From Syntrophus sp. (in: bacteria) (GTDB taxonomy: Bacteria > Desulfobacterota > Syntrophorhabdia > Syntrophorhabdales > Syntrophorhabdaceae): a stretch of DNA of 60,505 nucleotides. The notes under the pieces are model-generated. The model saw only the letters and a program-made list of their open reading frames with translations, made no database searches and had not been told where the DNA came from. Each line of letters opens with the position of its first letter. Position 1 is the stretch's first letter. A program made the position numbers and the translations under genes. Shown here one piece after another: positions 1 to 60,505 of the stretch. The stretch spans positions 1 to 60,505 of the forward strand of contig PNOF01000008.1 of the NCBI GenBank assembly GCA_013824645.1, given 5' to 3'.

Positions 1-42
1 ACTTTTGTGAGGGTAAGTCAGTTGGTAGAGAGGAGGAAAAGG

Positions 43-708
43 ATGGAGGAAGATAAGCCCTTTGATTTTATCGATTGTGTCAATATTTTGAAGTCAACGG
101 GGAAGTGGGTATCGGGACTTCGTGATCTCCGGACTACAATAGACGAAATAAGCGATGAGAGCCTCTTCCATCATACTTGTCAATACTTCCTTGGAGATCA
201 TATCCTGGAGTATGCCAATGACTTCGCGCAGTGGGTAGGCGAGAGTCTTGAGGAACGGGCTCTCTCGGAGCACCTTTCCACTATCGACCCTTTTGAGCTG
301 AAGGACATGGTTTCGCTGAGAAGGGAACTGACGGGTGTTATCGACAGGTATCTTGAGCGTTTTCCTGAGCCCAGAGATGCCCTGCCCGGTGACGAGTTCT
401 ACTTCACGGAAACAATTACCATTACTTTTAATGTGGGTATCCGGGCAAGAAATCTTGCCGAGTTTCTGGCGGCCATCAGATACGTCGATCCCGGATCCAT
501 CTATTACCATTTCTATGAAGCAAGGATCCGTCTCGGGACGGACGACTTCTCCACATGGTTCGAAGACGTCCTGAAAAAGAAAGACCTTGCGGAAACCATA
601 CGTGCCATTGACCCATTCATGCACACCACCGAAGGCATACGCCAACATATCGTAGAGACAGTAGAAAAGGGGATTCGACAGGATATGGAGGGGGTGATGG
701 TCCAATGA
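43..708 (+). CDS. DUF5752 family protein of a trehalose operon
   Basis: A soluble, acidic protein of 221 residues with no signal peptide or membrane segment. It resembles the DUF5752 proteins commonly found next to trehalose-synthase-type glycosyltransferases; its biochemical role is unknown. The sequence seems to contain two related halves, each with an aromatic-rich stretch and an IDPF element (one near residue 85, the other in the last quarter). The reading frame is open from a GTG at 7, but a strong AGGAGG at 31-36 lies six bases before ATG 43, so 43 is the better start. The stop overlaps the next start as ATGA, showing translational coupling to the glycosyltransferase. Context suggests an accessory or regulatory role in trehalose metabolism. 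Family call fairly sure, function unknown. Confidence 0.8.
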   Translation: MEEDKPFDFIDCVNILKSTGKWVSGLRDLRTTIDEISDESLFHHTCQYFLGDHILEYANDFAQWVGESLEERALSEHLSTIDPFELKDMVSLRRELTGVIDRYLERFPEPRDALPGDEFYFTETITITFNVGIRARNLAEFLAAIRYVDPGSIYYHFYEARIRLGTDDFSTWFEDVLKKKDLAETIRAIDPFMHTTEGIRQHIVETVEKGIRQDMEGVMVQ

Positions 709-1922
709 TAAGCCGTTATGCGGGAATATCCCCGAAGGGCGACCTGATCCTGCTTGGGCGCCTCGGAGAGAAGCTGAAAGGTAAGTCATTTCTTCATGTC
801 AATTCCACGAAGGAGGGCGGCGGCGTTGCCGAAATACTCCACAGGATGGTGCCGATCATGGCCGATCTCGGCGTTGATGTGCGCTGGGAGACCATTGAGG
901 GCGACGAGTTCTTTTTCGATATTACGAAACGGATTCATAATGCTCTCCAGGGCAACCAGGAAACGATTACGAAAAGCATGTGGCAACACCACTTTGAGGT
1001 AAATAGAAAAAATGCGGAAACAATGACTCTTGACGCCGATATGGTGCTCATACATGATCCTCAGCCTGCGCCTCTTATAAAGTTTAAAAAGTCCGGGCGG
1101 TGGGTTTGGCGCTGTCATATCGACGTATCCAACCCCGTGAAGGAAATCAGCACCCCTCTTTTCCGCTATTGCGGAAAGTTTGATGCCGCGGTTTTCTCCG
1201 TTGCCCGGTTTGCCAAAGCAATAGGTATCGATGAGTTCATCATTCCTCCCGCGATTGATCCTCTCAGCGAGAAGAACATCGAGCTGCCCGACCACGAAGT
1301 CCGGGACATCTTGCACCAGTTTAACATCCCTTCGGATCGACCCATAATTCTCCAGGTCTCGCGTTTTGACCGGTTTAAGGATCCCATCGGAGTCATCGAA
1401 GCATTCCGTATAGTAAGAAAGTATAATGATTGCATCCTCGTGCTTGTCGGAAGTCCTGCGACCGATGATCCTGAAGGCGAATTGGTATTGCAGGAGGTCA
1501 GGGAACATGCCGCATCCGACGAAGATATTCATGTTCTTTTGCTTCCTCCCTTCAGCGACCTTCACATCAATGCATTTCAGAGGGCCGCGACAGTAGTGTT
1601 GCAGAAGTCCCTTAAAGAAGGCTTCGGCCTCACCGTATCGGAAGCCATGTGGAAGGGAAAACCCGTCATCGGGGGCGCTGTAGGAGGGATTCCCCTTCAG
1701 ATCATCCACAGCGTAACAGGTTTCCTCGTCCATACTGTGGAGGGGGCGGCATTTAGAATACGGCAGCTTCTCAACAACCCCGAAATGGCAAAACGAATGG
1801 GCGAACAGGGAAGAGAACATGTGCGTAAGCACTTTCTCATCACCCGGCAGGTACGCGATTATCTCTCACTGTGGTACGCAATAGAAAACGGGTTGAATGG
1901 ACAGAGAGGCTTTTTTATATGA
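705..1922 (+). CDS. treT: TreT-like trehalose synthase (family 4 glycosyltransferase)
   Basis: A 405-residue GT-B glycosyltransferase similar to trehalose glycosyltransferring synthase, which joins an NDP-glucose to glucose to give trehalose. The N-terminal half carries the glycine-rich loop STKEGGGVAEILH near residue 35 and HDPQPAPLI near 122. The C-terminal half has the donor-site motif KEGFGLTVSEAMWKGKPVI around residues 305-325, with the two glutamates of the E-x7-E type. Length fits the family. It starts inside the previous stop (ATGA at 705) and its TGA overlaps the OtsA start (ATGA at 1919), so three proteins are coupled. A one-step TreT route beside the two-step OtsA/OtsB route makes this locus a double trehalose pathway. 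TreT is inferred from family resemblance; the acceptor sugar is not proven. Confidence 0.8.
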   Translation: MISRYAGISPKGDLILLGRLGEKLKGKSFLHVNSTKEGGGVAEILHRMVPIMADLGVDVRWETIEGDEFFFDITKRIHNALQGNQETITKSMWQHHFEVNRKNAETMTLDADMVLIHDPQPAPLIKFKKSGRWVWRCHIDVSNPVKEISTPLFRYCGKFDAAVFSVARFAKAIGIDEFIIPPAIDPLSEKNIELPDHEVRDILHQFNIPSDRPIILQVSRFDRFKDPIGVIEAFRIVRKYNDCILVLVGSPATDDPEGELVLQEVREHAASDEDIHVLLLPPFSDLHINAFQRAATVVLQKSLKEGFGLTVSEAMWKGKPVIGGAVGGIPLQIIHSVTGFLVHTVEGAAFRIRQLLNNPEMAKRMGEQGREHVRKHFLITRQVRDYLSLWYAIENGLNGQRGFFI

Positions 1923-4171
1923 AAATCACGATTCGTCTTATCGTTTCCCTTGTGATAGTGGTAGCTTTAGTAGCCCTGGCCTTTTCGTTGTACCAGGTGA
2001 ACAGGGAAAGGGACCGTCTCGCGGGGGATCTCGAGAGGAGGTCTTTGATCCTTGCCGAGAGTTTCCAGGAGTCCCTCGCGCCTCTCATTCAATCCAGCGG
2101 TGATCTCCGGCTGAAACGGATAGTGGACCGCTTCGGCAATCGCGAGAGGCTCAAAGGGATCGTGATCTTCGACAGACAGGGTACCGTGATTACCGCAACG
2201 GGCAGTCTCAGCCTTAATGCCAAAAGACCTTCAGCCCAGGCGGTGAATACGATCCTCGAAAACCGGTCCGTAGGTAATTTCCTGACCATAGACGGACAAC
2301 AGACGTATGTTTTTATCACCCCGATTGCGGAAGAGAACAATGAGGCTGTCGGCGCTCTCGCGATGTTTTACGACAGTTCCTACATCGACGTACATCTCAG
2401 GGAGATATGGAAGCATAATCTGATTCAATTTATGATCCTTTCCATTCTGGTGGTTTTCGCCACGGTCCTGGTCGTCAGATGGAGCATTACGGGGCCGATA
2501 GCGCGGCTCGCGGAATGGATGAGGGACGTGAGGACCGTGAGACCGGACACCACCGGCTGTGACGTACCCTTGAGAGGCGATATTTTGTCGCCTCTCGTGT
2601 CCGAAGTAACCGAACTTGCGCAGAGTTTGTCCATTGCACGAAAACGGGCGGAAGAGGAGGCAAGGCTGCGCCTCAAGTCGGAGTCCCTCTGGACGCCGGA
2701 GGGCCTGAAGGAGTATATGCGAACCGCGCTTAAGGGCAAAAAGCTGTTTGTCGTCTCGAACAGGGAGCCCTATATGCATGTGAAGGAAGGGCGCTCCGTG
2801 AAATCTATTGTCCCTGCAGGCGGGGTGGTGACAGCTCTCGATCCCGTCATGAGAATCTGCGACGGGGTGTGGGTTGCCCACGGAAGCGGGGATGCGGACC
2901 GGGAAACGGCGGATGTGGACGGAAAGGTGCGTGTACCACCGGAAGAACCTGCATACACGTTGAAAAGGGTGTGGCTGACGAAGGAGGAAGAGGACGGTTA
3001 TTATAACGGCTTCTCCAACGAGGGTCTTTGGCCGTTATGCCACATTACCCATACGCGTCCCGAGTTCCGCCAGGAGGATTGGATATGTTACCAGAAGGTT
3101 AATCAGATCTTTGTAGAGGCCCTTCTGACCGAGATTGAATCCGAAGAGGCGCCACTTGTTCTTGTTCAGGACTATCACCTCGCCCTCCTGCCTCTGCTCA
3201 TCAAGAAAGAACGGCCCGACGCGAAGGTTGCCCTTTTCTGGCACATCCCGTGGTCCAACCCGGAGTCCTTCGGCATTTGTCCGTGGCGACAGGAGATCCT
3301 TATGGGCATGCTCGGGGCTGACCTCATAGGTTTTCACATACAGTTCTTTTGCAACAACTTCCTGGACACAGTCGACAGGTTCCTGGAATCTCAAATCGAC
3401 TGGGAGGAGTTCTCTGTTCGTCGAGGCGAACATAGGGCTCTGATAAAACCGTTTCCCATAAGCGTGGGCTTTGATGAAGGAATTGTGGGACCTAAGGAAC
3501 CCCAGGATAGGGCCACGCTGAGGGAGACCATTCTGAAGGAGATAGGCGTCCAAGCCACGCATATCGGTGTCGGCGTTGACCGCATTGATTACACCAAGGG
3601 TATTCCTGAACGATTCAGGGCGATCGAACGATTCCTCGAAAAGTATCCGGAATTCGTCGAAGACCTCACCTTCATCGAGCTGGGGGCACCGAGTCGTGAT
3701 CACATCCGGAAATACCGGGAGCTTATAGCTGAAACGGAAGAGATCGTGGAAAAGGTGAACCGGAGATTCCAAACCAGGAAATGGAAGCCCATTGTCTTTC
3801 TGAAGGCCCTTCACAGCCACGAGGAGATCAACCGTTACTACAAGGCAGCTGATTTCTGTATGGTGACGTCATTGCATGACGGCATGAACCTGGTCGCCAA
3901 GGAATTTGTGGTTGCCCAATCCGATCACAGCGGCGTCTTGATACTGAGCCAGTTTGCGGGCGCCTCCCGCGAACTCAGAGACGCCTTGATTGTAAACCCC
4001 TATGATATTGAAGAAATGGCTGACGCAATCAAATCGGCCCTTACCCTCGATGTCTCAGAGAGGCGTGAAAGGATGAGAAGAATGCACACAATCGTCAAAG
4101 AGCATAACATCTACCGCTGGGCCGGGAAGCTGATCGGAGAGCTGACTCATGTGCGTTTGGCGGATGAATAG
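1919..4171 (+). CDS. otsA: Membrane-anchored trehalose-6-phosphate synthase with HAMP domain
   Basis: A 750-residue fusion. Residues 4-25 form a membrane helix, 30-165 a probable periplasmic sensor segment, 168-190 a second helix, and about 190-245 a HAMP linker running into a charged coil. From about 275 to the end is a GT20 trehalose-6-phosphate synthase, which uses NDP-glucose and glucose-6-phosphate. Visible catalytic motifs are VSNREP, AGGVVTALDPV, WHIPWSNPE, VDRIDYTKGIPERF and DGMNLVAKEF. An ordinary OtsA is about 450-500 residues with no membrane part. The frame opens at 1871, but ATG 1919 overlaps the upstream TGA (ATGA) and gives an N-terminus that begins directly with the signal-anchor helix. 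The architecture suggests that an external cue could be passed through HAMP to the enzyme; that is inference. Confidence 0.88.
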   Translation: MKITIRLIVSLVIVVALVALAFSLYQVNRERDRLAGDLERRSLILAESFQESLAPLIQSSGDLRLKRIVDRFGNRERLKGIVIFDRQGTVITATGSLSLNAKRPSAQAVNTILENRSVGNFLTIDGQQTYVFITPIAEENNEAVGALAMFYDSSYIDVHLREIWKHNLIQFMILSILVVFATVLVVRWSITGPIARLAEWMRDVRTVRPDTTGCDVPLRGDILSPLVSEVTELAQSLSIARKRAEEEARLRLKSESLWTPEGLKEYMRTALKGKKLFVVSNREPYMHVKEGRSVKSIVPAGGVVTALDPVMRICDGVWVAHGSGDADRETADVDGKVRVPPEEPAYTLKRVWLTKEEEDGYYNGFSNEGLWPLCHITHTRPEFRQEDWICYQKVNQIFVEALLTEIESEEAPLVLVQDYHLALLPLLIKKERPDAKVALFWHIPWSNPESFGICPWRQEILMGMLGADLIGFHIQFFCNNFLDTVDRFLESQIDWEEFSVRRGEHRALIKPFPISVGFDEGIVGPKEPQDRATLRETILKEIGVQATHIGVGVDRIDYTKGIPERFRAIERFLEKYPEFVEDLTFIELGAPSRDHIRKYRELIAETEEIVEKVNRRFQTRKWKPIVFLKALHSHEEINRYYKAADFCMVTSLHDGMNLVAKEFVVAQSDHSGVLILSQFAGASRELRDALIVNPYDIEEMADAIKSALTLDVSERRERMRRMHTIVKEHNIYRWAGKLIGELTHVRLADE

Positions 4172-4190
4172 ACTGGAGACAGGGCGACAC

Positions 4191-4976
4191 ATGGCCCCTC
4201 AGTACTATTTTGACAAGAATCCCTTGATGGCTGAAGATAGCGACCGCCCCGTAGCGCTGTTTCTCGATTTTGATGGAACCTTAGTACCTATTAGGAAAGA
4301 TCCTCGTGAGTGTTACCTGTCCAGCGAAACAAGAGGCCGACTTGAGTCGATTTTGAGTTCGGGAAAATCCGTTGTTGCATTCCTCAGCGGTAGATCCCTG
4401 TCCGACCTTCGGAAAAGAGTATCTGTAAGGGGTGCCTACTATGCTGGCAATCACGGGCTTGAGATCTCAGGACCAGGTATACGATTTGCCCACAAAGACG
4501 CCCGACTTGCGAAGCCCGTCATAGACGCCATCCGACGCGACCTTACAGGGGAGCTCGGCGCTTTTCACGGTATTCTCATCGAAAACAAGCGATTCTCCTT
4601 CGCCCTTCACTATCGTGGAGCTGCAGCCTCGGTCGTTCCTCCCATACGAAAATCATTCTACAGAAGGATAGCGGCGGAACTCACCCATGCCCGGTCTATT
4701 ACTGTCATAAGAGGCAAAAAGGTCCTTGAACTGGTACCCCGTGTATCATGGAATAAGGGCGCCGCTGCGCTCCATATCATGCAGAGACTGGATGGAAGGT
4801 ACCTGCCGATTTGCGTTGGTGATGATAGCACTGACGAAACACTTTTTGAAACATTTTGTGAGACAGGAATTACAATAAGGATCGGACCGTCCCGGAGAAC
4901 GGCTGCCAGATACCATCTGAAAGGCCAATGGGAAGTTCCCCTCCTTCTTAAACAGATTGATGAGGGGCTGCGATAA
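4191..4976 (+). CDS. otsB: Trehalose-6-phosphate phosphatase
   Basis: A HAD-superfamily phosphatase of 261 residues that removes phosphate from trehalose-6-phosphate. Motif I is FLDFDGTLVPI (nucleophile and acid-base aspartates), motif II is in FLSGRSL, the conserved lysine is in GKKVLELVP followed by WNKGAA, and motif IV is VGDDSTDETLF. Size fits the family. Three starts are possible: ATG 4149, ATG 4164 (overlapping the OtsA stop) and ATG 4191. I prefer 4191 because GGAG and AGGG lie 6-12 bases upstream and it leaves a short N-terminus before the first strand; 4164 would give tighter coupling. Last gene of the trehalose operon; no strong terminator is visible after it. Confidence 0.9.
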   Translation: MAPQYYFDKNPLMAEDSDRPVALFLDFDGTLVPIRKDPRECYLSSETRGRLESILSSGKSVVAFLSGRSLSDLRKRVSVRGAYYAGNHGLEISGPGIRFAHKDARLAKPVIDAIRRDLTGELGAFHGILIENKRFSFALHYRGAAASVVPPIRKSFYRRIAAELTHARSITVIRGKKVLELVPRVSWNKGAAALHIMQRLDGRYLPICVGDDSTDETLFETFCETGITIRIGPSRRTAARYHLKGQWEVPLLLKQIDEGLR

Positions 4977-5075
4977 ACCAGGCCATTTTTATAATCAAGT
5001 AATGATTTGAGTTGTCATAGAAGCAGCTTTTTGAGGTGCTTATTAAGCTGATATTTCACATCTTAGCAACAATAT

Positions 5076-5789
5076 TCAATTGAATTCTGTCGGCTTTCTT
5101 CTGCAATGAGTTTTGCAGTTTTTGCACATGAGATTGGCGTTGTATATCTCGTAAAACCTTTCGGGATGTTTGAAGTAGAGATATTCCCACTGGATGATAC
5201 TGAGCAGAGAAAGAAACAGAATGGAATACGTCCAGAAAGACGGGATAAAGATGAGCGGCAAAAAGGCCATACAATAGCCCCAGTTGTTTATCCGGCATAC
5301 ATTACAGCATTTGTTCTTCATGAGCCATTGAAAGGGACAAAAAACGGAAACACAGAACTGGTCCATAAAGATAAAAAAGATGACAATTATATAGATCCAT
5401 GCATCGGGCAGCATTCCGACGTGACGCCACATCCACATAACGAGGATTAACAAAATCCAGTAAAGACCAGATCTGAAAGCGCCGCTGTCCGTTCTTTTCT
5501 TCATTATTTTAAACTTTACCTGTTGCCTTTCAGTATCCTGACCGGCATTCAAAAAGTTTTTCCCGAATACTTTCCCGGAAGACATTTTTACATTATATCT
5601 CGGTATCATTCGTTTTATGAGGATGAGTACGGCAAGCAGCCAGAGGATGTGATAGGCTCTCAAAGGGGTAATTATGGGATGGGTAAACCAGAAGGTAAGG
5701 ATATCAGGACGGAAAATAGCGAATAAACCAATAATGATGACTATCAGTCCCTTAATAATGAGTTTGATATATCCGTTGTTTTCGCACAT
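5076..5789 (-). CDS. Cysteine-containing integral membrane protein, unknown function
   Basis: A 237-residue protein with about five or six hydrophobic segments (near 8-27, 40-58, 107-123, 130-147, 170-195). Cysteines are grouped: FCVSVFCPF, then NKCCNVC and YC between two helices, and a C-terminal CKNCKTHC. Such clusters could bind metal or form a redox site on one face of the membrane. I do not recognise the family. Codon use is A/T-richer than the trehalose operon next to it, and no Shine-Dalgarno is evident before ATG 5789, so transfer or a different start is possible. It stands alone, convergent with otsB. Confidence 0.6.
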   Translation of the reverse strand: MCENNGYIKLIIKGLIVIIIGLFAIFRPDILTFWFTHPIITPLRAYHILWLLAVLILIKRMIPRYNVKMSSGKVFGKNFLNAGQDTERQQVKFKIMKKRTDSGAFRSGLYWILLILVMWMWRHVGMLPDAWIYIIVIFFIFMDQFCVSVFCPFQWLMKNKCCNVCRINNWGYCMAFLPLIFIPSFWTYSILFLSLLSIIQWEYLYFKHPERFYEIYNANLMCKNCKTHCRRKPTEFN

Positions 5790-6158
5790 AAAATTCAGTT
5801 TTAGGTGTCAGGTAAAGCTAAATCACGATTGATTTAATTAAACCAAATCATCCCTTAGTGTAAGGCAATGAGAGAGAATTTACTATAGCTATTTTGGGCG
5901 CAAGCCTGTCCTTCGGGGCAAAGTGTATGAACAAGGCGACTTGGTAAAAGTTTTGTGTCCGGCCAGCGGGTTGAAGTGGGGTATACGTTTGCCTACTGCT
6001 TCGCAGAATATGGGTGATTTTAGTATTTTACAGCACATTCGATGGTATGTTAGCGGTTATGCTGTCACCTAACTCCTACCGTTCAACAGTTGACCTTCAT
6101 AAGAGCTGAGAGTTACGGTTCAAAAGTGAGAAGCAGTATTGCAAAGGCTTCGGCGGAG
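5790..6158. other. Intergenic region with a 16-base repeat
   Basis: No gene is supported here. Positions 5950-5965 carry GTTTTGTGTCCGGCCA, which recurs at 48740-48755 in another gene-free region. The neighbouring bases are also partly alike, so this may be a decayed dispersed element. The part near 5790-5870 is A/T-rich and could hold the promoter of the upstream membrane protein. Confidence 0.5.
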
Positions 6159-6197
6159 GCAATAAAAAGCCCCCCGCTATGGGAGGCTTTTTATTGC
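6159..6197. terminator. Bidirectional intrinsic terminator downstream of cspA
   Basis: A 17-base stem with one mismatch (left arm begins GCAATAAAAAGCC, right arm ends GGCTTTTTATTGC) around a short GCTAT-type loop. An A tract on one side and a T tract on the other allow termination in both directions. It sits 17 bases beyond the cold-shock gene stop. Confidence 0.85.
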
Positions 6198-6214
6198 AAA
6201 ATGAAGTTCATGTT

Positions 6215-6415
6215 TTATAGCTTGCGAACATTCTCAGCAGCAGGGCCCTTAGGGCCTTTAACAACATCGAAACTGACACGGTCACCCTCAGCCAGCGATT
6301 TAAAACCTTCTCCCTGGATGGCGGAATGATGTACGAATACGTCGTCGCCGCCCTCCTGCTCGATAAAACCAAATCCCTTTGAATCATTAAACCATTTCAC
6401 TTTTCCTTCTGGCAT
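6215..6415 (-). CDS. cspA: Cold-shock protein, CspA family
   Basis: A 66-residue single-stranded nucleic-acid-binding OB-fold protein that acts as an RNA chaperone. It has the two RNA-binding motifs KGFGFI (RNP1) and VFVHH (RNP2) and the usual start GKVKWFN. Length matches the family exactly. The frame is open to 6496, but a Shine-Dalgarno AAGGAGA precedes ATG 6415 and the extra residues are unlike the family. It has its own terminator at 6159-6197 and a long A/T-rich upstream region (6420-6620), typical of cold-shock genes with structured leaders. Confidence 0.95.
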
Positions 6416-6727
6416 CCTTAATCTCCTTATTGTTTTAGGTTTATCTGTGAACTCATTTACAATAATAAGTATGAGTACTTCTTCATGGAAATGCAAGATT
6501 ATTCTCTATTTACTGTCAGGTACTGATTGCCATCTGGAATGATAAAATTTTCATAACTATTTAATATTATTGCAGGAAGGACTTGATAAAATTATCCCTT
6601 ACATATTTTTTAAAATGTTTTCCCATTGAAAATTAGCGGGTATACCTGCGAGAGCACACAAGAGAACAACTCTAATAATACAATGAATACCGTTTGTAAC
6701 GGTGAATTTGCCGTCAATGAATCCTTC

Positions 6728-7801
6728 CTAAAGCGGTTGACCAGGGTTCACTTCGTCAACGACGAAGTAGGTGGTCATTTCTCCAACGCCTCGTATATCG
6801 ATTCGAGCGCGTTCTTCGAAGATAAATTCATTTTTGATGAGCCGATAGGTCGCATCCGAGACTTGAATTTTTCCAGGCAAACCCTGTGATTCCATACGGC
6901 TCGCAATATTCACTGTTTCTCCCCATAGATCGTAAGCTAATTTTTGCAAGCCAAGCACTCCGGCAACGACGGGACCGGAATGAATACCAATACGCAACTC
7001 TAACGGTAGATTTTCAAGCAAAGAGATTTTTCTGATTTCTTGCTGTAGTGTCAAAGCCAATTTCGCCATGATGCGGGCATGATTTACATTGGGCAAAGGC
7101 ATGCCGCACACTAACATGACGCTATCGCCGATAGTTTTGATTTTTTCGACGCCAAATCTTATCGCCAGCGCATCAAATTTGGAAATAATGAAGTTTAACC
7201 GTTGAACCAAGTCTTGTGCGGTCATATGTTTTGAAAGATTGGTGAAGTTAACAATATCAGTAAACATGACTGTCACTGCATCATGCGTATCGGCAATCAC
7301 CTGCTCACCGGCTTTAAGGCGTATTGCAATGGATTCCGGCATAATATTCAGCAGTAAACTATTTGATTTCTGTTGCTCCAATTCGATCTGCCGCATTAAT
7401 GTCTGCTCTTGGTCGCGCAGGCGCTTCCGCTCCAGACTGGCTCCGATACGCGCCTTGAGTAAAGTAAGATCAAATGGTTTCGGCAAGTAATCTTCTGCGC
7501 CCAGCTCGATGCAGCGGGCGATGCTATCTATTTCATCAATTGCTGAAATGACAATCACCGGGACGTGGCAAAGACGTATATCTGACTTAATTGCCGACAA
7601 CACCTGATACCCATCTATATCAGGCATAACAATATCAAGCAGCACCAGGTCAAAAGGCTTCTCGGCCAATTTTTGCATGGCAACTTGTCCATTTTCAGCC
7701 TTCTCGGAGTGAAATCCCATGTCTTCGAGACACCTTGACAACAGTTCGCACACCTCGACGATATCATCTACAACCAGTATACGGGCTTCACCGTCACCCA
7801 C
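6728..7801 (-). CDS. Response regulator with class III adenylate cyclase output
   Basis: A 357-residue protein. Residues 7-120 form a receiver domain (LVVDD acidic pair, phospho-acceptor Asp56 in LLDIVMPD, KP in YLPKPF). A short coil leads to a class III cyclase domain from about 168. Metal-binding FTDIVNF and GDSVM are present. The purine-specifying residues look like those of adenylate rather than guanylate cyclases: Lys in EKIKTIGDSV and Asp in AYDLWGETVNIASR. Phosphorylation by a partner kinase would therefore set cAMP output. The frame opens at ATG 7822, but AAGAGGAGA lies five bases before GTG 7801, which is the better start. The adjacent hybrid kinase is a candidate partner, not proven. 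Confidence 0.88.
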   Translation of the reverse strand: MGDGEARILVVDDIVEVCELLSRCLEDMGFHSEKAENGQVAMQKLAEKPFDLVLLDIVMPDIDGYQVLSAIKSDIRLCHVPVIVISAIDEIDSIARCIELGAEDYLPKPFDLTLLKARIGASLERKRLRDQEQTLMRQIELEQQKSNSLLLNIMPESIAIRLKAGEQVIADTHDAVTVMFTDIVNFTNLSKHMTAQDLVQRLNFIISKFDALAIRFGVEKIKTIGDSVMLVCGMPLPNVNHARIMAKLALTLQQEIRKISLLENLPLELRIGIHSGPVVAGVLGLQKLAYDLWGETVNIASRMESQGLPGKIQVSDATYRLIKNEFIFEERARIDIRGVGEMTTYFVVDEVNPGQPL

Positions 7802-7959
7802 TTTGTCTCCTCTTGCCTGCATTCGTTTTCTTGCTCATACTATTTATATGGTTGTCATTCTGTCAGCAATGCACATAAAATGAAAAACAGTCACCAACAC
7901 GATCTTTAGGTCTTCTCCTGCCCGACTCATCAGGTTACTATAAATATATAATATCACAA

Positions 7960-8094
7960 TTATTCATATCGTGAGAAGTTTTTGACCATCTCGCTCAGTA
8001 CCTTGTAATCGTAGGGTTTCTGCAGATATGCCTCGACACCTCTTTGCTGATGTATCTTGACCGGCACAGTGCTTCGATTAATACAGAGTGCATC
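7960..8094 (-). pseudogene. C-terminal relic of a receiver domain
   Basis: Directly after the stop of the hybrid kinase, in the same frame, 44 codons encode a segment ending with VEAYLQKPYDYKVLSEMV and a TAA at 7960-7962. The KPYD motif and the following helix are the last third of a CheY-like receiver domain. There is no start and no phospho-acceptor part, so this is debris of a deleted response regulator, or a former extension of the kinase cut off by a stop. Confidence 0.6.
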
Positions 8095-10845
8095 CTATCT
8101 GTCCAGTATCTCACGAACCTTCCAAAGAAGATCATCTAATAACAAGGGCTTGGCAATGAAGTCAAATCCCTTCTCCTCAATCCCTTTATCAAGGAAGATA
8201 TCTTTCGTGTACCCGCTGGTAAAGAGTACTTTAATATGAGGATCTATCCGGTGTATTTCCTCGTAGGCCTCCCATCCGTTCTTTTTCGGCATCACAGAGT
8301 CGATAACGATGAGATCTATATCCCGATATTCTTTGAATCTCTCTACCACATCTTCACCGTCTGTTGCTTCTCTTACGGTATAGCCATGTCCCTTAAGCGC
8401 TTCCCGCATAAAGTGTCTCACTTCCGCATCGTCTTCAGCGATAAGGATCGTTTCATTTCCCGTTGTGCTGGGGGTTGTCGTATCATGTTGCTGATCGACC
8501 ATCATCTTTACTGCGGGGAGATAGATATGAAAGGTGGTACCCTGGTTGAGGGTACTCTCCACGGTGATGTATCCGTTGTGCTGTTTTACGATACCATAGA
8601 CGGTAGCGAGACCCAGGCCCGTACCCTTCCCGACTTCTTTTGTGGTAAAGAAGGGGTCGAAGATCTTCTGTCGTGTTATCTCATCCATACCTGTTCCCGT
8701 ATCGGAGATGTTTATCTGTACATATTTCCCCGGTTCTCCAAAACCGTGGATCTTGATGAAGCTCTTGTTTATGGTGGTAATAGCTGTTTCTATGGTGAGT
8801 GTTCCTCCCTTCGGCATGGCATCTCTCGCATTGGCGACGAGATTAAAGAGGATCTGGTCCATTTGCGATTTATCGGCCATAACGATCGTATCATCATCGG
8901 CTAAGGATGTGCGAAACTCAATATTCTCGGTGAGGAGTCTCCTCAGTAGTTTCTCTGCCACTTTGACGGTGTGGTTCATATTAACGGGCACAAGGTTGAC
9001 AGGCTGCTGCCTGCTGAAGGCAAGTAAGCTCTGCGTAAGATCGGCTGCCTTCTGGGAAGCCAAGAGGACCTGGTCCACATATGACCGTAAGGAACTTGAT
9101 TTGTCCAGCTTCATCTTTAAGAGGGCGGCATACCCTGTCATGACAGTGAGAATATTGTTGAAGTCATGGGCGATACCCCCTGCCAGAGTGCCGATGGACT
9201 CCATCTTCTGGGACTGACGGAGCTGGTTCTCAAGCTGTCTTAATTCGGTAATGTTTTCACAGGTCATCAGGGAATCACCGGTAATAAGGACCGAAAAGAT
9301 GAAATGGACGATCTTCTGTGTTCCGTCCTTACAGGTAACAGTAAACACGTTCGGTTTACGTTCACCGGGTCTGTCATCCCTCAGGTCTTCTCTCCAGGCC
9401 GAGATTACCGTATGCCGGTATACGGCATTGGGATAGGCCTTTCTGCACCATGTCCTGCCGTCAGGGATATCAGGGAGCTCATATCCAAAGAGTTCGGTGA
9501 ACTTTCTGTTGATATAGGTAAAATGACCTTCCTTATTGATAAGGACCATACCGAAGGGGGCATTGTCGGAGAGGGTTTTGAGTTTTTCTCTTTCTCTGGT
9601 GATCTCTTCTTCGGCATGTTTGCGGGTAGTGATATCACGCTCGATAGCCAGAATGCATTTTTTGCCGGCGATGATTCCGAGCTTAAGGTTCACTTCGCTC
9701 CAGAAGAGGTGGCCGTCCTTGTGTCTACAATGCCACTCGAAGTGCTGGGGTTCTCCGGCTGCAGCCTTTCTCAACAGCTCCACGACTGTTTCCTGTGTAA
9801 AGGGATGAATACCCGAGCTAATATCTTCCACGCTCAGACCCATTGCTTCCCTGACCGGGTAGCCAAACATCTCCATTACATTATCGTTAACGTCGATCAA
9901 CTCCCCGGTCTCAATGTCATGGATCCAAATGGTATCGTTCACCGTGTTGAATATCTCGCGGTAAGTAACCTCTGAGAGTTTTAATGTCTCCTCGGCAAGT
10001 TTGCGCTCGGTGATATCCAGCATTGTGCCGATCACTGCAGGTCTTCCCTGGTAAACGGTGCGGGAGCTATACACCTCAGTGTTTTTGACTTGCTGGTCTT
10101 TTGTACGTATTCTAAACTCATAATGGAGGGATTCCACTTCGCCCGATAACCGTTTGTGCATGCTCTCTTCGACAATAGGCCAGTCTTCAGGGAAGATGGT
10201 ATCTTCTGCTGTCATTTTGTCAATTATTTCATCGATGGAGTATCCCAATACCTGGGCAAGTTTCAAATTAACGTATTTGAATATACCATCCTGAACAAGG
10301 TAAACACCAGCAACTGATTTCTCGGCAAGATCCCGAAACTTGCCCTCTGATTCCTTAAGCGCCTCCTCGGCCCGCTTGCGATCAGTGATGTCACGCAATA
10401 ATCCCCTTAGTCCAATCGGTTGTCCGTTATCATCAATAATCATACGCGCTGAAAGAGATGTTAGCCGTTCTTCTCCATCCTTTCTTTTCAAGAATACTTC
10501 ATAGTCATGGACATAACCTTTTTCTGAGAGTTTTACGTACAGTTTTTTTCTGTCACTTGAATCAACATAAAACTTGGTCGCTGGCTTGCCAATTACATCT
10601 TCTTCGTTCCAACCGGTTAAACGGTGTAGAGAAGGAGACACGATTGTAACAATTCCTTTAGAATCAGTCTCATAGTACAAATCTTCTATTGTCTCAAATA
10701 TTTCTTTAAATTTAGCTTCGCTTGTTCGCAGCGCCGCTTCCGCCTTCTTGTGCTTGGTTTCCGATTGTTCCAATTCTTTGATTCTCTGTTTTAGCAAGGA
10801 AATATCTTCGTTTAATTTTGGATTTGTCTTTGGTGGATCTTTCAC
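8095..10845 (-). CDS. Hybrid histidine kinase with four PAS domains and a receiver
   Basis: A 916-residue cytosolic sensor with no membrane segment. After a short coil come four PAS/PAC units at roughly 42-155, 165-282, 288-405 and 415-530. The dimerisation and phospho-acceptor helix follows ([18 protein letters not shown], His near 565), then an ATPase domain ([32 protein letters not shown]), and a C-terminal receiver with phospho-acceptor Asp in LIVIDSVMP and KP in FIAKPLLL. It is of the NtrB-like HDFNN type. The start is GTG 10845, three to seven bases after GGGAGGGC. Soluble location and multiple PAS domains suggest an internal redox or ligand signal; the ligand cannot be read from the sequence. 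Confidence 0.9.
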
Positions 10846-11141
10846 CTGCCCTCCCTACGGCGTACATGGTGCGGAAAATATCAAGACAGCAAGGATACTA
10901 TCATTTGACGAAAATATCAAACTGGTATCCACATGTATGTCGTTGCCTCCGCCAGTTATATGCAAGATCGACAGAGAAGCATGCGCTTCATTATTATTAT
11001 CGCATAATATCATTATGAGGTTTAGGAGAATGTTCAGTTTCAGGGTATTCATTGCTATATGAAAGTTGCTACGAAACTTAAAGGATTGCCTGTGTTTGTT
11101 CCAGGAAGCAAAGGGTGTGTTTTTAACATGCTCAGATTTTA
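10846..11141. other. Intergenic region without recognisable gene
   Basis: Nothing with homology is visible on either strand. The A/T-rich part near 10930-11060 probably carries the promoter of the hybrid kinase. Short reading frames here have no ribosome site or conserved motif. Confidence 0.4.
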
Positions 11142-11244
11142 TGGAGCGGGCAATGGTTCAACCCGCTTCTGGTTTTTGGAGCGGGCAACGTCTCAACCCG
11201 CTCTGGTTTATGGAGCGGGAAACGTCTCAACCCGCTCTGGTTTA
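11142..11244 (-). repeat. Three tandem tRNA-Gly 3'-end-like minihelix repeats
   Basis: Three 34-35 base units start (on the + strand) at 11142, 11177 and 11211, in register with the 3' end of the tRNA-Gly at 11245. Read on the tRNA strand, each unit can form a 7-bp stem GAGCGGG/CCCGCTC (6 bp in the outermost copy) and ends in CCA, keeping the acceptor strand and the start of the T arm but with a shortened loop. They would be co-transcribed just after the tRNA. They look like serial duplications of the tRNA end. Confidence 0.75.
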
Positions 11245-11320
11245 TGGAGCGGGAAACGGGGCTCGAACCCGCGGCATCAAGCTTGGGAAGCTTGCACTCT
11301 ACCAACTGAGTTATTCCCGC
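11245..11320 (-). tRNA. tRNA-Gly (anticodon CCC)
   Basis: On the minus strand the sequence folds as a standard cloverleaf. The acceptor stem is GCGGGAA/TTCCCGC, the D arm CTCAGTTGGTAGAG, the anticodon stem CAAGC/GCTTG around loop TTCCCAA (anticodon CCC, reading GGG), and the T arm GCGGG-TTCGAGC-CCCGT. The discriminator is T and CCA is encoded. It is 76 bases long including CCA. Three copies of its 3' end follow it downstream. Confidence 0.95.
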
Positions 11321-11377
11321 ATATGCTTAACATAATAAAAGAATTAAGGGATGAAATCAAGAACAATTCAATTATTG

Positions 11378-11665
11378 GGGGCTCACGTCGCCCCCTCCGG
11401 CAGCAAAGCTGTCGGAGCCACCCCCTCTCGCTCGCGCAGCTCGCTAAAGAATGGGGCTCACGCTTGTCCTCCGCAGCGGCAGCGGAGGTGGGTCGCCCCC
11501 TCCACCGGCCAAGCCGTCGGAGCCACCCCCTCTCGCTCGCGCAGCTCGCTAAGGATTTTATTCCTCATTACAGTCTTGTATTTTCGTCCCTCGTCCTACG
11601 GTTTATTGTCACCCCCTCTCGCTCGCGCAGCTCGCTAAAGAATGGGGCTCACACTTGCCCTCCCG
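11378..11665. repeat. Block of dispersed GC-rich palindromic repeats
   Basis: Several copies of a module: GGGGCTCACGTCGCCCCCTC, a small hairpin (CCGGCAGC...GCTGTCGG), then CCCCCTCTCGCTCGCGCAGC and TCGCTAA. Full or partial units begin near 11378, 11453, 11492 and 11611. Related units occur at 42618-42790 and 48816-48870. Long open frames through this block, in several frames, are by-products of its GC-rich composition, not genes. Confidence 0.75.
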
Positions 11666-11670
11666 TAGCG

Positions 11671-13221
11671 TTAGCTCTTTCTGTTATAGCCGAATCTTTC
11701 TTCAAACACAGGCGCAACGAGGTTGTCGATGGGCGCATAGTCATCGCGGATAATAATGGAGTATTTCTTGTTGACGAATTCGTTCATGAGGTCTTCCGGG
11801 ACAACCGCCGATGTTGCATGCCGTCCAAGCTCACCTTTGATAAACCTGTCAAATTCGTTGATATTGAGGTTGCCGTTACTTGCCAGTACAATGAAGGTGC
11901 TGATGCGGGTTTCTCTGAAATTGGGATTTACGGAAATGAGGTAGACATTTTTTTGCCCAAAAACCTCACGGAGTGTCCTGATATATGAAGGCAGAAAAGC
12001 TCCTTTCTGAAAATTGTCGATAATGTTCGACATCAATACTGCATTGGGACTCATGATGGCCTTTATTTCTCCAAGAAATTCTTTTGTTGTCAGGTGATAC
12101 GGAATGGAAAGATCATTGTAGGCATCGGTAAAGACGAGATCGTACTTATCTTTGCAATTCATTACATACCATCGGCCATCGGTATTATACGTGGTAATTC
12201 TCGTATTTTTGGGCATATTGAGCTGTTCATAAACAATTTTTGTGACCGCCGGGTCGATTTCTACCACGTCGACATGGGCTTTCGGGTAAGATACTTCAAT
12301 ATAACGGGGGAAGGTATAGCCGCCACCGCCGATGGTGAGACTCCTGAAGCCCCTGTCTTTTGTGAACTTCCATTTCAGGACATCGGCATAGATCCTCTCA
12401 TACTCATATTCGATATGGAGGGGATTATCGAGGCTTACATAGGAATGGATGAGGTTGTCGAGAACCATGGCTTCCAGTTTTGTGGTATTGTCGGCACTCA
12501 TTGTTTTTGATAATTTGATGGTGAAATAATCACTTTCCTTGTAGTAGTAGGTACTGCTGCTTACAGGCACTTTATAGAGAAAATGATTAAGGGCCAAGAG
12601 GGAAGGGAAAGCAATGAGTATAAAGAGGGCTATAGCTCCTTTCTTTTTGAAAAGAGAGCCGGAAAAAAGCGCAGCAAGGAGCAATACAATACCCATGGAA
12701 AAGACAATTGTCCTTGTCCCCATCCATGAAATGAGGAAGAAGCCGGTGACAAAGGTTCCGATAATTGCCCCCAACGTTGAAAGGGCGTAGATTTTTCCGA
12801 TCACGTTTCCTGCGTTTTCAATATTCTTAAGGGTAAGCCTTACCACGACAGGAGAGATTGTGCCTAGTACACAGCCGGGGATAAAGAATATGATTGATGT
12901 TACCATGAAGATCCTTAACATAAGGGATACGGGAAAACGGTAGGCTGCCACAAGGTGAGTTATAGGGATAATACAGAGGGCCATTATCCCTGACAGGAGA
13001 AGGAGCCACCCGAGAGTTTTTCTCGATGGATATCGATCAACCAGTTTCCCGCCTATAAAAGCGCCTACACTGATCCCGGCAAGAATAACGCCTATGATGC
13101 TTGTCCAGGTGTAAATTGAAACACCGACAAAAGGGGCAAGGATTCGCCCTGCCACCATTTCAATGACAAGGGTACAGAAGCTTGCAATAAATGTGATGAT
13201 ATACGCTTCCAAAAGACTCAT
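11671..13221 (-). CDS. Membrane spermidine synthase-like fusion (MFS-type helices plus methyltransferase fold)
   Basis: A 516-residue protein. The N-terminal ~210 residues form six or seven helices of the type seen in fused MFS/spermidine synthases (EMVAGRILAPFVG, IGGKLVDRYPSRKTLG). The C-terminal half is a Rossmann-fold aminopropyltransferase-like domain with SLTIGGGGYTFPRYI, VDVVEIDPAV and DLVFTDAYND. The glycine loop and the acidic ends of the strands are kept; whether it makes polyamine is uncertain, as many members of this family have unknown substrates. The frame opens at 13272, but ATG 13221 follows GAGGAGG by about 12 bases and begins the first helix, so it is preferred. No neighbour suggests a pathway. 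Confidence 0.8.
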   Translation of the reverse strand: MSLLEAYIITFIASFCTLVIEMVAGRILAPFVGVSIYTWTSIIGVILAGISVGAFIGGKLVDRYPSRKTLGWLLLLSGIMALCIIPITHLVAAYRFPVSLMLRIFMVTSIIFFIPGCVLGTISPVVVRLTLKNIENAGNVIGKIYALSTLGAIIGTFVTGFFLISWMGTRTIVFSMGIVLLLAALFSGSLFKKKGAIALFILIAFPSLLALNHFLYKVPVSSSTYYYKESDYFTIKLSKTMSADNTTKLEAMVLDNLIHSYVSLDNPLHIEYEYERIYADVLKWKFTKDRGFRSLTIGGGGYTFPRYIEVSYPKAHVDVVEIDPAVTKIVYEQLNMPKNTRITTYNTDGRWYVMNCKDKYDLVFTDAYNDLSIPYHLTTKEFLGEIKAIMSPNAVLMSNIIDNFQKGAFLPSYIRTLREVFGQKNVYLISVNPNFRETRISTFIVLASNGNLNINEFDRFIKGELGRHATSAVVPEDLMNEFVNKKYSIIIRDDYAPIDNLVAPVFEERFGYNRKS

Positions 13222-13463
13222 ATGCGCAAAGTACCTCCTCGATTGATTTTGCAAACCGGACAACCTCAACATAAAAAGCCCGCAGTCGATACTCAGATGC
13301 TTTAATACTTAATAGTACCAACCCGTTTTTGTCAATTTAATTGCTGTGCTCATTCCGGTTCCTGCACCAGGATGCCAGGCAGATTTTTCCCTATATCACG
13401 TATACAAATAAGGATACTGAGGAGATGTTTTTTAAAAGGCAGGATTTTTATGTGAGAATGTTT

Positions 13464-13469
13464 TATAAT
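13464..13469 (+). promoter_or_regulatory. Perfect -10 box very close to a response-regulator start
   Basis: TATAAT lies 13 bases before ATG 13483, with no Shine-Dalgarno between them. If used, the transcript would start about six bases before the ATG, giving an almost leaderless mRNA. No good -35 hexamer is seen at the usual distance. Confidence 0.4.
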
Positions 13470-13482
13470 ATACTCTATTGAT

Positions 13483-14163
13483 ATGAAAGTTCTCCTTATT
13501 GAAGATGAGTCCAAGGTAGCCAACTTTATAAGCATGGGATTGCTTGAGGAAGGTTACACCGTTGATATGGCGGCTGATGGCCGAAAAGGGCTTCAATTCA
13601 TCAACGAATCAAGCTACGATATTATCCTCCTTGATCTCATGATACCGGAGATAGACGGTCTTGAGGTATTAAAAACCATGCGGGCACAGGGAATCGATAC
13701 GCCGGTTTTGATTATCACAGCCAAAAGCTCCAAGGAAGACGTTGTAAAAGGTCTTGACACGGGAAGCGACGACTACCTGACGAAACCTTTTTCGTTTGAT
13801 GAACTGCTGGCACGCATAAGGGCGTTGCTGCGAAGAAGCAAGCAGCCAACACCGCTCGTCCTGGAATACCGGGGTATCGTCTTGGACCCTCACTACAGGA
13901 AACTTACCATAGGATCAAAAGAAATAGAATTAACGGAAAAAGAATTCTTAATCATGGAATACATGTTGAAAAATACAGAGAAACCTATAACGCGCAAGGA
14001 GATTGCAGAATATGCCTGGCAAAACCAGGATGATTCATCAAACATTGTTGATGTCTATATCAATTTTTTAAGAAAAAAGATGGAACACCTCTCAGAGCAG
14101 CGGTATATCCACACAGTGAGGGGAGTCGGTTATGTACTGAAAGAGGACAATGCAAAGGCCTAA
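13483..14163 (+). CDS. OmpR/PhoB-family response regulator
   Basis: A 226-residue two-domain regulator. Residues 1-120 form the receiver with LIEDE, phospho-acceptor Asp51 in LLDLMIPE and Lys in LTKPFSF. Residues 130-222 form a winged-helix DNA-binding domain (LTEKEFLIMEYML, VDVYINFLRKKM, IHTVRGVGYVL). The stop overlaps the start of the sensor kinase (14150), and htrA follows. The set regulator-kinase-HtrA resembles envelope-stress systems of the Cpx/DegP kind, so the likely targets include the protease gene itself. No ribosome site is visible before the start. Confidence 0.93.
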   Translation: MKVLLIEDESKVANFISMGLLEEGYTVDMAADGRKGLQFINESSYDIILLDLMIPEIDGLEVLKTMRAQGIDTPVLIITAKSSKEDVVKGLDTGSDDYLTKPFSFDELLARIRALLRRSKQPTPLVLEYRGIVLDPHYRKLTIGSKEIELTEKEFLIMEYMLKNTEKPITRKEIAEYAWQNQDDSSNIVDVYINFLRKKMEHLSEQRYIHTVRGVGYVLKEDNAKA

Positions 14164-15550
14164 TCTTCCCATAAAATGGAAGCTCACTTTATGGTATGGC
14201 GGGATACTTGCCTTGATTCTCGTTGTATTCTCAAGCGGTGTCTATACCTATTTTAGAAACAGCCTCCAAATAAGTATTGATGTAAAGATCAAATCCATAG
14301 CCGAGGTGCTTGCTTCCTCTATTACCGACACACATAACCAGAGTGTTTTTGGCAATTTCGAGCGATACCTTGAGAATGTGCTCGGGAGAAAACCGAAAGG
14401 AAAATTCATTCAGATCATCGACGCCTCCGGTAAAATAGGTGCAAAAATGAATGATATTGAAACGGAAACAATCCCTGTCAGTTTCAACACTATGGAGAGG
14501 GCATTGAAGGGGGAGGCGATCTATGAAACCATAGAGAACGCGAATCCCAGGCTCCGCATGCTTACCCTCCCCATCCTGGAAAATAAGAAGGTTACCAGTA
14601 TCGTCCAGGTTGGTTCATCGCTGGCAGACTTCGATGAAACCATGAGAAAACTACTGATCATCATGATTATCGGTATCCCCACCTCCATAAGTGTTGCAAT
14701 CATTGTAGGCTATTTCATGGCCAAAAAATCTTTAAAACCTGTAGAGCAGATCAGAAGGGCGGCTGTGAAAATATCATCGAGCAACCTCGATGAACGTATC
14801 GACATTAAAGGACGAAAAGATGAACTCAGCAGACTTGCCGAAACATTTAATGCAATGATCAATAGGCTCAGGGATGCTTTTCAGAGAGTTAATCAATTCA
14901 GTATTGACGTATCACATGAACTGAAAACCCCGCTCACTATTTTGAAGGGCGAAACAGAAGTGACCCTTCGAAAAGAAAGGGCCAACGAAGAATACAAAAA
15001 ACTCCTCGAAAGCAATCTTGAGGAAATCGACAGAATGTCGCGGATTATAGATGATCTTCTGCTCCTTTCCAAGGCAGATTCAAAAGATATGAAGTTGAAT
15101 GTGGAAAATATTTCCCTCAGAGATCTTCTTGCCGATGTGTGTATGAATATGAAAATTGTTGCGGTCAACAAAGGAATAGATTTAGCTGTCAATGAACTCG
15201 CTGATGTACGTTTTGTCGGAGACGAATTGAAACTGAGAAGGATGCTTCTGAACATCATCGAAAACGGTATTAAATATACTCAGGAAGGCGGTATCGTGAC
15301 TGTATCTTCATCTATAGACAACGGATACGCATATATTACCGTGCAGGATAATGGGGTAGGAATATCAAAGGATGACTTAAAATATATTTTCGACAGGTTT
15401 TATCGGGCAGACCGGTCGAGAAAACGCGAAAGCGGCAGCGGCCTCGGGCTTTCAATAAGCAAATGGATCGCAGAAGCACATAAAGGCACCATAGAGGTTG
15501 AGAGTCAACTATCTGCAGGCAGCCAATTTTCAATAAAGTTACCCTTATAG
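14150..15550 (+). CDS. HAMP-containing sensor histidine kinase
   Basis: A 466-residue membrane sensor with an N-terminal helix at about 12-32, a periplasmic region to about 163 and a second helix at about 167-190. A HAMP domain is followed by the phospho-acceptor helix (DVSHELKTPLTILKGE, His near 260), then an ATPase domain with NIIENGIKYT, DNGVGISKDDL and GSGLGLSISKWI. It overlaps the upstream response regulator by 14 bases, which fixes the pair. The periplasmic region has no recognised fold. Its coupling to htrA suggests it senses envelope condition; that is inference. Confidence 0.92.
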   Translation: MQRPNLPIKWKLTLWYGGILALILVVFSSGVYTYFRNSLQISIDVKIKSIAEVLASSITDTHNQSVFGNFERYLENVLGRKPKGKFIQIIDASGKIGAKMNDIETETIPVSFNTMERALKGEAIYETIENANPRLRMLTLPILENKKVTSIVQVGSSLADFDETMRKLLIIMIIGIPTSISVAIIVGYFMAKKSLKPVEQIRRAAVKISSSNLDERIDIKGRKDELSRLAETFNAMINRLRDAFQRVNQFSIDVSHELKTPLTILKGETEVTLRKERANEEYKKLLESNLEEIDRMSRIIDDLLLLSKADSKDMKLNVENISLRDLLADVCMNMKIVAVNKGIDLAVNELADVRFVGDELKLRRMLLNIIENGIKYTQEGGIVTVSSSIDNGYAYITVQDNGVGISKDDLKYIFDRFYRADRSRKRESGSGLGLSISKWIAEAHKGTIEVESQLSAGSQFSIKLPL

Positions 15551-15564
15551 TGCAGGAGGAAAAT

Positions 15565-17025
15565 ATGCAAACCAAGAGATGGCTCATTACGATTTCTTTG
15601 CTCATTATTGCTATATTTGCATTTGTCTATGTAAAAGGGCAGGTATTGCCAGAAAAAAAATCGCTGGATGTTCAAAAACAGAATGTCAAGGGTGTTCTTT
15701 TTAACAATGGTCTTCCCAGTTTCAGCCAGCTTGTCAACCATGTAAAGCCTACAATCGTAAATATTAGTACAACGACGGTTATAAAAGGGTCTAATACGCA
15801 GGACAGATTTATGGGTCCCATGAATCCTTTTAAAGATTTTTTCGGTGATGATTTTGTTGATAAATTTTTTGGCAATTCTCCAAGAAGGGAATTTAAACAG
15901 CGCAGTCTTGGCTCCGGGTTTATTATTGACAGAGAAGGATATATTTTGACTAATAACCATGTTATTGAAAAGGCTTCCAGCATTAAAGTAAGATTATCAG
16001 ATGAAAAAGAATATGATGCAACGGTTGTCGGAAGGGATGCCAAGACAGACGTTGCCCTCATAAAAATAAATGTGAAGCAGGAGCTTCCTGTAGCAGTTTT
16101 TGGTGATTCAGATAAGCTTGAGGTAGGAGACTGGGTGGTTGCAATCGGGAACCCTTTTGGTCTGGAACACACTGTTACTGCCGGAATAGTAAGTGCCAAA
16201 GGAAGGGTGATCGGCGCAGGCCCCTATGATGATTTTATTCAGACTGACGCATCGATCAACCCTGGAAACAGCGGGGGCCCTCTTCTCAACCTGAAGGGAG
16301 AGGTGGTGGGTATTAATACAGCGATTGTATCTGGAGGGCAGGGTATTGGTTTTGCAATCCCCATTAATGTTGCCCGGGATTTACTAACTCAGCTAAAGAG
16401 CAAGGGGAAGGTGTCGAGGGGGTGGCTCGGAATAGTCATTCAAAAAATTACCCCTGAAATAGCCAAAACGTTTGGTCTTAAAGAGTCTGAAGGAGCCTTG
16501 GTCTCCGATGTTGCTGAGCAGGGCCCTGCAGAAAAAGCAGGCATTAAAAGAGGGGATGTTATTAATTCTTTCAACGGAAAGCGCATTAAAGATAGCGAAA
16601 TCCTTCCCCGCCTTGTGGGTGCAACCGAGATCGGTATAAAGGCGAAGGTGGGCATCATCAGGGACGGGAAGCCGATGGAAGTAGAAGTTATTGTCGGTGA
16701 GCTTCCGGAAGGTGGACTCAAGGCTTCAAAAAAACCTGAGGTTGAAAAAGATCTTGGGTTAGTTGTCCAGGACATTACACCTGAGATTGCAAAACATCTT
16801 AACATCAAAGACAGGAAAGGTGTCATCGTAACCGATGTGACCCCGGGCAGTCCGGCCCAGGATGCGGATATTCGATCAGGTGATATTGTTAAAGAGATCG
16901 GCAGAAAACCGATACGAAGCATAGCCGATTTCAAAGAAACAATGGGAGGCGTAAATATTAAGGAAGGTATCGTCATGCTTATCAAGAGAGATAATACGAC
17001 ATTCTATACGGTAGTAAGGGAGTAA
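15565..17025 (+). CDS. htrA: Periplasmic serine protease of the HtrA/DegP family
   Basis: A 486-residue exported protease-chaperone with an N-terminal hydrophobic segment (about 6-26) and a trypsin-like domain. The triad is visible: His in LTNNHVIEKA, Asp in DAKTDVALIKI, Ser in NPGNSGGPLLN. Two PDZ domains follow (RGWLGIVIQ and KDLGLVVQD begin them), as in DegP/DegQ. The frame opens at GTG 15550, but AGGAGG at 15554-15559 points to ATG 15565. It lies directly after the two-component pair, so it is likely co-transcribed with, and possibly controlled by, them. It degrades or refolds damaged envelope proteins. Confidence 0.95.
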   Translation: MQTKRWLITISLLIIAIFAFVYVKGQVLPEKKSLDVQKQNVKGVLFNNGLPSFSQLVNHVKPTIVNISTTTVIKGSNTQDRFMGPMNPFKDFFGDDFVDKFFGNSPRREFKQRSLGSGFIIDREGYILTNNHVIEKASSIKVRLSDEKEYDATVVGRDAKTDVALIKINVKQELPVAVFGDSDKLEVGDWVVAIGNPFGLEHTVTAGIVSAKGRVIGAGPYDDFIQTDASINPGNSGGPLLNLKGEVVGINTAIVSGGQGIGFAIPINVARDLLTQLKSKGKVSRGWLGIVIQKITPEIAKTFGLKESEGALVSDVAEQGPAEKAGIKRGDVINSFNGKRIKDSEILPRLVGATEIGIKAKVGIIRDGKPMEVEVIVGELPEGGLKASKKPEVEKDLGLVVQDITPEIAKHLNIKDRKGVIVTDVTPGSPAQDADIRSGDIVKEIGRKPIRSIADFKETMGGVNIKEGIVMLIKRDNTTFYTVVRE

Positions 17026-17049
17026 AAAAAGGGTTAATAAATAGTTGCT

Positions 17050-17093
17050 AAAGTTGTGGGCTGTCCTGCCGTATCGGAGCGGCCTACAACTTT
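17050..17093 (+). terminator. Hairpin after htrA, possible terminator
   Basis: A 12-base stem with one mismatch (AAAGTTGTGGGC / GCCTACAACTTT) starts 25 bases after the htrA stop. There is no clean T tract, so it could also stabilise the 3' end. Confidence 0.5.
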
Positions 17094-17151
17094 CTCTGCG
17101 TCTTGATAAATTTTTCTTTGCATAATATTTTTTTTAATGTATTATTGATAT

Positions 17152-18357
17152 ATGCCGCAATTTGAATGGGAAGGTAGGACAACCGCAGGTGAAACCCGTA
17201 AGGGTGTCACAAAGGCCACTTCCTCGGACGCTCTTCGCGCCGGGTTGCGTAAAGACGGTGTGATCCTTACAAAGTTAGCAGAAACAAAAGGTAAAAAGGA
17301 GCATAAATACAATCCGAAAAAGAAAGTCAAAAAACTTCAGATTGTCCTCTTTACAAGGCAGTTATCGACAATGATTACATCAGGATTGCCGCTTGTACAG
17401 TCTTTGGAAATTCTTGGTAATCAGATTGAGGATGTTAATTTTCGGGGTATCATAAAAGAGGTAAAAACAAAAATTGAGGGTGGTTCCCGTTTCGCCGATG
17501 CCTTAAGAGATTACCCACAATGTTTCGATGAGCTCTATGTTAACCTTGTCGTTGCCGGTGAAGAGGGAGGTCTCCTTGATAATGTGCTCCAGAGACTGGC
17601 AATCTATATGGAAAAAGCAGAAAAATTAAAAAGTAAGGTTAAGTCGGCAATGATTTATCCTATTGCTATCGTTGTTGTTGCCATTGGTGTTGTAATGGTT
17701 CTGCTGCTGTTTGTTATTCCTGTCTTTGAAAAAATGTTTAAAGAGATGGGCGCAGAACTCCCGGGCCCCACACAGTTCGTTATTGCTATGAGTCAATTCG
17801 TATCATCATACATACTTTATTTTATCCCGGCCCTCGTGGCATTTGTGTACTTATTTATCCGTTATTACAAGACCGAAGGTGGCCAAAGAAAGATTGATGC
17901 AATCATTCTCAAACTACCTCTATTCGGTGTCCTTACGCTCAAGGCTTCTGTTGCAAGGATTACAAGAACACTTTCCACCTTGCTTACAAGTGGTGTTGCC
18001 ATACTTGAAAGCCTTGTCATCTGTGCAAAAGTAGCGGGCAATAAGGTTATAGAAGACGCGCTCCTTGTCGCAAGGACCCGTATCAGCGAAGGTAAGACTA
18101 TGTCGGAACCGTTAGAACAGGCAGGTATCTTTCCTCCTATGGTTGTACAGATGGTTCAGGTCGGCGAATCAACGGGCGCACTCGACAGCATGCTTGGTAA
18201 AATTGCAGATTTCTATGATGAAGATGTAGACAACCTGGTCACAAATATGACAGCCATGATGGAACCTATGATAATGGTTTTTCTCGGCGTCGTCCTTGGC
18301 GGACTTATTATAGCCATGTATCTACCCATATTCAAACTCGGCGGAGCCGTAGGCTGA
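17152..18357 (+). CDS. pilC: Type IV pilus / type II secretion inner-membrane platform protein
   Basis: A 401-residue PilC/GspF-family protein. It begins with the usual MPQFEWEGRTTAGETRKG, has two T2SSF domains (about 70-195 and 270-395) and three membrane segments (near 170-195, 220-240 and 370-395). Motifs such as FTRQLSTMITSGLPLVQSLE and LSTLLTSGVAILESL are typical. It would sit in the inner membrane beneath the pilus and couple to the assembly ATPase. No pilB, pilT or pilin genes are nearby, so it is separated from the usual cluster. No Shine-Dalgarno is evident. Confidence 0.92.
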   Translation: MPQFEWEGRTTAGETRKGVTKATSSDALRAGLRKDGVILTKLAETKGKKEHKYNPKKKVKKLQIVLFTRQLSTMITSGLPLVQSLEILGNQIEDVNFRGIIKEVKTKIEGGSRFADALRDYPQCFDELYVNLVVAGEEGGLLDNVLQRLAIYMEKAEKLKSKVKSAMIYPIAIVVVAIGVVMVLLLFVIPVFEKMFKEMGAELPGPTQFVIAMSQFVSSYILYFIPALVAFVYLFIRYYKTEGGQRKIDAIILKLPLFGVLTLKASVARITRTLSTLLTSGVAILESLVICAKVAGNKVIEDALLVARTRISEGKTMSEPLEQAGIFPPMVVQMVQVGESTGALDSMLGKIADFYDEDVDNLVTNMTAMMEPMIMVFLGVVLGGLIIAMYLPIFKLGGAVG

Positions 18358-18817
18358 TGCCCAACCTTCTTGCACGCACATAGCTTGTTTGCCTCTACAG
18401 TGTTTCAGTATGCTTTTATGCGTCTTGACAAAACAGCTACGTGCAAGGATACATTCCACATTGACCTGCTGTAGTACCTACTGATACAAAGTCGCATTCT
18501 ATCAAACACTAACAATATAATAACTTCTGAAGTCCATTTCTCTTTCAGGAGGCCTTATGAGAAAACCCGCACTCTTACCATCAGGCTCTGAAGGACTCTG
18601 GCTGCGGGCGGACAAGCTTAAGGTTCATCGGCATTAATCACGGGGCACCCGACTCGATGTCGGGTCGTGCCAAACGGTACTCGATGTTCACTTCAGTAAA
18701 CTGTTTTCTCCGGTTGGAAGAGTATCGGTTCGAATGTATGAATTGGAATAATGACCGAAATCAGGCTTCGCGCCAAAGAAATTGCCGCGTTAGCGCTGCT
18801 GAGTCCCTTTTTGCCGT
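18358..18817. other. Intergenic region after pilC
   Basis: No recognised gene. It holds a possible 26-codon reading frame (18557-18637) and a perfect small hairpin ACCCGAC-TCGAT-GTCGGGT at 18647-18665. Inverted CTTGCACG/CGTGCAAG segments near 18370 and 18440 are too far apart to interpret. Confidence 0.4.
18557..18637 (+). CDS. Possible 26-residue small protein
   Basis: ATG 18557 is preceded by a good AGGAGG six to seven bases away and opens a frame of 26 codons (begins MRKPALLPSG, ends KVHRH). No family is recognised, and there is no signal peptide. It may be a fragment of a larger lost gene or a short leader peptide; only the ribosome site supports it. Confidence 0.2.
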   Translation: MRKPALLPSGSEGLWLRADKLKVHRH

Positions 18818-19705
18818 CTAAAAGAGACCGACGACGATGGCCAGCCCGCAAATGAAGTATATTATTCGGACATATTTTCCGTACTGATCGAGCAGTACCC
18901 AGTCTTCTGTCCTGACGACAATACGGATAAGTTTTACAACAAGGGGGATACTGAGTAAAAACGTAAGGCCGTACCACGAAAGAAGCCCGTAAGTAATGAG
19001 CAGGGCAATACTTAGGTAAATTAAAATGAAGAAGATGATGAGACCCGCGAAAGAACCTTTTTTGCCGAGTTTCACGGCAAGGGTGTTTTTATTCACTGCC
19101 GCATCGGTCTTCATGTCCGGCAGGCTCTGATAGTAGAGTATCAATGCCACCATGAGGCCAACAGGGATAGAGATGAGAAAAGGCTCCAAGCCGGGATGTC
19201 CTGTGATGACCCAGTAAGTGCCGACGACCATGATAGGCCCCATGTTGATGCCCACAAAAAGTTCTCCCAGACCATGATAGCCGTATCGGATGGGCGGCGC
19301 TACATAGAAATAGCTGCTGAATGCAGCAAAGAAAATAGGTATGGTCAGAAGATAGAGTTTAAGCCCGAAAATGATGATAAAGGCAATAGTGAAGGCGAAG
19401 ATGTAGAGGCTGACAATGACTCTGAACATTGTTTTTGGTGTGATTTTTCCTTCCTGAATGACCCGTGACCCGCCGATGGCCTGACCGGCGTCTGTGCCGC
19501 CAAGGTGGTCGAAATAATCATTGGCGAGGTTTGTGATAAGATGGACCGTCAGTGAACCGAGAAAAACGAGGATAATCCGCCAGGGCCTTACCATGCCCGT
19601 GCTCCTCATTGCCATTGTCCATCCGATCAAAAGAGGGATGAAAGTAGCCACGTAAAAAGGAAGGCGGCTTGCCTGTACCCAGGCCATTAAAGTTGCTTTG
19701 CTCAT
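18818..19705 (-). CDS. menA: UbiA-family prenyltransferase (menaquinone biosynthesis, MenA/MqnP-like)
   Basis: A 295-residue integral membrane prenyltransferase with about eight helices. The prenyl-diphosphate-binding motif is NLANDYFDHLGGTD near residue 68 and the second aspartate motif is around SLPDMKTD near 215. It attaches the isoprenoid chain to a naphthoate ring in menaquinone synthesis. Whether the ring is 1,4-dihydroxy-2-naphthoate or the 6-naphthoate of the futalosine route cannot be told from sequence. The start overlaps the UbiE stop (TAATG at 19703-19707). Last gene of a five-gene overlapping operon with an ABC importer. Confidence 0.85.
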   Translation of the reverse strand: MSKATLMAWVQASRLPFYVATFIPLLIGWTMAMRSTGMVRPWRIILVFLGSLTVHLITNLANDYFDHLGGTDAGQAIGGSRVIQEGKITPKTMFRVIVSLYIFAFTIAFIIIFGLKLYLLTIPIFFAAFSSYFYVAPPIRYGYHGLGELFVGINMGPIMVVGTYWVITGHPGLEPFLISIPVGLMVALILYYQSLPDMKTDAAVNKNTLAVKLGKKGSFAGLIIFFILIYLSIALLITYGLLSWYGLTFLLSIPLVVKLIRIVVRTEDWVLLDQYGKYVRIIYFICGLAIVVGLF

Positions 19706-20466
19706 TATGTGGCCTGCTGGGGTTTCTTTCCGATGTGGAGCCAGGTAATGCCGAAGGTAAGAGGATATTTCTCGACCTCTGTCATGCCCGTTTCTTCCAT
19801 AATTTTTGCGAATTCCTCTGGAGTGGGAAAATTCATGATGGAGTCGGCGAGATAATAGTAGGCGGCGGGGTTTGTAGAAAACACCTTGGCAAAGAGGGGA
19901 AGAAGATAATTCAAATAGACGTAATACAATATTCTAAAAAGCCGGTTCCGCATGAAGGTCATTTCCAGTATCATCACCTGTCCGCCCGGCACGGTGACAC
20001 GGAGCATCTCCCGTAGCGCCTGCCGCCTGTCGGGGATGTTTCTGATCCCGAAGGCCATGCCTGTCACATCAAAGGTACTGTCACAGGATGGCAGCGCCAG
20101 GGCATCGCCATGCATGAGGGCGATCTTTTCGGAAAGACCCTTTTTTTCAACTTTGTTTTTTCCGGCCTTGATCATTTCCAGGACAAAATCGATGCCAACA
20201 ACACTGATCTTGGGGTATTTCAAAGCCGCTCCGATTGATAAATCCCCTGTGCCGCAGGCTGCATCAAGAAATCTGTTGGTTTTGAAAAAACGCATCTTTT
20301 TGATGGTGAAACGACGCCACGCAACATCGCGGCGCAGGCTCAGGAAGTGGTTTAAGAAATCATATTTTCCCGTAATCGTGGAAAAGATCTCCTTAACCAT
20401 GCCGATGCGCTCCTCATCGGTGACGGTTTTTACGGAAGGATATTTATTGTTTATTGGTTTTTCCAT
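19705..20466 (-). CDS. ubiE: Demethylmenaquinone methyltransferase (UbiE/MenG)
   Basis: A 253-residue SAM-dependent methyltransferase that performs the last step of menaquinone synthesis. It has the family N-terminus FSTITGKYDFLNHFLS, the SAM loop DAACGTGDLSIG, and the later ALPSCDSTFDVTGMAFGIRN and GGQVMILEMTF motifs. Length is normal. It overlaps the permease gene before it (15 bases) and the prenyltransferase after it, so it is translated with both. Acts at the inner face of the membrane. Confidence 0.92.
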   Translation of the reverse strand: MEKPINNKYPSVKTVTDEERIGMVKEIFSTITGKYDFLNHFLSLRRDVAWRRFTIKKMRFFKTNRFLDAACGTGDLSIGAALKYPKISVVGIDFVLEMIKAGKNKVEKKGLSEKIALMHGDALALPSCDSTFDVTGMAFGIRNIPDRRQALREMLRVTVPGGQVMILEMTFMRNRLFRILYYVYLNYLLPLFAKVFSTNPAAYYYLADSIMNFPTPEEFAKIMEETGMTEVEKYPLTFGITWLHIGKKPQQAT

Positions 20467-21197
20467 TTACAGAATTTCCTTTCAAGGAGATCAAAGATTT
20501 CATAGAGGACAATACCGATGAGAGAAAGTGCGATGATGCCCACGAACATGGTGGCGTAATCGGCCCTCCCCCAGGAGTCAATGATGTAAAAGCCGAGTCC
20601 CCTGTTTGTGGCGATGGATTCAATGAAAAAGAGCACTGCAACAGCGGTGCCGGTGCCGATGCGCAGAGAGGTAAAAATACCGGGAAGACTTACGGGCCAG
20701 ACAACATGGATATAGAAATCAAGGCGGGTCGCGCCGAGGGATTTCAGGGAGTAGATGATTTCGGTGCTGATCTTCCGTGCGCTGTCACGGGTGGTGATGA
20801 GGAGCTGGAAAAAGATGATCATGGTGAGAAGCACGATTTTTCCAATGTCGCCGATGCCGAAGAGGACGAAGACAATGGGCATGAGGACGATCTTGGGGAT
20901 GGGATATCCAAGGTATATGAGGGGCGAGAAGAGCCTGTCCAGTTTCTGATTGCTGCCGAGTACGAGCCCTGCGGGGACGGCAAGAATGAAGGCAAAAAAG
21001 AGTCCCGCGAAGATCCTCAGGATGCTTGCCTGGACGTGAAGCCAGAATGAGGATGTGGCGATCTCCTTAAACCCGCGAAGAAAGACGTGAAAGGGGTCAG
21101 GCAGGATATTGCTTCCCATGATAAGGGAGAGGAGATACCAGAAGGCATAGATGAGAACAATAGTAACGGCATATGTGATGGCCTGGCGTCCTCTCAT
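20451..21197 (-). CDS. NitT/TauT-type ABC transporter permease
   Basis: A 248-residue permease with about six helices and the cytoplasmic coupling loop SLGATRLDFYIHVVWPVSLPG, typical of the SsuC/TauC family. It would form the membrane channel for a small organic anion or heterocycle. ATG 21197 overlaps the ATPase stop as ATGA, and its end overlaps ubiE. The link to quinone genes is unusual for this transporter class. Confidence 0.9.
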   Translation of the reverse strand: MRGRQAITYAVTIVLIYAFWYLLSLIMGSNILPDPFHVFLRGFKEIATSSFWLHVQASILRIFAGLFFAFILAVPAGLVLGSNQKLDRLFSPLIYLGYPIPKIVLMPIVFVLFGIGDIGKIVLLTMIIFFQLLITTRDSARKISTEIIYSLKSLGATRLDFYIHVVWPVSLPGIFTSLRIGTGTAVAVLFFIESIATNRGLGFYIIDSWGRADYATMFVGIIALSLIGIVLYEIFDLLERKFCKWKNQ

Positions 21198-21952
21198 GGA
21201 GTTTCCTCAAGTATTTTCCGTAATTCTGTGGTCAACTCAAAAAATGCCGGTTGGTTACGGTAGTCCATGTGGCCCATATTGGGGTTATCAATTATTGCCT
21301 TTACACTCGGCCTGCCATTACTGAGAACGATGATCCTTTGTCCGAGAAAGACTGCCTCTTCAATGCTATGGGTGACGACAATGAAGCTGAACTGTCTCTG
21401 TATAAAGGCCGCAAGGAGCTCGTTCTGGAGTTTTTCCCGTGTCACCGTATCGATGGCCGCAAAAGGCTCGTCGAGTAAGAGGAGCAGAGGGTTTAAAAGA
21501 AGGGCCCTGGCGAGCGCTACCCGTTGGCGCTGTCCCCCGGAGAGCTGTGTCGGATAGAGGTGATCGAGACCCTCGATATCGAGTTCCTTCTTGATGGCAT
21601 CGATTTTTTTATCGGAAACATTGATCCTCTGAAGTTTTGCACCGAGGGTGATGTTTGCCGCCACAGTTTTCCAAGGAAAGAGACCATATTCCTGAAGCAC
21701 CAGGGCTATTTTCCGGTTAGGTCCGGTTACTGTCTTATCCTCAAAAAATATTGAACCTTCGGTTGACTTCAGCAGTCCTGCGATGGCAAGAATGAGCGTT
21801 GTCTTGCCGCAGCCTGAAGGTCCGACAAGAGCTAAAGAGTCACGAAAGGGAAGTTCGAACGTTACCCCCTCAAGGACTATTTTTGATTCTTTTTCCGTAA
21901 AAAATGTTTTGCCCAGTCCCTCAACGCCGAGGAACTTATGGTATGTAGCCAT
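21194..21952 (-). CDS. NitT/TauT-type ABC transporter ATP-binding protein
   Basis: A 252-residue ATPase. Walker A is GPSGCGKTT, the signature is LSGGQRQRVALARAL, Walker B is LLLLDEPFAAID, and the switch histidine is in VVTHSIEEAV. The frame opens at TTG 21958; ATG 21952 is a more likely start. It begins inside the 3' end of the binding-protein gene and overlaps the permease, so all three transporter parts are coupled. It powers uptake of the unknown substrate. Confidence 0.92.
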   Translation of the reverse strand: MATYHKFLGVEGLGKTFFTEKESKIVLEGVTFELPFRDSLALVGPSGCGKTTLILAIAGLLKSTEGSIFFEDKTVTGPNRKIALVLQEYGLFPWKTVAANITLGAKLQRINVSDKKIDAIKKELDIEGLDHLYPTQLSGGQRQRVALARALLLNPLLLLLDEPFAAIDTVTREKLQNELLAAFIQRQFSFIVVTHSIEEAVFLGQRIIVLSNGRPSVKAIIDNPNMGHMDYRNQPAFFELTTELRKILEETP

Positions 21953-22904
21953 CAGCAACCATATCCTTGTAAGTCATGTTTTTTGTGATGATCTGTTTTT
22001 TGCGGAGCCATTCGTAGACATCCATGACCTGTTTTTGCGAAGGAGCTGCCAGCTTTGGAAACCTGGGGATCGGAAAAGATCCCTGAAGGGGTTCCGGCAT
22101 CCTACATTCCCGGTTCATAATGGCACGGACTTCATTGGGGTTTTTGTTGATATAATCAGCAGCCTTGTTGACTGCAATATGGAAATTCTTTACTGCCTGG
22201 GGGTAATCTCTGAGGAAGCGGTCGCTGAAGACAAACACTGTCGCGGAGAGACCCTGGCCCTTATCGTCGATGAGCGCCTTTGCTCCTTTTGTTTCTGCCA
22301 GCGTCGCAAGTGGTTCAGGCATAAGCGCTGCCGATACCTGATCGGATAAGAGCATCTGGAGTCGAATGGGAATTTTTTTTACGTCGATGAGGCTGATTTT
22401 ATCTTTGCTGATATTCCGGGACCGGAGAAGCCCTATAATAAGATATTCAGGAATTGCATTGGAACCCGTGGCTATACCTGCCTTTGCGATCTCTTCGAGG
22501 CTTTTATTTTTGGACTTGGGAGACGCAAGAAGCGCGAACATCCGCTGTTCATTGGTGGTATTGAAGTTTGTGGCGACCATCTTTACGTTTGCCCCGTTGG
22601 CCTGAAGCACCATAGGCGTCATTATATCTCCGAAATAGCCAACAATCTGCCCCGCAGAGAGGGCAATATCTTTTTCCATGGCAGAATTAAAGAGGACGAT
22701 ATCTACAGCGAGCCCTTGTTCTTTGAAAAATCCCTTTTCTGAGGCGACGAAAAGGGGAAGTGACTGAAGAACGGGAATGGTGCCGAATCTCATAGGAGGC
22801 GTTGCGACAGAGGCCGGTTTCTCTGTAGCTAATGAGTAAGTGCTGACAGGGAGTATAAGGGTGCACAGGAATGTGAGCATTACAACAAATTTTACAAATT
22901 TCAT
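21936..22904 (-). CDS. ABC transporter substrate-binding protein, NitT/TauT (SsuA-like) fold
   Basis: A 322-residue exported binding protein. A signal peptide covers residues 1-26 (hydrophobic core MLTFLCTLILPVSTYS, cleavage near LA-TEK). The mature protein begins MRFGTIPVLQSLPLFVASEKGFF, the usual start of the nitrate/taurine/thiamine-precursor binding family. The fold is shared with the menaquinone enzymes MqnA and MqnD, but the signal peptide and the adjacent transporter genes favour a binding protein. The ligand is unknown; the operon with ubiE and menA makes a quinone precursor a reasonable guess. A small hairpin (AGATTCCCA...TGGGAATCT, 22928-22957) lies in its leader. Confidence 0.9.
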   Translation of the reverse strand: MKFVKFVVMLTFLCTLILPVSTYSLATEKPASVATPPMRFGTIPVLQSLPLFVASEKGFFKEQGLAVDIVLFNSAMEKDIALSAGQIVGYFGDIMTPMVLQANGANVKMVATNFNTTNEQRMFALLASPKSKNKSLEEIAKAGIATGSNAIPEYLIIGLLRSRNISKDKISLIDVKKIPIRLQMLLSDQVSAALMPEPLATLAETKGAKALIDDKGQGLSATVFVFSDRFLRDYPQAVKNFHIAVNKAADYINKNPNEVRAIMNRECRMPEPLQGSFPIPRFPKLAAPSQKQVMDVYEWLRKKQIITKNMTYKDMVADGYIP

Positions 22905-22927
22905 GAAAATAGTCTCCTCTCCTTCGG

Positions 22928-22957
22928 TAGATTCCCACTAAAAAGTATATGGGAATC
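22928..22957 (-). promoter_or_regulatory. Leader hairpin before the transporter operon
   Basis: Nine-base inverted arms AGATTCCCA and TGGGAATCT around a 12-base loop lie just upstream of the ribosome site of the binding-protein gene. Its position could let it control translation or bind a regulator; no known riboswitch class is recognised. Confidence 0.35.
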
Positions 22958-23093
22958 TATTAGTGTAGTGTGCCGGAAGGTATTTTTCAATAAAATTTAA
23001 CGAATGCCCTCACAGCTCCCGCTACGAGGTAACCATGTTCCCTCGCCCCTCGCGGGAGAGAGCAGGGTGAGGGGAGGTTCAATACTAAAAAGC

Positions 23094-24488
23094 TCAAGAC
23101 CCGTTATAATGGGGTGTAACGCGATTCTTCTTTAAGAACTCAAGTCCTGTCATGGGGTAAAGGGCATAGATGAGAATATCGCCCATATCTTCAGAAAGAC
23201 CCTTTAATGCTTCTCTTGCCTTAGGCATCTCCGGTTCGAGAATATCCCCCGGTCTTGTATCGATGGATATATTCCCTTTCGCGTAGTTCTTCAACGCCAT
23301 TTGTTTAATTTCTTCATTGACCGGTACCGGCGGTTTTCCATATAACCCATAGAAGTAGTCTTTGACTTCGTTTGAGATCATCTTGTAACGTCCCGCAATA
23401 ACATTGAAGACAGCCTGAGCACCGATAATCTGGCTCGTTGGTGTAACGAGGGGAGGAAATCCCAGATCTTTTCGTGTTTTCGGTATTTCTTCATAGACAT
23501 ATTTCAGCCTGTGGATTGCCTTTGCCTGTTTTAACTGGCTCACGAGGTTACTGATCATACCCCCCGGTATCTGATGCATAAGCACGCCGATATCCATTAC
23601 AGAGAACCGCGTCGTATCGGCAAAACTCATATATTTCGGGATAATGCTTTCAAGATACTCGTCGATTTCGGCTATGATCTCAAGATCAAAATAGGTTTCG
23701 TGGTCGGTACCCTGAAAGGATACGACAAAAGGTTCCACAGCACAGTGTGAAGACCTCAGAGCAAAAGGAGCAAAACAGGTATCGATGCCGTCCGCTCCTG
23801 CTTCAATGGCTTTAAGAAGGGCCATGGAAGCCATGCCGCTTGTGTAATGCGTGTGGAGATGAAGGGGAATTTTAAGATTGGCTTTCAGTTTTGAGAAGAG
23901 TTCATATGCGTCATAAGGGGAGATGATACCTGCCATGTCTTTGATACAGAGAGAATCGGCGCCCATTTCTTCAATCTTTTTTGCTTTTCCGATATAGTAG
24001 TCAATGTTGAAGATGGGTCCGCCGAGTTTTTTTTCTGTTAACGAATAGGAAATGGCTGCCTGAATCTCTTTTCCGGTTTTTTTAATAGCCTTAAATGCTG
24101 CTACGAAATTTCGCTCGTCATTTAAGGCATCAAAGACCCTGAAAATGTCGATGCCGGTCTCTGCAGATTTTTCGATAAAAGCCTCAACGACGTCATCGGC
24201 ATAATTTCGGTATCCTACAAGGTTTTGTCCCCGAAGGAGCATCTGGAGCTTTGTATTAGGCATGTGCTGCTTGAGAAGTTTTAGCCGTTCCCAGGGGTCT
24301 TCATTGAGAAAACGGGTCATGACATCGAACGTGGCTCCGCCCCATACTTCCACAGAATAAAACCCTACGCTGTCGATTTTTTCGGCAATAGGAAGCATAT
24401 CTTCAGTCGTCATTCGTGTGGCAAAAAGTGACTGCTGGCCGTCGCGCAATGTCACGTCAGTGATTCGAATAGGTTTTTTTGCCGGCAT
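23094..24488 (-). CDS. pycB: Pyruvate/oxaloacetate carboxyltransferase subunit (PycB/OadA type)
   Basis: A 464-residue carboxyltransferase that moves CO2 between biotin and pyruvate/oxaloacetate. It starts with ITDVTLRDGQQS, contains GGATFDVMTRFL, MLLRGQN, the metal/carbamyl-lysine region SLCIKDMAG and LHLHTHYTSG. It ends soon after the conserved domain. Classical OadA and PycB continue for about 100-130 residues with a biotin-carrier domain ending in AMKM, which is absent here, so biotin must be on a separate protein encoded elsewhere. It stands alone, transcribed towards the transporter operon. Confidence 0.9.
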   Translation of the reverse strand: MPAKKPIRITDVTLRDGQQSLFATRMTTEDMLPIAEKIDSVGFYSVEVWGGATFDVMTRFLNEDPWERLKLLKQHMPNTKLQMLLRGQNLVGYRNYADDVVEAFIEKSAETGIDIFRVFDALNDERNFVAAFKAIKKTGKEIQAAISYSLTEKKLGGPIFNIDYYIGKAKKIEEMGADSLCIKDMAGIISPYDAYELFSKLKANLKIPLHLHTHYTSGMASMALLKAIEAGADGIDTCFAPFALRSSHCAVEPFVVSFQGTDHETYFDLEIIAEIDEYLESIIPKYMSFADTTRFSVMDIGVLMHQIPGGMISNLVSQLKQAKAIHRLKYVYEEIPKTRKDLGFPPLVTPTSQIIGAQAVFNVIAGRYKMISNEVKDYFYGLYGKPPVPVNEEIKQMALKNYAKGNISIDTRPGDILEPEMPKAREALKGLSEDMGDILIYALYPMTGLEFLKKNRVTPHYNGS

Positions 24489-24583
24489 TAGTTAACCTTC
24501 CTCATAAAAGTGCGAACTAAGTATCATGACCATCAGGAAAAATCAATGGAAATTTCCCCGGAAGTCTGTTATGTATATAGACA

Positions 24584-24660
24584 CGGGAAGTAGCTCAGCA
24601 TGGTAGAGCACAGCGTTCGGGACGCTGGGGCCGCAGGTTCAAGTCCTGTCTTCCCGACCA
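24584..24660 (+). tRNA. tRNA-Pro (anticodon CGG)
   Basis: The cloverleaf has acceptor stem CGGGAAG/CTTCCCG, anticodon stem CAGCG/CGCTG around loop TTCGGGA (anticodon CGG), T arm GCAGG-TTCAAGT-CCTGT, and encoded CCA. 77 bases, followed by a short T run. Confidence 0.95.
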
Positions 24661-24770
24661 TTTTTCCTCGTTGCGCTTCACTCATACACAATGTAGAACA
24701 TAAAAAGGAGAATGACAAGAGCTTTCAATTCTTCATTTTGCATTGTCATGTTTTTTGGAGGTTTTAATAC

Positions 24771-24946
24771 ATGATGATATAGTGAAAGCGATCCGTGAGA
24801 GTCGCTCCATCAGGGTTTTTACCGCGCAGATACCCGATAACAAAGCTATTGATGAAATACTTGAGGCCGCCCGATGGGCGCCATCAGGGCTCAATAATCA
24901 GCCCTGGAAATTTATGGTCCTTGGAGGAGCTTCTTATTACTTGTAG
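24771..24946 (+). pseudogene. 5' fragment of a nitroreductase-family gene
   Basis: The frame encodes VKAIRESRSIRVF, DNKAIDEILEAARWAPSGLNNQPWKFMVLGG, the FMN-binding N-terminus of nitroreductases. Homology stops after about 45 residues, where it runs into the convergent Memo-family gene, while a full protein has about 170-200. The natural start is also damaged: a GGAGG-led ATG at 24771 is one base out of frame with the coding part, and only GTG 24782 is in frame. It is a truncated, frameshifted relic. Confidence 0.7.
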
Positions 24947-26130
24947 AATACCCCACCGGCGAAGCTGACCGAAGAATTGCCGTCAGTCCACTGGTCGTAA
25001 CCGACAATAGTACAACTGCTTTTTTCGAGGAGCTTGAGTTGAAAAAAGATGGGTGTGAGGCCGCATATCCGTCTTGCATCGCCTTCTTCCTTGATGCTTT
25101 CAAAAAAACCTTTTGCATCAACTTTTTTCACTGATTCGAGGAGCATTTCATCGTGTGCTTTTGAACGGGCAAGCGTTGCCGTGTCGAGAGGGAAGTTGTC
25201 GCCGAACTGTGCGCCTATGTGGGCAAGGTCTGCCCCCGAAAGGATAATGAATGGTTCCCCGTAATCTCTGAGCACCTGCTTCAGATTCGCCACAAGCTCA
25301 TCAATTTCCCCGGCGTCTATACTTTTCTCTCCGGCAACATACTCATGCATGGAGCCGGTCAGGATGGAGAGTACCTCGAAGTCGTGCTGAACCATGAACT
25401 GAATGAGCGGAAGCTGTAATTCAATAGAATGTTCATTCCTGTGGGGCCACTCGTCGACATAGTTTTTCAGGACCTCATTGCCGAGGATCAGTCGGTCCAG
25501 TTCTTTCGCATGGTGGATGATTTCAATGGGTGTTTCAAGATCCTTACAGGATATGCTCAGAATCTGCTCCGTAGGGTAATGGCATGTACCAAATATGACA
25601 ATGAGAGGTTTACTGACATTCCTCAAATAAGGGTATGTTTTTTTGTAAACGTCTATACCCCGTGCATAATCTATATGGGGGGCAACGATGCCCGTTATCT
25701 CGCCATCTATTTTTCCATCTTTTTCGTTCCCCAGCATTTCATCGAGAAAAGCGAGGAGGTCCATCCTGTTTGCCGAATAACTCTTTCCAGCGAGAAAAGC
25801 CTTCCTTACGGGCGATCTTTCATATTCCTCTTTGAGCTTTGTATAATAATTTCGAAAATTTTCGCTGAAGAGAAGCAAATGGGAATCCATGGTATCGACC
25901 AGTTCCTGAATTTTTTCAATGTAGACCAGTTCACCGGTGGCCTCCATAAATGCAGTTTGTATATCCCGGAGTGTTCTTGTGCCGTCCATGAGAGAAATCA
26001 TGAAGGCTACTGCTCTTGATACCAGGAGGGCATTTTCTACGATCCCTTCCGTATCCCTGAGAAGAATGAGCTCCTGTCCATCCTGAATGACAGGGTGTGC
26101 TTCAATCCATCTTACCCGCGGGTTTTCCAT
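24937..26130 (-). CDS. AmmeMemoRadiSam system protein B (Memo family)
   Basis: A 397-residue protein. The first ~110 residues are a helical region related to PqqD-like or winged domains (LLVSRAVAFMISLMDGTRTL). From about 145 the Memo/extradiol-dioxygenase-like fold begins with GIVAPHIDYARG, followed by IFGTCHYP and HRNEHSIELQLPLIQF, and ends in YDQWTDGNSSVSFAGGVFY. The histidines that line the pocket are kept. The usual AMMECR1 and radical SAM partners are not in this window. Its stop overlaps the nitroreductase fragment by ten bases, on opposite strands. The exact reaction of this family is unclear. Confidence 0.85.
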   Translation of the reverse strand: MENPRVRWIEAHPVIQDGQELILLRDTEGIVENALLVSRAVAFMISLMDGTRTLRDIQTAFMEATGELVYIEKIQELVDTMDSHLLLFSENFRNYYTKLKEEYERSPVRKAFLAGKSYSANRMDLLAFLDEMLGNEKDGKIDGEITGIVAPHIDYARGIDVYKKTYPYLRNVSKPLIVIFGTCHYPTEQILSISCKDLETPIEIIHHAKELDRLILGNEVLKNYVDEWPHRNEHSIELQLPLIQFMVQHDFEVLSILTGSMHEYVAGEKSIDAGEIDELVANLKQVLRDYGEPFIILSGADLAHIGAQFGDNFPLDTATLARSKAHDEMLLESVKKVDAKGFFESIKEEGDARRICGLTPIFFQLKLLEKSSCTIVGYDQWTDGNSSVSFAGGVFYK

Positions 26131-26205
26131 GACAAAGATATACCATAAATCAAGACAAAGAGAAAAGACCAGCCCTGCGATATTGTGCTATTTCATGTAA
26201 GTAAA

Positions 26206-26240
26206 ATCCGACCCGGCGGGTTCAAGCCGCCGGGCCGGAT
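26206..26240 (-). terminator. Intrinsic terminator of the VIT/vWA gene
   Basis: A 14-base stem with one mismatch (ATCCGGCCCGGCGG / CCGCCGGGTCGGAT on the minus strand), followed by TTTAC. It starts 23 bases after the stop of the gene at 26263. Confidence 0.7.
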
Positions 26241-26262
26241 CACTACCCTGATTCGTTCCCTC

Positions 26263-28632
26263 TCACTGAAAGACTAATGTGATCGTCGCTGTTGTCCCGC
26301 TGGTATCAGCTACTGCAGGGAAGAGCAGCTTTTTGAAGGCATCCATGACGCACTGCGTAACGGTGATGTTTTTCACAGTATCGGAAGTCGTTTTGATGAT
26401 CTTAATCGTTCCGTCGGGATTGATGGTGAGGGCAAGTACCAGCTTACCTCCTGAAGCTATTCCCGTATAGCATGTTTCAATTTTTTCCATGTTCTTCTCA
26501 ATGATGCCGCGAAGGGTCTCTTTGGATAACCCGCCCGTTGCGGTTATTTCTCCGATGGTGACTGCAGTTGTTTTTTTCTTTTCGGCTACCCAGCCGCCAA
26601 CCACCCCACTCGACTCTGTTTTCGCCTTCAGGGCTGTATCATACTGCAGGTTACCCTGTCGGTACATTGTGGGTGATGGCGCTGCCAGGGCCATCGTCAT
26701 ACCGCTCGCTTGACCGATGGCATAATCGGAGACATCCTGTGGCAGAGGCAGAGGCTGATTCACTGTATCCGTTTTACCGTCCTTGTTACGGATTTCATTG
26801 TCGATGGCGACGAAGGAAGTGTATGCGGTAAGGAGATTATAGGTGAGCCCCAGTTGTGTTACTTCCTTTACACGTTTGTCATCGGAGCGCAGCTTATTAT
26901 AATCGGAAAGGATCGTGATTCTCTGTCGGGCCCAGAGGTATTTAAGGGACGCATTGGTCTTCTGGGGCTGTGTTGTGGAAACATTAACCGTCTCGGCATA
27001 TTTGCCATCGCCTGAGATGCCGGTGAGGGTTATCGTTCCCTGTGGTTTGCCACGCCATTTTCCAAAAACAATAACAGGCCGTTCCGCAAGCACATCGGGG
27101 ATGGAAATGGGCTCCACGTCGTAGGTGCTAAGACCGTTGAATTTTACCTTTACATTTGTTAAGACCGGTGACTGGATCATTTTCCGGAAGCGCTCTGCCT
27201 GAGCAGGGGCTTCGTCCGGTTTTGTGATGACAAAGGGTTCACCCATGCCGACATGGGCCATGCCTTCAATAATGTGACGGTTCACACTGGAGCCGATGCC
27301 GAAGGCAAACACGTTGGCATCGGCTAAATGACTACGGATAAAGTCAAAAGCCTCTTCTTCGACTGACACATAACCGTCTGTTGCGATGATGACGCTCCGG
27401 GAAAATCCTTCGGCCCGTTTCAGCGAGAGAGCGCGCTTCAACGCGGGCAGAAGCTCCGTGCCGCCGCCGCCTTTCTGACGGTCAATGACATTCATTGCCT
27501 TATCAATATTTTCAGTGTTGGCAGGGAGCGACTCTTCGGACATGAGCGATGATCCGCCGGAGAAAAGGAGGACATTGAATTTATCTGAAGGACGAAGACT
27601 TCCAATGAGATTCCTCAAAAGTTTCTTGGAAATTTCAAGGGGGAAACCATACATGGAACCCGAGACATCAACGATGAAGATGTATTCACGGCCCGGTATC
27701 CGGGCGTTGGTGATCTTTTTCGGAGGTTGCATCATGAGGAGAAAGAAGTTCTCTTTTTCTCCCTCGAAAAGCAGAAGTCCAGACTGTATTATATCGCCTG
27801 CAAGCCTGTAGTGGAGGATATAATCGCGATTCCCGCCGCCTGCATCAGATTTATCGAGAGTCACCCTTGCTGTGGAAGGACTCATGTAGGTGGCATTTAC
27901 TTTATGTGATGTGGAAGCAAGTTCCTTGATGGGCATGCCGGCTGCAAGGTTGACGGTAATGTCAAAGGAATAGGTCGGTTTCTCGTTCTGACGGAGATAG
28001 GGGTTTTTTACCCATTTTTCCGATGCGGAGGCAGTGGCTTCCTTCGAGTTGGAATAACGGGGGCCAACAACAGTGGGATAGGAGAATTCATAAACTTGGT
28101 CAGCGGGGAGGAGCAGTTCCGTGTATTTCAGTTCCACCTTGATTTCATCATTGGGCATAATGTTTGCAACATTCATCTGGAAGACATTGGGTCTCTGCTG
28201 TTCCAGGAGTGACGCGCTCTTTCCCTGGGCCCGTGCCTGCTCGTATTCCTTGCGAGCTTCATCACGCTTTTTAATCTTTGCCTCGATAACCCGCTTTCCG
28301 ATTACCATCTTCATGCCGTAGACAGCGGCCCGTGTCGATGCAGGAAAGATATAGATGGCCTCGATGGCTTTCTTTCCCTCATTTTTATAGACCTGTGTCA
28401 CCACAACGTCGGCGATGACCCCGGAGATATTCACGGCAGCAGAAGTTGCCTTCAACGGGAGCTGGTCAATGGCCGGGTCGTCACTTTTGACGAAAAAATA
28501 GGGAGAAAGGGTCTTGTCGGCCGATTCATCGGATATTTTCGGTTCGGTATGGGCCGGTGCCTGTAAACCTGGAACTATGAGAACGGAAAATATCATTGCA
28601 AATAGTGCCAGAAATTTTGTAACGCGCTTCAT
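26263..28632 (-). CDS. VIT and von Willebrand A domain protein with AgmX-like C-terminus
   Basis: A 789-residue exported protein with a signal peptide at 1-28 (FLALFAMIFSVLIVPG). A VIT domain occupies about 40-175 (VYKNEGKKAIEAIYIFPA). A vWA domain follows from about 305 with a complete MIDAS (DVSGSMYG and ATDGYV). The last ~90 residues resemble the AgmX/PglI or TonB-like C-terminal domain (ETCYTGI, LTINPDGTI, FKKLLFPA). The frame is open to 28743, but AGGAGG six bases before ATG 28632 and the signal peptide fix the start. An ECF-type promoter lies at 28674-28702. The family has roles in adhesion or envelope assembly; its exact role here is unknown. Confidence 0.88.
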   Translation of the reverse strand: MKRVTKFLALFAMIFSVLIVPGLQAPAHTEPKISDESADKTLSPYFFVKSDDPAIDQLPLKATSAAVNISGVIADVVVTQVYKNEGKKAIEAIYIFPASTRAAVYGMKMVIGKRVIEAKIKKRDEARKEYEQARAQGKSASLLEQQRPNVFQMNVANIMPNDEIKVELKYTELLLPADQVYEFSYPTVVGPRYSNSKEATASASEKWVKNPYLRQNEKPTYSFDITVNLAAGMPIKELASTSHKVNATYMSPSTARVTLDKSDAGGGNRDYILHYRLAGDIIQSGLLLFEGEKENFFLLMMQPPKKITNARIPGREYIFIVDVSGSMYGFPLEISKKLLRNLIGSLRPSDKFNVLLFSGGSSLMSEESLPANTENIDKAMNVIDRQKGGGGTELLPALKRALSLKRAEGFSRSVIIATDGYVSVEEEAFDFIRSHLADANVFAFGIGSSVNRHIIEGMAHVGMGEPFVITKPDEAPAQAERFRKMIQSPVLTNVKVKFNGLSTYDVEPISIPDVLAERPVIVFGKWRGKPQGTITLTGISGDGKYAETVNVSTTQPQKTNASLKYLWARQRITILSDYNKLRSDDKRVKEVTQLGLTYNLLTAYTSFVAIDNEIRNKDGKTDTVNQPLPLPQDVSDYAIGQASGMTMALAAPSPTMYRQGNLQYDTALKAKTESSGVVGGWVAEKKKTTAVTIGEITATGGLSKETLRGIIEKNMEKIETCYTGIASGGKLVLALTINPDGTIKIIKTTSDTVKNITVTQCVMDAFKKLLFPAVADTSGTTATITLVFQ

Positions 28633-28673
28633 AAATAACCTCCTCTGGGTCCTTGAATTTTTCATTCTCATAA

Positions 28674-28702
28674 TGAGACAGAAGATGTCCCGGAAAAGTT
28701 CC
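28674..28702 (-). promoter_or_regulatory. ECF-sigma-type promoter of the VIT/vWA gene
   Basis: On the minus strand GGAACTT (28696-28702), 16-base spacer, GTCTCA (28674-28679). It matches the sigma-E-type consensus GGAACTT-N16-GTCTAA in all but one position and would start transcription about 35 bases before ATG 28632. Confidence 0.7.
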
Positions 28703-28749
28703 CGGTTTCTTGAAAATATGAATGAAGATGATTTAGAGCTCATCCATAA

Positions 28750-28890
28750 TTAACTCGCAACGGCCTCTCTGAATGTTCCTGCCTTTTCCTGGGTAAAGCC
28801 AAGGTTGTAGTAGGGAGTAGGCCAGGTGGGCGCAAGTTCTATGGTTTTCTGCGATTCCTTTATCGTGTCTTCAAGCTCAGCCGGTGACTT
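28750..28890 (-). pseudogene. Fragment of a TPR-protein paralogue
   Basis: Translated on the minus strand this gives SPAELEDTIKESQKTIELAP, then TWPTPYYNLGFTQEKAGTFR and EAVAS before a stop. It is nearly the same as residues about 52-95 of the exported TPR protein at 33981-34763 (SSAELEDAIKEFQEASRLAP, TWPDPYYNLGLTQEKAGK). There is no start, signal peptide or C-terminal domain. It is a relic of a third member of that family. Confidence 0.75.
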
Positions 28891-28914
28891 CCCCCCCTCC
28901 GGTTCACAGAGAGA

Positions 28915-28948
28915 AAGGCCGCCCATTTAGCAAGCTCAGGGCGGCCTT
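28915..28948 (-). terminator. Terminator-like hairpin after the knottin-like gene
   Basis: A perfect 10-base stem AAGGCCGCCC/GGGCGGCCTT with a 14-base loop starts four bases after the stop at 28952 and is followed on the minus strand by TTCTCTCT. Confidence 0.65.
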
Positions 28949-28951
28949 CAT

Positions 28952-29365
28952 TTATTTACAGTATGTATTAGGAAATTTCCCCTTGCATTCATAAGGCGAA
29001 CAGCAAGGCGTGCCGTTTAAAACACATGTCAGGCCCTTCTCGATGCAGTTGGAAGCCAGAACGATGTTATTTTCTCCGGCCACAGAATCACCGGTTGCCG
29101 ATAAATAACCTTTTGTGCAATCTGTGGTATTATCGCTCTTCTTGTTTTTGGCTTCACATCTTTTGTTGCAGCCACTAACTCCATTAAGACAGTTATTGAC
29201 ACACTTGGTCCCTTCTGCACTATCCACCTTCGTTGTTTGTCTGCAAATATTTAGACATGTTTGGAAAGGGCCATTACAATCACTCTCACAATCAGCTAAA
29301 GCAACACCCGACAATAATGCTAAAACAATCAATACCCCTAACAATACTGATCCAATCTTTTTCAT
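28952..29365 (-). CDS. Exported cysteine-rich protein with knottin-like C-terminus
   Basis: A 137-residue protein with a clear signal peptide (residues 1-24, cleaved near LA-DCE) and 14 cysteines in the mature part. Two repeats of exactly C-x3-C-x6-C-x3-C (from CESDC and CVNNC) resemble helical-hairpin cysteine pairs. The C-terminal 31 residues hold C-x6-C-x6-CC-x4-C-x8-C (CIEKGLTC ... PCCSPYECKG ... YC), the framework of inhibitor-cystine-knot miniproteins. Function unknown; inhibitor, toxin or stable surface peptide are all possible. It lies in a block of secreted small proteins, with a Kunitz-type protein 2.4 kb away. A ribosome site (GGAGAG) precedes the start. Confidence 0.75.
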   Translation of the reverse strand: MKKIGSVLLGVLIVLALLSGVALADCESDCNGPFQTCLNICRQTTKVDSAEGTKCVNNCLNGVSGCNKRCEAKNKKSDNTTDCTKGYLSATGDSVAGENNIVLASNCIEKGLTCVLNGTPCCSPYECKGKFPNTYCK

Positions 29366-29449
29366 TGCTCCTCTCCTTTTCTGTTAAGATGTGTTTCTGT
29401 TTGTTGATCTAAAAGCTTTTCTTTGTTCCCAGACCATACAAGAGGCTGC

Positions 29450-30046
29450 TCAATATTCCTTTTTTTTCAGTTTTTCGCCAAGGCTGTCAGCCCAATAATG
29501 GATAGTGACTACATATTGGTCCCCTGTATTATCGGCAAACCAAGTCACTCCGAAATCGACCCGTATGCTATATTTTTCAAAAGTTCTGCTATCAACGAGA
29601 TCCCACCAAGCACCCTCTTGTGGATGCTCTTTACCATCGTTGGTCTTCAATTTATCAGATCTGCGGTCCGTGGGCGGACCATATTTTTTACTAAGCTCGT
29701 CGACTACCTGTCTGTATGTCGATTGTGGCGCCAGAGGATAGTCAGAACGTGCACAGTGATTAGCCGACGCAGAATAGAAAGAATTGGCAAGCAAACTAAA
29801 ATGAAGTTCGCAGGGAGTCTGGGCAAAAGCCCCTTTGAATACCAAGTTGCCGGGTGTGGCGCCCGTGAGTTGCCGGTAGCCCCGTTCGTTCATGGTTTTA
29901 ACAATTTGCTCTGTGCTGGCTCCCCAGGGCACCCCTATGAATCCGTCCGGCACCGCTCCTGCCTGGGCTATGCCGGAAAACATAACAACGGACAATACTA
30001 ACAGGACAAAAACAATGACCAGATAAAACGCTTTCATCTTTTTCAT
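29450..30046 (-). CDS. Exported protein of a paralogous VPDGF-WGAS family, unknown function
   Basis: A 198-residue protein with a signal peptide (about 1-29, ending AQA-GAVPDG). The mature N-terminus VPDGFIGVPWGASTEQIVKT is shared with the protein at 34931-35524 (VPDGFAGLPWGASRAEVKKA), so the two are paralogues that have diverged strongly further on. A later LSKKYGPPTDRR segment matches LIRKYGNPIYRY in the other. This pattern (short PWG motif, then a chain-like K-Y-G-x-P) is common in uncharacterised exported proteins of Proteobacteria. No function is known. Good AGGAAGAG ribosome site. Confidence 0.75.
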   Translation of the reverse strand: MKKMKAFYLVIVFVLLVLSVVMFSGIAQAGAVPDGFIGVPWGASTEQIVKTMNERGYRQLTGATPGNLVFKGAFAQTPCELHFSLLANSFYSASANHCARSDYPLAPQSTYRQVVDELSKKYGPPTDRRSDKLKTNDGKEHPQEGAWWDLVDSRTFEKYSIRVDFGVTWFADNTGDQYVVTIHYWADSLGEKLKKKEY

Positions 30047-30070
30047 AATCTCTTCCTTTTCTTTTAATAT

Positions 30071-30154
30071 TTACTTACCACAGCGGAAACAACCCCTGAT
30101 AGCCAAGACACTTTCATTGCATAATAAAACTTCATCTTGTTTATTGGTTTTCAT
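30071..30154 (-). CDS. Possible 27-residue cysteine-containing microprotein or gene remnant
   Basis: ATG 30154 follows directly after the stop of the gene at 30155-30433 and opens 27 codons ending GCFRCGK before TAA. This tail closely matches the tail GCVRCGK of the decayed cysteine-rich gene at 35622-35818, so the segment is either a small translated peptide coupled to the upstream gene or the 3' relic of a cysteine-rich paralogue. There is no own ribosome site. Confidence 0.35.
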   Translation of the reverse strand: MKTNKQDEVLLCNESVLAIRGCFRCGK

Positions 30155-30433
30155 TTATTTGCCCTTAGGACTACTCGTGGATGTATTTACTTCATAGGAA
30201 GTGCTAGATTTGTTTACCTCATAACTGTTAACAGGCGTTGGTTTCGGTACTTCCGGGACCTTGACGTCCTCAATCTTTTTACCTGCTGCGTTCTCAAGTT
30301 GTAAGAGGGCGGGCCCTTTTTCTTTAACCGGTTTTGTTTTGGTAGTGTCCGCTGCATAGGAAATACTAACCATGAAGACTAAAACAAGGAGCGCTACCAG
30401 TACCAGAGATTTCATACCTAATACCTTTGTCAT
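30155..30433 (-). CDS. Small exported protein with C-terminal tandem repeat, unknown function
   Basis: A 92-residue protein with a signal peptide (about 1-28, ending SYA-ADT). The mature part is short, proline/lysine-rich, and ends in two near-identical pieces NSYEVNKSSTSYEVNTST, suggesting a disordered tail. The frame opens at 30454, but GGGAGGAAAAG places the start at ATG 30433. An ECF-type promoter is present at 30472-30500. It is downstream of the radical SAM gene but has its own promoter. No family is recognised. Confidence 0.7.
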   Translation of the reverse strand: MTKVLGMKSLVLVALLVLVFMVSISYAADTTKTKPVKEKGPALLQLENAAGKKIEDVKVPEVPKPTPVNSYEVNKSSTSYEVNTSTSSPKGK

Positions 30434-30471
30434 CTTTTCCTCCCTAATTCTCATTTATTTGACTACAGCTA

Positions 30472-30500
30472 TAGGACAATCAGTTTATAATAAAAGTTCC
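30472..30500 (-). promoter_or_regulatory. ECF-sigma-type promoter of the small exported protein gene
   Basis: GGAACTT (30494-30500), 16-base spacer, GTCCTA (30472-30477) on the minus strand. The -35 is perfect and the -10 keeps GTC and the final A. Expected leader about 32 bases. Confidence 0.6.
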
Positions 30501-30578
30501 CGAGCTGCAGGCGATATTTGCCGGGGTCAGACTTTGAACATCATATTTAACCATCGTAGCCGCATCCTTTATTACGTT

Positions 30579-31736
30579 TCATTGCCCCCTGTAGCCCATA
30601 AACATATCAGACAATCTTTTCTGCCGGTGTTTCGCGGTGATCGCATTGAGTCTTCTCTTCAGCCCCAGCCTTATCCTGGTCAGAGGGTCTTTCAGTTCTT
30701 CGCTGAAAAGCTTTTTTTCGATGGCATAAAAGCAGTAAGGGTCATTGTGCAGTCGCCCTGTTTTCATCAAAGACATCTCATTGCAGCCACCCTTACACTT
30801 TTTGAGATGTATGCAATTCCTGCAGTTTTCTCCTGTGTCTGAAACATCGAATGCTCTCGAATAGGAAAATGCCGTGTCACTGTTCCATATATCATATACA
30901 CTCATGGACCTTACATTACCTTCTATCGCAATATCTGTCATTGACAGGCAGCCTTTTATATTCCCGTTGCTCTGTATCCCCAGGACCGAAATGCCCGCAT
31001 GACATCCGGTCCACTCAGGGGCAAGGGATATATTATTCAGCATCATTGAATTGAAGCCGAGGTCATCCGCTCCAATGACAGGCATTTGTTTGACAGGATA
31101 TTTTTTTCTCGTGGAAGCGATAAACATCCCCACAGAATAGAAATCCTCTTCATCAAGAAGGAGTTCTTTCGGAAATCTCCTGCCTTCAGATCCTGCAATC
31201 TGTATCTGCCACGCGACATTCCTGCCCAGCAGCAGGTCTCTTATTGCAGGCAGTTCCATTAAATTCATCTTATGGACAGTAGTAATGACACTTACCGGCA
31301 GCCCCTCTTTGAGCGCAATATTCATAAAATCGCACGTTTTATCGAAAGCGCCTTTACGGTTGCGTATTTGATCGTGGAGTTCAGGCTTTGAGGCATCGAG
31401 ACTTACCGCAACAGTTCTCGGATTCAATGATCTGAGTTTTGAAAAAGTCTCTTGGTCATAAACAGTTCCGTTAGTTATTACAGTAAGTTCCATATCGAGA
31501 TTCCCGATCAGCGCTGCTATATGCCAGAAGTCTTTCCGTAATAAAGGCTCCCCTCCCATTAATGTAATGCCGAGACATCCGGTTTTTTTCAGGTCATGGC
31601 AGAGTTTTTCGGCTTCAGAAGTCGTCAGCTCATCGCCTCTTTTCCTGCCGGCGCTTGATCCGCAATGTATGCAGTTAAGATTGCAGTCAAGGGTAAATTC
31701 CCAAACAACGTTTACTAAATTGTATTTATTTTGCAT
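30579..31736 (-). CDS. Radical SAM/SPASM enzyme coupled to a Kunitz-type protein
   Basis: A 385-residue enzyme. The radical SAM cluster motif is CNLNCIHC near residue 18, followed by MGGEPLLRKDF. The C-terminal SPASM region has GC..GI...GNIKGCLSM, EGNVRSMSVYDIW, then CRNCIHLKKCKGGCNE, enough cysteines for auxiliary 4Fe-4S clusters. Such proteins often modify peptides (cyclophane, thioether or epimer formation) but some act on proteins or cofactors. Its ATG overlaps the end of the Kunitz gene (ATGCAAAATAA, 11 bases), which strongly links the two. No peptidase or transporter is next to it. That the Kunitz protein is its substrate is inference. Confidence 0.88.
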   Translation of the reverse strand: MQNKYNLVNVVWEFTLDCNLNCIHCGSSAGRKRGDELTTSEAEKLCHDLKKTGCLGITLMGGEPLLRKDFWHIAALIGNLDMELTVITNGTVYDQETFSKLRSLNPRTVAVSLDASKPELHDQIRNRKGAFDKTCDFMNIALKEGLPVSVITTVHKMNLMELPAIRDLLLGRNVAWQIQIAGSEGRRFPKELLLDEEDFYSVGMFIASTRKKYPVKQMPVIGADDLGFNSMMLNNISLAPEWTGCHAGISVLGIQSNGNIKGCLSMTDIAIEGNVRSMSVYDIWNSDTAFSYSRAFDVSDTGENCRNCIHLKKCKGGCNEMSLMKTGRLHNDPYCFYAIEKKLFSEELKDPLTRIRLGLKRRLNAITAKHRQKRLSDMFMGYRGQ

Positions 31737-32154
31737 TCCTGAAATCTCTAATGCTTACACCGCCATACTTTGAAACGGGGTATGTGGGCCTCTCAGTGTT
31801 TTGACCAATGCATGCCATAGTGCACTCCTCTTGAGTATCAAATGGCACCACACCGTCACAACCGCCATAGATGAATGTCTTGCATGTGTTTGTTCCGGCA
31901 TCAAAATAGTATTTGTCAAAAATAGCTTTGCATGAGCCGCTTTCAGGCTTTAGTCCGCATCTTTCCGACAACGGGTTTGCCTTGCCTTTTTCGGGCTGGG
32001 GATTTACCTCGGCCGCATTGGAGTTGCTCCATCCGGCAGCAAATACCGAAAGGGCCAGGGCTAAAAGACCTGAGAGCCCAATCTTTGTAAACTTCTGTGC
32101 ATCCTCTTTTGTGAGGTTTGTTTTTTCTCCCAGCTTTGCTATTTTTTTATTCAT
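31726..32154 (-). CDS. Exported Kunitz/BPTI-type protein
   Basis: A 142-residue protein. Residues 1-48 form a long-headed signal or leader (MNKKIAKLGEKTNLTKEDAQ, then hydrophobic GLSGLLALALSVFAAG, cleavage near NAA-EV). The Kunitz domain follows with six cysteines at spacings +9, +16, +8, +12 and +4; bovine trypsin inhibitor has +9, +16, +8, +13 and +4. Typical YYFDAGTNTC, FIYGGC and TQEECTMAC are present. The residue after the second cysteine (inhibitor P1) is Lys, predicting trypsin-like targets. A 24-residue tail ends KYGGVSIRDFRNAK. Kunitz domains are rare in bacteria. It is translationally coupled to the radical SAM gene. Strong AAAGGAGG ribosome site. Confidence 0.85.
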   Translation of the reverse strand: MNKKIAKLGEKTNLTKEDAQKFTKIGLSGLLALALSVFAAGWSNSNAAEVNPQPEKGKANPLSERCGLKPESGSCKAIFDKYYFDAGTNTCKTFIYGGCDGVVPFDTQEECTMACIGQNTERPTYPVSKYGGVSIRDFRNAK

Positions 32155-32250
32155 CCCATCCTCCTTTATCCGTTATGACAACTATTACTTCGTGCATTCC
32201 AAACGCTGACATACATAAACCTTCTATTTTTTTATAAATATCTTAAGTTA

Positions 32251-33210
32251 TTAAGGTCCAACCTCTTCTTTTACGTTTCCCGTTTGATCACTAAAGTATG
32301 TTTTATCACATCCTGGATGTTTTGCTGATATTAATAAACTATTTACAGTACCTTGAACATGGACTAAAACCTTATCGGACTTTTGAAAACCATGGTCTTT
32401 TAAATCATCAACGTTATTAATCTCTCCCTTGGGGTGATCCAAAAAGTAAGCCTGAGATGCTGTATAGGCATTTTGTGACTCCGATTTAGCTGAAATACAG
32501 TACCCCCTGGTCTTCATTGCGTTGAACTGTGGAATTGCAATAGCCGCAAGAATGCCAACAACTGCTATCAACAATATTGGCGCTACAATTACGACAGCGT
32601 TATTTACACCGCCCTGATGAGCAATGTTTACTGCTCTTTGTATGTCAGAGGAAGAGGGGGCCAGCTTAATTTGAAGAAGCTTTTTCTTGGTATGTTTATA
32701 ATAGATATAGTTACCTGTAATGCCAAAAAATATCATAAGAGGAAAGGTAACCAGGGGTATAATCGAAAGAACGAAAACAAGCAATGCCCAAAGGTAAAGC
32801 TTTCTATATAGCATCCAGAAGAAAGGCACAAAAAATGCCGGCCAATGCCATGTTGCCGAAAAACTATCAGTTCCATCTATGTTAAATTTCTTAAATTTTG
32901 TTAAATATTTATCCGCATTTCCCCCAATAAAACTTGTATAGTCTTGCTCCGTTATTGCTGAAGACACAGGGGCGCCTTGTATGTCACTCTGAACATTTGG
33001 TAATTTCTCCCCACAATTCCGGCAAAAGGAACTGCCTTCCGCTATTTCTTTGCCACACTTTGTGCAATAAGACATAATTACCTCCTTGAGTTGTTTTAAA
33101 CGACGTTTTGACCGTGAGTTAGAGATAAATATGATGAGTATAATAATTCCAAGAGGAATCCCCAACACTACCGTCATTACTATTAATTCCGGCAACCCAA
33201 TTCCAAACAT
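32251..33210 (-). CDS. Zinc-ribbon membrane protein with internal pilin-like segment
   Basis: The frame runs from ATG 33210 (319 residues), but a very strong AAGGAGGT sits before an internal ATG at 33075 whose product (274 residues) begins MSYCTKCGKEI, the usual start of zinc-ribbon proteins. The 45 upstream codons encode MFGIGLPELIVM plus a helix, like the N-terminus of small TatA-like proteins. After the ribbon (CTKC...CRNC) come three hydrophobic segments around a WPAFFVPFFWMLYRK motif of DUF2628-like proteins, then AILAAIAIPQF-type sequence (VVGILAAIAIPQFNAMKTRG), the helix of type IV pilins, and a periplasmic tail with one C...C pair. Possibly two products from one frame. Function unknown. 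Confidence 0.7.
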   Translation of the reverse strand: MFGIGLPELIVMTVVLGIPLGIIILIIFISNSRSKRRLKQLKEVIMSYCTKCGKEIAEGSSFCRNCGEKLPNVQSDIQGAPVSSAITEQDYTSFIGGNADKYLTKFKKFNIDGTDSFSATWHWPAFFVPFFWMLYRKLYLWALLVFVLSIIPLVTFPLMIFFGITGNYIYYKHTKKKLLQIKLAPSSSDIQRAVNIAHQGGVNNAVVIVAPILLIAVVGILAAIAIPQFNAMKTRGYCISAKSESQNAYTASQAYFLDHPKGEINNVDDLKDHGFQKSDKVLVHVQGTVNSLLISAKHPGCDKTYFSDQTGNVKEEVGP

Positions 33211-33254
33211 ATTCCCCCCTCGGCATCATTATAAATCAGATAGCGGCATCCCGG

Positions 33255-33914
33255 TCATTTTTTTTGAAGGTTTTTAGTCAGCCAACCGAAAGGGATGTCA
33301 ATATTAAAATAAATAATAGTTTTTTCGGCGGTCTTTTTATTCTCAACATCCATCTTGTCGTAATTATGGCCATTTGTAACAAATGAACTATTCCTAATCG
33401 ATTTAAGTCCGTTTGCATTCAGAAGAAAATATTCTTCCCGGACAGATATAACGACAATAGCCTTCTCAGTGGTAGTCCCGTCGCCCGAGGCATATAACGA
33501 ACCGACAAGCCCTTTTAATACAGAGTTGTGAAAGGCGGATTTTTCTAAATTCCCCATCTCTCTGTACGCAATTCTGCATAACATATGGGCATCCAGGTCA
33601 ACATAATTCTTCTCCAGTACAGATTCGGCCTGTCTGACGGCTTCCGCGTAATTATTTTTGTTAAGGGCATCGAATGCCGTATCTTTTGCACTATCGTCAG
33701 CGCCGTATGGTTTATAATCCGGAGTCTTTGTGTAAGAAAGCCTCAGTGCCTGAAAATCGACGTTTATGTCATTATTCTTTATTTTTTTTACAAGGCCGTA
33801 ATAATCAGTATTGTTGACATCCGTGGCAGTCTGGTTCGGGCCAGCCATAACGGCAGTCGCCCCCATCATGGTAATAATGGCGACAATACACAACGTTCTT
33901 AATGCTGTTTTCAT
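33255..33914 (-). CDS. Exported DUF4919 domain protein
   Basis: A 219-residue protein with a signal peptide (1-24, ending VMA-GPN). The mature part DYYGLVKKIKNNDINVDFQA, ALRLSYTKTPDYKPYG is typical of DUF4919, followed by a TPR-like pair of helices (NNYAEAVRQAESVLEKNYVD). Function of the family is unknown. The frame opens at 33941, but AAGGAGGAG precedes ATG 33914. A perfect ECF promoter lies at 33934-33963, which gives a leader of only about 13 bases. Its first 17 coding bases and ribosome site are nearly copied in the chimeric relic at 35818. Confidence 0.82.
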   Translation of the reverse strand: MKTALRTLCIVAIITMMGATAVMAGPNQTATDVNNTDYYGLVKKIKNNDINVDFQALRLSYTKTPDYKPYGADDSAKDTAFDALNKNNYAEAVRQAESVLEKNYVDLDAHMLCRIAYREMGNLEKSAFHNSVLKGLVGSLYASGDGTTTEKAIVVISVREEYFLLNANGLKSIRNSSFVTNGHNYDKMDVENKKTAEKTIIYFNIDIPFGWLTKNLQKK

Positions 33915-33933
33915 AGTCTCCTCCTTTTTTATA

Positions 33934-33963
33934 TTAGACAAAAGGAATGCAAAAAAAAGTTCC
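33934..33963 (-). promoter_or_regulatory. ECF-sigma-type promoter of the DUF4919 gene
   Basis: GGAACTT (33957-33963), 17-base spacer, GTCTAA (33934-33939), both perfect matches to the sigma-E-type consensus. Confidence 0.78.
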
Positions 33964-33980
33964 CCGTTTATCTCTGTCGG

Positions 33981-34763
33981 CTATTTTTTCCGGAAGGTAC
34001 ACGAGAATTTATCCCCAGTAGCAACTCCCGCACCAGCCCCTCCTCTGAGTGCCTTCTCTCTTAGCTTTACAAGTGTCCTTGAGACGACCTCTACTTCGAC
34101 TTCCACTATAGAAGTACAATCTCCGAACTCCTTATTTGCGGACTCATCACAGACATTCACAGATGATTTGTATCGTAAGACGGGTCCGGTAACCTTCAGG
34201 GTTTGGTAGTAATTACGTGTGGGATAATAAAGTATAGTCTGTATAACTTTAACTGCATCATCACCCTGACGGACAAACATGTATTGACCCCAATTAAATC
34301 CTGTTCTTCCTTGCGCATCATAAGATTGCCATTTCTGTTGGTCCCAAAACGAAACCAGCACATCAATAATCTCCGGTACCGTAAGAATCTGTTCGGCCTT
34401 GTACTCGAGTTTGTAGATATGCTCCTGTATCTTTGCGGCATCCGGGGCATTTGGTGCAAGGCGGAGATACTGCTTGAGGCTCGCAACAGCCTCTTTCAGT
34501 TTTCCTGCCTTTTCCTGGGTAAGCCCAAGGTTATAGTAAGGATCGGGCCAAGTGGGGGCAAGCCGGGATGCCTCTTGGAACTCCTTTATCGCGTCTTCAA
34601 GTTCAGCAGATGACTTTGCAATCTCCACCGCAGCCTGACCCCGTGCCATATGACGTCGGGCCTCTTTGGGTACTGTCCCTGCGTAGCCCATAGACTGCAT
34701 CACGAACAGAAGGCATACCGCCATAGCAGCGAAAGGAGTCACCTTACTCATTAGTTTATGCAT
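33981..34763 (-). CDS. Exported TPR protein, member of a local paralogous family
   Basis: A 260-residue protein with a signal peptide (1-28, ending YAG-TVP), then EARRHMARGQAAVEIAKS, one or two TPR units (PDPYYNLGLTQEKAGKLKEAV) and a C-terminal beta-rich domain ending FSCTFRKK. The protein at 35976-36764 has the same order and ending (FSYTFQKK), and a third copy is a fragment at 28750-28890. The TPR part may bind a partner in the periplasm. One cysteine pair (VNVCDES...FGDCTS) is conserved with the paralogue (FLCSD...DGCPIW). Start 34763 has a GGAGGT ribosome site. Confidence 0.82.
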   Translation of the reverse strand: MHKLMSKVTPFAAMAVCLLFVMQSMGYAGTVPKEARRHMARGQAAVEIAKSSAELEDAIKEFQEASRLAPTWPDPYYNLGLTQEKAGKLKEAVASLKQYLRLAPNAPDAAKIQEHIYKLEYKAEQILTVPEIIDVLVSFWDQQKWQSYDAQGRTGFNWGQYMFVRQGDDAVKVIQTILYYPTRNYYQTLKVTGPVLRYKSSVNVCDESANKEFGDCTSIVEVEVEVVSRTLVKLREKALRGGAGAGVATGDKFSCTFRKK

Positions 34764-34930
34764 CTCTTACCTCCGGATAATTTAATGGTATTGGCCTTGC
34801 GTTCATTGGATTGTCGCATTTGCCACCGGTATAAATATTTCCGGCTATCAACGCACCCGTCATCAAAACAACGAACACTATTATCATTAAAGAACATCAG
34901 CTTTTTCTTACTCTCCTACTTTTTAAGGTT

Positions 34931-35524
34931 TTATAGATCTTTATCTTTAGCACGTTTCTTTTCTTGTTCCTTCAGGGTTCTGTTTGTATAATTAACATTA
35001 ACTTTTCCTTCGACCTCCGGCGGCATCGATCTGGGATTTGGGGCTTTATACTGATATGCTTTACCTAGAACGAGATCGATAGTAGTGTTCTGACCTGTTA
35101 GTGTCCAATTATCACTCCAGGGTTTCCAAGGTTCTCCACTGTCTGCTCTATACCTGTATATAGGATTGCCATATTTCCGGATAAGCTGGGCCTCCAAATC
35201 GCTGAAACACTGATCAATAGAATATTTGTTAGTTTCGCGATAAAGAAAAAGAGCTCCGCCTTCATAAACCTTGTTGTTTATAAAACGAAAAACCAAATCT
35301 GCCTTATACCCGGCAAATTCCCCATTGTATATGTATACATGGGCTTTCGACTCGGGATCTTTGGGGTAATACCGCTCAGCCATTGCTTTTTTCACCTCCG
35401 CACGACTGGCTCCCCATGGCAGTCCTGCAAACCCATCCGGCACATCGCCCGCCTTAGCTATGCCGGCAAATATAACAACTAATACTGTCGTAACGACTAA
35501 ATAAAGCACTTTCGTCTTTTCCAT
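34931..35524 (-). CDS. Exported protein of the VPDGF-WGAS family
   Basis: A 197-residue paralogue of the protein at 29450-30046, sharing the signal peptide type (1-24, ending AKA-GDV), VPDGFAGLPWGASRAEVKKA and RKYGNPIYRY. The C-terminus is lysine-rich. The frame opens at 35557, but TTGGAGGAATTG places the start at ATG 35524. It lies between the two TPR paralogues, so a segment carrying one gene of each family may have been duplicated. No function known. Confidence 0.78.
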   Translation of the reverse strand: MEKTKVLYLVVTTVLVVIFAGIAKAGDVPDGFAGLPWGASRAEVKKAMAERYYPKDPESKAHVYIYNGEFAGYKADLVFRFINNKVYEGGALFLYRETNKYSIDQCFSDLEAQLIRKYGNPIYRYRADSGEPWKPWSDNWTLTGQNTTIDLVLGKAYQYKAPNPRSMPPEVEGKVNVNYTNRTLKEQEKKRAKDKDL

Positions 35525-35621
35525 CAATTCCTCCAATTTCAATTTTCCGGAATACAAGTTCCGTGCTATATGGTTTCAAGGCAAAACCGACGACGGAGCT
35601 GACGGCTTTGCGCTTTAATCT

Positions 35622-35818
35622 TTACTTGCCGCAACGGACACAACCGGCGGAGCCCTGGGCGCTTACCAAGTCACCATCTGCTTTTTTGCAATCCCCCAAA
35701 GTCGTGTAACATGCACCGCTAAATACATTGAAATAGGGCTGATTTCGTGAGCAATTCCCCACGTATTTCCCCCCTGCATAGCAGGGCAGATCATTATCCG
35801 CCTTAATGCTGTTTTCAT
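35622..35818 (-). pseudogene. Chimeric, frameshifted gene for a cysteine-rich peptide
   Basis: ATG 35818 with GGAGGAGGT and the next 14 bases match the 5' end of the DUF4919 gene (ATGAAAACAGCATTAAG). Immediately after, and one frame off, an open segment encodes ADNDLPCYAGGKYVGNCSRN, then QPYFNVFSGACYTTLGDCKK and ADGDLVSAQGSAGCVRCGK before TAA 35622. That part has six cysteines and looks like the mature half of a secreted peptide. The signal peptide is missing and the frame is broken (197 bases between ATG and the end of the stop). An intact ECF promoter remains at 35929-35957. Confidence 0.7.
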
Positions 35819-35928
35819 GACCTCCTCCTTATATTAAGTGGTTATTGGCTAAATCATCCAAACTTTCCTCTGAATCTAAGGATAATATTCGGCATTCAAT
35901 ATGCGTCACATCCTTATATTCATAGACA

Positions 35929-35957
35929 TTAGACAAAACTTCAAGCAAAAAAGTTCC
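35929..35957 (-). promoter_or_regulatory. ECF-sigma-type promoter upstream of the cysteine-rich relic
   Basis: GGAACTT (35951-35957), 16-base spacer, GTCTAA (35929-35934): a perfect consensus. It would give a leader of about 100 bases to the relic at 35818. Confidence 0.75.
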
Positions 35958-35975
35958 CGCTTTTATTTCTATCGG

Positions 35976-36764
35976 CTATTTCTTCTGGAAGGTATAGGAG
36001 AAATTAGCAACCGCGGCGTCTATGTATGGCTTTATTTCCGGGGAAACTACCTTAATGGACATTCTGACATATCTTCTGGAAACAATTTCCAGGCTGAAGC
36101 TACGCCAGATCGGACAGCCATCCTCATTCCTTGATCTGTCAGAACACAGAAAGTAAATAGTATCGAAGGTAAGTGTTTTTCCATGCGGTGTCACGCGCTT
36201 GGTTTCGGTTTTCTGAACGTTTTTACTATCAACTCCACTCTCATAAGCGATGATAATCTGTTGTCCGTCCCTCCTGAAAAATCGCATGGACCCGATCTCT
36301 TTAGGATCAGACCCTGGCGTTGTGCCCTTGAGTTGCCACATGCTGCTGTTGCCCAACGAGCCGAATATATCCAGCGCAACCTCGTCTGTTATCGTTTGTT
36401 CCGCCTTGAATTCCAGCTTGGTTATGAGGTTCTTGAGCGATTCGGTATCCGGTGCCTTCGGTACAAGCTGTAGATAACGTTTCAGGCTGTCCGCTGCTTC
36501 CCTGAATTTGCCCGCCTTCTCCTGTACGACTCCCAGGTTGTAGTAGACCTCCGGCCAATCAGGCGCCAGGGACTGTGCTTTCGTGAACTCCTCGATAGCA
36601 AGGTCATAATCAGCAGGAACTTTTGCCATTTCTACGGCCGTCTGACCGCGTACCATATGCCGTTGGGCTTCTTCAGATACCGCTTGGGCATTTACAGCGG
36701 TCAACAGCAAGACGCTAACAGCAAAAACAATGACCAGATAAAATGCTCTCGTCTTTTTCATCAT
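35976..36764 (-). CDS. Exported TPR protein, second local paralogue
   Basis: A 262-residue protein with a signal peptide (about 1-28, ending AQA-VSE), EAQRHMVRGQTAVEMAKV, a TPR region (PEVYYNLGVVQEKAGKFREAADSL), a lysine-rich linker (KLEFKAEQTITDEVALDIF) and a beta-rich C-terminal domain ending FSYTFQKK. It aligns throughout with the protein at 33981-34763. GGGAGA precedes two consecutive ATG codons (36764 and 36761); either could be used. Role unknown, periplasmic by prediction. Confidence 0.82.
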   Translation of the reverse strand: MMKKTRAFYLVIVFAVSVLLLTAVNAQAVSEEAQRHMVRGQTAVEMAKVPADYDLAIEEFTKAQSLAPDWPEVYYNLGVVQEKAGKFREAADSLKRYLQLVPKAPDTESLKNLITKLEFKAEQTITDEVALDIFGSLGNSSMWQLKGTTPGSDPKEIGSMRFFRRDGQQIIIAYESGVDSKNVQKTETKRVTPHGKTLTFDTIYFLCSDRSRNEDGCPIWRSFSLEIVSRRYVRMSIKVVSPEIKPYIDAAVANFSYTFQKK

Positions 36765-37127
36765 TTTCTCCCGAGGGTGAATTATTTTTATATCTTACCA
36801 CTTCTAATGCATGATTTCCTTACGCTTTATGTAGATACTCTCCTTCTGTAATTAATCGTTCCTTTTTCAGCCCCTCCAGGCTTCGCAGTTTTTGTTCCAC
36901 GGCACTGCTGCCCTGCTCGAACAGCCAGCCATTCTTTGTCGGCCCGATAAGTTAACAGAGCGCTGTTCCTCATTAACAATGAGGATTTGCATTTGAAATG
37001 TTTGATCAACGTTGCGCATCAGCGGTGTTGCGCCGAGCACTCAGGGATACACGAGAAACTTACTTCGCAGCCTCCGCTGAGATGTGAGTCGTCTTGTTCC
37101 TCCCTCATCCCTATCCTGTGCTCGTGG
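36765..37127. other. Intergenic region without recognisable gene
   Basis: Neither strand shows a ribosome site with a convincing frame or a known motif. No ECF-type promoter is seen, unlike several neighbours. It may contain degraded coding sequence but nothing can be identified. Confidence 0.4.
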
Positions 37128-37634
37128 CTATGCTGCAGCTTCTTCTCGCTTCCACAGAATAAGTGTCAGCCATACCATAAAAATCCTCACTGGCAAAGCT
37201 ATTTCCGCTGGTAAATCAATAATAGCTTTTTTTGTAAATGCATTTTCAGGCCTTACCGACCCAATTGTTTGACCGTCTTCGCGTAAGACGAACTCGCGCC
37301 GCAGCGCAGATTCTGCTTCTAATGTATAGCTTTTGTTGTTGTAATCTATTTTGTACGATCTGATCAGAGCGCTTGGTTTTTCTGCGCGAGCAAGTACCAA
37401 TCCTTCCTTCTCAATAATAAAAGATCCATTTAATAATCCTTCGCGGAAAACTCTGTAATTCGACCCATCGAGGTACAATTTGCCAGCTTCGCGCACCCAG
37501 GCAAGGTCGATCTTTGCGATGGCCTTATGGTCGTCAAAGATTGTAAAGTCCCAGGAAAACCAGCCATTGGGTACAGCGCTTAATATAATAGTGAACCTCC
37601 TTTTGGTATTCTGCGCATTGTTACTTTCGAACAT
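37128..37634 (-). CDS. Tubby/LURP-one-like small protein with C-terminal membrane helix
   Basis: A 168-residue protein, rich in beta strands (YRVFREGLLNGSFIIEKEGL, SYTLEAESALRREFVLREDG) with a C-terminal hydrophobic helix (LPVRIFMVWLTLILWKR). The pattern of strands with a closing helix recalls LURP-one/scramblase-type barrels, which can bind membranes; this is a weak resemblance. It is the second gene after the ECF promoter at 37898-37926, 24 bases beyond the small membrane protein gene, so it is probably in that operon. The ribosome site before ATG 37634 is weak. Confidence 0.65.
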   Translation of the reverse strand: MFESNNAQNTKRRFTIILSAVPNGWFSWDFTIFDDHKAIAKIDLAWVREAGKLYLDGSNYRVFREGLLNGSFIIEKEGLVLARAEKPSALIRSYKIDYNNKSYTLEAESALRREFVLREDGQTIGSVRPENAFTKKAIIDLPAEIALPVRIFMVWLTLILWKREEAAA

Positions 37635-37658
37635 ATGTTTTTCATGGATACATCCTCC

Positions 37659-37871
37659 TCAACTTTTAACTTTCTGTTTCTTTCCGATAACCCCATAAAG
37701 TATGATGCCTGGAATTGACAGGAAAATGACTACAAGGAGCCAGACAATCTTATCGTTGCCCCGAAAATTGCTTCTCAGAATATCGATAATGGCAACGATA
37801 CTGAACGGAATTGTCAGAATACAAATGACTATCAGGACAACTATTATTTCGTATATTCCAATACCTATCAT
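37659..37871 (-). CDS. Small membrane protein with PLDc_N-like helices
   Basis: A 70-residue protein with two membrane helices (IYEIIVVLIVICILTIPFSI and WLLVVIFLSIPGIILYGVIG) and a basic end. The central NDKIVWLLVVIFLSIPGIIL resembles the N-terminal domain of phospholipase-D-like and immunity-type small membrane proteins. The frame is open to 38024, but AGGAGGG precedes ATG 37871. An ECF promoter at 37898-37926 would give a leader of about 20 bases. Probably first gene of an operon with 37128-37634. Confidence 0.75.
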   Translation of the reverse strand: MIGIGIYEIIVVLIVICILTIPFSIVAIIDILRSNFRGNDKIVWLLVVIFLSIPGIILYGVIGKKQKVKS

Positions 37872-37897
37872 TGTAACCCTCCTGTTTTTTATAAATA

Positions 37898-37926
37898 TTT
37901 GACAAACCTGCAACGACAAAAGTTCC
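37898..37926 (-). promoter_or_regulatory. ECF-sigma-type promoter of the small membrane protein gene
   Basis: GGAACTT (37920-37926), 16-base spacer, GTCAAA (37898-37903), one mismatch to GTCTAA. Confidence 0.7.
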
Positions 37927-38273
37927 GAAATTTCTTCTTTATTTTCGCAAGTCCTACTATGGTCCATGATGCCCTCGAAAAAGCCATTGAAAGCTATAAG
38001 TGCCCAAGAGGCCATAAAAAGCATCCGAATAGTTGCTCATGGAAGCACTTTCTTCCTCAGACAGAGTACTCCCGAACAAAGATCCCCGACTTTTCTGCGG
38101 CAAAAACTGAGGCTGAACTTATGGATGTTATGAAAATCATTCCAATACAGACCGACAAAGAATAAAATAAACTCTTAAATCTAAACATGACTTTCCCCAT
38201 TAAATCTTGTCAAAAGCCTTCCATTTTAAGTTATCAAGGTCTTTCGTTACTTCTTCCCACCTTTCTTTGGCCG
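37927..38273. other. Intergenic region with one doubtful + strand frame
   Basis: A frame from ATG 37959 to 38165 on the + strand would give 68 residues (MVHDALEKAIESYKCPRGHK...). Its composition is coding-like, but it has no ribosome site and no known relatives, and lies opposite the direction of all neighbours. It could be a fragment of a lost gene. Confidence 0.25.
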
Positions 38274-38726
38274 CTATTCTGTACTTTTCCCTTTAACTTT
38301 TCGATGTGGCATGATTGCTTTATTGTCATCTGTGATAATAAATATTTCTCTTGCGAATTTATTCCCCATGCCGATTCTGACTGAATATTCCACATTTTTT
38401 TGCAATTCAAATGGTCCCATTACCTCAGTAAATTCCTCAAGTTTCTGCCCATATTTTATCTGTTTCAGTCTCGGATATTTTCTTTTTTTTACCTCAGTTG
38501 TCAGGTCGTGGCTAAGAGACCATATCAGCTTTCCATACTTTTCCCCTGCATTTGGATTGCGAGCAGCCACCCCTACAGCGCTGATCTCATGTTCTTCTTC
38601 CAGCACAAAAAACAATTCATTGTCTATCATTACCACATCAACGGGAACTGGGCCTATGCAAGAATAAAAATATATGCCAAAAATAAACAGCAGCATTATT
38701 CTTGTGACATACTTTACTGTTTTCAT
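38274..38726 (-). CDS. Predicted lipoprotein, unknown function
   Basis: A 150-residue protein with a lipoprotein signal: IMLLFIFGIYFYSC with the modified cysteine near residue 23. The mature part is beta-rich with basic patches. No family is recognised. AGAGGAAGG precedes ATG 38726 (the frame opens at 38750). It lies in the row of envelope proteins but has no ECF-type promoter. Confidence 0.68.
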   Translation of the reverse strand: MKTVKYVTRIMLLFIFGIYFYSCIGPVPVDVVMIDNELFFVLEEEHEISAVGVAARNPNAGEKYGKLIWSLSHDLTTEVKKRKYPRLKQIKYGQKLEEFTEVMGPFELQKNVEYSVRIGMGNKFAREIFIITDDNKAIMPHRKVKGKSTE

Positions 38727-38838
38727 CTTAACCTTCCTCTTTTTTGTCATAATTACGTTTATCTTTCCGGTAAGAAGGATTTTACAGCATATTTATGGCT
38801 CGCTTCGCGATAAAGCTGTTTTCATTCATACACTCTCC

Positions 38839-39186
38839 CTAATCATTAAAACCTGTCTTTGATCCTGTGATTTTCTGCCCGTCATGGGAAACAGTACAAT
38901 GATTGCGGCCCATACCTCTTTTTGGCACTACTGTTATATATTCGGCCCCCCTGATTATTTTGTAATCCTTTTCGGGAAATTTTGATAAGAAATCTTCGAG
39001 CGGCATTCCCTGTGTCGCATTAATGCAGGCATCGGCAGCCGCTTGCTTCGCCTGTCTCATATCATAAACAAAATAACCTGCAAAAAACGCTACTAATAGT
39101 ACAAGCAAATATATTCCTTTACGAACAATAGAACTTTTCTTTTTTTTACCATCAGGATCTACCCCTGGCTGATATTTTTTTAACAC
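38839..39186 (-). CDS. Small single-pass membrane protein, unknown function
   Basis: A 115-residue protein with a lysine-rich N-terminus, one helix (GIYLLVLLVAFFAGYFVYDM) and a periplasmic tail with two cysteines (ADACINATQG and NHCTVSHDG). The start is GTG 39186, preceded by GGGAGA; ATG is not available. No family is recognised. It may form an operon with the two genes upstream (39219-42037), since the gap is 32 bases. Confidence 0.65.
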   Translation of the reverse strand: MLKKYQPGVDPDGKKKKSSIVRKGIYLLVLLVAFFAGYFVYDMRQAKQAAADACINATQGMPLEDFLSKFPEKDYKIIRGAEYITVVPKRGMGRNHCTVSHDGQKITGSKTGFND

Positions 39187-39218
39187 GATACTTCTCCCTT
39201 TGTCTTAATTTGGTCAAA

Positions 39219-39737
39219 CTATTTTACTATCCGAACAAAATTCTCGTGTTGATTGGCAGCTAAAACAGATTGCAGCAAATTCATGTTCTGAGACCTTTTC
39301 TTGAAGTAAGGGTCATGCCGGCTGTGGATGACAGCAAATAAAAGAAAAAGAAAGATGATCAACGCAAAAAGAACCAGTGCGTTCGCTTTTAGTCTAAATA
39401 TCGCTAAAAACAGGCCTGATAAACGAACGCGCGCTTCCTGCCCGTTTTTCTGGAAACGGTATATCAGTCCCAATGCAATTAAAGGCCCGAGCACGGGAAA
39501 AACAGTTACTGCCGCTATCACGTAGAATCTCCAGTCCCTTAAAGGATAGTATTCTCTGTTTTTCAATTCCGTATATGCACCAATAACCAGGGCAAGACAG
39601 GAGAAGGGAAAGACGATGCTGAAAAAAAGTTCCGCACCGGAAGCGGGCATCATCGAGACAAGGATGGCCGCAACGTGGCTGATCAGTCCCGTGAAAAGGG
39701 CATTTCTTCCAAGGGTTGTATGGGCGATCTCCGGCAT
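39219..39737 (-). CDS. Four-helix membrane protein, unknown function
   Basis: A 172-residue protein with helices near 14-30, 38-54, 72-92 and 115-135, and a short cytosolic tail. No recognised motifs. It starts five bases after the ankyrin stop, so it is translated with that gene; it may anchor or assist the ankyrin protein. It resembles no named family that I can recall. Confidence 0.65.
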   Translation of the reverse strand: MPEIAHTTLGRNALFTGLISHVAAILVSMMPASGAELFFSIVFPFSCLALVIGAYTELKNREYYPLRDWRFYVIAAVTVFPVLGPLIALGLIYRFQKNGQEARVRLSGLFLAIFRLKANALVLFALIIFLFLLFAVIHSRHDPYFKKRSQNMNLLQSVLAANQHENFVRIVK

Positions 39738-39742
39738 ACAGG

Positions 39743-42037
39743 TTATCTCCTTCTGGAAGATTGGGCAGCCTCTTCCAGAATTATTTTGACGTCTTTCTTT
39801 TTTTCAAAAACCTTCACGTGATACTGCCCCCCGGCTCGAAAAGGCCCGGACAGCTCCAGTATTACTTCATGAAGCCCGTAGGAGATCACCATCTGATTAT
39901 CGCGTATGAAGGGCTTACCAAATCCGATGGAATAAAGCCAGTCCGCGGAATGTCCAAGGAAGACACAGGCCACAACATATTTTTCAAAATCCATATCCGG
40001 CGCAGGTTTTTCAAAAGCGCGAGCCCAGAGCTCGGACCATTCCTTTGGCGTCTCCACCACTTTAATGAATGCCTCTTTTTGCTTGGAAACATTGCCCTTC
40101 CATTCCATCCCGAGATAGTCCCGGACCGCGCCGGTTTTTTCCAGAAGGCTCACGATAGCCGGATTGGCGCCTTCCACCGCATAAGTCCAGGCCGACTTTC
40201 CTTCCTTATCTTTCAGTGATGCGGCGGCTCTCTTTTCGACCAATACTTTTACCATATCCGCGTTGCCTCTTTTGACCGCCAGAATCAGCGCCGTCTCACC
40301 CTTTTTGTTGGCCGCATTGAGATCCGCGCCATGGTCGATGAAATACTTGATGCAAGAAAGATTTGATTCTTTGAAAGACTTAACCGCTTTCATCAAAGCC
40401 GTCTCTCCTTCGTCATCCTTTACGTTAACATCCGCGCCTCTTTCGACCAGAAATTTCACCAGGGCAATATCGCCGTCCGCGGCCAGCATCAGAGCGGTTC
40501 CCGAGGCGAAGCCGCGCATATTCACATCCATATCTTTGGTCAACAGAAGTTTGACGATCTCCAGATTGCCCGCCATAACAGCCGAGAACAAAGCCTCTTG
40601 CTTATTAAAATTCCCGTTGTTCTTCACTAAGGTTCTGACAATCCGGACATGATGGGCCGAGATGGCTTTGCTAAGAGCCGTATCCCCGTATTTCGATTTT
40701 TTATGGACATCAGCGCCGGCTTTCAAAAGCGCTTCTACTATATCGGCATTGCCCTTTTCGCAGGCGATCATCAAAGCCGTCATTTGATCTTTATCCACAG
40801 CATTGACATCCGCTTTATGGTCGATGAGTAGTTTGGCGATTTCGGAACTGCCGTCTTGAATGGCCATCATCAGAGCTGTTTTTCCATCATCGTATTTTTC
40901 ATTAACTCTTGCGCCGTGTTTCAGCAAAACCCTGAAAACTTCCGTCTTTTTTTCCATTACCGCGTATATCAGGGCATCTCCTTTGCTGATATTCTTCACA
41001 TTCACATCGGCTTTTTTTTCCAAAAGCTCTTTTGCAATATCAGCATTTCCCTTGATAGAGGCATATATCAAAGCGGTGTTGTTGGCGCCGTTTTTGGCAT
41101 TCACATCGGCCCCTTTATCAAGCAGAAACCTGACAATATCAAGCCTATTGCCATCCGCCGCATACATCAAAGGAGTGCTGCCGCTGCTTGTCCTGAGATT
41201 AGCATCGGCGTTTTTTGCTATCAGAGCTTTGACTTTATCGAGACGACCTTCCTTCACCGCGTTAAATAAAGGATGAAGTGTAAGGTCAGGCTGCTGTGAT
41301 GATCCATTTTTGCCGTTTGCCGATTTTTCCAGTAATTGCGCAATGTATTCCAGTCCATCCTTTTTCGCCAACGACAGAGCTGTATCTCCATCCTTGTTTT
41401 TCAAGTCCAGCCTGGCGCCCTTTGCCAGAAAAGTCTGCACCAATGCCGCGTCCCCCTGCATCACAGCATACATCAGCGGCGTCCGTCCCGTTTTCAACCA
41501 TGATTCGTCCTGAACATTGACGTCGGCGCCGTTTTCCAGAAGAATACGAATCGTTTTTACTTTATCCCCTGGAGGGCCAAGACGGAGATTTCCCCAAGCG
41601 AATGCGGCAAGCAAGGGTGTCAGCCCTTTGCCTTTTGCTTGCACATCAGCCCCCTTGGCAATCAGGTATTGGACAACATCAGCGTATCCATGGCCTGAGG
41701 CTTCTATCAACGGGGTTCGATTGCCCGCATCTTTACCGGCATCAATTATTGCGCCATGCTCGACCAATAATTTGACAATTTCCAGATTGCCGTTCGAGGC
41801 GGCAACCGACAATGGCAAATCGCCGGTATGGCCTTTTTGATTGACATCATATTTGCTGAAGGTTGAAGGAGGATCCTTAAGAATAGACTTTACCTTTTCA
41901 ACATCGCCCTTTTTGACAGCCTCTAAAAGAGGAAAATCGGGAGGTGGAAGGCGGCTGTCCGCGAAGCTTGTGGCCGGCAAGAACATTACAAGTAATACCA
42001 AAGAAAGAATCAAAAAATTAAACGGTCTGCTTTTCAT
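39743..42037 (-). CDS. Large exported ankyrin-repeat protein
   Basis: A 764-residue protein with a signal peptide (about 1-26, ending SFA-DSR) and about 18 ankyrin repeats (from LLEAVKKGDVEKVKSILK to ANPAIVSLLEK), with repeated GxTALMxAxxxGNxxIVxxLL and KGADVNAKD elements. The last ~110 residues form a separate domain with WKGNVSKQKEAFIKVVETP and a V-A-C-V-F motif. Ankyrin arrays of this size bind proteins; here the target would be in the periplasm or outside. Followed at once by a four-helix membrane protein. TGAGGAAAAG precedes the start. Bacterial exported ankyrin proteins are often stress or secretion factors, but no role is established here. Confidence 0.88.
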   Translation of the reverse strand: MKSRPFNFLILSLVLLVMFLPATSFADSRLPPPDFPLLEAVKKGDVEKVKSILKDPPSTFSKYDVNQKGHTGDLPLSVAASNGNLEIVKLLVEHGAIIDAGKDAGNRTPLIEASGHGYADVVQYLIAKGADVQAKGKGLTPLLAAFAWGNLRLGPPGDKVKTIRILLENGADVNVQDESWLKTGRTPLMYAVMQGDAALVQTFLAKGARLDLKNKDGDTALSLAKKDGLEYIAQLLEKSANGKNGSSQQPDLTLHPLFNAVKEGRLDKVKALIAKNADANLRTSSGSTPLMYAADGNRLDIVRFLLDKGADVNAKNGANNTALIYASIKGNADIAKELLEKKADVNVKNISKGDALIYAVMEKKTEVFRVLLKHGARVNEKYDDGKTALMMAIQDGSSEIAKLLIDHKADVNAVDKDQMTALMIACEKGNADIVEALLKAGADVHKKSKYGDTALSKAISAHHVRIVRTLVKNNGNFNKQEALFSAVMAGNLEIVKLLLTKDMDVNMRGFASGTALMLAADGDIALVKFLVERGADVNVKDDEGETALMKAVKSFKESNLSCIKYFIDHGADLNAANKKGETALILAVKRGNADMVKVLVEKRAAASLKDKEGKSAWTYAVEGANPAIVSLLEKTGAVRDYLGMEWKGNVSKQKEAFIKVVETPKEWSELWARAFEKPAPDMDFEKYVVACVFLGHSADWLYSIGFGKPFIRDNQMVISYGLHEVILELSGPFRAGGQYHVKVFEKKKDVKIILEEAAQSSRRR

Positions 42038-42321
42038 TTGCTTTTCCTCATCTATATATTTCTATGTGCATTCTTTTTTTTTGCTTCAAAAGGTACGAGA
42101 ACCCACCGCAGCTTAAGTATGCTGCTTTTAGTGGACACCAAAGTTGATGTACAACTCTGATCTTTCTTATGAACTGATAGGAGTTTCCTTTTCAGCATAC
42201 GATATGAATAACACGAGAAAAGCAAACTATCAATACGAACGCACTGATTTTATAGTTAAAACCCCTGGTTGAACGAGTACTTTTAAGGCAAGCAGTCAAG
42301 CAATAGTGATTTGCCGCTTAA

Positions 42322-42371
42322 AGAAGTAATGAACTACCCCGCAGCAAGTTGCGAGGTAGTTCATTACTTCT
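42322..42371. repeat. Perfect 17-base inverted repeat
   Basis: Arms AGAAGTAATGAACTACC (42322-42338) and its complement (42355-42371) with a 16-base interior that itself has a short CGCA/TGCG stem. It could be a terminator without T tract, or the remains of a mobile element or regulatory RNA. Confidence 0.7.
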
Positions 42372-42617
42372 CTGAAACTCTGGTTTACCCCGGAACATTT
42401 CCATGTAGACCTTGGTGTCCTCGTAAAAGGTTGAAAAAATAGCATTTATTGTCATTCCGTTGTAGGTTTGGAATCCGGTCTTGACAAAGTCGAGATGAAT
42501 GACAATATTCCAAATGGAGCTTGAATATGTACAAAGTTTATATTCAAGATTTCCCCCAATCGCCACCGGAGTGAGCCAATCCCCCCCCCAACGACTTCTC
42601 CGGTGGCTTCTATTAAA

Positions 42618-42790
42618 GGGGCTCACGTCGCCCCCTCCACAGGCATAAGCCTGCGGAGCCTTCCCCTCTCGCTCATGAACTCGCTACGAACAGAGTTATT
42701 GGGGCTCACGTCGCCCCCTCCACAGGCATAAGCCGCCGGAGCCTTCCCCTCTCGCTCATGAACTCGCTACGAACAGAGTTATTGGGGCTC
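42618..42790. repeat. Two 83-base tandem copies of the dispersed repeat
   Basis: Unit starts at 42618 and 42701 with a third, truncated start at 42784, giving an exact 83-base period. Each begins GGGGCTCACGTCGCCCCCTC, has a hairpin with AGGCATAAGCC, and continues CCCCTCTCGCTCATGAACTC. The module is the same as at 11378 and 48816 but with a different loop and tail. Confidence 0.75.
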
Positions 42791-43183
42791 ACATAAAACC
42801 CCTCATTTACTCGCAGAAGCTCGTTGGATGTCCCGCCTGCGCGGGATGAAGGCCCGCTTCGCTTTACCCACAGGGGACTTTAGACAGCAAAGGACCCCCA
42901 GGGGTAAATACCAATAAATATAAAAATACCGTTTTAGTGCCACCGGTGTGAACTCGTGGGCATCTATTTGCCCTCAGCGTTTTATATTCACTGGTTGCTT
43001 CTCCTTGTACATGCCTTACAGTCTGAACCGACTGTCCGACAGGTATCTTGTTAGATAATAATAAAAGGCCCCTCCAAAAAAGGCTTGACAGAAGGGTCGT
43101 TCTTTTTTAGGCTCTAACGTAGCTTCAAATGATTACAATAAAAGACGGGCAGATTCCGAGTGCCTTGCAAAAAGGAGAAAAAA

Positions 43184-43600
43184 ATGAACAAGGAAGAAAT
43201 ATTCAAATTTATCAACGACAATCCGGTTTGTTTTCTTGCTACCGTTGAAGGCGATGCGCCACGGGTCCGGGCGATGGCCACGCATAAAGCTGACGGGAGG
43301 GGAATTCTGCTCCAGATAAGTACCCCCAAGGATGTCTATAAGGAACTTGTCAAGAACCCGAAGGTGGAACTCTGTTACAACAATCTTGCAGAGGGTATAC
43401 AAGTACGCGTCAGCGGCACTGCCGAATTTATGGAAGATCAGGGTCTCAAAGAAGAGGTCCTGAACGCGCGGCCATTTCTGAAGCCATTAGTAGAAAGTGA
43501 TGGGTACGATGTTATAAAGATTTTTCGGGTTGCCAATGCTATAGCTTTCGTGTGGACCAGGGAGACGAACTTTGCTCCCAAAGCCTATATTAAACTGTAA
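43184..43600 (+). CDS. Pyridoxamine-5'-phosphate oxidase-like flavin-binding protein
   Basis: A 138-residue split-barrel protein. NPVCFLATVEGDAPRVRAMA is the usual N-terminus, followed by STPKDVYKELVKNPKVELC and IQVRVSGTAEFMED. Such proteins bind FMN or F420 and reduce or protect small substrates. The frame is open to 43160, but AAAGGAG precedes ATG 43184. It stands alone in front of an MFS transporter gene in the same direction (73 bases apart). Confidence 0.88.
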   Translation: MNKEEIFKFINDNPVCFLATVEGDAPRVRAMATHKADGRGILLQISTPKDVYKELVKNPKVELCYNNLAEGIQVRVSGTAEFMEDQGLKEEVLNARPFLKPLVESDGYDVIKIFRVANAIAFVWTRETNFAPKAYIKL

Positions 43601-43673
43601 ACTGCTCGACTGGACCTGGAAGAGAATGTGACCTCAATGGGCTTTCTGTTTTTCGGGGGGGGGATAGGTTTAG

Positions 43674-44918
43674 ATGAATAAAAACATCACACCGGTATCG
43701 TTTTTGTGTATCCTCACCGGTTTGAACCTCTTTAACTACCTGGACCGCTATGTTGTGAACGCTGTACGGACGCCTATGGCCGCAGAGTTTGGCATTAATT
43801 ATGGAGATTCGGGCCGGCTCTTTACCGCCTTTATGATCGGTTATTTCATTACTTCCCCCTTCTTTGGTTATCTGGGAGACCGGATTTCCCGGAAGGCCCT
43901 TGTTATTCTGGGCATTCTGGTCTGGAGCATAGGCACTGTACTCACGGGCTTTGCCCAGGGGTTCGGGCTGCTCCTCTTTTTTCGGGTACTGGTAGGTGTC
44001 GGGGAGGCAAGTTACGCGACGCTTGCTCCCGGTCTGATTTCCGACACGTGGCCTTCGGATAAACGCAATAATGCCCTTACGATTTTTTACGTTGCCATTC
44101 CTGTAGGCGCTGCCATCGGCTATATCATGGGCGGTGCAATAGCGGCCAACTGGGGCTGGCGCTATGCCTTCTTCTGGGCTGGCGCACCGGGCCTTCTGCT
44201 GGCCCTCGTGCTTCTTCCTTTCCGTGAGCCGAAGCGGGGAGAAGCTGATGCAGACAACGGCGAAGGCTTGACGAAACCGGGCATTACAGATGTCTTTAAA
44301 CTGTTCCGTAATGGAGACTTTAATCTTATTGTCTGGGGCTATGTTGCTTATACCTTCGCGTTGGGAGGTTTCGCCTTCTGGGGTCCCACGTTTCTGGAAG
44401 AAGTGCACCGGCTCTCAACGGAAAAGGCAGATCATTTTTTCGGCGCTGTTATTATTGTGGCTGGCCTGGTTGGGACCCTCCTCGGTGGTTTTGCAGCGAC
44501 ACGCTGGCATAGACGTAATCCGGCAGGATATGCCTGGCTGCTTTTCGGTTCAGTCTTCCTTGCTGTTCCTCTCTCTTTTTTCGCATTAATTTCATCAAAC
44601 ACAGTCCTTGCCATGGGTCTCCTTGCGGCCTCTATTTTTCTTCTCTTTCTCTGTACAGGGCCTGTCAATACACTGATTCTTGAAGCGGTGCCGGTCAATT
44701 TGCGGTCAAGCGCAATGGCGATCTCTATTTTTATGATTCATCTGTTTGGTGATATGTGGTCACCTGAAATTATTGGCCGTGTGGCAGACCACATGGACAG
44801 GGACCTGCAGAAAGCGAGCCTCATTCTTCCCGGAGTATTGCTGTTGGCCGCGTTTTTCTGGCTTGTCCTGGCTTTAAAGACCGTGCGTGCCCATCGCGGG
44901 AAAATTCTTGCCAACTAA
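43674..44918 (+). CDS. Spinster-type MFS transporter
   Basis: A 414-residue transporter with about 12 helices. It has NLFNYLDRYVVNAV in helix 1, the MFS motif GYLGDRISRKALVILG between helices 2 and 3, and FRVLVGVGEASYATLAPGLI of Spinster proteins in helix 4. Bacterial members move unknown lipids or hydrophobic anions. The start ATG 43674 is preceded by a run of G and GATAGG. It is next to the PNPOx-like protein; substrate not known. Confidence 0.9.
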   Translation: MNKNITPVSFLCILTGLNLFNYLDRYVVNAVRTPMAAEFGINYGDSGRLFTAFMIGYFITSPFFGYLGDRISRKALVILGILVWSIGTVLTGFAQGFGLLLFFRVLVGVGEASYATLAPGLISDTWPSDKRNNALTIFYVAIPVGAAIGYIMGGAIAANWGWRYAFFWAGAPGLLLALVLLPFREPKRGEADADNGEGLTKPGITDVFKLFRNGDFNLIVWGYVAYTFALGGFAFWGPTFLEEVHRLSTEKADHFFGAVIIVAGLVGTLLGGFAATRWHRRNPAGYAWLLFGSVFLAVPLSFFALISSNTVLAMGLLAASIFLLFLCTGPVNTLILEAVPVNLRSSAMAISIFMIHLFGDMWSPEIIGRVADHMDRDLQKASLILPGVLLLAAFFWLVLALKTVRAHRGKILAN

Positions 44919-44975
44919 GTATTAAAAACTGAACTACTACCCGGAGAACCGGGTATCTGAAAAGGGAGGTGACCT

Positions 44976-45212
44976 ATAAGGAAAATTATCAGCATCTGCA
45001 TTGCCTGTTCTTTTCTTGTTCTGTCCCTGGGGTGCGAAAGGACCGATACGGCCATTGATCTTTACAAAAAGGTAAAGGAAGACTCAAAACAAAAGGCCCA
45101 GCAGGCCCAGGACGAAGCACAGAAAATTATAGAGAAAAAGGCGAAAGATGCCATGTCGACAAGAGACAGCGGGGATGGCGAAAAAGATACAGACAGGAAA
45201 GACAAGGAATAA
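44976..45212 (+). CDS. Small lipoprotein with probable AUA start codon
   Basis: A frame of 78 codons, open from a TGA just upstream, reads IRKIISICIACSFLVLSLGC with the lipobox cysteine at residue 20, then a basic, coiled tail ending KDTDRKDKE. GGGAGGTGA, a near-perfect ribosome site, lies five bases before the codon ATA 44976. There is no ATG, GTG or TTG in frame before the lipobox, so the likely start is ATA (or ATT 44985). The gene lies between the MFS gene and the anti-sigma gene, convergent with the latter (10-base gap). A possible ECF-like GAACTA/ATCTGA pair precedes it. Confidence 0.65.
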   Translation: MRKIISICIACSFLVLSLGCERTDTAIDLYKKVKEDSKQKAQQAQDEAQKIIEKKAKDAMSTRDSGDGEKDTDRKDKE

Positions 45213-45221
45213 AGGCTAAAT

Positions 45222-46325
45222 TTATTGATTGGCCGTGATTTCTATACTGATCCTGATATATTCTTCCTGTGAAGGGGCCGGCAAAACATTCTCTTTGATA
45301 TTTCCAATGGTCTTCAGGGTATCGAGAAACTCTTTTATTTTCTGACCGGGTAGATCTGCGATAAGTATGGTGAAATTATCATGACGGGATATTATATTGA
45401 TATGCCGTGCGCCGAAACGGTTGAGAAGCTCTTCCGTTTCTCTAAGCGCTGTTTCTGCGTTGTTCGTACGAAGAGCAATAGAAAACCGGTCCTGCTGCAT
45501 AGGGGCAGTTGGCTGAAGTTCTTTTGCCACCCGTAATTTTTTTGCCGTTACCGGTTCTGGTGATGTTCCTTCCTGAGAAGAAGCGATACCTCCTGCTGCT
45601 TTCGGTAAAGGAGCCGGCGATGGGGCCCTTTCCTGCATGGCCAGTGAGTCTGATTTTCGCAGGGAAACCTCTGCTTTCATCTCCTGCTCAATATATTTGC
45701 CCTTTATGGCCGACTTATTTTCGGCCATGTACCTCTCCGGAGCGGTTCCAGGAGGGGCTACACCATCTGTATCATACTGCAGGCCCGATCTGACTTTAAT
45801 GCCTGGTACGACGACAGTGATCTTATTCTTTTGCTTCTCAGGGAATATATCAGAATCGGCCTTAAGACCCGGAGAGGTTATTTTAGCCGCTGGGGGAGCC
45901 CCGTCATCCTGTTTCCGGGCGAGTTCCTGCGGAATGGTTGTCAATGATTCCTGAGGCTCATGAAGAACTTTTATCTCAGGGCCGCTGGTCCGGTAAACAG
46001 AGAATACCAGCACCGCCACCAGACAGGTTGCCATCACTTCTATGGGTATCTTTATGTGAAAGGGGTAGAAGAGCTTTTCGAATAGTCCCTTTTTGGATGT
46101 GGCCTCTTCGCGCACGCGGACCATGATCTTCTGTGTAAACCACGGAGGGGGATCCACTTCTTCAAGACTGCGAAGGAGGTCCCCTGTTTTTTTCAACTCT
46201 GAAAGAGTGGCGCTGCAGTGCGCACAATCAGCGAGGTGCTCTTCAATGAGCTGCTTCTCGCCGGCAGATACAGCCCCGTCAAGATATGCCGATAGTTTGT
46301 TCTCTATATCGCCGCATTGCGTCAT
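45222..46325 (-). CDS. Membrane-bound anti-sigma factor
   Basis: A 367-residue anti-sigma factor. The N-terminal zinc-binding motif is EEHLADCAHC (H-x3-C-x2-C) within a zf-HC2 domain (residues 1-45). A single helix IEVMATCLVAVLVFSVYR (about 93-112) leads to a long periplasmic region, disordered and proline-rich to about 275, then a folded end (RTNNAETALRETEELLNRFG, DNFTILIADLPGQKIKEFLD). It holds the sigma factor at the membrane until proteolysis or a signal frees it. Its start overlaps the sigma stop, so they are co-translated. The C-terminal sensor domain is not recognised. Confidence 0.88.
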   Translation of the reverse strand: MTQCGDIENKLSAYLDGAVSAGEKQLIEEHLADCAHCSATLSELKKTGDLLRSLEEVDPPPWFTQKIMVRVREEATSKKGLFEKLFYPFHIKIPIEVMATCLVAVLVFSVYRTSGPEIKVLHEPQESLTTIPQELARKQDDGAPPAAKITSPGLKADSDIFPEKQKNKITVVVPGIKVRSGLQYDTDGVAPPGTAPERYMAENKSAIKGKYIEQEMKAEVSLRKSDSLAMQERAPSPAPLPKAAGGIASSQEGTSPEPVTAKKLRVAKELQPTAPMQQDRFSIALRTNNAETALRETEELLNRFGARHINIISRHDNFTILIADLPGQKIKEFLDTLKTIGNIKENVLPAPSQEEYIRISIEITANQ

Positions 46326-46930
46326 ATGTCACCGAGTATCTTTTTCAGACAGTTTTTCACGCTGCCCCGGGCCCTGAAGAGTCGTGATTTTACGGTTCCA
46401 TCAGGTATTTTCAGGATATCACTGATCTCTTCGTAAGAAAACCCTTCAATGTCTCTCAGTACCAACACCTGTTTGTATTCGGTATCGAGGGTATTAATGC
46501 ACCCCTGGACCTTTGCCTGGACCTCTTTTTGTTCCAGTTGTTCGATAGCGGAAGCCTCGCGGGCCGGTGGATCATAAGTTAGGGTGCCGGATTCTGTTTC
46601 CACAGGATCATCAAGAGAGATCACTTCGTGATAAGACCGTGATTGTAGCTGTCGCAAACGATTTTTTGTGTGATTGATAGTAATGCCTGTGAGCCAGGTG
46701 GAAAACTTTGCCTCGCCCCTGAACTTTTTTATTGACCGGTATGCGGAGAGGAAGGCTTCCTGTGTGATATCACAGGCTTCATCGTAGTCGCCAATCATCC
46801 GATACGCAATGTTAATCATTTTCTTCTGGTGCCTCTCTACGAGAATTTCAAAAGCATCTATATGGCCTTTTTGGCATCGGGTTACATACTCGGCATCATC
46901 ATCCGTGGAGACCCGTTTCTTCTCATTCAA
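46322..46930 (-). CDS. rpoE: ECF (RpoE-type) RNA polymerase sigma factor
   Basis: A 202-residue group 4 sigma factor. Region 2 runs from about residue 13 to 85 (YVTRCQKGHIDAFEILVERH, DITQEAFLSAYRSIKKFRGE, STWLTGITINHTKN), region 4 from about 145 to 195 (LDTEYKQVLVLRDIEGFSYE, EISDILKIPDGTVKSRLFRA). The frame is open to 47077; no ATG gives a normal N-terminus, and TTG 46930 yields the expected length. The -10 box of a matching promoter ends five bases before that TTG, so the transcript would be nearly leaderless if it starts there. The gene precedes and overlaps its anti-sigma gene. Confidence 0.9.
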   Translation of the reverse strand: MNEKKRVSTDDDAEYVTRCQKGHIDAFEILVERHQKKMINIAYRMIGDYDEACDITQEAFLSAYRSIKKFRGEAKFSTWLTGITINHTKNRLRQLQSRSYHEVISLDDPVETESGTLTYDPPAREASAIEQLEQKEVQAKVQGCINTLDTEYKQVLVLRDIEGFSYEEISDILKIPDGTVKSRLFRARGSVKNCLKKILGDI

Positions 46931-46934
46931 TGTA

Positions 46935-46963
46935 TTAGACACTTCTCGCAATGAAATTGTTCC
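46935..46963 (-). promoter_or_regulatory. Autoregulatory ECF-type promoter of the sigma gene
   Basis: GGAACAA (46957-46963), 16-base spacer, GTCTAA (46935-46940) on the minus strand. The -10 and spacer match the promoters at 28.7-37.9 kb; the -35 differs in two bases. Its position between the upstream lipoprotein gene and the sigma gene suggests feedback control. Confidence 0.7.
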
Positions 46964-46994
46964 CCGCACCAGCTTAAACCATTTGAACCTGTCC

Positions 46995-47525
46995 CTATTT
47001 TGTTTGCTTTGCCACCTGAATAGCGGTCCCCTTGTTCTTCTCACCGGGCCCCAGATTAACAGTAATGGCGTTATCACCGGCTACGGTAAACGATGCTATT
47101 CCCTGATCGCCTGATCCCTGGACAAAGCTGTTTTTCACATTCTTCAGATTCGATTTATAGAAGGCAGCCACTTTTTCAAAATTATCGGGTGTCACCAATG
47201 TACACATGTCTGTTCGTCCCTTGCCATCACCTGCGGCGCCCTGCATTGAGACAATTGCTTTCACCGTTGCTCCGGGATATACGGGAACGCCGAGCTGCGC
47301 TTCTGTAATTGTTCCACCCGGCTGTCCTGCGACGACGACAGCTTTACCGTCCTTTGTTTCGATCTGCACAGCGCCCTGGCCTGATGAACCGTCGGTTTTC
47401 ATCGTTACCTTGCCGCCTGGTGTCGAAATCGAAAAGGTATCTTCTTTTTTGCCACAACCTGTCATGAGTAAACCGGTGATGACAAACAGAGAGATTATAA
47501 CCAAAAACATTCCATTCTTTTTCAT
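46995..47525 (-). CDS. Predicted lipoprotein upstream of the sigma gene
   Basis: A 176-residue lipoprotein (FLVIISLFVITGLLMTGC, modified cysteine near 24). The mature part begins with a flexible segment and a repeat-like KVTMKTDGSSGQGAVQIETK, then LGVPVYPGATVKAIVSMQGA and TPDNFEKVAAFYKSNLKNVK, which resemble uncharacterised exported proteins with a pseudo-cohesin or stress role. AAGGAGG precedes ATG 47525 (frame opens at 47543). It is transcribed towards sigma, 65 bases away; it may be a sensor partner, but that is inference. Confidence 0.75.
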   Translation of the reverse strand: MKKNGMFLVIISLFVITGLLMTGCGKKEDTFSISTPGGKVTMKTDGSSGQGAVQIETKDGKAVVVAGQPGGTITEAQLGVPVYPGATVKAIVSMQGAAGDGKGRTDMCTLVTPDNFEKVAAFYKSNLKNVKNSFVQGSGDQGIASFTVAGDNAITVNLGPGEKNKGTAIQVAKQTK

Positions 47526-47549
47526 ATCCATAGCCTCCTTCATTTTATC

Positions 47550-47629
47550 AGCGATCAGATGATGCTATAGGTGTTCCCTTTTCCAGTTCATTATTAACCG
47601 CAATACAGTTTTTTGCAATGGAAAAATAT
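47550..47629. repeat. Direct repeat, left copy, flanking a toxin-antitoxin pair
   Basis: An 80-base sequence that begins AGCGATCAGATGATGCTATA and ends in TTTTTTGCAATGGAAAA. About 90 per cent identical to 48451-48528. The toxin-antitoxin genes lie between the copies. Confidence 0.75.
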
Positions 47630-47740
47630 TCCATGAGAGACAAGTTCAAGGAGAAAAGGGGCTCGGCCGGAATCGACTTCTGGTAATTTGGCCCGTTATG
47701 CCACCACAACGCTTCAACGGTTTTATACGCACTTTATCCC

Positions 47741-47769
47741 TTGACATAAAGTAACTTATAAGTTACCAT
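47741..47769 (+). promoter_or_regulatory. Promoter with palindromic operator for the toxin-antitoxin operon
   Basis: TTGACA (47741-47746) and TACCAT (47764-47769) at 17-base spacing, with the perfect palindrome GTAACTTATAAGTTAC (47751-47766) between and over the -10. It is a likely operator for the antitoxin. The expected transcript starts at or next to the ATG 47777, so the toxin may be leaderless. Confidence 0.65.
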
Positions 47770-47776
47770 TATAACG

Positions 47777-48067
47777 ATGATTGAATACCAGATCGGGGAA
47801 TTTGTCAGAGATGGTTCGTCACCATTCATTACAACAGCCCTTTATCGATTGCAGTACGGCAACTTTTCCAACGTTCAGCCCGTAGGCAGTGGAGTTTCAG
47901 AGTATAAGATAGATTTTGGTCCCGGATATAGGATCTATTTTGGAAAAGATGGAAATACCTTGGTTATACTGTTAACCGGAGGAACAAAGAAGACGCAGAG
48001 TAAAGACATAGAAAAAGCAAAAACGTTCTGGCAAGAGTATAAGGCCGGAAAGAAGCAAGGAGGTTAA
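47777..48067 (+). CDS. RelE/ParE-type toxin (killer protein)
   Basis: A 96-residue toxin of the RelE/HigB family. It has YGNFSNVQPVGSGVSEYKID and FGPGYRIYFGKDGNTLVILL, and a C-terminal TKKTQSKDIEKAKTFWQEYK. The basic/aromatic residues of the family are kept. It is slightly short at the N-terminus compared with relatives of about 100-110 residues. No ribosome site precedes ATG 47777. The antitoxin follows two bases after the stop. Members cleave mRNA at the ribosome; some act on DNA gyrase. Confidence 0.85.
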   Translation: MIEYQIGEFVRDGSSPFITTALYRLQYGNFSNVQPVGSGVSEYKIDFGPGYRIYFGKDGNTLVILLTGGTKKTQSKDIEKAKTFWQEYKAGKKQGG

Positions 48068-48069
48068 TT

Positions 48070-48381
48070 ATGGCTCTTACCCGTGATTTTAAAGAAACGA
48101 TAATGAAGCGTGCAGGCCGTGACGAACAATACCGTAAGGGATTACTTACCGAGGCAGTAAATGAACTCCTCGAAGGGAACCTTGACGTAGGTAAAGCAAT
48201 GCTGCGCGATTATATCAATGCAACCATTACTTTCCCGACGCTCGCCCAGAAACTAAACAAATCCAGCAAGAGCATTCACCGGATGTTGGGGCCGGACGGC
48301 AATCCACGCATGGACAGCATCATCGGTATCTTGAAAATCCTACAGGACCAGGAACAAGTTAAACTGCATGTACAATATTGA
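48070..48381 (+). CDS. HigA-type antitoxin (helix-turn-helix)
   Basis: A 103-residue antitoxin with a helix-turn-helix domain (about 52-95: ATITFPTLAQKLNKSSKSIH, RMLGPDGNPRMDSIIGILKI). The N-terminal part FKETIMKRAGRDEQYRKGLL likely contacts the toxin. AAGGAGG six bases before ATG 48070, much stronger than that of the toxin, fits excess antitoxin. It likely represses its own operon at the palindrome 47751-47766. Confidence 0.87.
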   Translation: MALTRDFKETIMKRAGRDEQYRKGLLTEAVNELLEGNLDVGKAMLRDYINATITFPTLAQKLNKSSKSIHRMLGPDGNPRMDSIIGILKILQDQEQVKLHVQY

Positions 48382-48450
48382 GCGAATTACCCCGATTCGC
48401 TACTTCACGCTTTTGAAAGGTGTCAACATAGACCATACCCTAACCCGACG

Positions 48451-48528
48451 AGCGATCAGATGATGCTATAGGTTTTCCCTTTTCCAGTTCATTATTACTG
48501 CAATGCAGTTTTTTGCAATGGAAAATAT
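48451..48528. repeat. Direct repeat, right copy, flanking the toxin-antitoxin pair
   Basis: Matches 47550-47629 with few changes (AGGTTTTCCC against AGGTGTTCCC, short differences after TTATTA). It starts 70 bases after the antitoxin stop. Confidence 0.75.
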
Positions 48529-49003
48529 CCTGCATCACGCTTCATCAGTGAAGAGCGTAAAAACATTTGTTTTATACGCACCACGAAAAAGATTGAACTT
48601 GTTTATTTCCTGCAGCGTGCTACAGGGAGGTTTATGCGTAAGTTTGCTTCCTGAAAAACGTGCCCTGTATTGCTTTTCAAACTGGGATGGTTTCAAGCAG
48701 CATTCGATTATGGAATCGCCGATTTTTCTGATATATGGTGTTTTGTGTCCGGCCAACGGCTTGGAGGGAACCTCCATCTGCGCTGCCCTGCATCGCCATG
48801 CGCTGCACTATTACCGGGGCTTGCGTCGCCCCCTCCGGCAGCAAAGCTGTCGGAGCCTCCCCTTCTCGCCCAGAAATGGGCTATTAAGCTTCCGCGCCAG
48901 CAAGGCTCACAGGACAACACATCTGAAGCTCCCCTCCAAGCCGTCGTCCATTCTACGCCGGGATGAGTCCCGGCAATAGTCGAGGAATATTCAATGTGTT
49001 TGT
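48529..49003. other. Gene-free region with dispersed repeat copy
   Basis: No gene is supported. It contains the 16-base GTTTTGTGTCCGGCCA element (48740-48755), which is also at 5950, and one copy of the dispersed repeat at 48816-48870 (GCGTCGCCCCCTCCGGCAGC and its hairpin). The frames here are not coding-like. Confidence 0.5.
48816..48870. repeat. Single copy of the dispersed GC-rich repeat
   Basis: Starts GGGGCTTGCGTCGCCCCCTC and contains the same hairpin (CCGGCAGC...GCTGTCGG) as 11388-11420, identical over about 34 bases. Third locus of this family in the window. Confidence 0.7.
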
Positions 49004-49025
49004 GCTTCGCGGAGCGAAGCTTTTT
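49004..49025 (+). terminator. Intrinsic terminator
   Basis: GCTTCGC-GGA-GCGAAGC followed by TTTTT. It faces the integron cassettes downstream and may insulate them. Confidence 0.7.
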
Positions 49026-49329
49026 GTTTTTCAGTATATCCGAGAATGTGTTGGTGGCTACGCATTTCTTCCTGCTATGCGTAACAAAATCGATTCTTCT
49101 AAGACCATCATAGCTTACATGCGGTAATCGTGGAAGGAATATTCATATTAAACGACCGTCGTTTTTGGTGATATTACTGATAAATTGTGTTGTTTGACGG
49201 AAAGTGTAGAATACTATTTCTCCGTAATCATTATATTTTATTTCTTGCCATTTGAAAATACGCCGTATATGATAATAGAAAAGTGTGAAAAAATGACCGT
49301 CGTATATTAAGTTGTTCGCATGAGATGAT

Positions 49330-49884
49330 ATGACGAAATATCAACGAGACTTTTTATCGAAACTTAAAGACCACGACGCGTGGCCAGCTTTGCAACGTGG
49401 CGATTTCCTCCAAAACCTGAATGACTTTGCTGACAGCGCAGCGGCAACCCACGCAACAGAAGGTTACCTCGCCGCCTTTCTTGTCTACCAACAGCTTGTG
49501 GAGGAGATGGTCAACGTTTTGGTTGATTGCTCGACATTTCTCATACAATGTCGTGTCTTTCCGTTGGAATATCGTGGGACCAAACAATCCAGGAAGAAAA
49601 TGTTCGGGCAACTACTGATCGAATTCGAAGCTGGAATCATGGATGCCCACACCAGTACCCTTCTATCCAAGTGCCGGACCCTCAATGACCTTAGGATTCG
49701 GATGATCCACAAGATTACTCGCAAAGAGTCTCTTACGGATATTACGCGACGTGCTTCACATGCCAAACGGCTCTTTGATGAGATATTCGAACTGTACGAC
49801 CACATTTATGAAGACTTCCGATCATCCTTCAAAGATCACAAGAAAGACATTGCGGAGCTTGAAGAAATGTTAGAAGAAACATGA
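49330..49884 (+). CDS. Integron cassette protein with HEPN-like motif
   Basis: A 184-residue, mainly helical, soluble protein. The segment LNDLRIRMIHKITRKE contains R-x4-H, the mark of HEPN RNases, in a helix with the usual flanking hydrophobic residues. The rest has LAAFLVYQQLVEEMVNVLVD and an acidic C-terminal helix. It is the only gene in cassette 1, with ATG 16 bases from the cassette start. HEPN proteins are often toxins or defence RNases; that role here is inferred. No ribosome site stronger than GAGATGAT. Confidence 0.65.
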   Translation: MTKYQRDFLSKLKDHDAWPALQRGDFLQNLNDFADSAAATHATEGYLAAFLVYQQLVEEMVNVLVDCSTFLIQCRVFPLEYRGTKQSRKKMFGQLLIEFEAGIMDAHTSTLLSKCRTLNDLRIRMIHKITRKESLTDITRRASHAKRLFDEIFELYDHIYEDFRSSFKDHKKDIAELEEMLEET

Positions 49885-49888
49885 GCTA

Positions 49889-49951
49889 TGCGAACGAGGC
49901 GTTGCAGCGAATCGGCCATAAAGTGGCCTCTCGCTGAACTCCATGTTCGGC
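49889..49951 (+). repeat. attC site of cassette 1
   Basis: Outer boxes TGCGAAC (49889-49895) and GTTCGGC (49945-49951). Inner arms GAGGCGTTGCAGCGA and TCGCTGAACTCCAT pair with one extra G in the left arm, as in attC sites where an unpaired base decides the strand. The centre GGCC...GGCC closes the hairpin. The sequence order AAC-n-CGTT ... AACTCC-n-GTT is the canonical attC layout. Confidence 0.8.
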
Positions 49952-49979
49952 ACGAAACAAACAAAGGCTTTAAGAGATC

Positions 49980-50693
49980 ATGCCAATATCGATTCAAAAT
50001 GGTATCGTAGACGAGAGATGGATGCTTAATTACGATGGAGAGGAAGTGGAATTAGAGGTTAAGAAACCGAATTTCCCTCATTCTCTTTTTACCAAGAATC
50101 GAAAAGGTTTTAAGAACAGGCATCCGTGGGAGATTTTTTTTAGGATACTAAATGAGTTGGTGTGGTTCTATAATATTACCGTTCAGGATTTGAATGGAGG
50201 GCATGGGGATTATTGCGCTAATATTAATTTTCTCCCTAATGATGACAGCTATGCGATACAGCTGATTGATTTTAAACAGCAAGTCTTTGAAAAAGATCAG
50301 CATTTAGCATTAGGATTTTTTCGAGAGGGCGTATCTAGTGGAAGCACGTATTATGCATTCATGTGCTATTCAAAAATCCTTGAAATACCGTTCAAAGATG
50401 GGAGGTCGAAGGGAGCTTGGATCGAGAAAGAGATCCCCAACCTAAAAGGTGAATTAGCTGTATCGTTTCGAGATCGAAGAGTTCACATGCTGGGAGGAAA
50501 AACCCTTGGCATGTGGCTGAAAGAAGATGGGAGAGACGCACTCTCTCATGCAAACATTCAGGGCGGTAGCACCGTGAGGGACCCTAATAGTTATCAAGAT
50601 TGGGACGAAATCAAATGGGGTAATACGGTGATGCAAGAATTAGCCGAAAAAGCTATGATTGATTGCCTAAAAATCCCAAAAAGAGAGAGCTGA
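49980..50693 (+). CDS. Integron cassette protein with HEPN-like motif, MauJ-like
   Basis: A 237-residue soluble protein with a beta-rich N-terminal half (ISIQNGIVDERWMLNYDGEE) and a helical end. GRDALSHANIQGG contains R-x4-H, followed by DPNSYQDWDEIKWGNTVMQE. It resembles MauJ/HEPN-like proteins of unknown role. It is the only gene of cassette 2; its stop overlaps the attC outer box. Codon use is A/T-richer than the chromosome around it. Likely a defence or toxin function, not proven. Confidence 0.65.
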   Translation: MPISIQNGIVDERWMLNYDGEEVELEVKKPNFPHSLFTKNRKGFKNRHPWEIFFRILNELVWFYNITVQDLNGGHGDYCANINFLPNDDSYAIQLIDFKQQVFEKDQHLALGFFREGVSSGSTYYAFMCYSKILEIPFKDGRSKGAWIEKEIPNLKGELAVSFRDRRVHMLGGKTLGMWLKEDGRDALSHANIQGGSTVRDPNSYQDWDEIKWGNTVMQELAEKAMIDCLKIPKRES

Positions 50694-50757
50694 ACAAGGC
50701 GATGGAGGACAACGATTTAGGCTGCGCCTGAATCGCGCCTCATCTTGAGCGTTATGC
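50689..50757 (+). repeat. attC site of cassette 2
   Basis: Outer boxes GCTGAAC (50689-50695) and GTTATGC (50751-50757). Inner arms pair imperfectly (GATGGAGGACAACGATT against the complement of the right arm) and a terminal hairpin GATTTAGGC-TGC-GCCTGAATC closes it. The left box overlaps the stop codon of the cassette gene. Confidence 0.7.
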
Positions 50758-50835
50758 TCTGTTTCAACCTGTAATTTTTAGAATATCATTTCAATAAAAC
50801 TATTTAATTGTAAGTGAATTCAGTGTCGTTCCCGT

Positions 50836-51828
50836 TCATGCCCCGCCAACCACTTTGCGTAGTTCGGCAAGCAGGTTATCCTCTACTTCAATCAGGCCGG
50901 ATTCCTGACGCTGTCTGGCCAGATGACTTTCCCTTTCTCCCGGCACGAATATCTCGTCCACTCCGGGCAGTTTCTTCGTGGATTTAACCTTACTGATAAT
51001 CTCCGAAACATTACTTACAAGCTTGTCTCGTTCCGTTAAGAGTTCCGGATCAATGGCAAAAATCAAATGTCCCCAGTTGCCCTTGCTGTCACCTATTCCA
51101 CAGAAGGCGGCGCCAACCAGCGGCCCCGCCAGTATCTCGCCGATCAGAGCAAGACCTGATCCTTTATAGCTACGGTCGAAGGAACGAATAGCGCCGGCGA
51201 TGGCCTCTTGCGGATCAGTCGTCGGAATGCCCTGGTTATCATAGGCAAAATCAGCCGGAATGCTTCTGCCTGCCGTCTGGGCTTCTACCAGTCCAAAATA
51301 GGAGGTCGCGGCTGTCGACATATCGAGCACGATGGGGTCCTGCTCGCTGGGGATAGCGATGGCCAAAGGATTGGTTCCGAATACAGGCTCGTATGATCCG
51401 TAAACCGCAACTCTCTGTGGTGAGCGGCTGAAAGCAAAACCGATGAGCCCCTCCGCTGCCAAACGGGAAGCATAGTAACCTATGGCTCCGGATGATGTGT
51501 TTGTGTTAAATGTTCCGGCAATAGCGAACCCGCTTTTCTTCGCCTTTTCTTTCACTATTTCCACTGCCTTCCCGACAACCAGCATGGCGTGGTTTTTGTT
51601 GCCGTTGATCCGCGCAGAAATCGGGGTTTCCTTTTCGATTACGATTTCCCCGGCATTCGAATCTTTGGGGATACCCTTGTCGATGAGTTTCACTATTCCC
51701 TGATTGTTGTCCCGCAGTTGAGCATAGAGCAGTACATCAGCGATGACCTGAACTTCTTTGTCGTTGTAGCCGTATTTCTTCACTGCCTTGCGTGTCAGTT
51801 CCTCAAGTTCTTTAATCGATATTTTCAT
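50836..51828 (-). CDS. Ldh2-type malate/L-lactate dehydrogenase family protein
   Basis: A 330-residue NAD(P)-dependent oxidoreductase of the malate/L-sulfolactate/lactate dehydrogenase family, unrelated to Rossmann-type LDH. Motifs: DVLLYAQLRDNNQGIVKL near the N-terminus, NKNHAMLVVGKAVEI, FNTNTSSGAIGYYASRLAAE (usual catalytic region), VFGTNPLAIAIPSE and LDMSTAATSYFGLV. The frame opens at 51891, but TGAGGAGAG precedes ATG 51828. It stands alone after the integron cassettes. Substrate cannot be told. Confidence 0.88.
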   Translation of the reverse strand: MKISIKELEELTRKAVKKYGYNDKEVQVIADVLLYAQLRDNNQGIVKLIDKGIPKDSNAGEIVIEKETPISARINGNKNHAMLVVGKAVEIVKEKAKKSGFAIAGTFNTNTSSGAIGYYASRLAAEGLIGFAFSRSPQRVAVYGSYEPVFGTNPLAIAIPSEQDPIVLDMSTAATSYFGLVEAQTAGRSIPADFAYDNQGIPTTDPQEAIAGAIRSFDRSYKGSGLALIGEILAGPLVGAAFCGIGDSKGNWGHLIFAIDPELLTERDKLVSNVSEIISKVKSTKKLPGVDEIFVPGERESHLARQRQESGLIEVEDNLLAELRKVVGGA

Positions 51829-52293
51829 AATTCTCTCCTCAAATATCCTGCCCGGTGATAGAATCCCCAACACAAATTGCGGTGAATTCATTTAATTATT
51901 TTGCTCACTATTTGTCAATTATTTTCCCGATATATTTTTACTTGAGGCGCCCTCTTTTGGAATAGCTATACCTGCGGTATGTCCTTAAAAAAATAATAGG
52001 TTGTTCATTTATTGATTAAGCGAGTAGATAAAAGTTACTTTTTGTGATTTAGTAGGTTATTGTGTAAATGGTGAGACCCAGGGGAAGTTATTCATGTTAG
52101 GTACTCCTCGCAACCTTGCTACAGGAGATGAAATGAATGACCATTAATATGATAGGGCTTGGGGCCTATTATATTGAAATTCCCCCTGTGGGTATGTTCT
52201 TATTAATTAGTCACTTAAGGAATGCCCGGATTTGTCCGATGATGTAATAAAGCTGACCATATTACTGGTCGGGTATATTTATGGTGAGGTGCT
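51829..52293. other. Intergenic region between divergent genes
   Basis: About 465 bases with no gene. It must carry the promoters of the dehydrogenase (left) and of the HDOD protein (right). A/T-rich in the middle; no known motif is seen. Confidence 0.45.
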
Positions 52294-53175
52294 ATGATAC
52301 AGGATTTTGCCAAAAGATTAGAAAAAGTCATTGAATTTCTTCCTCCTATACCCATTGTAATGACTGAATTATTAGCGGCCATAGCTGACGAGGATGTAGA
52401 GATGAATGCTCTGGCAAGGATCATTTCAAAAGACCCATCCATGAGTATGAACGTATTGAAGATTGCCAACTCGGCATTTTATAGACTCCCCTATAAAGTG
52501 GCCACCGTAGAACATGCGGTGAAAATGATGGGGATGAAAGAAATTACCATGATATGTCTTGCCTGTGGGACCTATCGGGCGTTGATGCCGTCACGGAACG
52601 TGCAGACCTTCAATTCGGATGATTTCTGGAAACACTCTGTAGCGACGGGGGTTATTGCAAGGAAAATATGCCGGGAATTAAAGGTTGGGGATAAAAATGT
52701 TATTTATTTCCTCGGTCTTCTCCACGATGTTGGTAAAGTTATACTTGATAGATTTGCCCACGACATATACACACTTGTGATTCAGACAACCTACGATGAA
52801 TGTATTTCTATGATTGAAGCTGAAAAACGTCTCATCGGCGAATCACATGATGTTATCGGCGGGTTTGTTATGGAGAAGTGGAAATTACCGGAGGTTTTTG
52901 CCGATGTCGCCAGATACCATCATACGGTTATGGAGTCCCCGGAATATAACCGGATAAATGTTGCCATCGCTTCTCTTGCAGACCAACTGGCAAGGGTCAG
53001 ATATTTTGGTTTCGGCGGCGATATGAGCGGTGTTGTATTCTCTGAAACAGAGGCTTTTAAAGTCCTCGAAAAGGTTGTGCCCGACATCGTCAACATGGAT
53101 ATTTTCCGATTTGTTCATGAACTGGAAACAGTGGATGACGAAATTGTAGAGATGGAAAAAATCTTGACCTCGTAG
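52294..53175 (+). CDS. HDOD domain protein
   Basis: A 293-residue protein with an HDOD domain over most of its length: LPPIPIVMTELLAAIADEDV, LKIANSAFYRLPYKVATVEH, LGLLHDVGKVILDRFAHDIY (HD motif) and VARYHHTVMESPEYN. HDOD proteins act in signalling and cell control, often without phosphodiesterase activity. The stop lies 16 bases before the convergent stop of the hybrid kinase. A GGTGAGGTG ribosome site precedes the start. Possibly linked to the kinase functionally. Confidence 0.9.
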   Translation: MIQDFAKRLEKVIEFLPPIPIVMTELLAAIADEDVEMNALARIISKDPSMSMNVLKIANSAFYRLPYKVATVEHAVKMMGMKEITMICLACGTYRALMPSRNVQTFNSDDFWKHSVATGVIARKICRELKVGDKNVIYFLGLLHDVGKVILDRFAHDIYTLVIQTTYDECISMIEAEKRLIGESHDVIGGFVMEKWKLPEVFADVARYHHTVMESPEYNRINVAIASLADQLARVRYFGFGGDMSGVVFSETEAFKVLEKVVPDIVNMDIFRFVHELETVDDEIVEMEKILTS

Positions 53176-53191
53176 GGCTGCCCAATGGGGA

Positions 53192-55765
53192 TCATATATC
53201 CCTTCCCTCCATTACCCTCTTAATGATCTCACCAAGGGCCTGAACATCATACGGTTTGGCAATTGCCCCGGAAAAGCCGTATTCTTTGAAATTGTGCATG
53301 ATCGGATCTTCGGCGTACCCGCTGGAGACGATGGCCTTGGCTTTTGGGTCTATTTCACGTATTTTCTGTACTGTTTCTTTTCCTCCCATGCCGCCCGGTA
53401 TAGTGAGGTCCATAATAACAAGGTTAAAAGGTTTGCCCGATGCCCACGCCTCTGAGTACAACGTAACAGCTTCAGCCCCATCTGTGGCGAATGCAGCATC
53501 AAACCCGAGGTAATCAAGCATCTGCCCGACAATATCCAGCAAGGCAACTTCATCGTCCATATAGAGAATTTTGTGTTTTCCGGCGCCTGCCGCCTGCCCC
53601 TGTTCTGTCTGTTCATTGTACACGGCTTCCCTGTATGCCGGAAGGTATATATGGAGAGTCATACCTTCTTCTGCATGCGATTCAGCGACCATGAATCCGT
53701 CATGGTTTTTAATAATGGAGTAACAGATTGCGAGCCCAAGCCCCATACCTTTTGTGTTGCCCATTTCTTTTTTCGTAAAATAGGGATCGAAAATTCTGGA
53801 CAGGTCTTCTTCCGGTATGCCGCCTCCTCGGTCCTCTATGGAAATCTTCACATAATCCCCTTCCGAAAGTGGGATGGCGTCATCAGGAGTGAGGGTAATA
53901 TTGGCAGCTCTGATGGTGATTTTGCCTCCATCAGGCATAGCTTCCTTTGCGTTCATGACAATATTGTGGATTACCTGCCGTATCTGCCCTTCATCAATTT
54001 CAGCCCGGCTTAGATCGTCGGGGATTTTATAAGTGCATTTTACGTTAGACCCGCTCAATGTAAGACGTGCAGCATCTTTGATAACTTTTTTCAGTGATAC
54101 TACCTTTTTTAAAGGTTCACCACCTCTGGAAAAGGTGAGAAGCCGGTATGTCAAATCTTTGCCTCTCAATGTGGCATCTTCTGCATCGGTAAGCCTTTCA
54201 TATACTTTGTTTTCAGGGTCTATGAATGTTTTTGCAAAGGAAATGTTGCCGAGAATAACGGCAAGGATATTATTAAAATCATGGGCAATACCCCCGGCTA
54301 AGGTGCCCACGGACTCAAGTTTTCTTATTGTCAATAATTCCTCTTCCATCTTCCGCTTTTCCGTGATGTCCCGAAATACAATAACAACGCCCAGAATAAT
54401 GTTGTCCTTATCCCGGATTGGCGCCCCGCTCAGCATGATGATCCTCTCTACTCCATACCGGTTAATGAGGATATCGGTTCTTTCAAGATTTTCCGTTTCA
54501 TTCTTTTCTATGATCTCCTGTAGGGGGTCTTCAGACTGTACCCTTGTTTTTTCGTCAAGGTTGTGAAAAATATTTATAAGAGGGGCTCCGATTGCCTCTT
54601 TCTCTGACCAGCCGGTCATATTTTCCGCTGACTGGTTGATAAGGACGATCTTTCCTGTTGTATCCGCTGTTATAACACCGTCACCAATGGAACGTAGAGT
54701 TATGGAGAGCTGTTCCTTCTCGGTTGCCAGCGCTTTTTCAACAAGCATGCGGACAGCGATTTCGTGTTGAAGGTTGAAATTGGCATCGATGAGCTGCTTT
54801 TCACTTTCCTGGAGAAGTTCTTTTGAAACCGTTGTTGCTGCCAATTGACGAACCATGCGGTTGAAATCTTCTGCAAGGGTTTTTACCTCACCAGACATGG
54901 GAGGTTTCACTAAAGCATCAAAATCCCCTTCATTGACTTTCCGTGTCGCCTCTCGAAGGCTGGTTATGGCACGGGAAAAATACATCCCGATACTATAGGC
55001 AACAAAAGAAATGATTAGTATACCGATACCCATAAAGAGAAAGGCCATCTTTTTAAAAGACCGGAGCAGGTTTTCTATGGTAGTACTCAGGCGATCAGAG
55101 GTATTACGGTAAATTACTTCGGCATCCCTTACTGGCTGGGTGAATTCATCAACGGTGGCCGTGACGGCAACACTTAAACGGACATTATCGGCAGTTCTCT
55201 GCCGGAGGGGGGTAATGTATAAGTATTTTTGTCTTATTTCTCCTCCCGCTTCTGTCCAATCGTAATACCCATAGGCAGTATTTCCACTGAGACTCTTTTC
55301 TATGATTGACCAGAGGGTGGGAAAATCACGCTTAAGCACCCCCGGGTCCTTATTTTTAACCCTGGCATCCTTATGAAAACGGGTTACGCCTGTGTCAGAA
55401 TCGTGAAGAGCCGTGTATCCTTCCCGGCCCACCTGCTGAACCGCGATTTCCCTGAATACCTTATCTCTCTGGAGATCCTGAAGGGTCATATAAGGGTGTG
55501 ACTGCAGGATTAAATCGAGTTGCATTGCCACATCGAGGGCTTTCTGTTCTATGAGAGTCCCTATGGTTTTATTTAAGATGGCTTTGCTATGGCTCCATTC
55601 CTCGTCATAAGCTTGCTGGATTCTATTACGGATTTTAGGTTGGAATTCTCTCCCGTATATTTCAATCAGGACGGCAAAAATGATAATCGGGATGAGCCCG
55701 GCAATGAGGGTTATAAGAAAAAGACGGGAGCTGAATTTAGTCGGCAATAAACTGGAAAGCTTCAT
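53192..55765 (-). CDS. Membrane hybrid histidine kinase (HAMP-PAS-HisKA-ATPase-REC)
   Basis: An 857-residue sensor. Helix 1 is at about 14-35; a periplasmic segment to about 235 has a dCache/PAS-like character (YTALHDSDTGVTRFH, AYGYYDWTEAGGEI); helix 2 is at about 240-262. HAMP (to about 318), a coil, one PAS (about 350-470), the acceptor helix [20 protein letters not shown], ATPase (NIVMNAKEAMP, DRGGGIPEEDL, KGMGLGLAICYS) and a C-terminal receiver (LYMDDE, Asp in LVIMDLTIPGG, KP in IAKPYD) follow. The same HDFNN type as the kinase at 8095. The ligand is unknown. Confidence 0.92.
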   Translation of the reverse strand: MKLSSLLPTKFSSRLFLITLIAGLIPIIIFAVLIEIYGREFQPKIRNRIQQAYDEEWSHSKAILNKTIGTLIEQKALDVAMQLDLILQSHPYMTLQDLQRDKVFREIAVQQVGREGYTALHDSDTGVTRFHKDARVKNKDPGVLKRDFPTLWSIIEKSLSGNTAYGYYDWTEAGGEIRQKYLYITPLRQRTADNVRLSVAVTATVDEFTQPVRDAEVIYRNTSDRLSTTIENLLRSFKKMAFLFMGIGILIISFVAYSIGMYFSRAITSLREATRKVNEGDFDALVKPPMSGEVKTLAEDFNRMVRQLAATTVSKELLQESEKQLIDANFNLQHEIAVRMLVEKALATEKEQLSITLRSIGDGVITADTTGKIVLINQSAENMTGWSEKEAIGAPLINIFHNLDEKTRVQSEDPLQEIIEKNETENLERTDILINRYGVERIIMLSGAPIRDKDNIILGVVIVFRDITEKRKMEEELLTIRKLESVGTLAGGIAHDFNNILAVILGNISFAKTFIDPENKVYERLTDAEDATLRGKDLTYRLLTFSRGGEPLKKVVSLKKVIKDAARLTLSGSNVKCTYKIPDDLSRAEIDEGQIRQVIHNIVMNAKEAMPDGGKITIRAANITLTPDDAIPLSEGDYVKISIEDRGGGIPEEDLSRIFDPYFTKKEMGNTKGMGLGLAICYSIIKNHDGFMVAESHAEEGMTLHIYLPAYREAVYNEQTEQGQAAGAGKHKILYMDDEVALLDIVGQMLDYLGFDAAFATDGAEAVTLYSEAWASGKPFNLVIMDLTIPGGMGGKETVQKIREIDPKAKAIVSSGYAEDPIMHNFKEYGFSGAIAKPYDVQALGEIIKRVMEGRDI

Positions 55766-56127
55766 AGAGTCACTTTCTTTTTTCGGTTTGTACTCATGTG
55801 TCTCTCAGTATTATAATACATACATCTGAATATTGCTGTCCTCTCTTCGCCGGACATGTTTTTTCCTATGCCGGTCGCCTCCCGCAATGAGTTTTTCCCT
55901 CTTGCCCCCATGTCGGCAAAGTCAGCAGGAATATTATGTTCGGGTCAATAGTGGAATGATTATGAAGCATGGATAATGTGATCATTATGAAGATAGTATA
56001 CTATATTCATAATTCATTGCATATACAAGCAGGTCAAAAACTTTCTTTTTCAGAAAAGAAGTGATATAAAAAGCAAATCAGCAAATCAGCCAATCAAGTT
56101 TATTGATCCTGAAAAGAGGGAATGTAC
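55766..56127. other. Intergenic region with palindromes
   Basis: About 360 bases between divergent genes. It holds two small perfect palindromic elements: ATAATG-TGAT-CATTAT (55973-55988) and ATAGTATACTAT (55993-56004). They are possible operator sites. Confidence 0.4.
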
Positions 56128-56595
56128 ATGAGCAATGTTGACGATAATCTGAAGGAAAACGAAAGGGTTACCTATCGCACCGGGCTACATTGGGTGATAT
56201 TTGGCGGTCCGTTGGTACTCTTATGCGTTGCAGGCCTATCAATTCCTTCAAAGGGCATGCCGGCTGTAATACTCCTCATTGTGGCCACAATATGGACACT
56301 TTTTGTAACAAGGAACCTTCAAATGACCGAATTTGTAATAACCGATAAGCGTATATTGATACAGAGATGGTTTACATTGAAGAAATTCTACGACATCTCT
56401 ATTTCTGAGATAGTGGATGTAGAAATTTACCAGCCGGCCCTTGGTAAGTTATTGAATTTCGGGAAGATTATTGTTCATCTTCCCAAGAAAAAGCGGGTTT
56501 CCTTTCGATTGGTCAATGCCCCGGTGATATTCCTGATGAAATTTCAGGAAGAGTTCCTCAAGATTCATAAAGAGCTGCAGCAAGAAAAACCATAA
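56128..56595 (+). CDS. PH-domain-like membrane protein
   Basis: A 155-residue protein with two helices (about 25-42 and 46-63) followed by a bacterial PH domain (TDKRILIQRWFTLKKFYDIS, ISEIVDVEIYQPALGKLLNF, GKIIVHLP). Such proteins occur in the inner membrane with unknown ligands. Two starts are possible: ATG 56122 and 56128; GAGGGA favours 56128. Downstream is a marR gene with its own promoter. Confidence 0.82.
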   Translation: MSNVDDNLKENERVTYRTGLHWVIFGGPLVLLCVAGLSIPSKGMPAVILLIVATIWTLFVTRNLQMTEFVITDKRILIQRWFTLKKFYDISISEIVDVEIYQPALGKLLNFGKIIVHLPKKKRVSFRLVNAPVIFLMKFQEEFLKIHKELQQEKP

Positions 56596-56632
56596 CATAC
56601 CGGGTATATTTTCTTACCATTCCAAAAAGAGC

Positions 56633-56690
56633 TTGACAATATAGTAATGACCTATATAATTAAGATATAAATAGTTAGTATATGAACTAT
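56633..56690 (+). promoter_or_regulatory. Sigma-70-type promoter and palindromic operator of marR
   Basis: TTGACA (56633-56638), 16-base spacer, TATAAT (56655-56660). Just downstream, ATAGTTAGTATATGAACTAT (56671-56690) has inverted ATAGTT/AACTAT arms. It is a likely binding site for the MarR protein encoded after it. Confidence 0.65.
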
Positions 56691-56701
56691 AAAGAGGCGC
56701 G

Positions 56702-57181
56702 ATGAATTTAAAAGATGAGCTTGGACTTGATCAGGCAATCGAAACAACAGCGCATGAATGCCTTTTGAATATCCTCTATACGGGAACCATGATTTACAGG
56801 GTCTCCTATGCTTATTTCAGAAAATACGGCATAACCGATGCACAGTTTAATGTCCTTATTCAGCTAAAATACGCACAGATGAATACACTTTCCCAGGCAG
56901 ATTTGGGGAGGCGTCTTGTGGTAAATAAGGCTGATATGACGGGTATCATTGACCGACTCGAGAAGGTCGGACTTGTCGAAAGGACCGATCACCCCAAGGA
57001 CAGGCGCATCAATATTATTAAGATCACCAGAAAGGGCAAAGACATGGTGGGCAAACTGGAACCGGGCTATTTTGAAGGGGTAAAAAAACTCCTTTCCGCC
57101 GTACCGGAGGCTGATATAAAAAGGATGATCAAAGGCATGGAGCGGATCCGTGAAAATATCCATAGAGACGGGTTATTCTGA
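56702..57181 (+). CDS. MarR-family transcriptional regulator
   Basis: A 159-residue winged-helix regulator: TDAQFNVLIQLKYAQMNTLS, QADLGRRLVVNKADMTGIID, RLEKVGLVERTDHPKDRRIN are the recognition helix and wing. MarR proteins sense small molecules or oxidants. A good promoter and a palindrome precede it. It is followed by the PlsC/acyl-ACP synthetase gene (57 bases apart), so it may control fatty-acid or phospholipid recycling; inference. Confidence 0.9.
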   Translation: MNLKDELGLDQAIETTAHECLLNILYTGTMIYRVSYAYFRKYGITDAQFNVLIQLKYAQMNTLSQADLGRRLVVNKADMTGIIDRLEKVGLVERTDHPKDRRINIIKITRKGKDMVGKLEPGYFEGVKKLLSAVPEADIKRMIKGMERIRENIHRDGLF

Positions 57182-57238
57182 AAATCCATGACCATAGAGA
57201 GTATTTTTTTGCGCGTTCATTTTTGAACGGGGTGAAAT

Positions 57239-59380
57239 GTGTCCGGTTTTTATAGGTTTTTTAAACTTGTTTTGAAATGCTATTTTACCCTTGTTCATAG
57301 AATGAAGATCAGGGGTTTTGAGAATATACCCGGAGATTTTAAAAGGCTTATCATTATTTCAAATCATGCAAGTCTCCTTGATGGTCTTATTATCTGGGCT
57401 TATCTTGATCTTCCTTTAAAGATAATTGTCAATCGGGGCAGGGCCCAGGAGTGGTTTCTGCGACCCTTTATGCAAAACGAGTATACCGTGCCCATCGATA
57501 CCATGAACCCTTATGCCCTGAAAGGGATCATTGAAAAGGTTGATCACGGAATGCCGCTCCTTATATTCCCTGAGGGGCGTATTACGAGAACAGGGAATCT
57601 TATGCGGGTATACGAAGGGACCGGATTTGTAGCGTACATGACCGGGGCGGAAATTCTGCCGGTTTATCTTGATAATACCTATTCGACGATATTTTCCAGG
57701 AAGAAAAAAGGCAAAAAGATTTTTGCTCCCATAACAATGACCATAGGAAAAGTCCGTGAACCCTTAAGCCTTGAGCACATCGAACATAAAAAAAGGAAAC
57801 GTGAAGCAGCAGACAGAATATATCAGATGCTCTGTGATATGTATTATGAGGTACACAATGAACCCTCCACACTTGGCCGCGAATTGGTCCGTATCTGTAA
57901 AAAGAATGGCAGCAGGACGGCTTACAAAGATCTCACGGGCAATGAGGTAAGCTACAAGAAGGCATTAAGGGGAGCATTTGTGCTCGGCAGGTATTTTTCT
58001 AAGTTTACTGAAAAAAATATCGGCGTGCTCCTTCCCAACCTCACCCTTACTGCTCTTGTTTTCATGGGTCTCCAAATTTTTAAAAAGGTGGCTGTCTTTC
58101 TCAATTATTCAACGGGCCCGGGGGCGCTGATCCACGCAATGGACCTTGCTGACCTCAACACTATCGTTACGTCAAGACAGTTCCTTGACCGGATCAAGCT
58201 TACGCCCTCTCTCTTCAAAGGGAGAAGAATTGTCTTTGTTGAAGATCTGAAAGGCGTTCTCGGCATTAAAGAAAAGATCATGGGACTCATAGAGAGTATC
58301 TTTTCTTTTTCATACACCAGGCTGGGACCTGATGAACCGAAGGAGACCGCTGTTATTCTTTTTACTTCCGGGTCGGAAGGTCTCCCGAAGGGGGTCTGTC
58401 TTTCCCATGAGAACATCATATCGAATATCCACCAGGCCCTTGCCAGAATCGATATCGGAGAAGATGATTATTTCCTTAGTGCCCTGCCCATCTTCCATAG
58501 TTTCGGACTCACCATCGGAACAATTATGCCTTTGTTTGCAGGCGCAAAGACTTTTCTATATGTGAGTCCTCTTCATTACAGAGCAATCCCGGAAATCATC
58601 TACGATGAGGGGTGTACACTCCTCATGGGGACCAATACATTTTTGAATGGATACGGTAGAAAGGCCCATCCCTATGATTTGCATACCATTCGCTATGTTT
58701 ATTGCGGCGCCGAAGCCTTAAGCGATGCGGTCTTTGAGAAATACGCGAAGACCTTCGGTATACGGGTCATGTCAGGATATGGGGCAACGGAATGTGCGCC
58801 TATCCTTACCATGAACAGTGCTCTTGAACATGAATACGGGACAGTTGGGAAAATACTCTCCGGCATTGAGTATAAGCTTGTTCCCACGGAAGGAATTGAT
58901 AGCAAAAACGGGACCGTGGGGAGGCTTTTCGTAAAAGGCAAGAATGTTATGAAAGGATATCTGAAAAACGAAAAGGCGAACCAGAAGTTTCTTGTCGAAG
59001 ATGAAGGCTGGTACGATACGGGAGATATTGTGGAAGTAACAGCTGAAGGTTTTTTGAAAATTGTGGGACGGCTCAAGAGGTTCTCAAAGATAAGCGGCGA
59101 GATGATATCTCTTACTGCTGTTGAGGAAGCGCTGGCAGGTTTATTCGGCGAACGCAAAGAAACAGTCGTTATGGCTGTCGAAGATGAACGGAAAGGTGAA
59201 AAGCTTGTCCTTGTCACCAATTACCGGGACGCGGAATTGAAAACAATACGGGAAAGGTTAAGAGAAAAGGGTTTTTCAGACCTTGCCTGCCCGAGAGATA
59301 TTATATATATGAAGGAAATACCAAAGCTGGGAACGGGGAAGGTGGATTATGTGAAGCTCAAAGAGTTTCTCATAGTCTGA
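57239..59380 (+). CDS. aas: Bifunctional acyltransferase / acyl-ACP synthetase (Aas-like)
   Basis: A 713-residue fusion. Residues 1-210 are a PlsC-type acyltransferase (NHASLLDG and FPEGRITRTG). Residues 220-713 are an AMP-binding ligase with LFTSGSEGLPKGVCLSHEN, MSGYGATECAP and GWYDTGDIVEVTAEGFLKIV. In Aas proteins, the two parts re-acylate lysophospholipid. The start is GTG 57239, with GGGGTGA before it; ATG 57237 is out of frame. A small hairpin CGTTCATTTTTGAACG (57214-57229) sits in the leader. Co-directional with marR. Confidence 0.9.
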   Translation: MSGFYRFFKLVLKCYFTLVHRMKIRGFENIPGDFKRLIIISNHASLLDGLIIWAYLDLPLKIIVNRGRAQEWFLRPFMQNEYTVPIDTMNPYALKGIIEKVDHGMPLLIFPEGRITRTGNLMRVYEGTGFVAYMTGAEILPVYLDNTYSTIFSRKKKGKKIFAPITMTIGKVREPLSLEHIEHKKRKREAADRIYQMLCDMYYEVHNEPSTLGRELVRICKKNGSRTAYKDLTGNEVSYKKALRGAFVLGRYFSKFTEKNIGVLLPNLTLTALVFMGLQIFKKVAVFLNYSTGPGALIHAMDLADLNTIVTSRQFLDRIKLTPSLFKGRRIVFVEDLKGVLGIKEKIMGLIESIFSFSYTRLGPDEPKETAVILFTSGSEGLPKGVCLSHENIISNIHQALARIDIGEDDYFLSALPIFHSFGLTIGTIMPLFAGAKTFLYVSPLHYRAIPEIIYDEGCTLLMGTNTFLNGYGRKAHPYDLHTIRYVYCGAEALSDAVFEKYAKTFGIRVMSGYGATECAPILTMNSALEHEYGTVGKILSGIEYKLVPTEGIDSKNGTVGRLFVKGKNVMKGYLKNEKANQKFLVEDEGWYDTGDIVEVTAEGFLKIVGRLKRFSKISGEMISLTAVEEALAGLFGERKETVVMAVEDERKGEKLVLVTNYRDAELKTIRERLREKGFSDLACPRDIIYMKEIPKLGTGKVDYVKLKEFLIV

Positions 59381-59460
59381 TGCCAATTCGGCTGCTTTCA
59401 TATAACTTCATCAATTTGATTGTTTTGAGTCTTTGGGTAGCGCTTTTTGGGAAAGATAAA

Positions 59461-59478
59461 GCGGGCCGAAAGGCCCGC
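59461..59478 (-). terminator. Terminator between aas and HU genes
   Basis: GCGGGCC-GAAA-GGCCCGC. On the minus strand it is followed by TTTATCTTT, so it fits HU; it can also serve the aas transcript. Confidence 0.8.
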
Positions 59479-59489
59479 CTGGTCACGAT

Positions 59490-59822
59490 CTATTTCTTTT
59501 TCGGTTTGGCTGCTGCTTTCTTTGCTTTCGGTTTCGCTACGACGGCTTTTCCGCTCACTGCTGCCTTTAGGGCTGCTCCTGCGGAAAACTTGGGGACCTT
59601 CTTTGCGGCAATCTTGATCTCTTTGCCGGTCTGGGGATTTCTTCCCTTTCTGGCCTTCCTCTCTGCGACGGAGAATGTTCCGAACCCTATAATCGTTACC
59701 TTGTCGCCTTTCTTCATCGCCTGTGTAATTGCGCCGGTGATCACGGCGAAAGCTTTCGCTGCAGACGCATTCGAGACTTTTGTTTCCTGTGCAACTTTTG
59801 CTATTATTTCTGTCTTAGTCAT
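59490..59822 (-). CDS. hup: HU-family DNA-binding protein with basic C-terminal tail
   Basis: A 110-residue nucleoid protein. The HU fold is clear (MTKTEIIAKVAQETKVSNAS, KVTIIGFGTFSVAERKARKG, RNPQTGKEIKI). The C-terminus adds about 20 residues rich in Lys, Ala and Pro (VVAKPKAKKAAAKPKKK), like histone-type tails found in some bacterial HU proteins. The frame is open to 60017, but GGGAGGTAG precedes ATG 59822. The tail would increase DNA or RNA binding. Confidence 0.93.
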   Translation of the reverse strand: MTKTEIIAKVAQETKVSNASAAKAFAVITGAITQAMKKGDKVTIIGFGTFSVAERKARKGRNPQTGKEIKIAAKKVPKFSAGAALKAAVSGKAVVAKPKAKKAAAKPKKK

Positions 59823-60184
59823 TCTTACTACCTCCCTGGTTATATGTGAGTTATATATAATTATCAGGCAAATAGCCTCTGCCTGTTGCGTGAATCCCTG
59901 TAAGAATAACCATCTATGAGAATTATTACCATAATTACTATATAAATCAAGTACTTTCTGCAATGAATGGGCGAAAATCGTATATTTTATTACTATAGAC
60001 AAACCAGATCCCGGCATACTTTACTAACGCAGGAGTGTTTTGCGGGCTTCGATTATCTCCCTGTATCGATCCATATGCCCTCCAATTTTGAAGAATATGC
60101 GAGTTTCCTTAACCGGTGTACCGCTTATGGGAGGGCGGCATATACCCCTGTAGCTGAATCGAGACATGTGCCGGAATGGTTTTT
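59823..60184. other. Intergenic region upstream of HU
   Basis: A/T-rich to about 60000 (with TTATATAATT-type stretches) and probably the HU promoter. Between 60020 and 60184 nothing with homology is seen. Confidence 0.4.
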
Positions 60185-60505
60185 CTATTGCTTCCTTGAT
60201 TTGGTTATATCTGCCTTACAGGCGGGATTAAGTTCAGCCTCATGTGCTTTAAGACACTTGATCATTCTTCCGGCTCCCGGTTTTACATCTTTGCAGAATT
60301 TGTCCACATCGGCTTTGCAGTCCTCTCTCATTTCAATAACTTTCTTCTTCAGCTCAAGTCTGTTTACCTTACATTCCGGCGAAAGTTCTGATTCGTGTTC
60401 TTTGAGACATTTCATAATTCGTCCGTCCCCCCGGGTCATGCCTTTACAGAATTTTTCAATATCTGCCATACAGGGTCTGTTAGCTTTGCCGGGTGGTTGG
60501 GCCGA
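60185..60505 (-). CDS. Cysteine-rich repeat protein (GLG1-type), 5' end outside the window
   Basis: The frame is open to the window edge, so the start is not seen; the ATG at 60469 lies inside the first repeat, since the preceding codons read KANRPC. Two repeats are visible, each C-x-x-DIEKFC or DVDKFC, then GxGRxxKCLKxHExEL and C, as in Golgi-apparatus-protein-1-like repeats. The upstream SAQPPGKAN probably marks the end of a signal peptide. Such proteins are exported and bind partners through disulfide-held helices. Function unknown. Confidence 0.72.
   Translation of the reverse strand, partial: SAQPPGKANRPCMADIEKFCKGMTRGDGRIMKCLKEHESELSPECKVNRLELKKKVIEMREDCKADVDKFCKDVKPGAGRMIKCLKAHEAELNPACKADITKSRKQ

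Follow-up and report, generated by a model that had tools for sequence, protein, structure and literature searches.

A Kunitz domain flanked by leader and tail in a precursor putatively modified by a radical SAM/SPASM enzyme

Why does a bacterial gene for a Kunitz-type protein overlap a gene for a radical SAM/SPASM enzyme? The two genes lie together in the window (the whole 60,505-nucleotide stretch of DNA analysed here), and the overlap claimed for them in a sequence-only reading of this DNA proves real, with 11 bases shared at 31726-31736. The features that bear on the question are as follows.

30579..31736, minus strand: radical SAM/SPASM peptide maturase, a 385 aa open reading frame (ORF) assigned from its Pfam domains
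31726..32154, minus strand: Kunitz-domain precursor protein, the candidate substrate, a 142 aa ORF with a strong Shine-Dalgarno sequence, AAAGGAGGATGGG, read by eye directly before its ATG
31726..31736, minus strand: overlap of the Kunitz and radical SAM genes, ATGCAAAATAA, from the ORF coordinates
32035..32145, minus strand: conserved leader and signal/membrane helix, residues 4-40, KIAKLGEKTNLTKEDAQKFTKIGLSGLLALALSVFAA, from the Elusimicrobial leader HMM
31810..31962, minus strand: Kunitz/BPTI domain, residues 65-115, with P1 Lys76, from the PF00014 match and alignment
31741..31788, minus strand: conserved tail, residues 123-138, PTYPVSKYGGVSIRDF, from the archaeal tail HMM and a DNA pattern
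31762..31770, minus strand: proposed modification site Lys129-Tyr130-Gly131 (X-Tyr-Gly); the Tyr is invariant in relatives' tails and XYG is the PlpX motif (PMC10533398)

Residues 65-115 of the Kunitz protein match PF00014 well above its gathering cut-off (1e-13; 51.7 bits against 21), and alignment identifies the Kunitz cysteines as residues 66, 75, 91, 99, 111 and 115. Their spacing is that of BPTI but for a single residue missing between the fourth and the fifth; the near-BPTI spacing and P1 lysine (Lys76) of the sequence-only reading are thus both borne out, and the tail is longer than the 24 residues given there, with 27 residues following Cys115. As claimed, such domains are also rare among the bacterial genomes searched, being carried by 7 of 60 related ones (a count that takes in the host), 1 of 295 from Elusimicrobiota and 0 of 14 control genomes. 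The window protein has the PF00014 domain, six cysteines and P1 lysine of the Kunitz/BPTI inhibitors, but differs from them in that the domain sits between a RiPP-type leader and tail. An AlphaFold2 model of the protein, made with no alignment, was too poor for use (mean pLDDT 45), and scans for promoters and terminators gave signal close to chance level.

The enzyme combines PF04055 (radical SAM) with PF13186 (SPASM) and has the CxxxCxxC motif and seven SPASM cysteines by which maturases are recognised, next to a precursor gene with conserved leader and core. Both the radical SAM cysteines (18, 22 and 25) and those of the SPASM domain (245, 263, 305, 308, 314, 318 and 335) are invariant across 16 aligned sequences. 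The best folds for its model (mean pLDDT 85) are PqqE, SkfB and SuiB, all peptide maturases, a likeness that establishes the fold but cannot tell the reactions apart. Relatives occur in 30 of 295 Elusimicrobiota genomes (53-62% identity) and 23 of 390 genomes of Thermoplasmatota archaea (44-52%); in the host's phylum a relative at E < 1e-60 is present in one other of 297 genomes, at 36% identity. By these comparisons the enzyme is foreign to the host's phylum. In a tree of 83 enzymes it groups inside the Elusimicrobial clade (support 0.96), which itself falls within the archaeal enzymes, and these FastTree support values suggest that the gene was gained horizontally. The sister clade (support 0.99) includes representatives of the nif11_3 and GDL families, together with an Agathobacter member whose position within it is weakly supported (0.29).

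What accompanies these related enzymes? Small precursor genes often lie near them in both Elusimicrobiota and Thermoplasmatota, and none of the precursors read carries a Kunitz domain; the window protein is the single known Kunitz-carrying precursor of this leader/tail type. In Thermoplasmatota they are tandem peptides of ∼52-126 aa, with a leader L-G-x-x-L-G-L-x-x-x-D-I and the end X-Y-G-T-[IV]-S-I-[KN]-D-F. The Elusimicrobial precursor, seen in some but not all of the loci fetched, many of which are short, is a lipoprotein-like protein of ∼100-140 aa ending in [RK]-Y-[YF]-T-V-S-x-x-D-F, and usually lies one gene past the enzyme, after a SAM methyltransferase. Such a methyltransferase accompanies the enzyme in the archaea as well.

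The Kunitz protein has both ends in common with these precursors. Among the 1363 ORFs of the window, an HMM of 18 Elusimicrobial leaders finds it at E=4.3e-11 (next ORF 0.79) and an HMM of 31 archaeal tails at E=2.5e-4 (next ORF 0.17), so that each match stems from a different lineage; neither the archaeal leader HMM alone nor the Elusimicrobial tail HMM (0.89) matches the window significantly. The tail consensus matched is X-Y-G-[TG]-[VI]-S-I-x-D-F. A DNA pattern for the tail has a single occurrence in the host genome of 2.6 Mb (reversed control 0) and seven in the three archaeal genomes with matches (reversed control none). Leader and tail are thus homologous to those of Kunitz-free precursors, and are therefore the old parts of the protein, with the Kunitz domain inserted between them. 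The long leader that had seemed unusual is real and is conserved in the Elusimicrobial precursors also. It had been proposed as a check that the tail should be conserved and the leader vary; the tail is indeed conserved, but so is the leader, and it is the middle that varies. Because Kunitz-free precursors encoded close to orthologous enzymes in two further phyla have either the leader or the tail in common with it, the earlier proposal that the radical SAM enzyme takes the Kunitz protein as its substrate, acting on the tail, is strengthened, and we regard this link as very probable.

The inserted domain seems to have a more local source. Six genomes, all from a single genus in the family of the host, encode proteins of ∼350 aa with a C-terminal Kunitz domain. 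The window domain is 41-54% identical to these ankyrin-Kunitz proteins, compared with 38% to BPTI, and has the one-residue deletion in common with them. By this measure the closest relatives found for it are Kunitz domains from the bacterial family to which the host belongs, and the likeliest history is that a local Kunitz domain recombined with a foreign precursor/enzyme pair. The ∼350 aa proteins (L003-L008) are ankyrin-like where read, and their P1 residue is Met or Lys. A mobile or viral origin was rejected, since no relatives were found on viral contigs and no Kunitz relative on plasmids. That the contig is a contaminant is unlikely, because the gene at 32251-33210, which neighbours the pair, is 71% identical to a relative from a different genus of the host's family; no Kunitz gene follows that relative in the 0.3 kb of following DNA examined.

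What might the enzyme do to the tail? Our best explanation, with a probability of about 0.5 for the whole, is that a chimeric Kunitz precursor is modified at its tail by a splicease-like reaction and then exported. The chimera, comprising the leader and signal helix of the family, the inserted Kunitz domain and the tail of the family, would be produced together with the enzyme, which would modify the tail around Lys129-Tyr130-Gly131 in the cytoplasm. Tyramine (-135 Da) would be excised from Tyr130 and the chain rejoined, with Lys129 converted to alpha-keto-beta-homolysine; this predicted mass change takes the place of the -2 Da expected earlier. Sec would export the protein and signal peptidase would take off leader and signal together: probably signal peptidase II in Elusimicrobiota, where the precursors have a lipobox-like Cys, and signal peptidase I in the window host, where this Cys is missing. 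The released product would comprise the Kunitz domain and its modified tail, in which the Lys129 ketoamide could trap a trypsin-like protease, the class that P1 Lys76 would bind. That domain shuffling has in this way set an animal-type inhibitor fold within a RiPP-type precursor and produced a two-warhead inhibitor, with an exported P1-Lys Kunitz domain and a Lys-derived alpha-ketoamide on a flexible tail directed against the same protease class, is a speculative extension that we think rather unlikely.

The precedent is PlpX, which cuts tyramine out at X-Tyr-Gly and can do the same in unrelated proteins furnished with a ten-residue tag (PMC10533398; PMC11002830). Protease inhibition is the activity of the spliceotide products (PMC11117315). 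Splicease-like chemistry seems the likeliest for the window enzyme, at a little short of even odds, because the sister clade includes splicease-type families with X-Tyr-Gly precursors. Examples of the motif in that clade are IALYGLPPELF and RPYGPAM; GDL peptides carry PYG, LYG or MYM, and a peptide ending IAYGDGGGGGVGIA adjoins the one enzyme relative in the host's own phylum. The enzyme of a Nostoc cluster is accompanied by a 71-aa partner and by a Nif11 precursor that ends in SIALYGLPPELF, an arrangement that supports our assumption that IPR026482 is the same family as TIGR04103. The published count of 939 predicted spliceases, as cited in PMC10533398, could already contain the clade of the window enzyme.

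The window system shares with PlpX-type spliceases (PlpXY of Pleurocapsa; nif11-class maturase 3) a SPASM radical SAM enzyme, an X-Tyr-Gly near the precursor C-terminus and a sister-clade relationship. It departs from them in that the enzyme is ∼29% identical to the Nostoc member, the leader is not Nif11, no PlpY-like small RRE partner is seen directly beside the two genes, and the Elusimicrobial precursors lack Gly after Tyr. The two best NCBIfam matches of the enzyme, TIGR03913 (GDL peptides; 198.4 bits) and TIGR04103 (nif11 class 3; 161.6 bits), fall far under their curated cut-offs of 591.75 and 725. These low scores and the absence of a PlpY directly beside the two genes count against our best explanation, as do the single Kunitz example and the lack of any methyltransferase partner found in a host genome of 88% completeness. 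The GDL (DUF1843) system of TIGR03913, although the best NCBIfam match and similar in its tandem small peptides with Y-G/M/A and, in one cluster, a SAM methyltransferase, differs in that its enzymes are ∼30-33% identical to that of the window and its motif is near the N-terminus, with no S-I-x-D-F tail and no signal helix. Neither the window protein nor the tested precursors from archaea and Elusimicrobiota match PF08898 (DUF1843).

The conservation of individual tail residues bears most directly on the choice of reaction. The core Tyr is invariant in 31 of 31 archaeal and 21 of 21 Elusimicrobial tails, Ser at +4 and Asp at +7 from it are nearly so, and Phe at +8 is present in most. Gly follows the Tyr in every archaeal tail, an invariance partly built in by the Y-G search pattern with which these tails were gathered, and the residue before Tyr-Gly varies; a variable X with invariant Tyr-Gly is what a splicease site would require, and the window tail has KYG. 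In contrast, none of the Elusimicrobial tails, which were gathered by profile, has Gly here, the residue being Tyr, Phe or Ala. The family can thus do without Gly, and its reaction may be other than that of PlpX. The splicease reading is coherent but unproven, and is weakened most by this loss of Gly.

A serious competitor, somewhat less probable than splicing, is that the enzyme modifies the conserved tail in a different way, at the Tyr or within S-I-x-D-F, with the tyramine kept: a C-C or ether crosslink, epimerisation or decarboxylation. Conservation of Tyr, Ser and Asp-Phe goes beyond the needs of an X-Y-G site alone, and the Tyr or Phe in place of Gly in Elusimicrobiota, the many reactions catalysed by SPASM enzymes and the presence of the crosslinkers PqqE and SuiB among the nearest solved folds all point the same way, but the X-Y-G in the precursors of phylogenetic neighbours and the freedom of X in archaea argue for splicing. 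It is improbable that leader and tail are inherited remnants, with the enzyme idle on the Kunitz protein or acting elsewhere in the genome. One Elusimicrobial precursor (L103:4980-5270), adjoining an enzyme among those closest to the window's, does keep an intact leader with no recognisable tail, and the failure to find a methyltransferase would fit; yet in the window neither the tail nor any catalytic or SPASM cysteine has been lost, the two genes overlap, and the tail pattern is found nowhere else in the host genome. Least probable of all, and very much so, is the cyclophane at Phe138-Arg139-Asn140 proposed in the sequence-only reading. Cyclophane-forming radical SAM systems include the XyeB and GrrM types, which likewise pair a SPASM enzyme with a tail bearing an aromatic residue, and FRN is indeed present in the window tail. 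The Asn of their aromatic-x-Asn motif is not conserved in this family, however, being absent two places after Phe in all 31 archaeal and in 18 of 21 Elusimicrobial tails (present in 3); the Phe is kept as part of Asp-Phe and is the last residue of many archaeal tails. A cyclophane there is therefore unsupported. A thioether in the tail, of sactipeptide or ranthipeptide type, was rejected as there is no Cys beyond residue 115.

Whichever reaction applies, these comparisons define a precursor/maturase family that spans two bacterial phyla and archaea, has a clear predicted site and is unnamed in any curated library searched, and they indicate that such a precursor can accommodate an inserted folded domain of disulfide type, with the leader on one side and the modified tail on the other. 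If the splicease-like chemistry is true, a single natural protein would join two kinds of protease inhibitor, and its tail would serve as a compact tag by which ketoamides are introduced into exported proteins. Our literature search found no paper joining Kunitz domains, radical SAM enzymes and RiPPs, or Thermoplasmata and radical SAM RiPPs. A single paper, on Antarctic soil metagenomes, reportedly names Elusimicrobia, RiPPs and radical SAM together.

Several observations extend beyond the window pair. Archaeal precursors at L043 and L070 have two or three Y-K-A-G-T-X-Y-G-T units, which suggests several modified sites per chain, and those at L061-L064, L018 and L019, which measure ∼120-180 aa, contain membrane helices and have a Y-G-[VA]-[YF]-S tail, apparently form a separate branch of the family. 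DUF1843 (GDL) peptides in the clusters read at L118, L120, L122 and L125 have X-Y-[GMA] near the N-terminus and may also be splicease-type substrates. In Tropicibacter a radical SAM gene of the nif11_3/GDL clade overlaps a trypsin-like peptidase gene (L121:2692-5500). Within the window, 1.8 kb from the enzyme gene, 26263-28743 (minus strand) encodes a VIT and VWA protein (PF08487, PF00092) with the layout of inter-alpha-trypsin inhibitor heavy chains; the animal partner of those chains, bikunin, is a Kunitz protein, and the proximity here is probably coincidence. The gene at 24937-26130 (minus strand) encodes a Memo-like protein (PF01875) whose first 110 residues have no domain assignment, and at the archaeal locus L037 a Memo-like protein (10260-11156, read by eye) lies two genes from the precursors.
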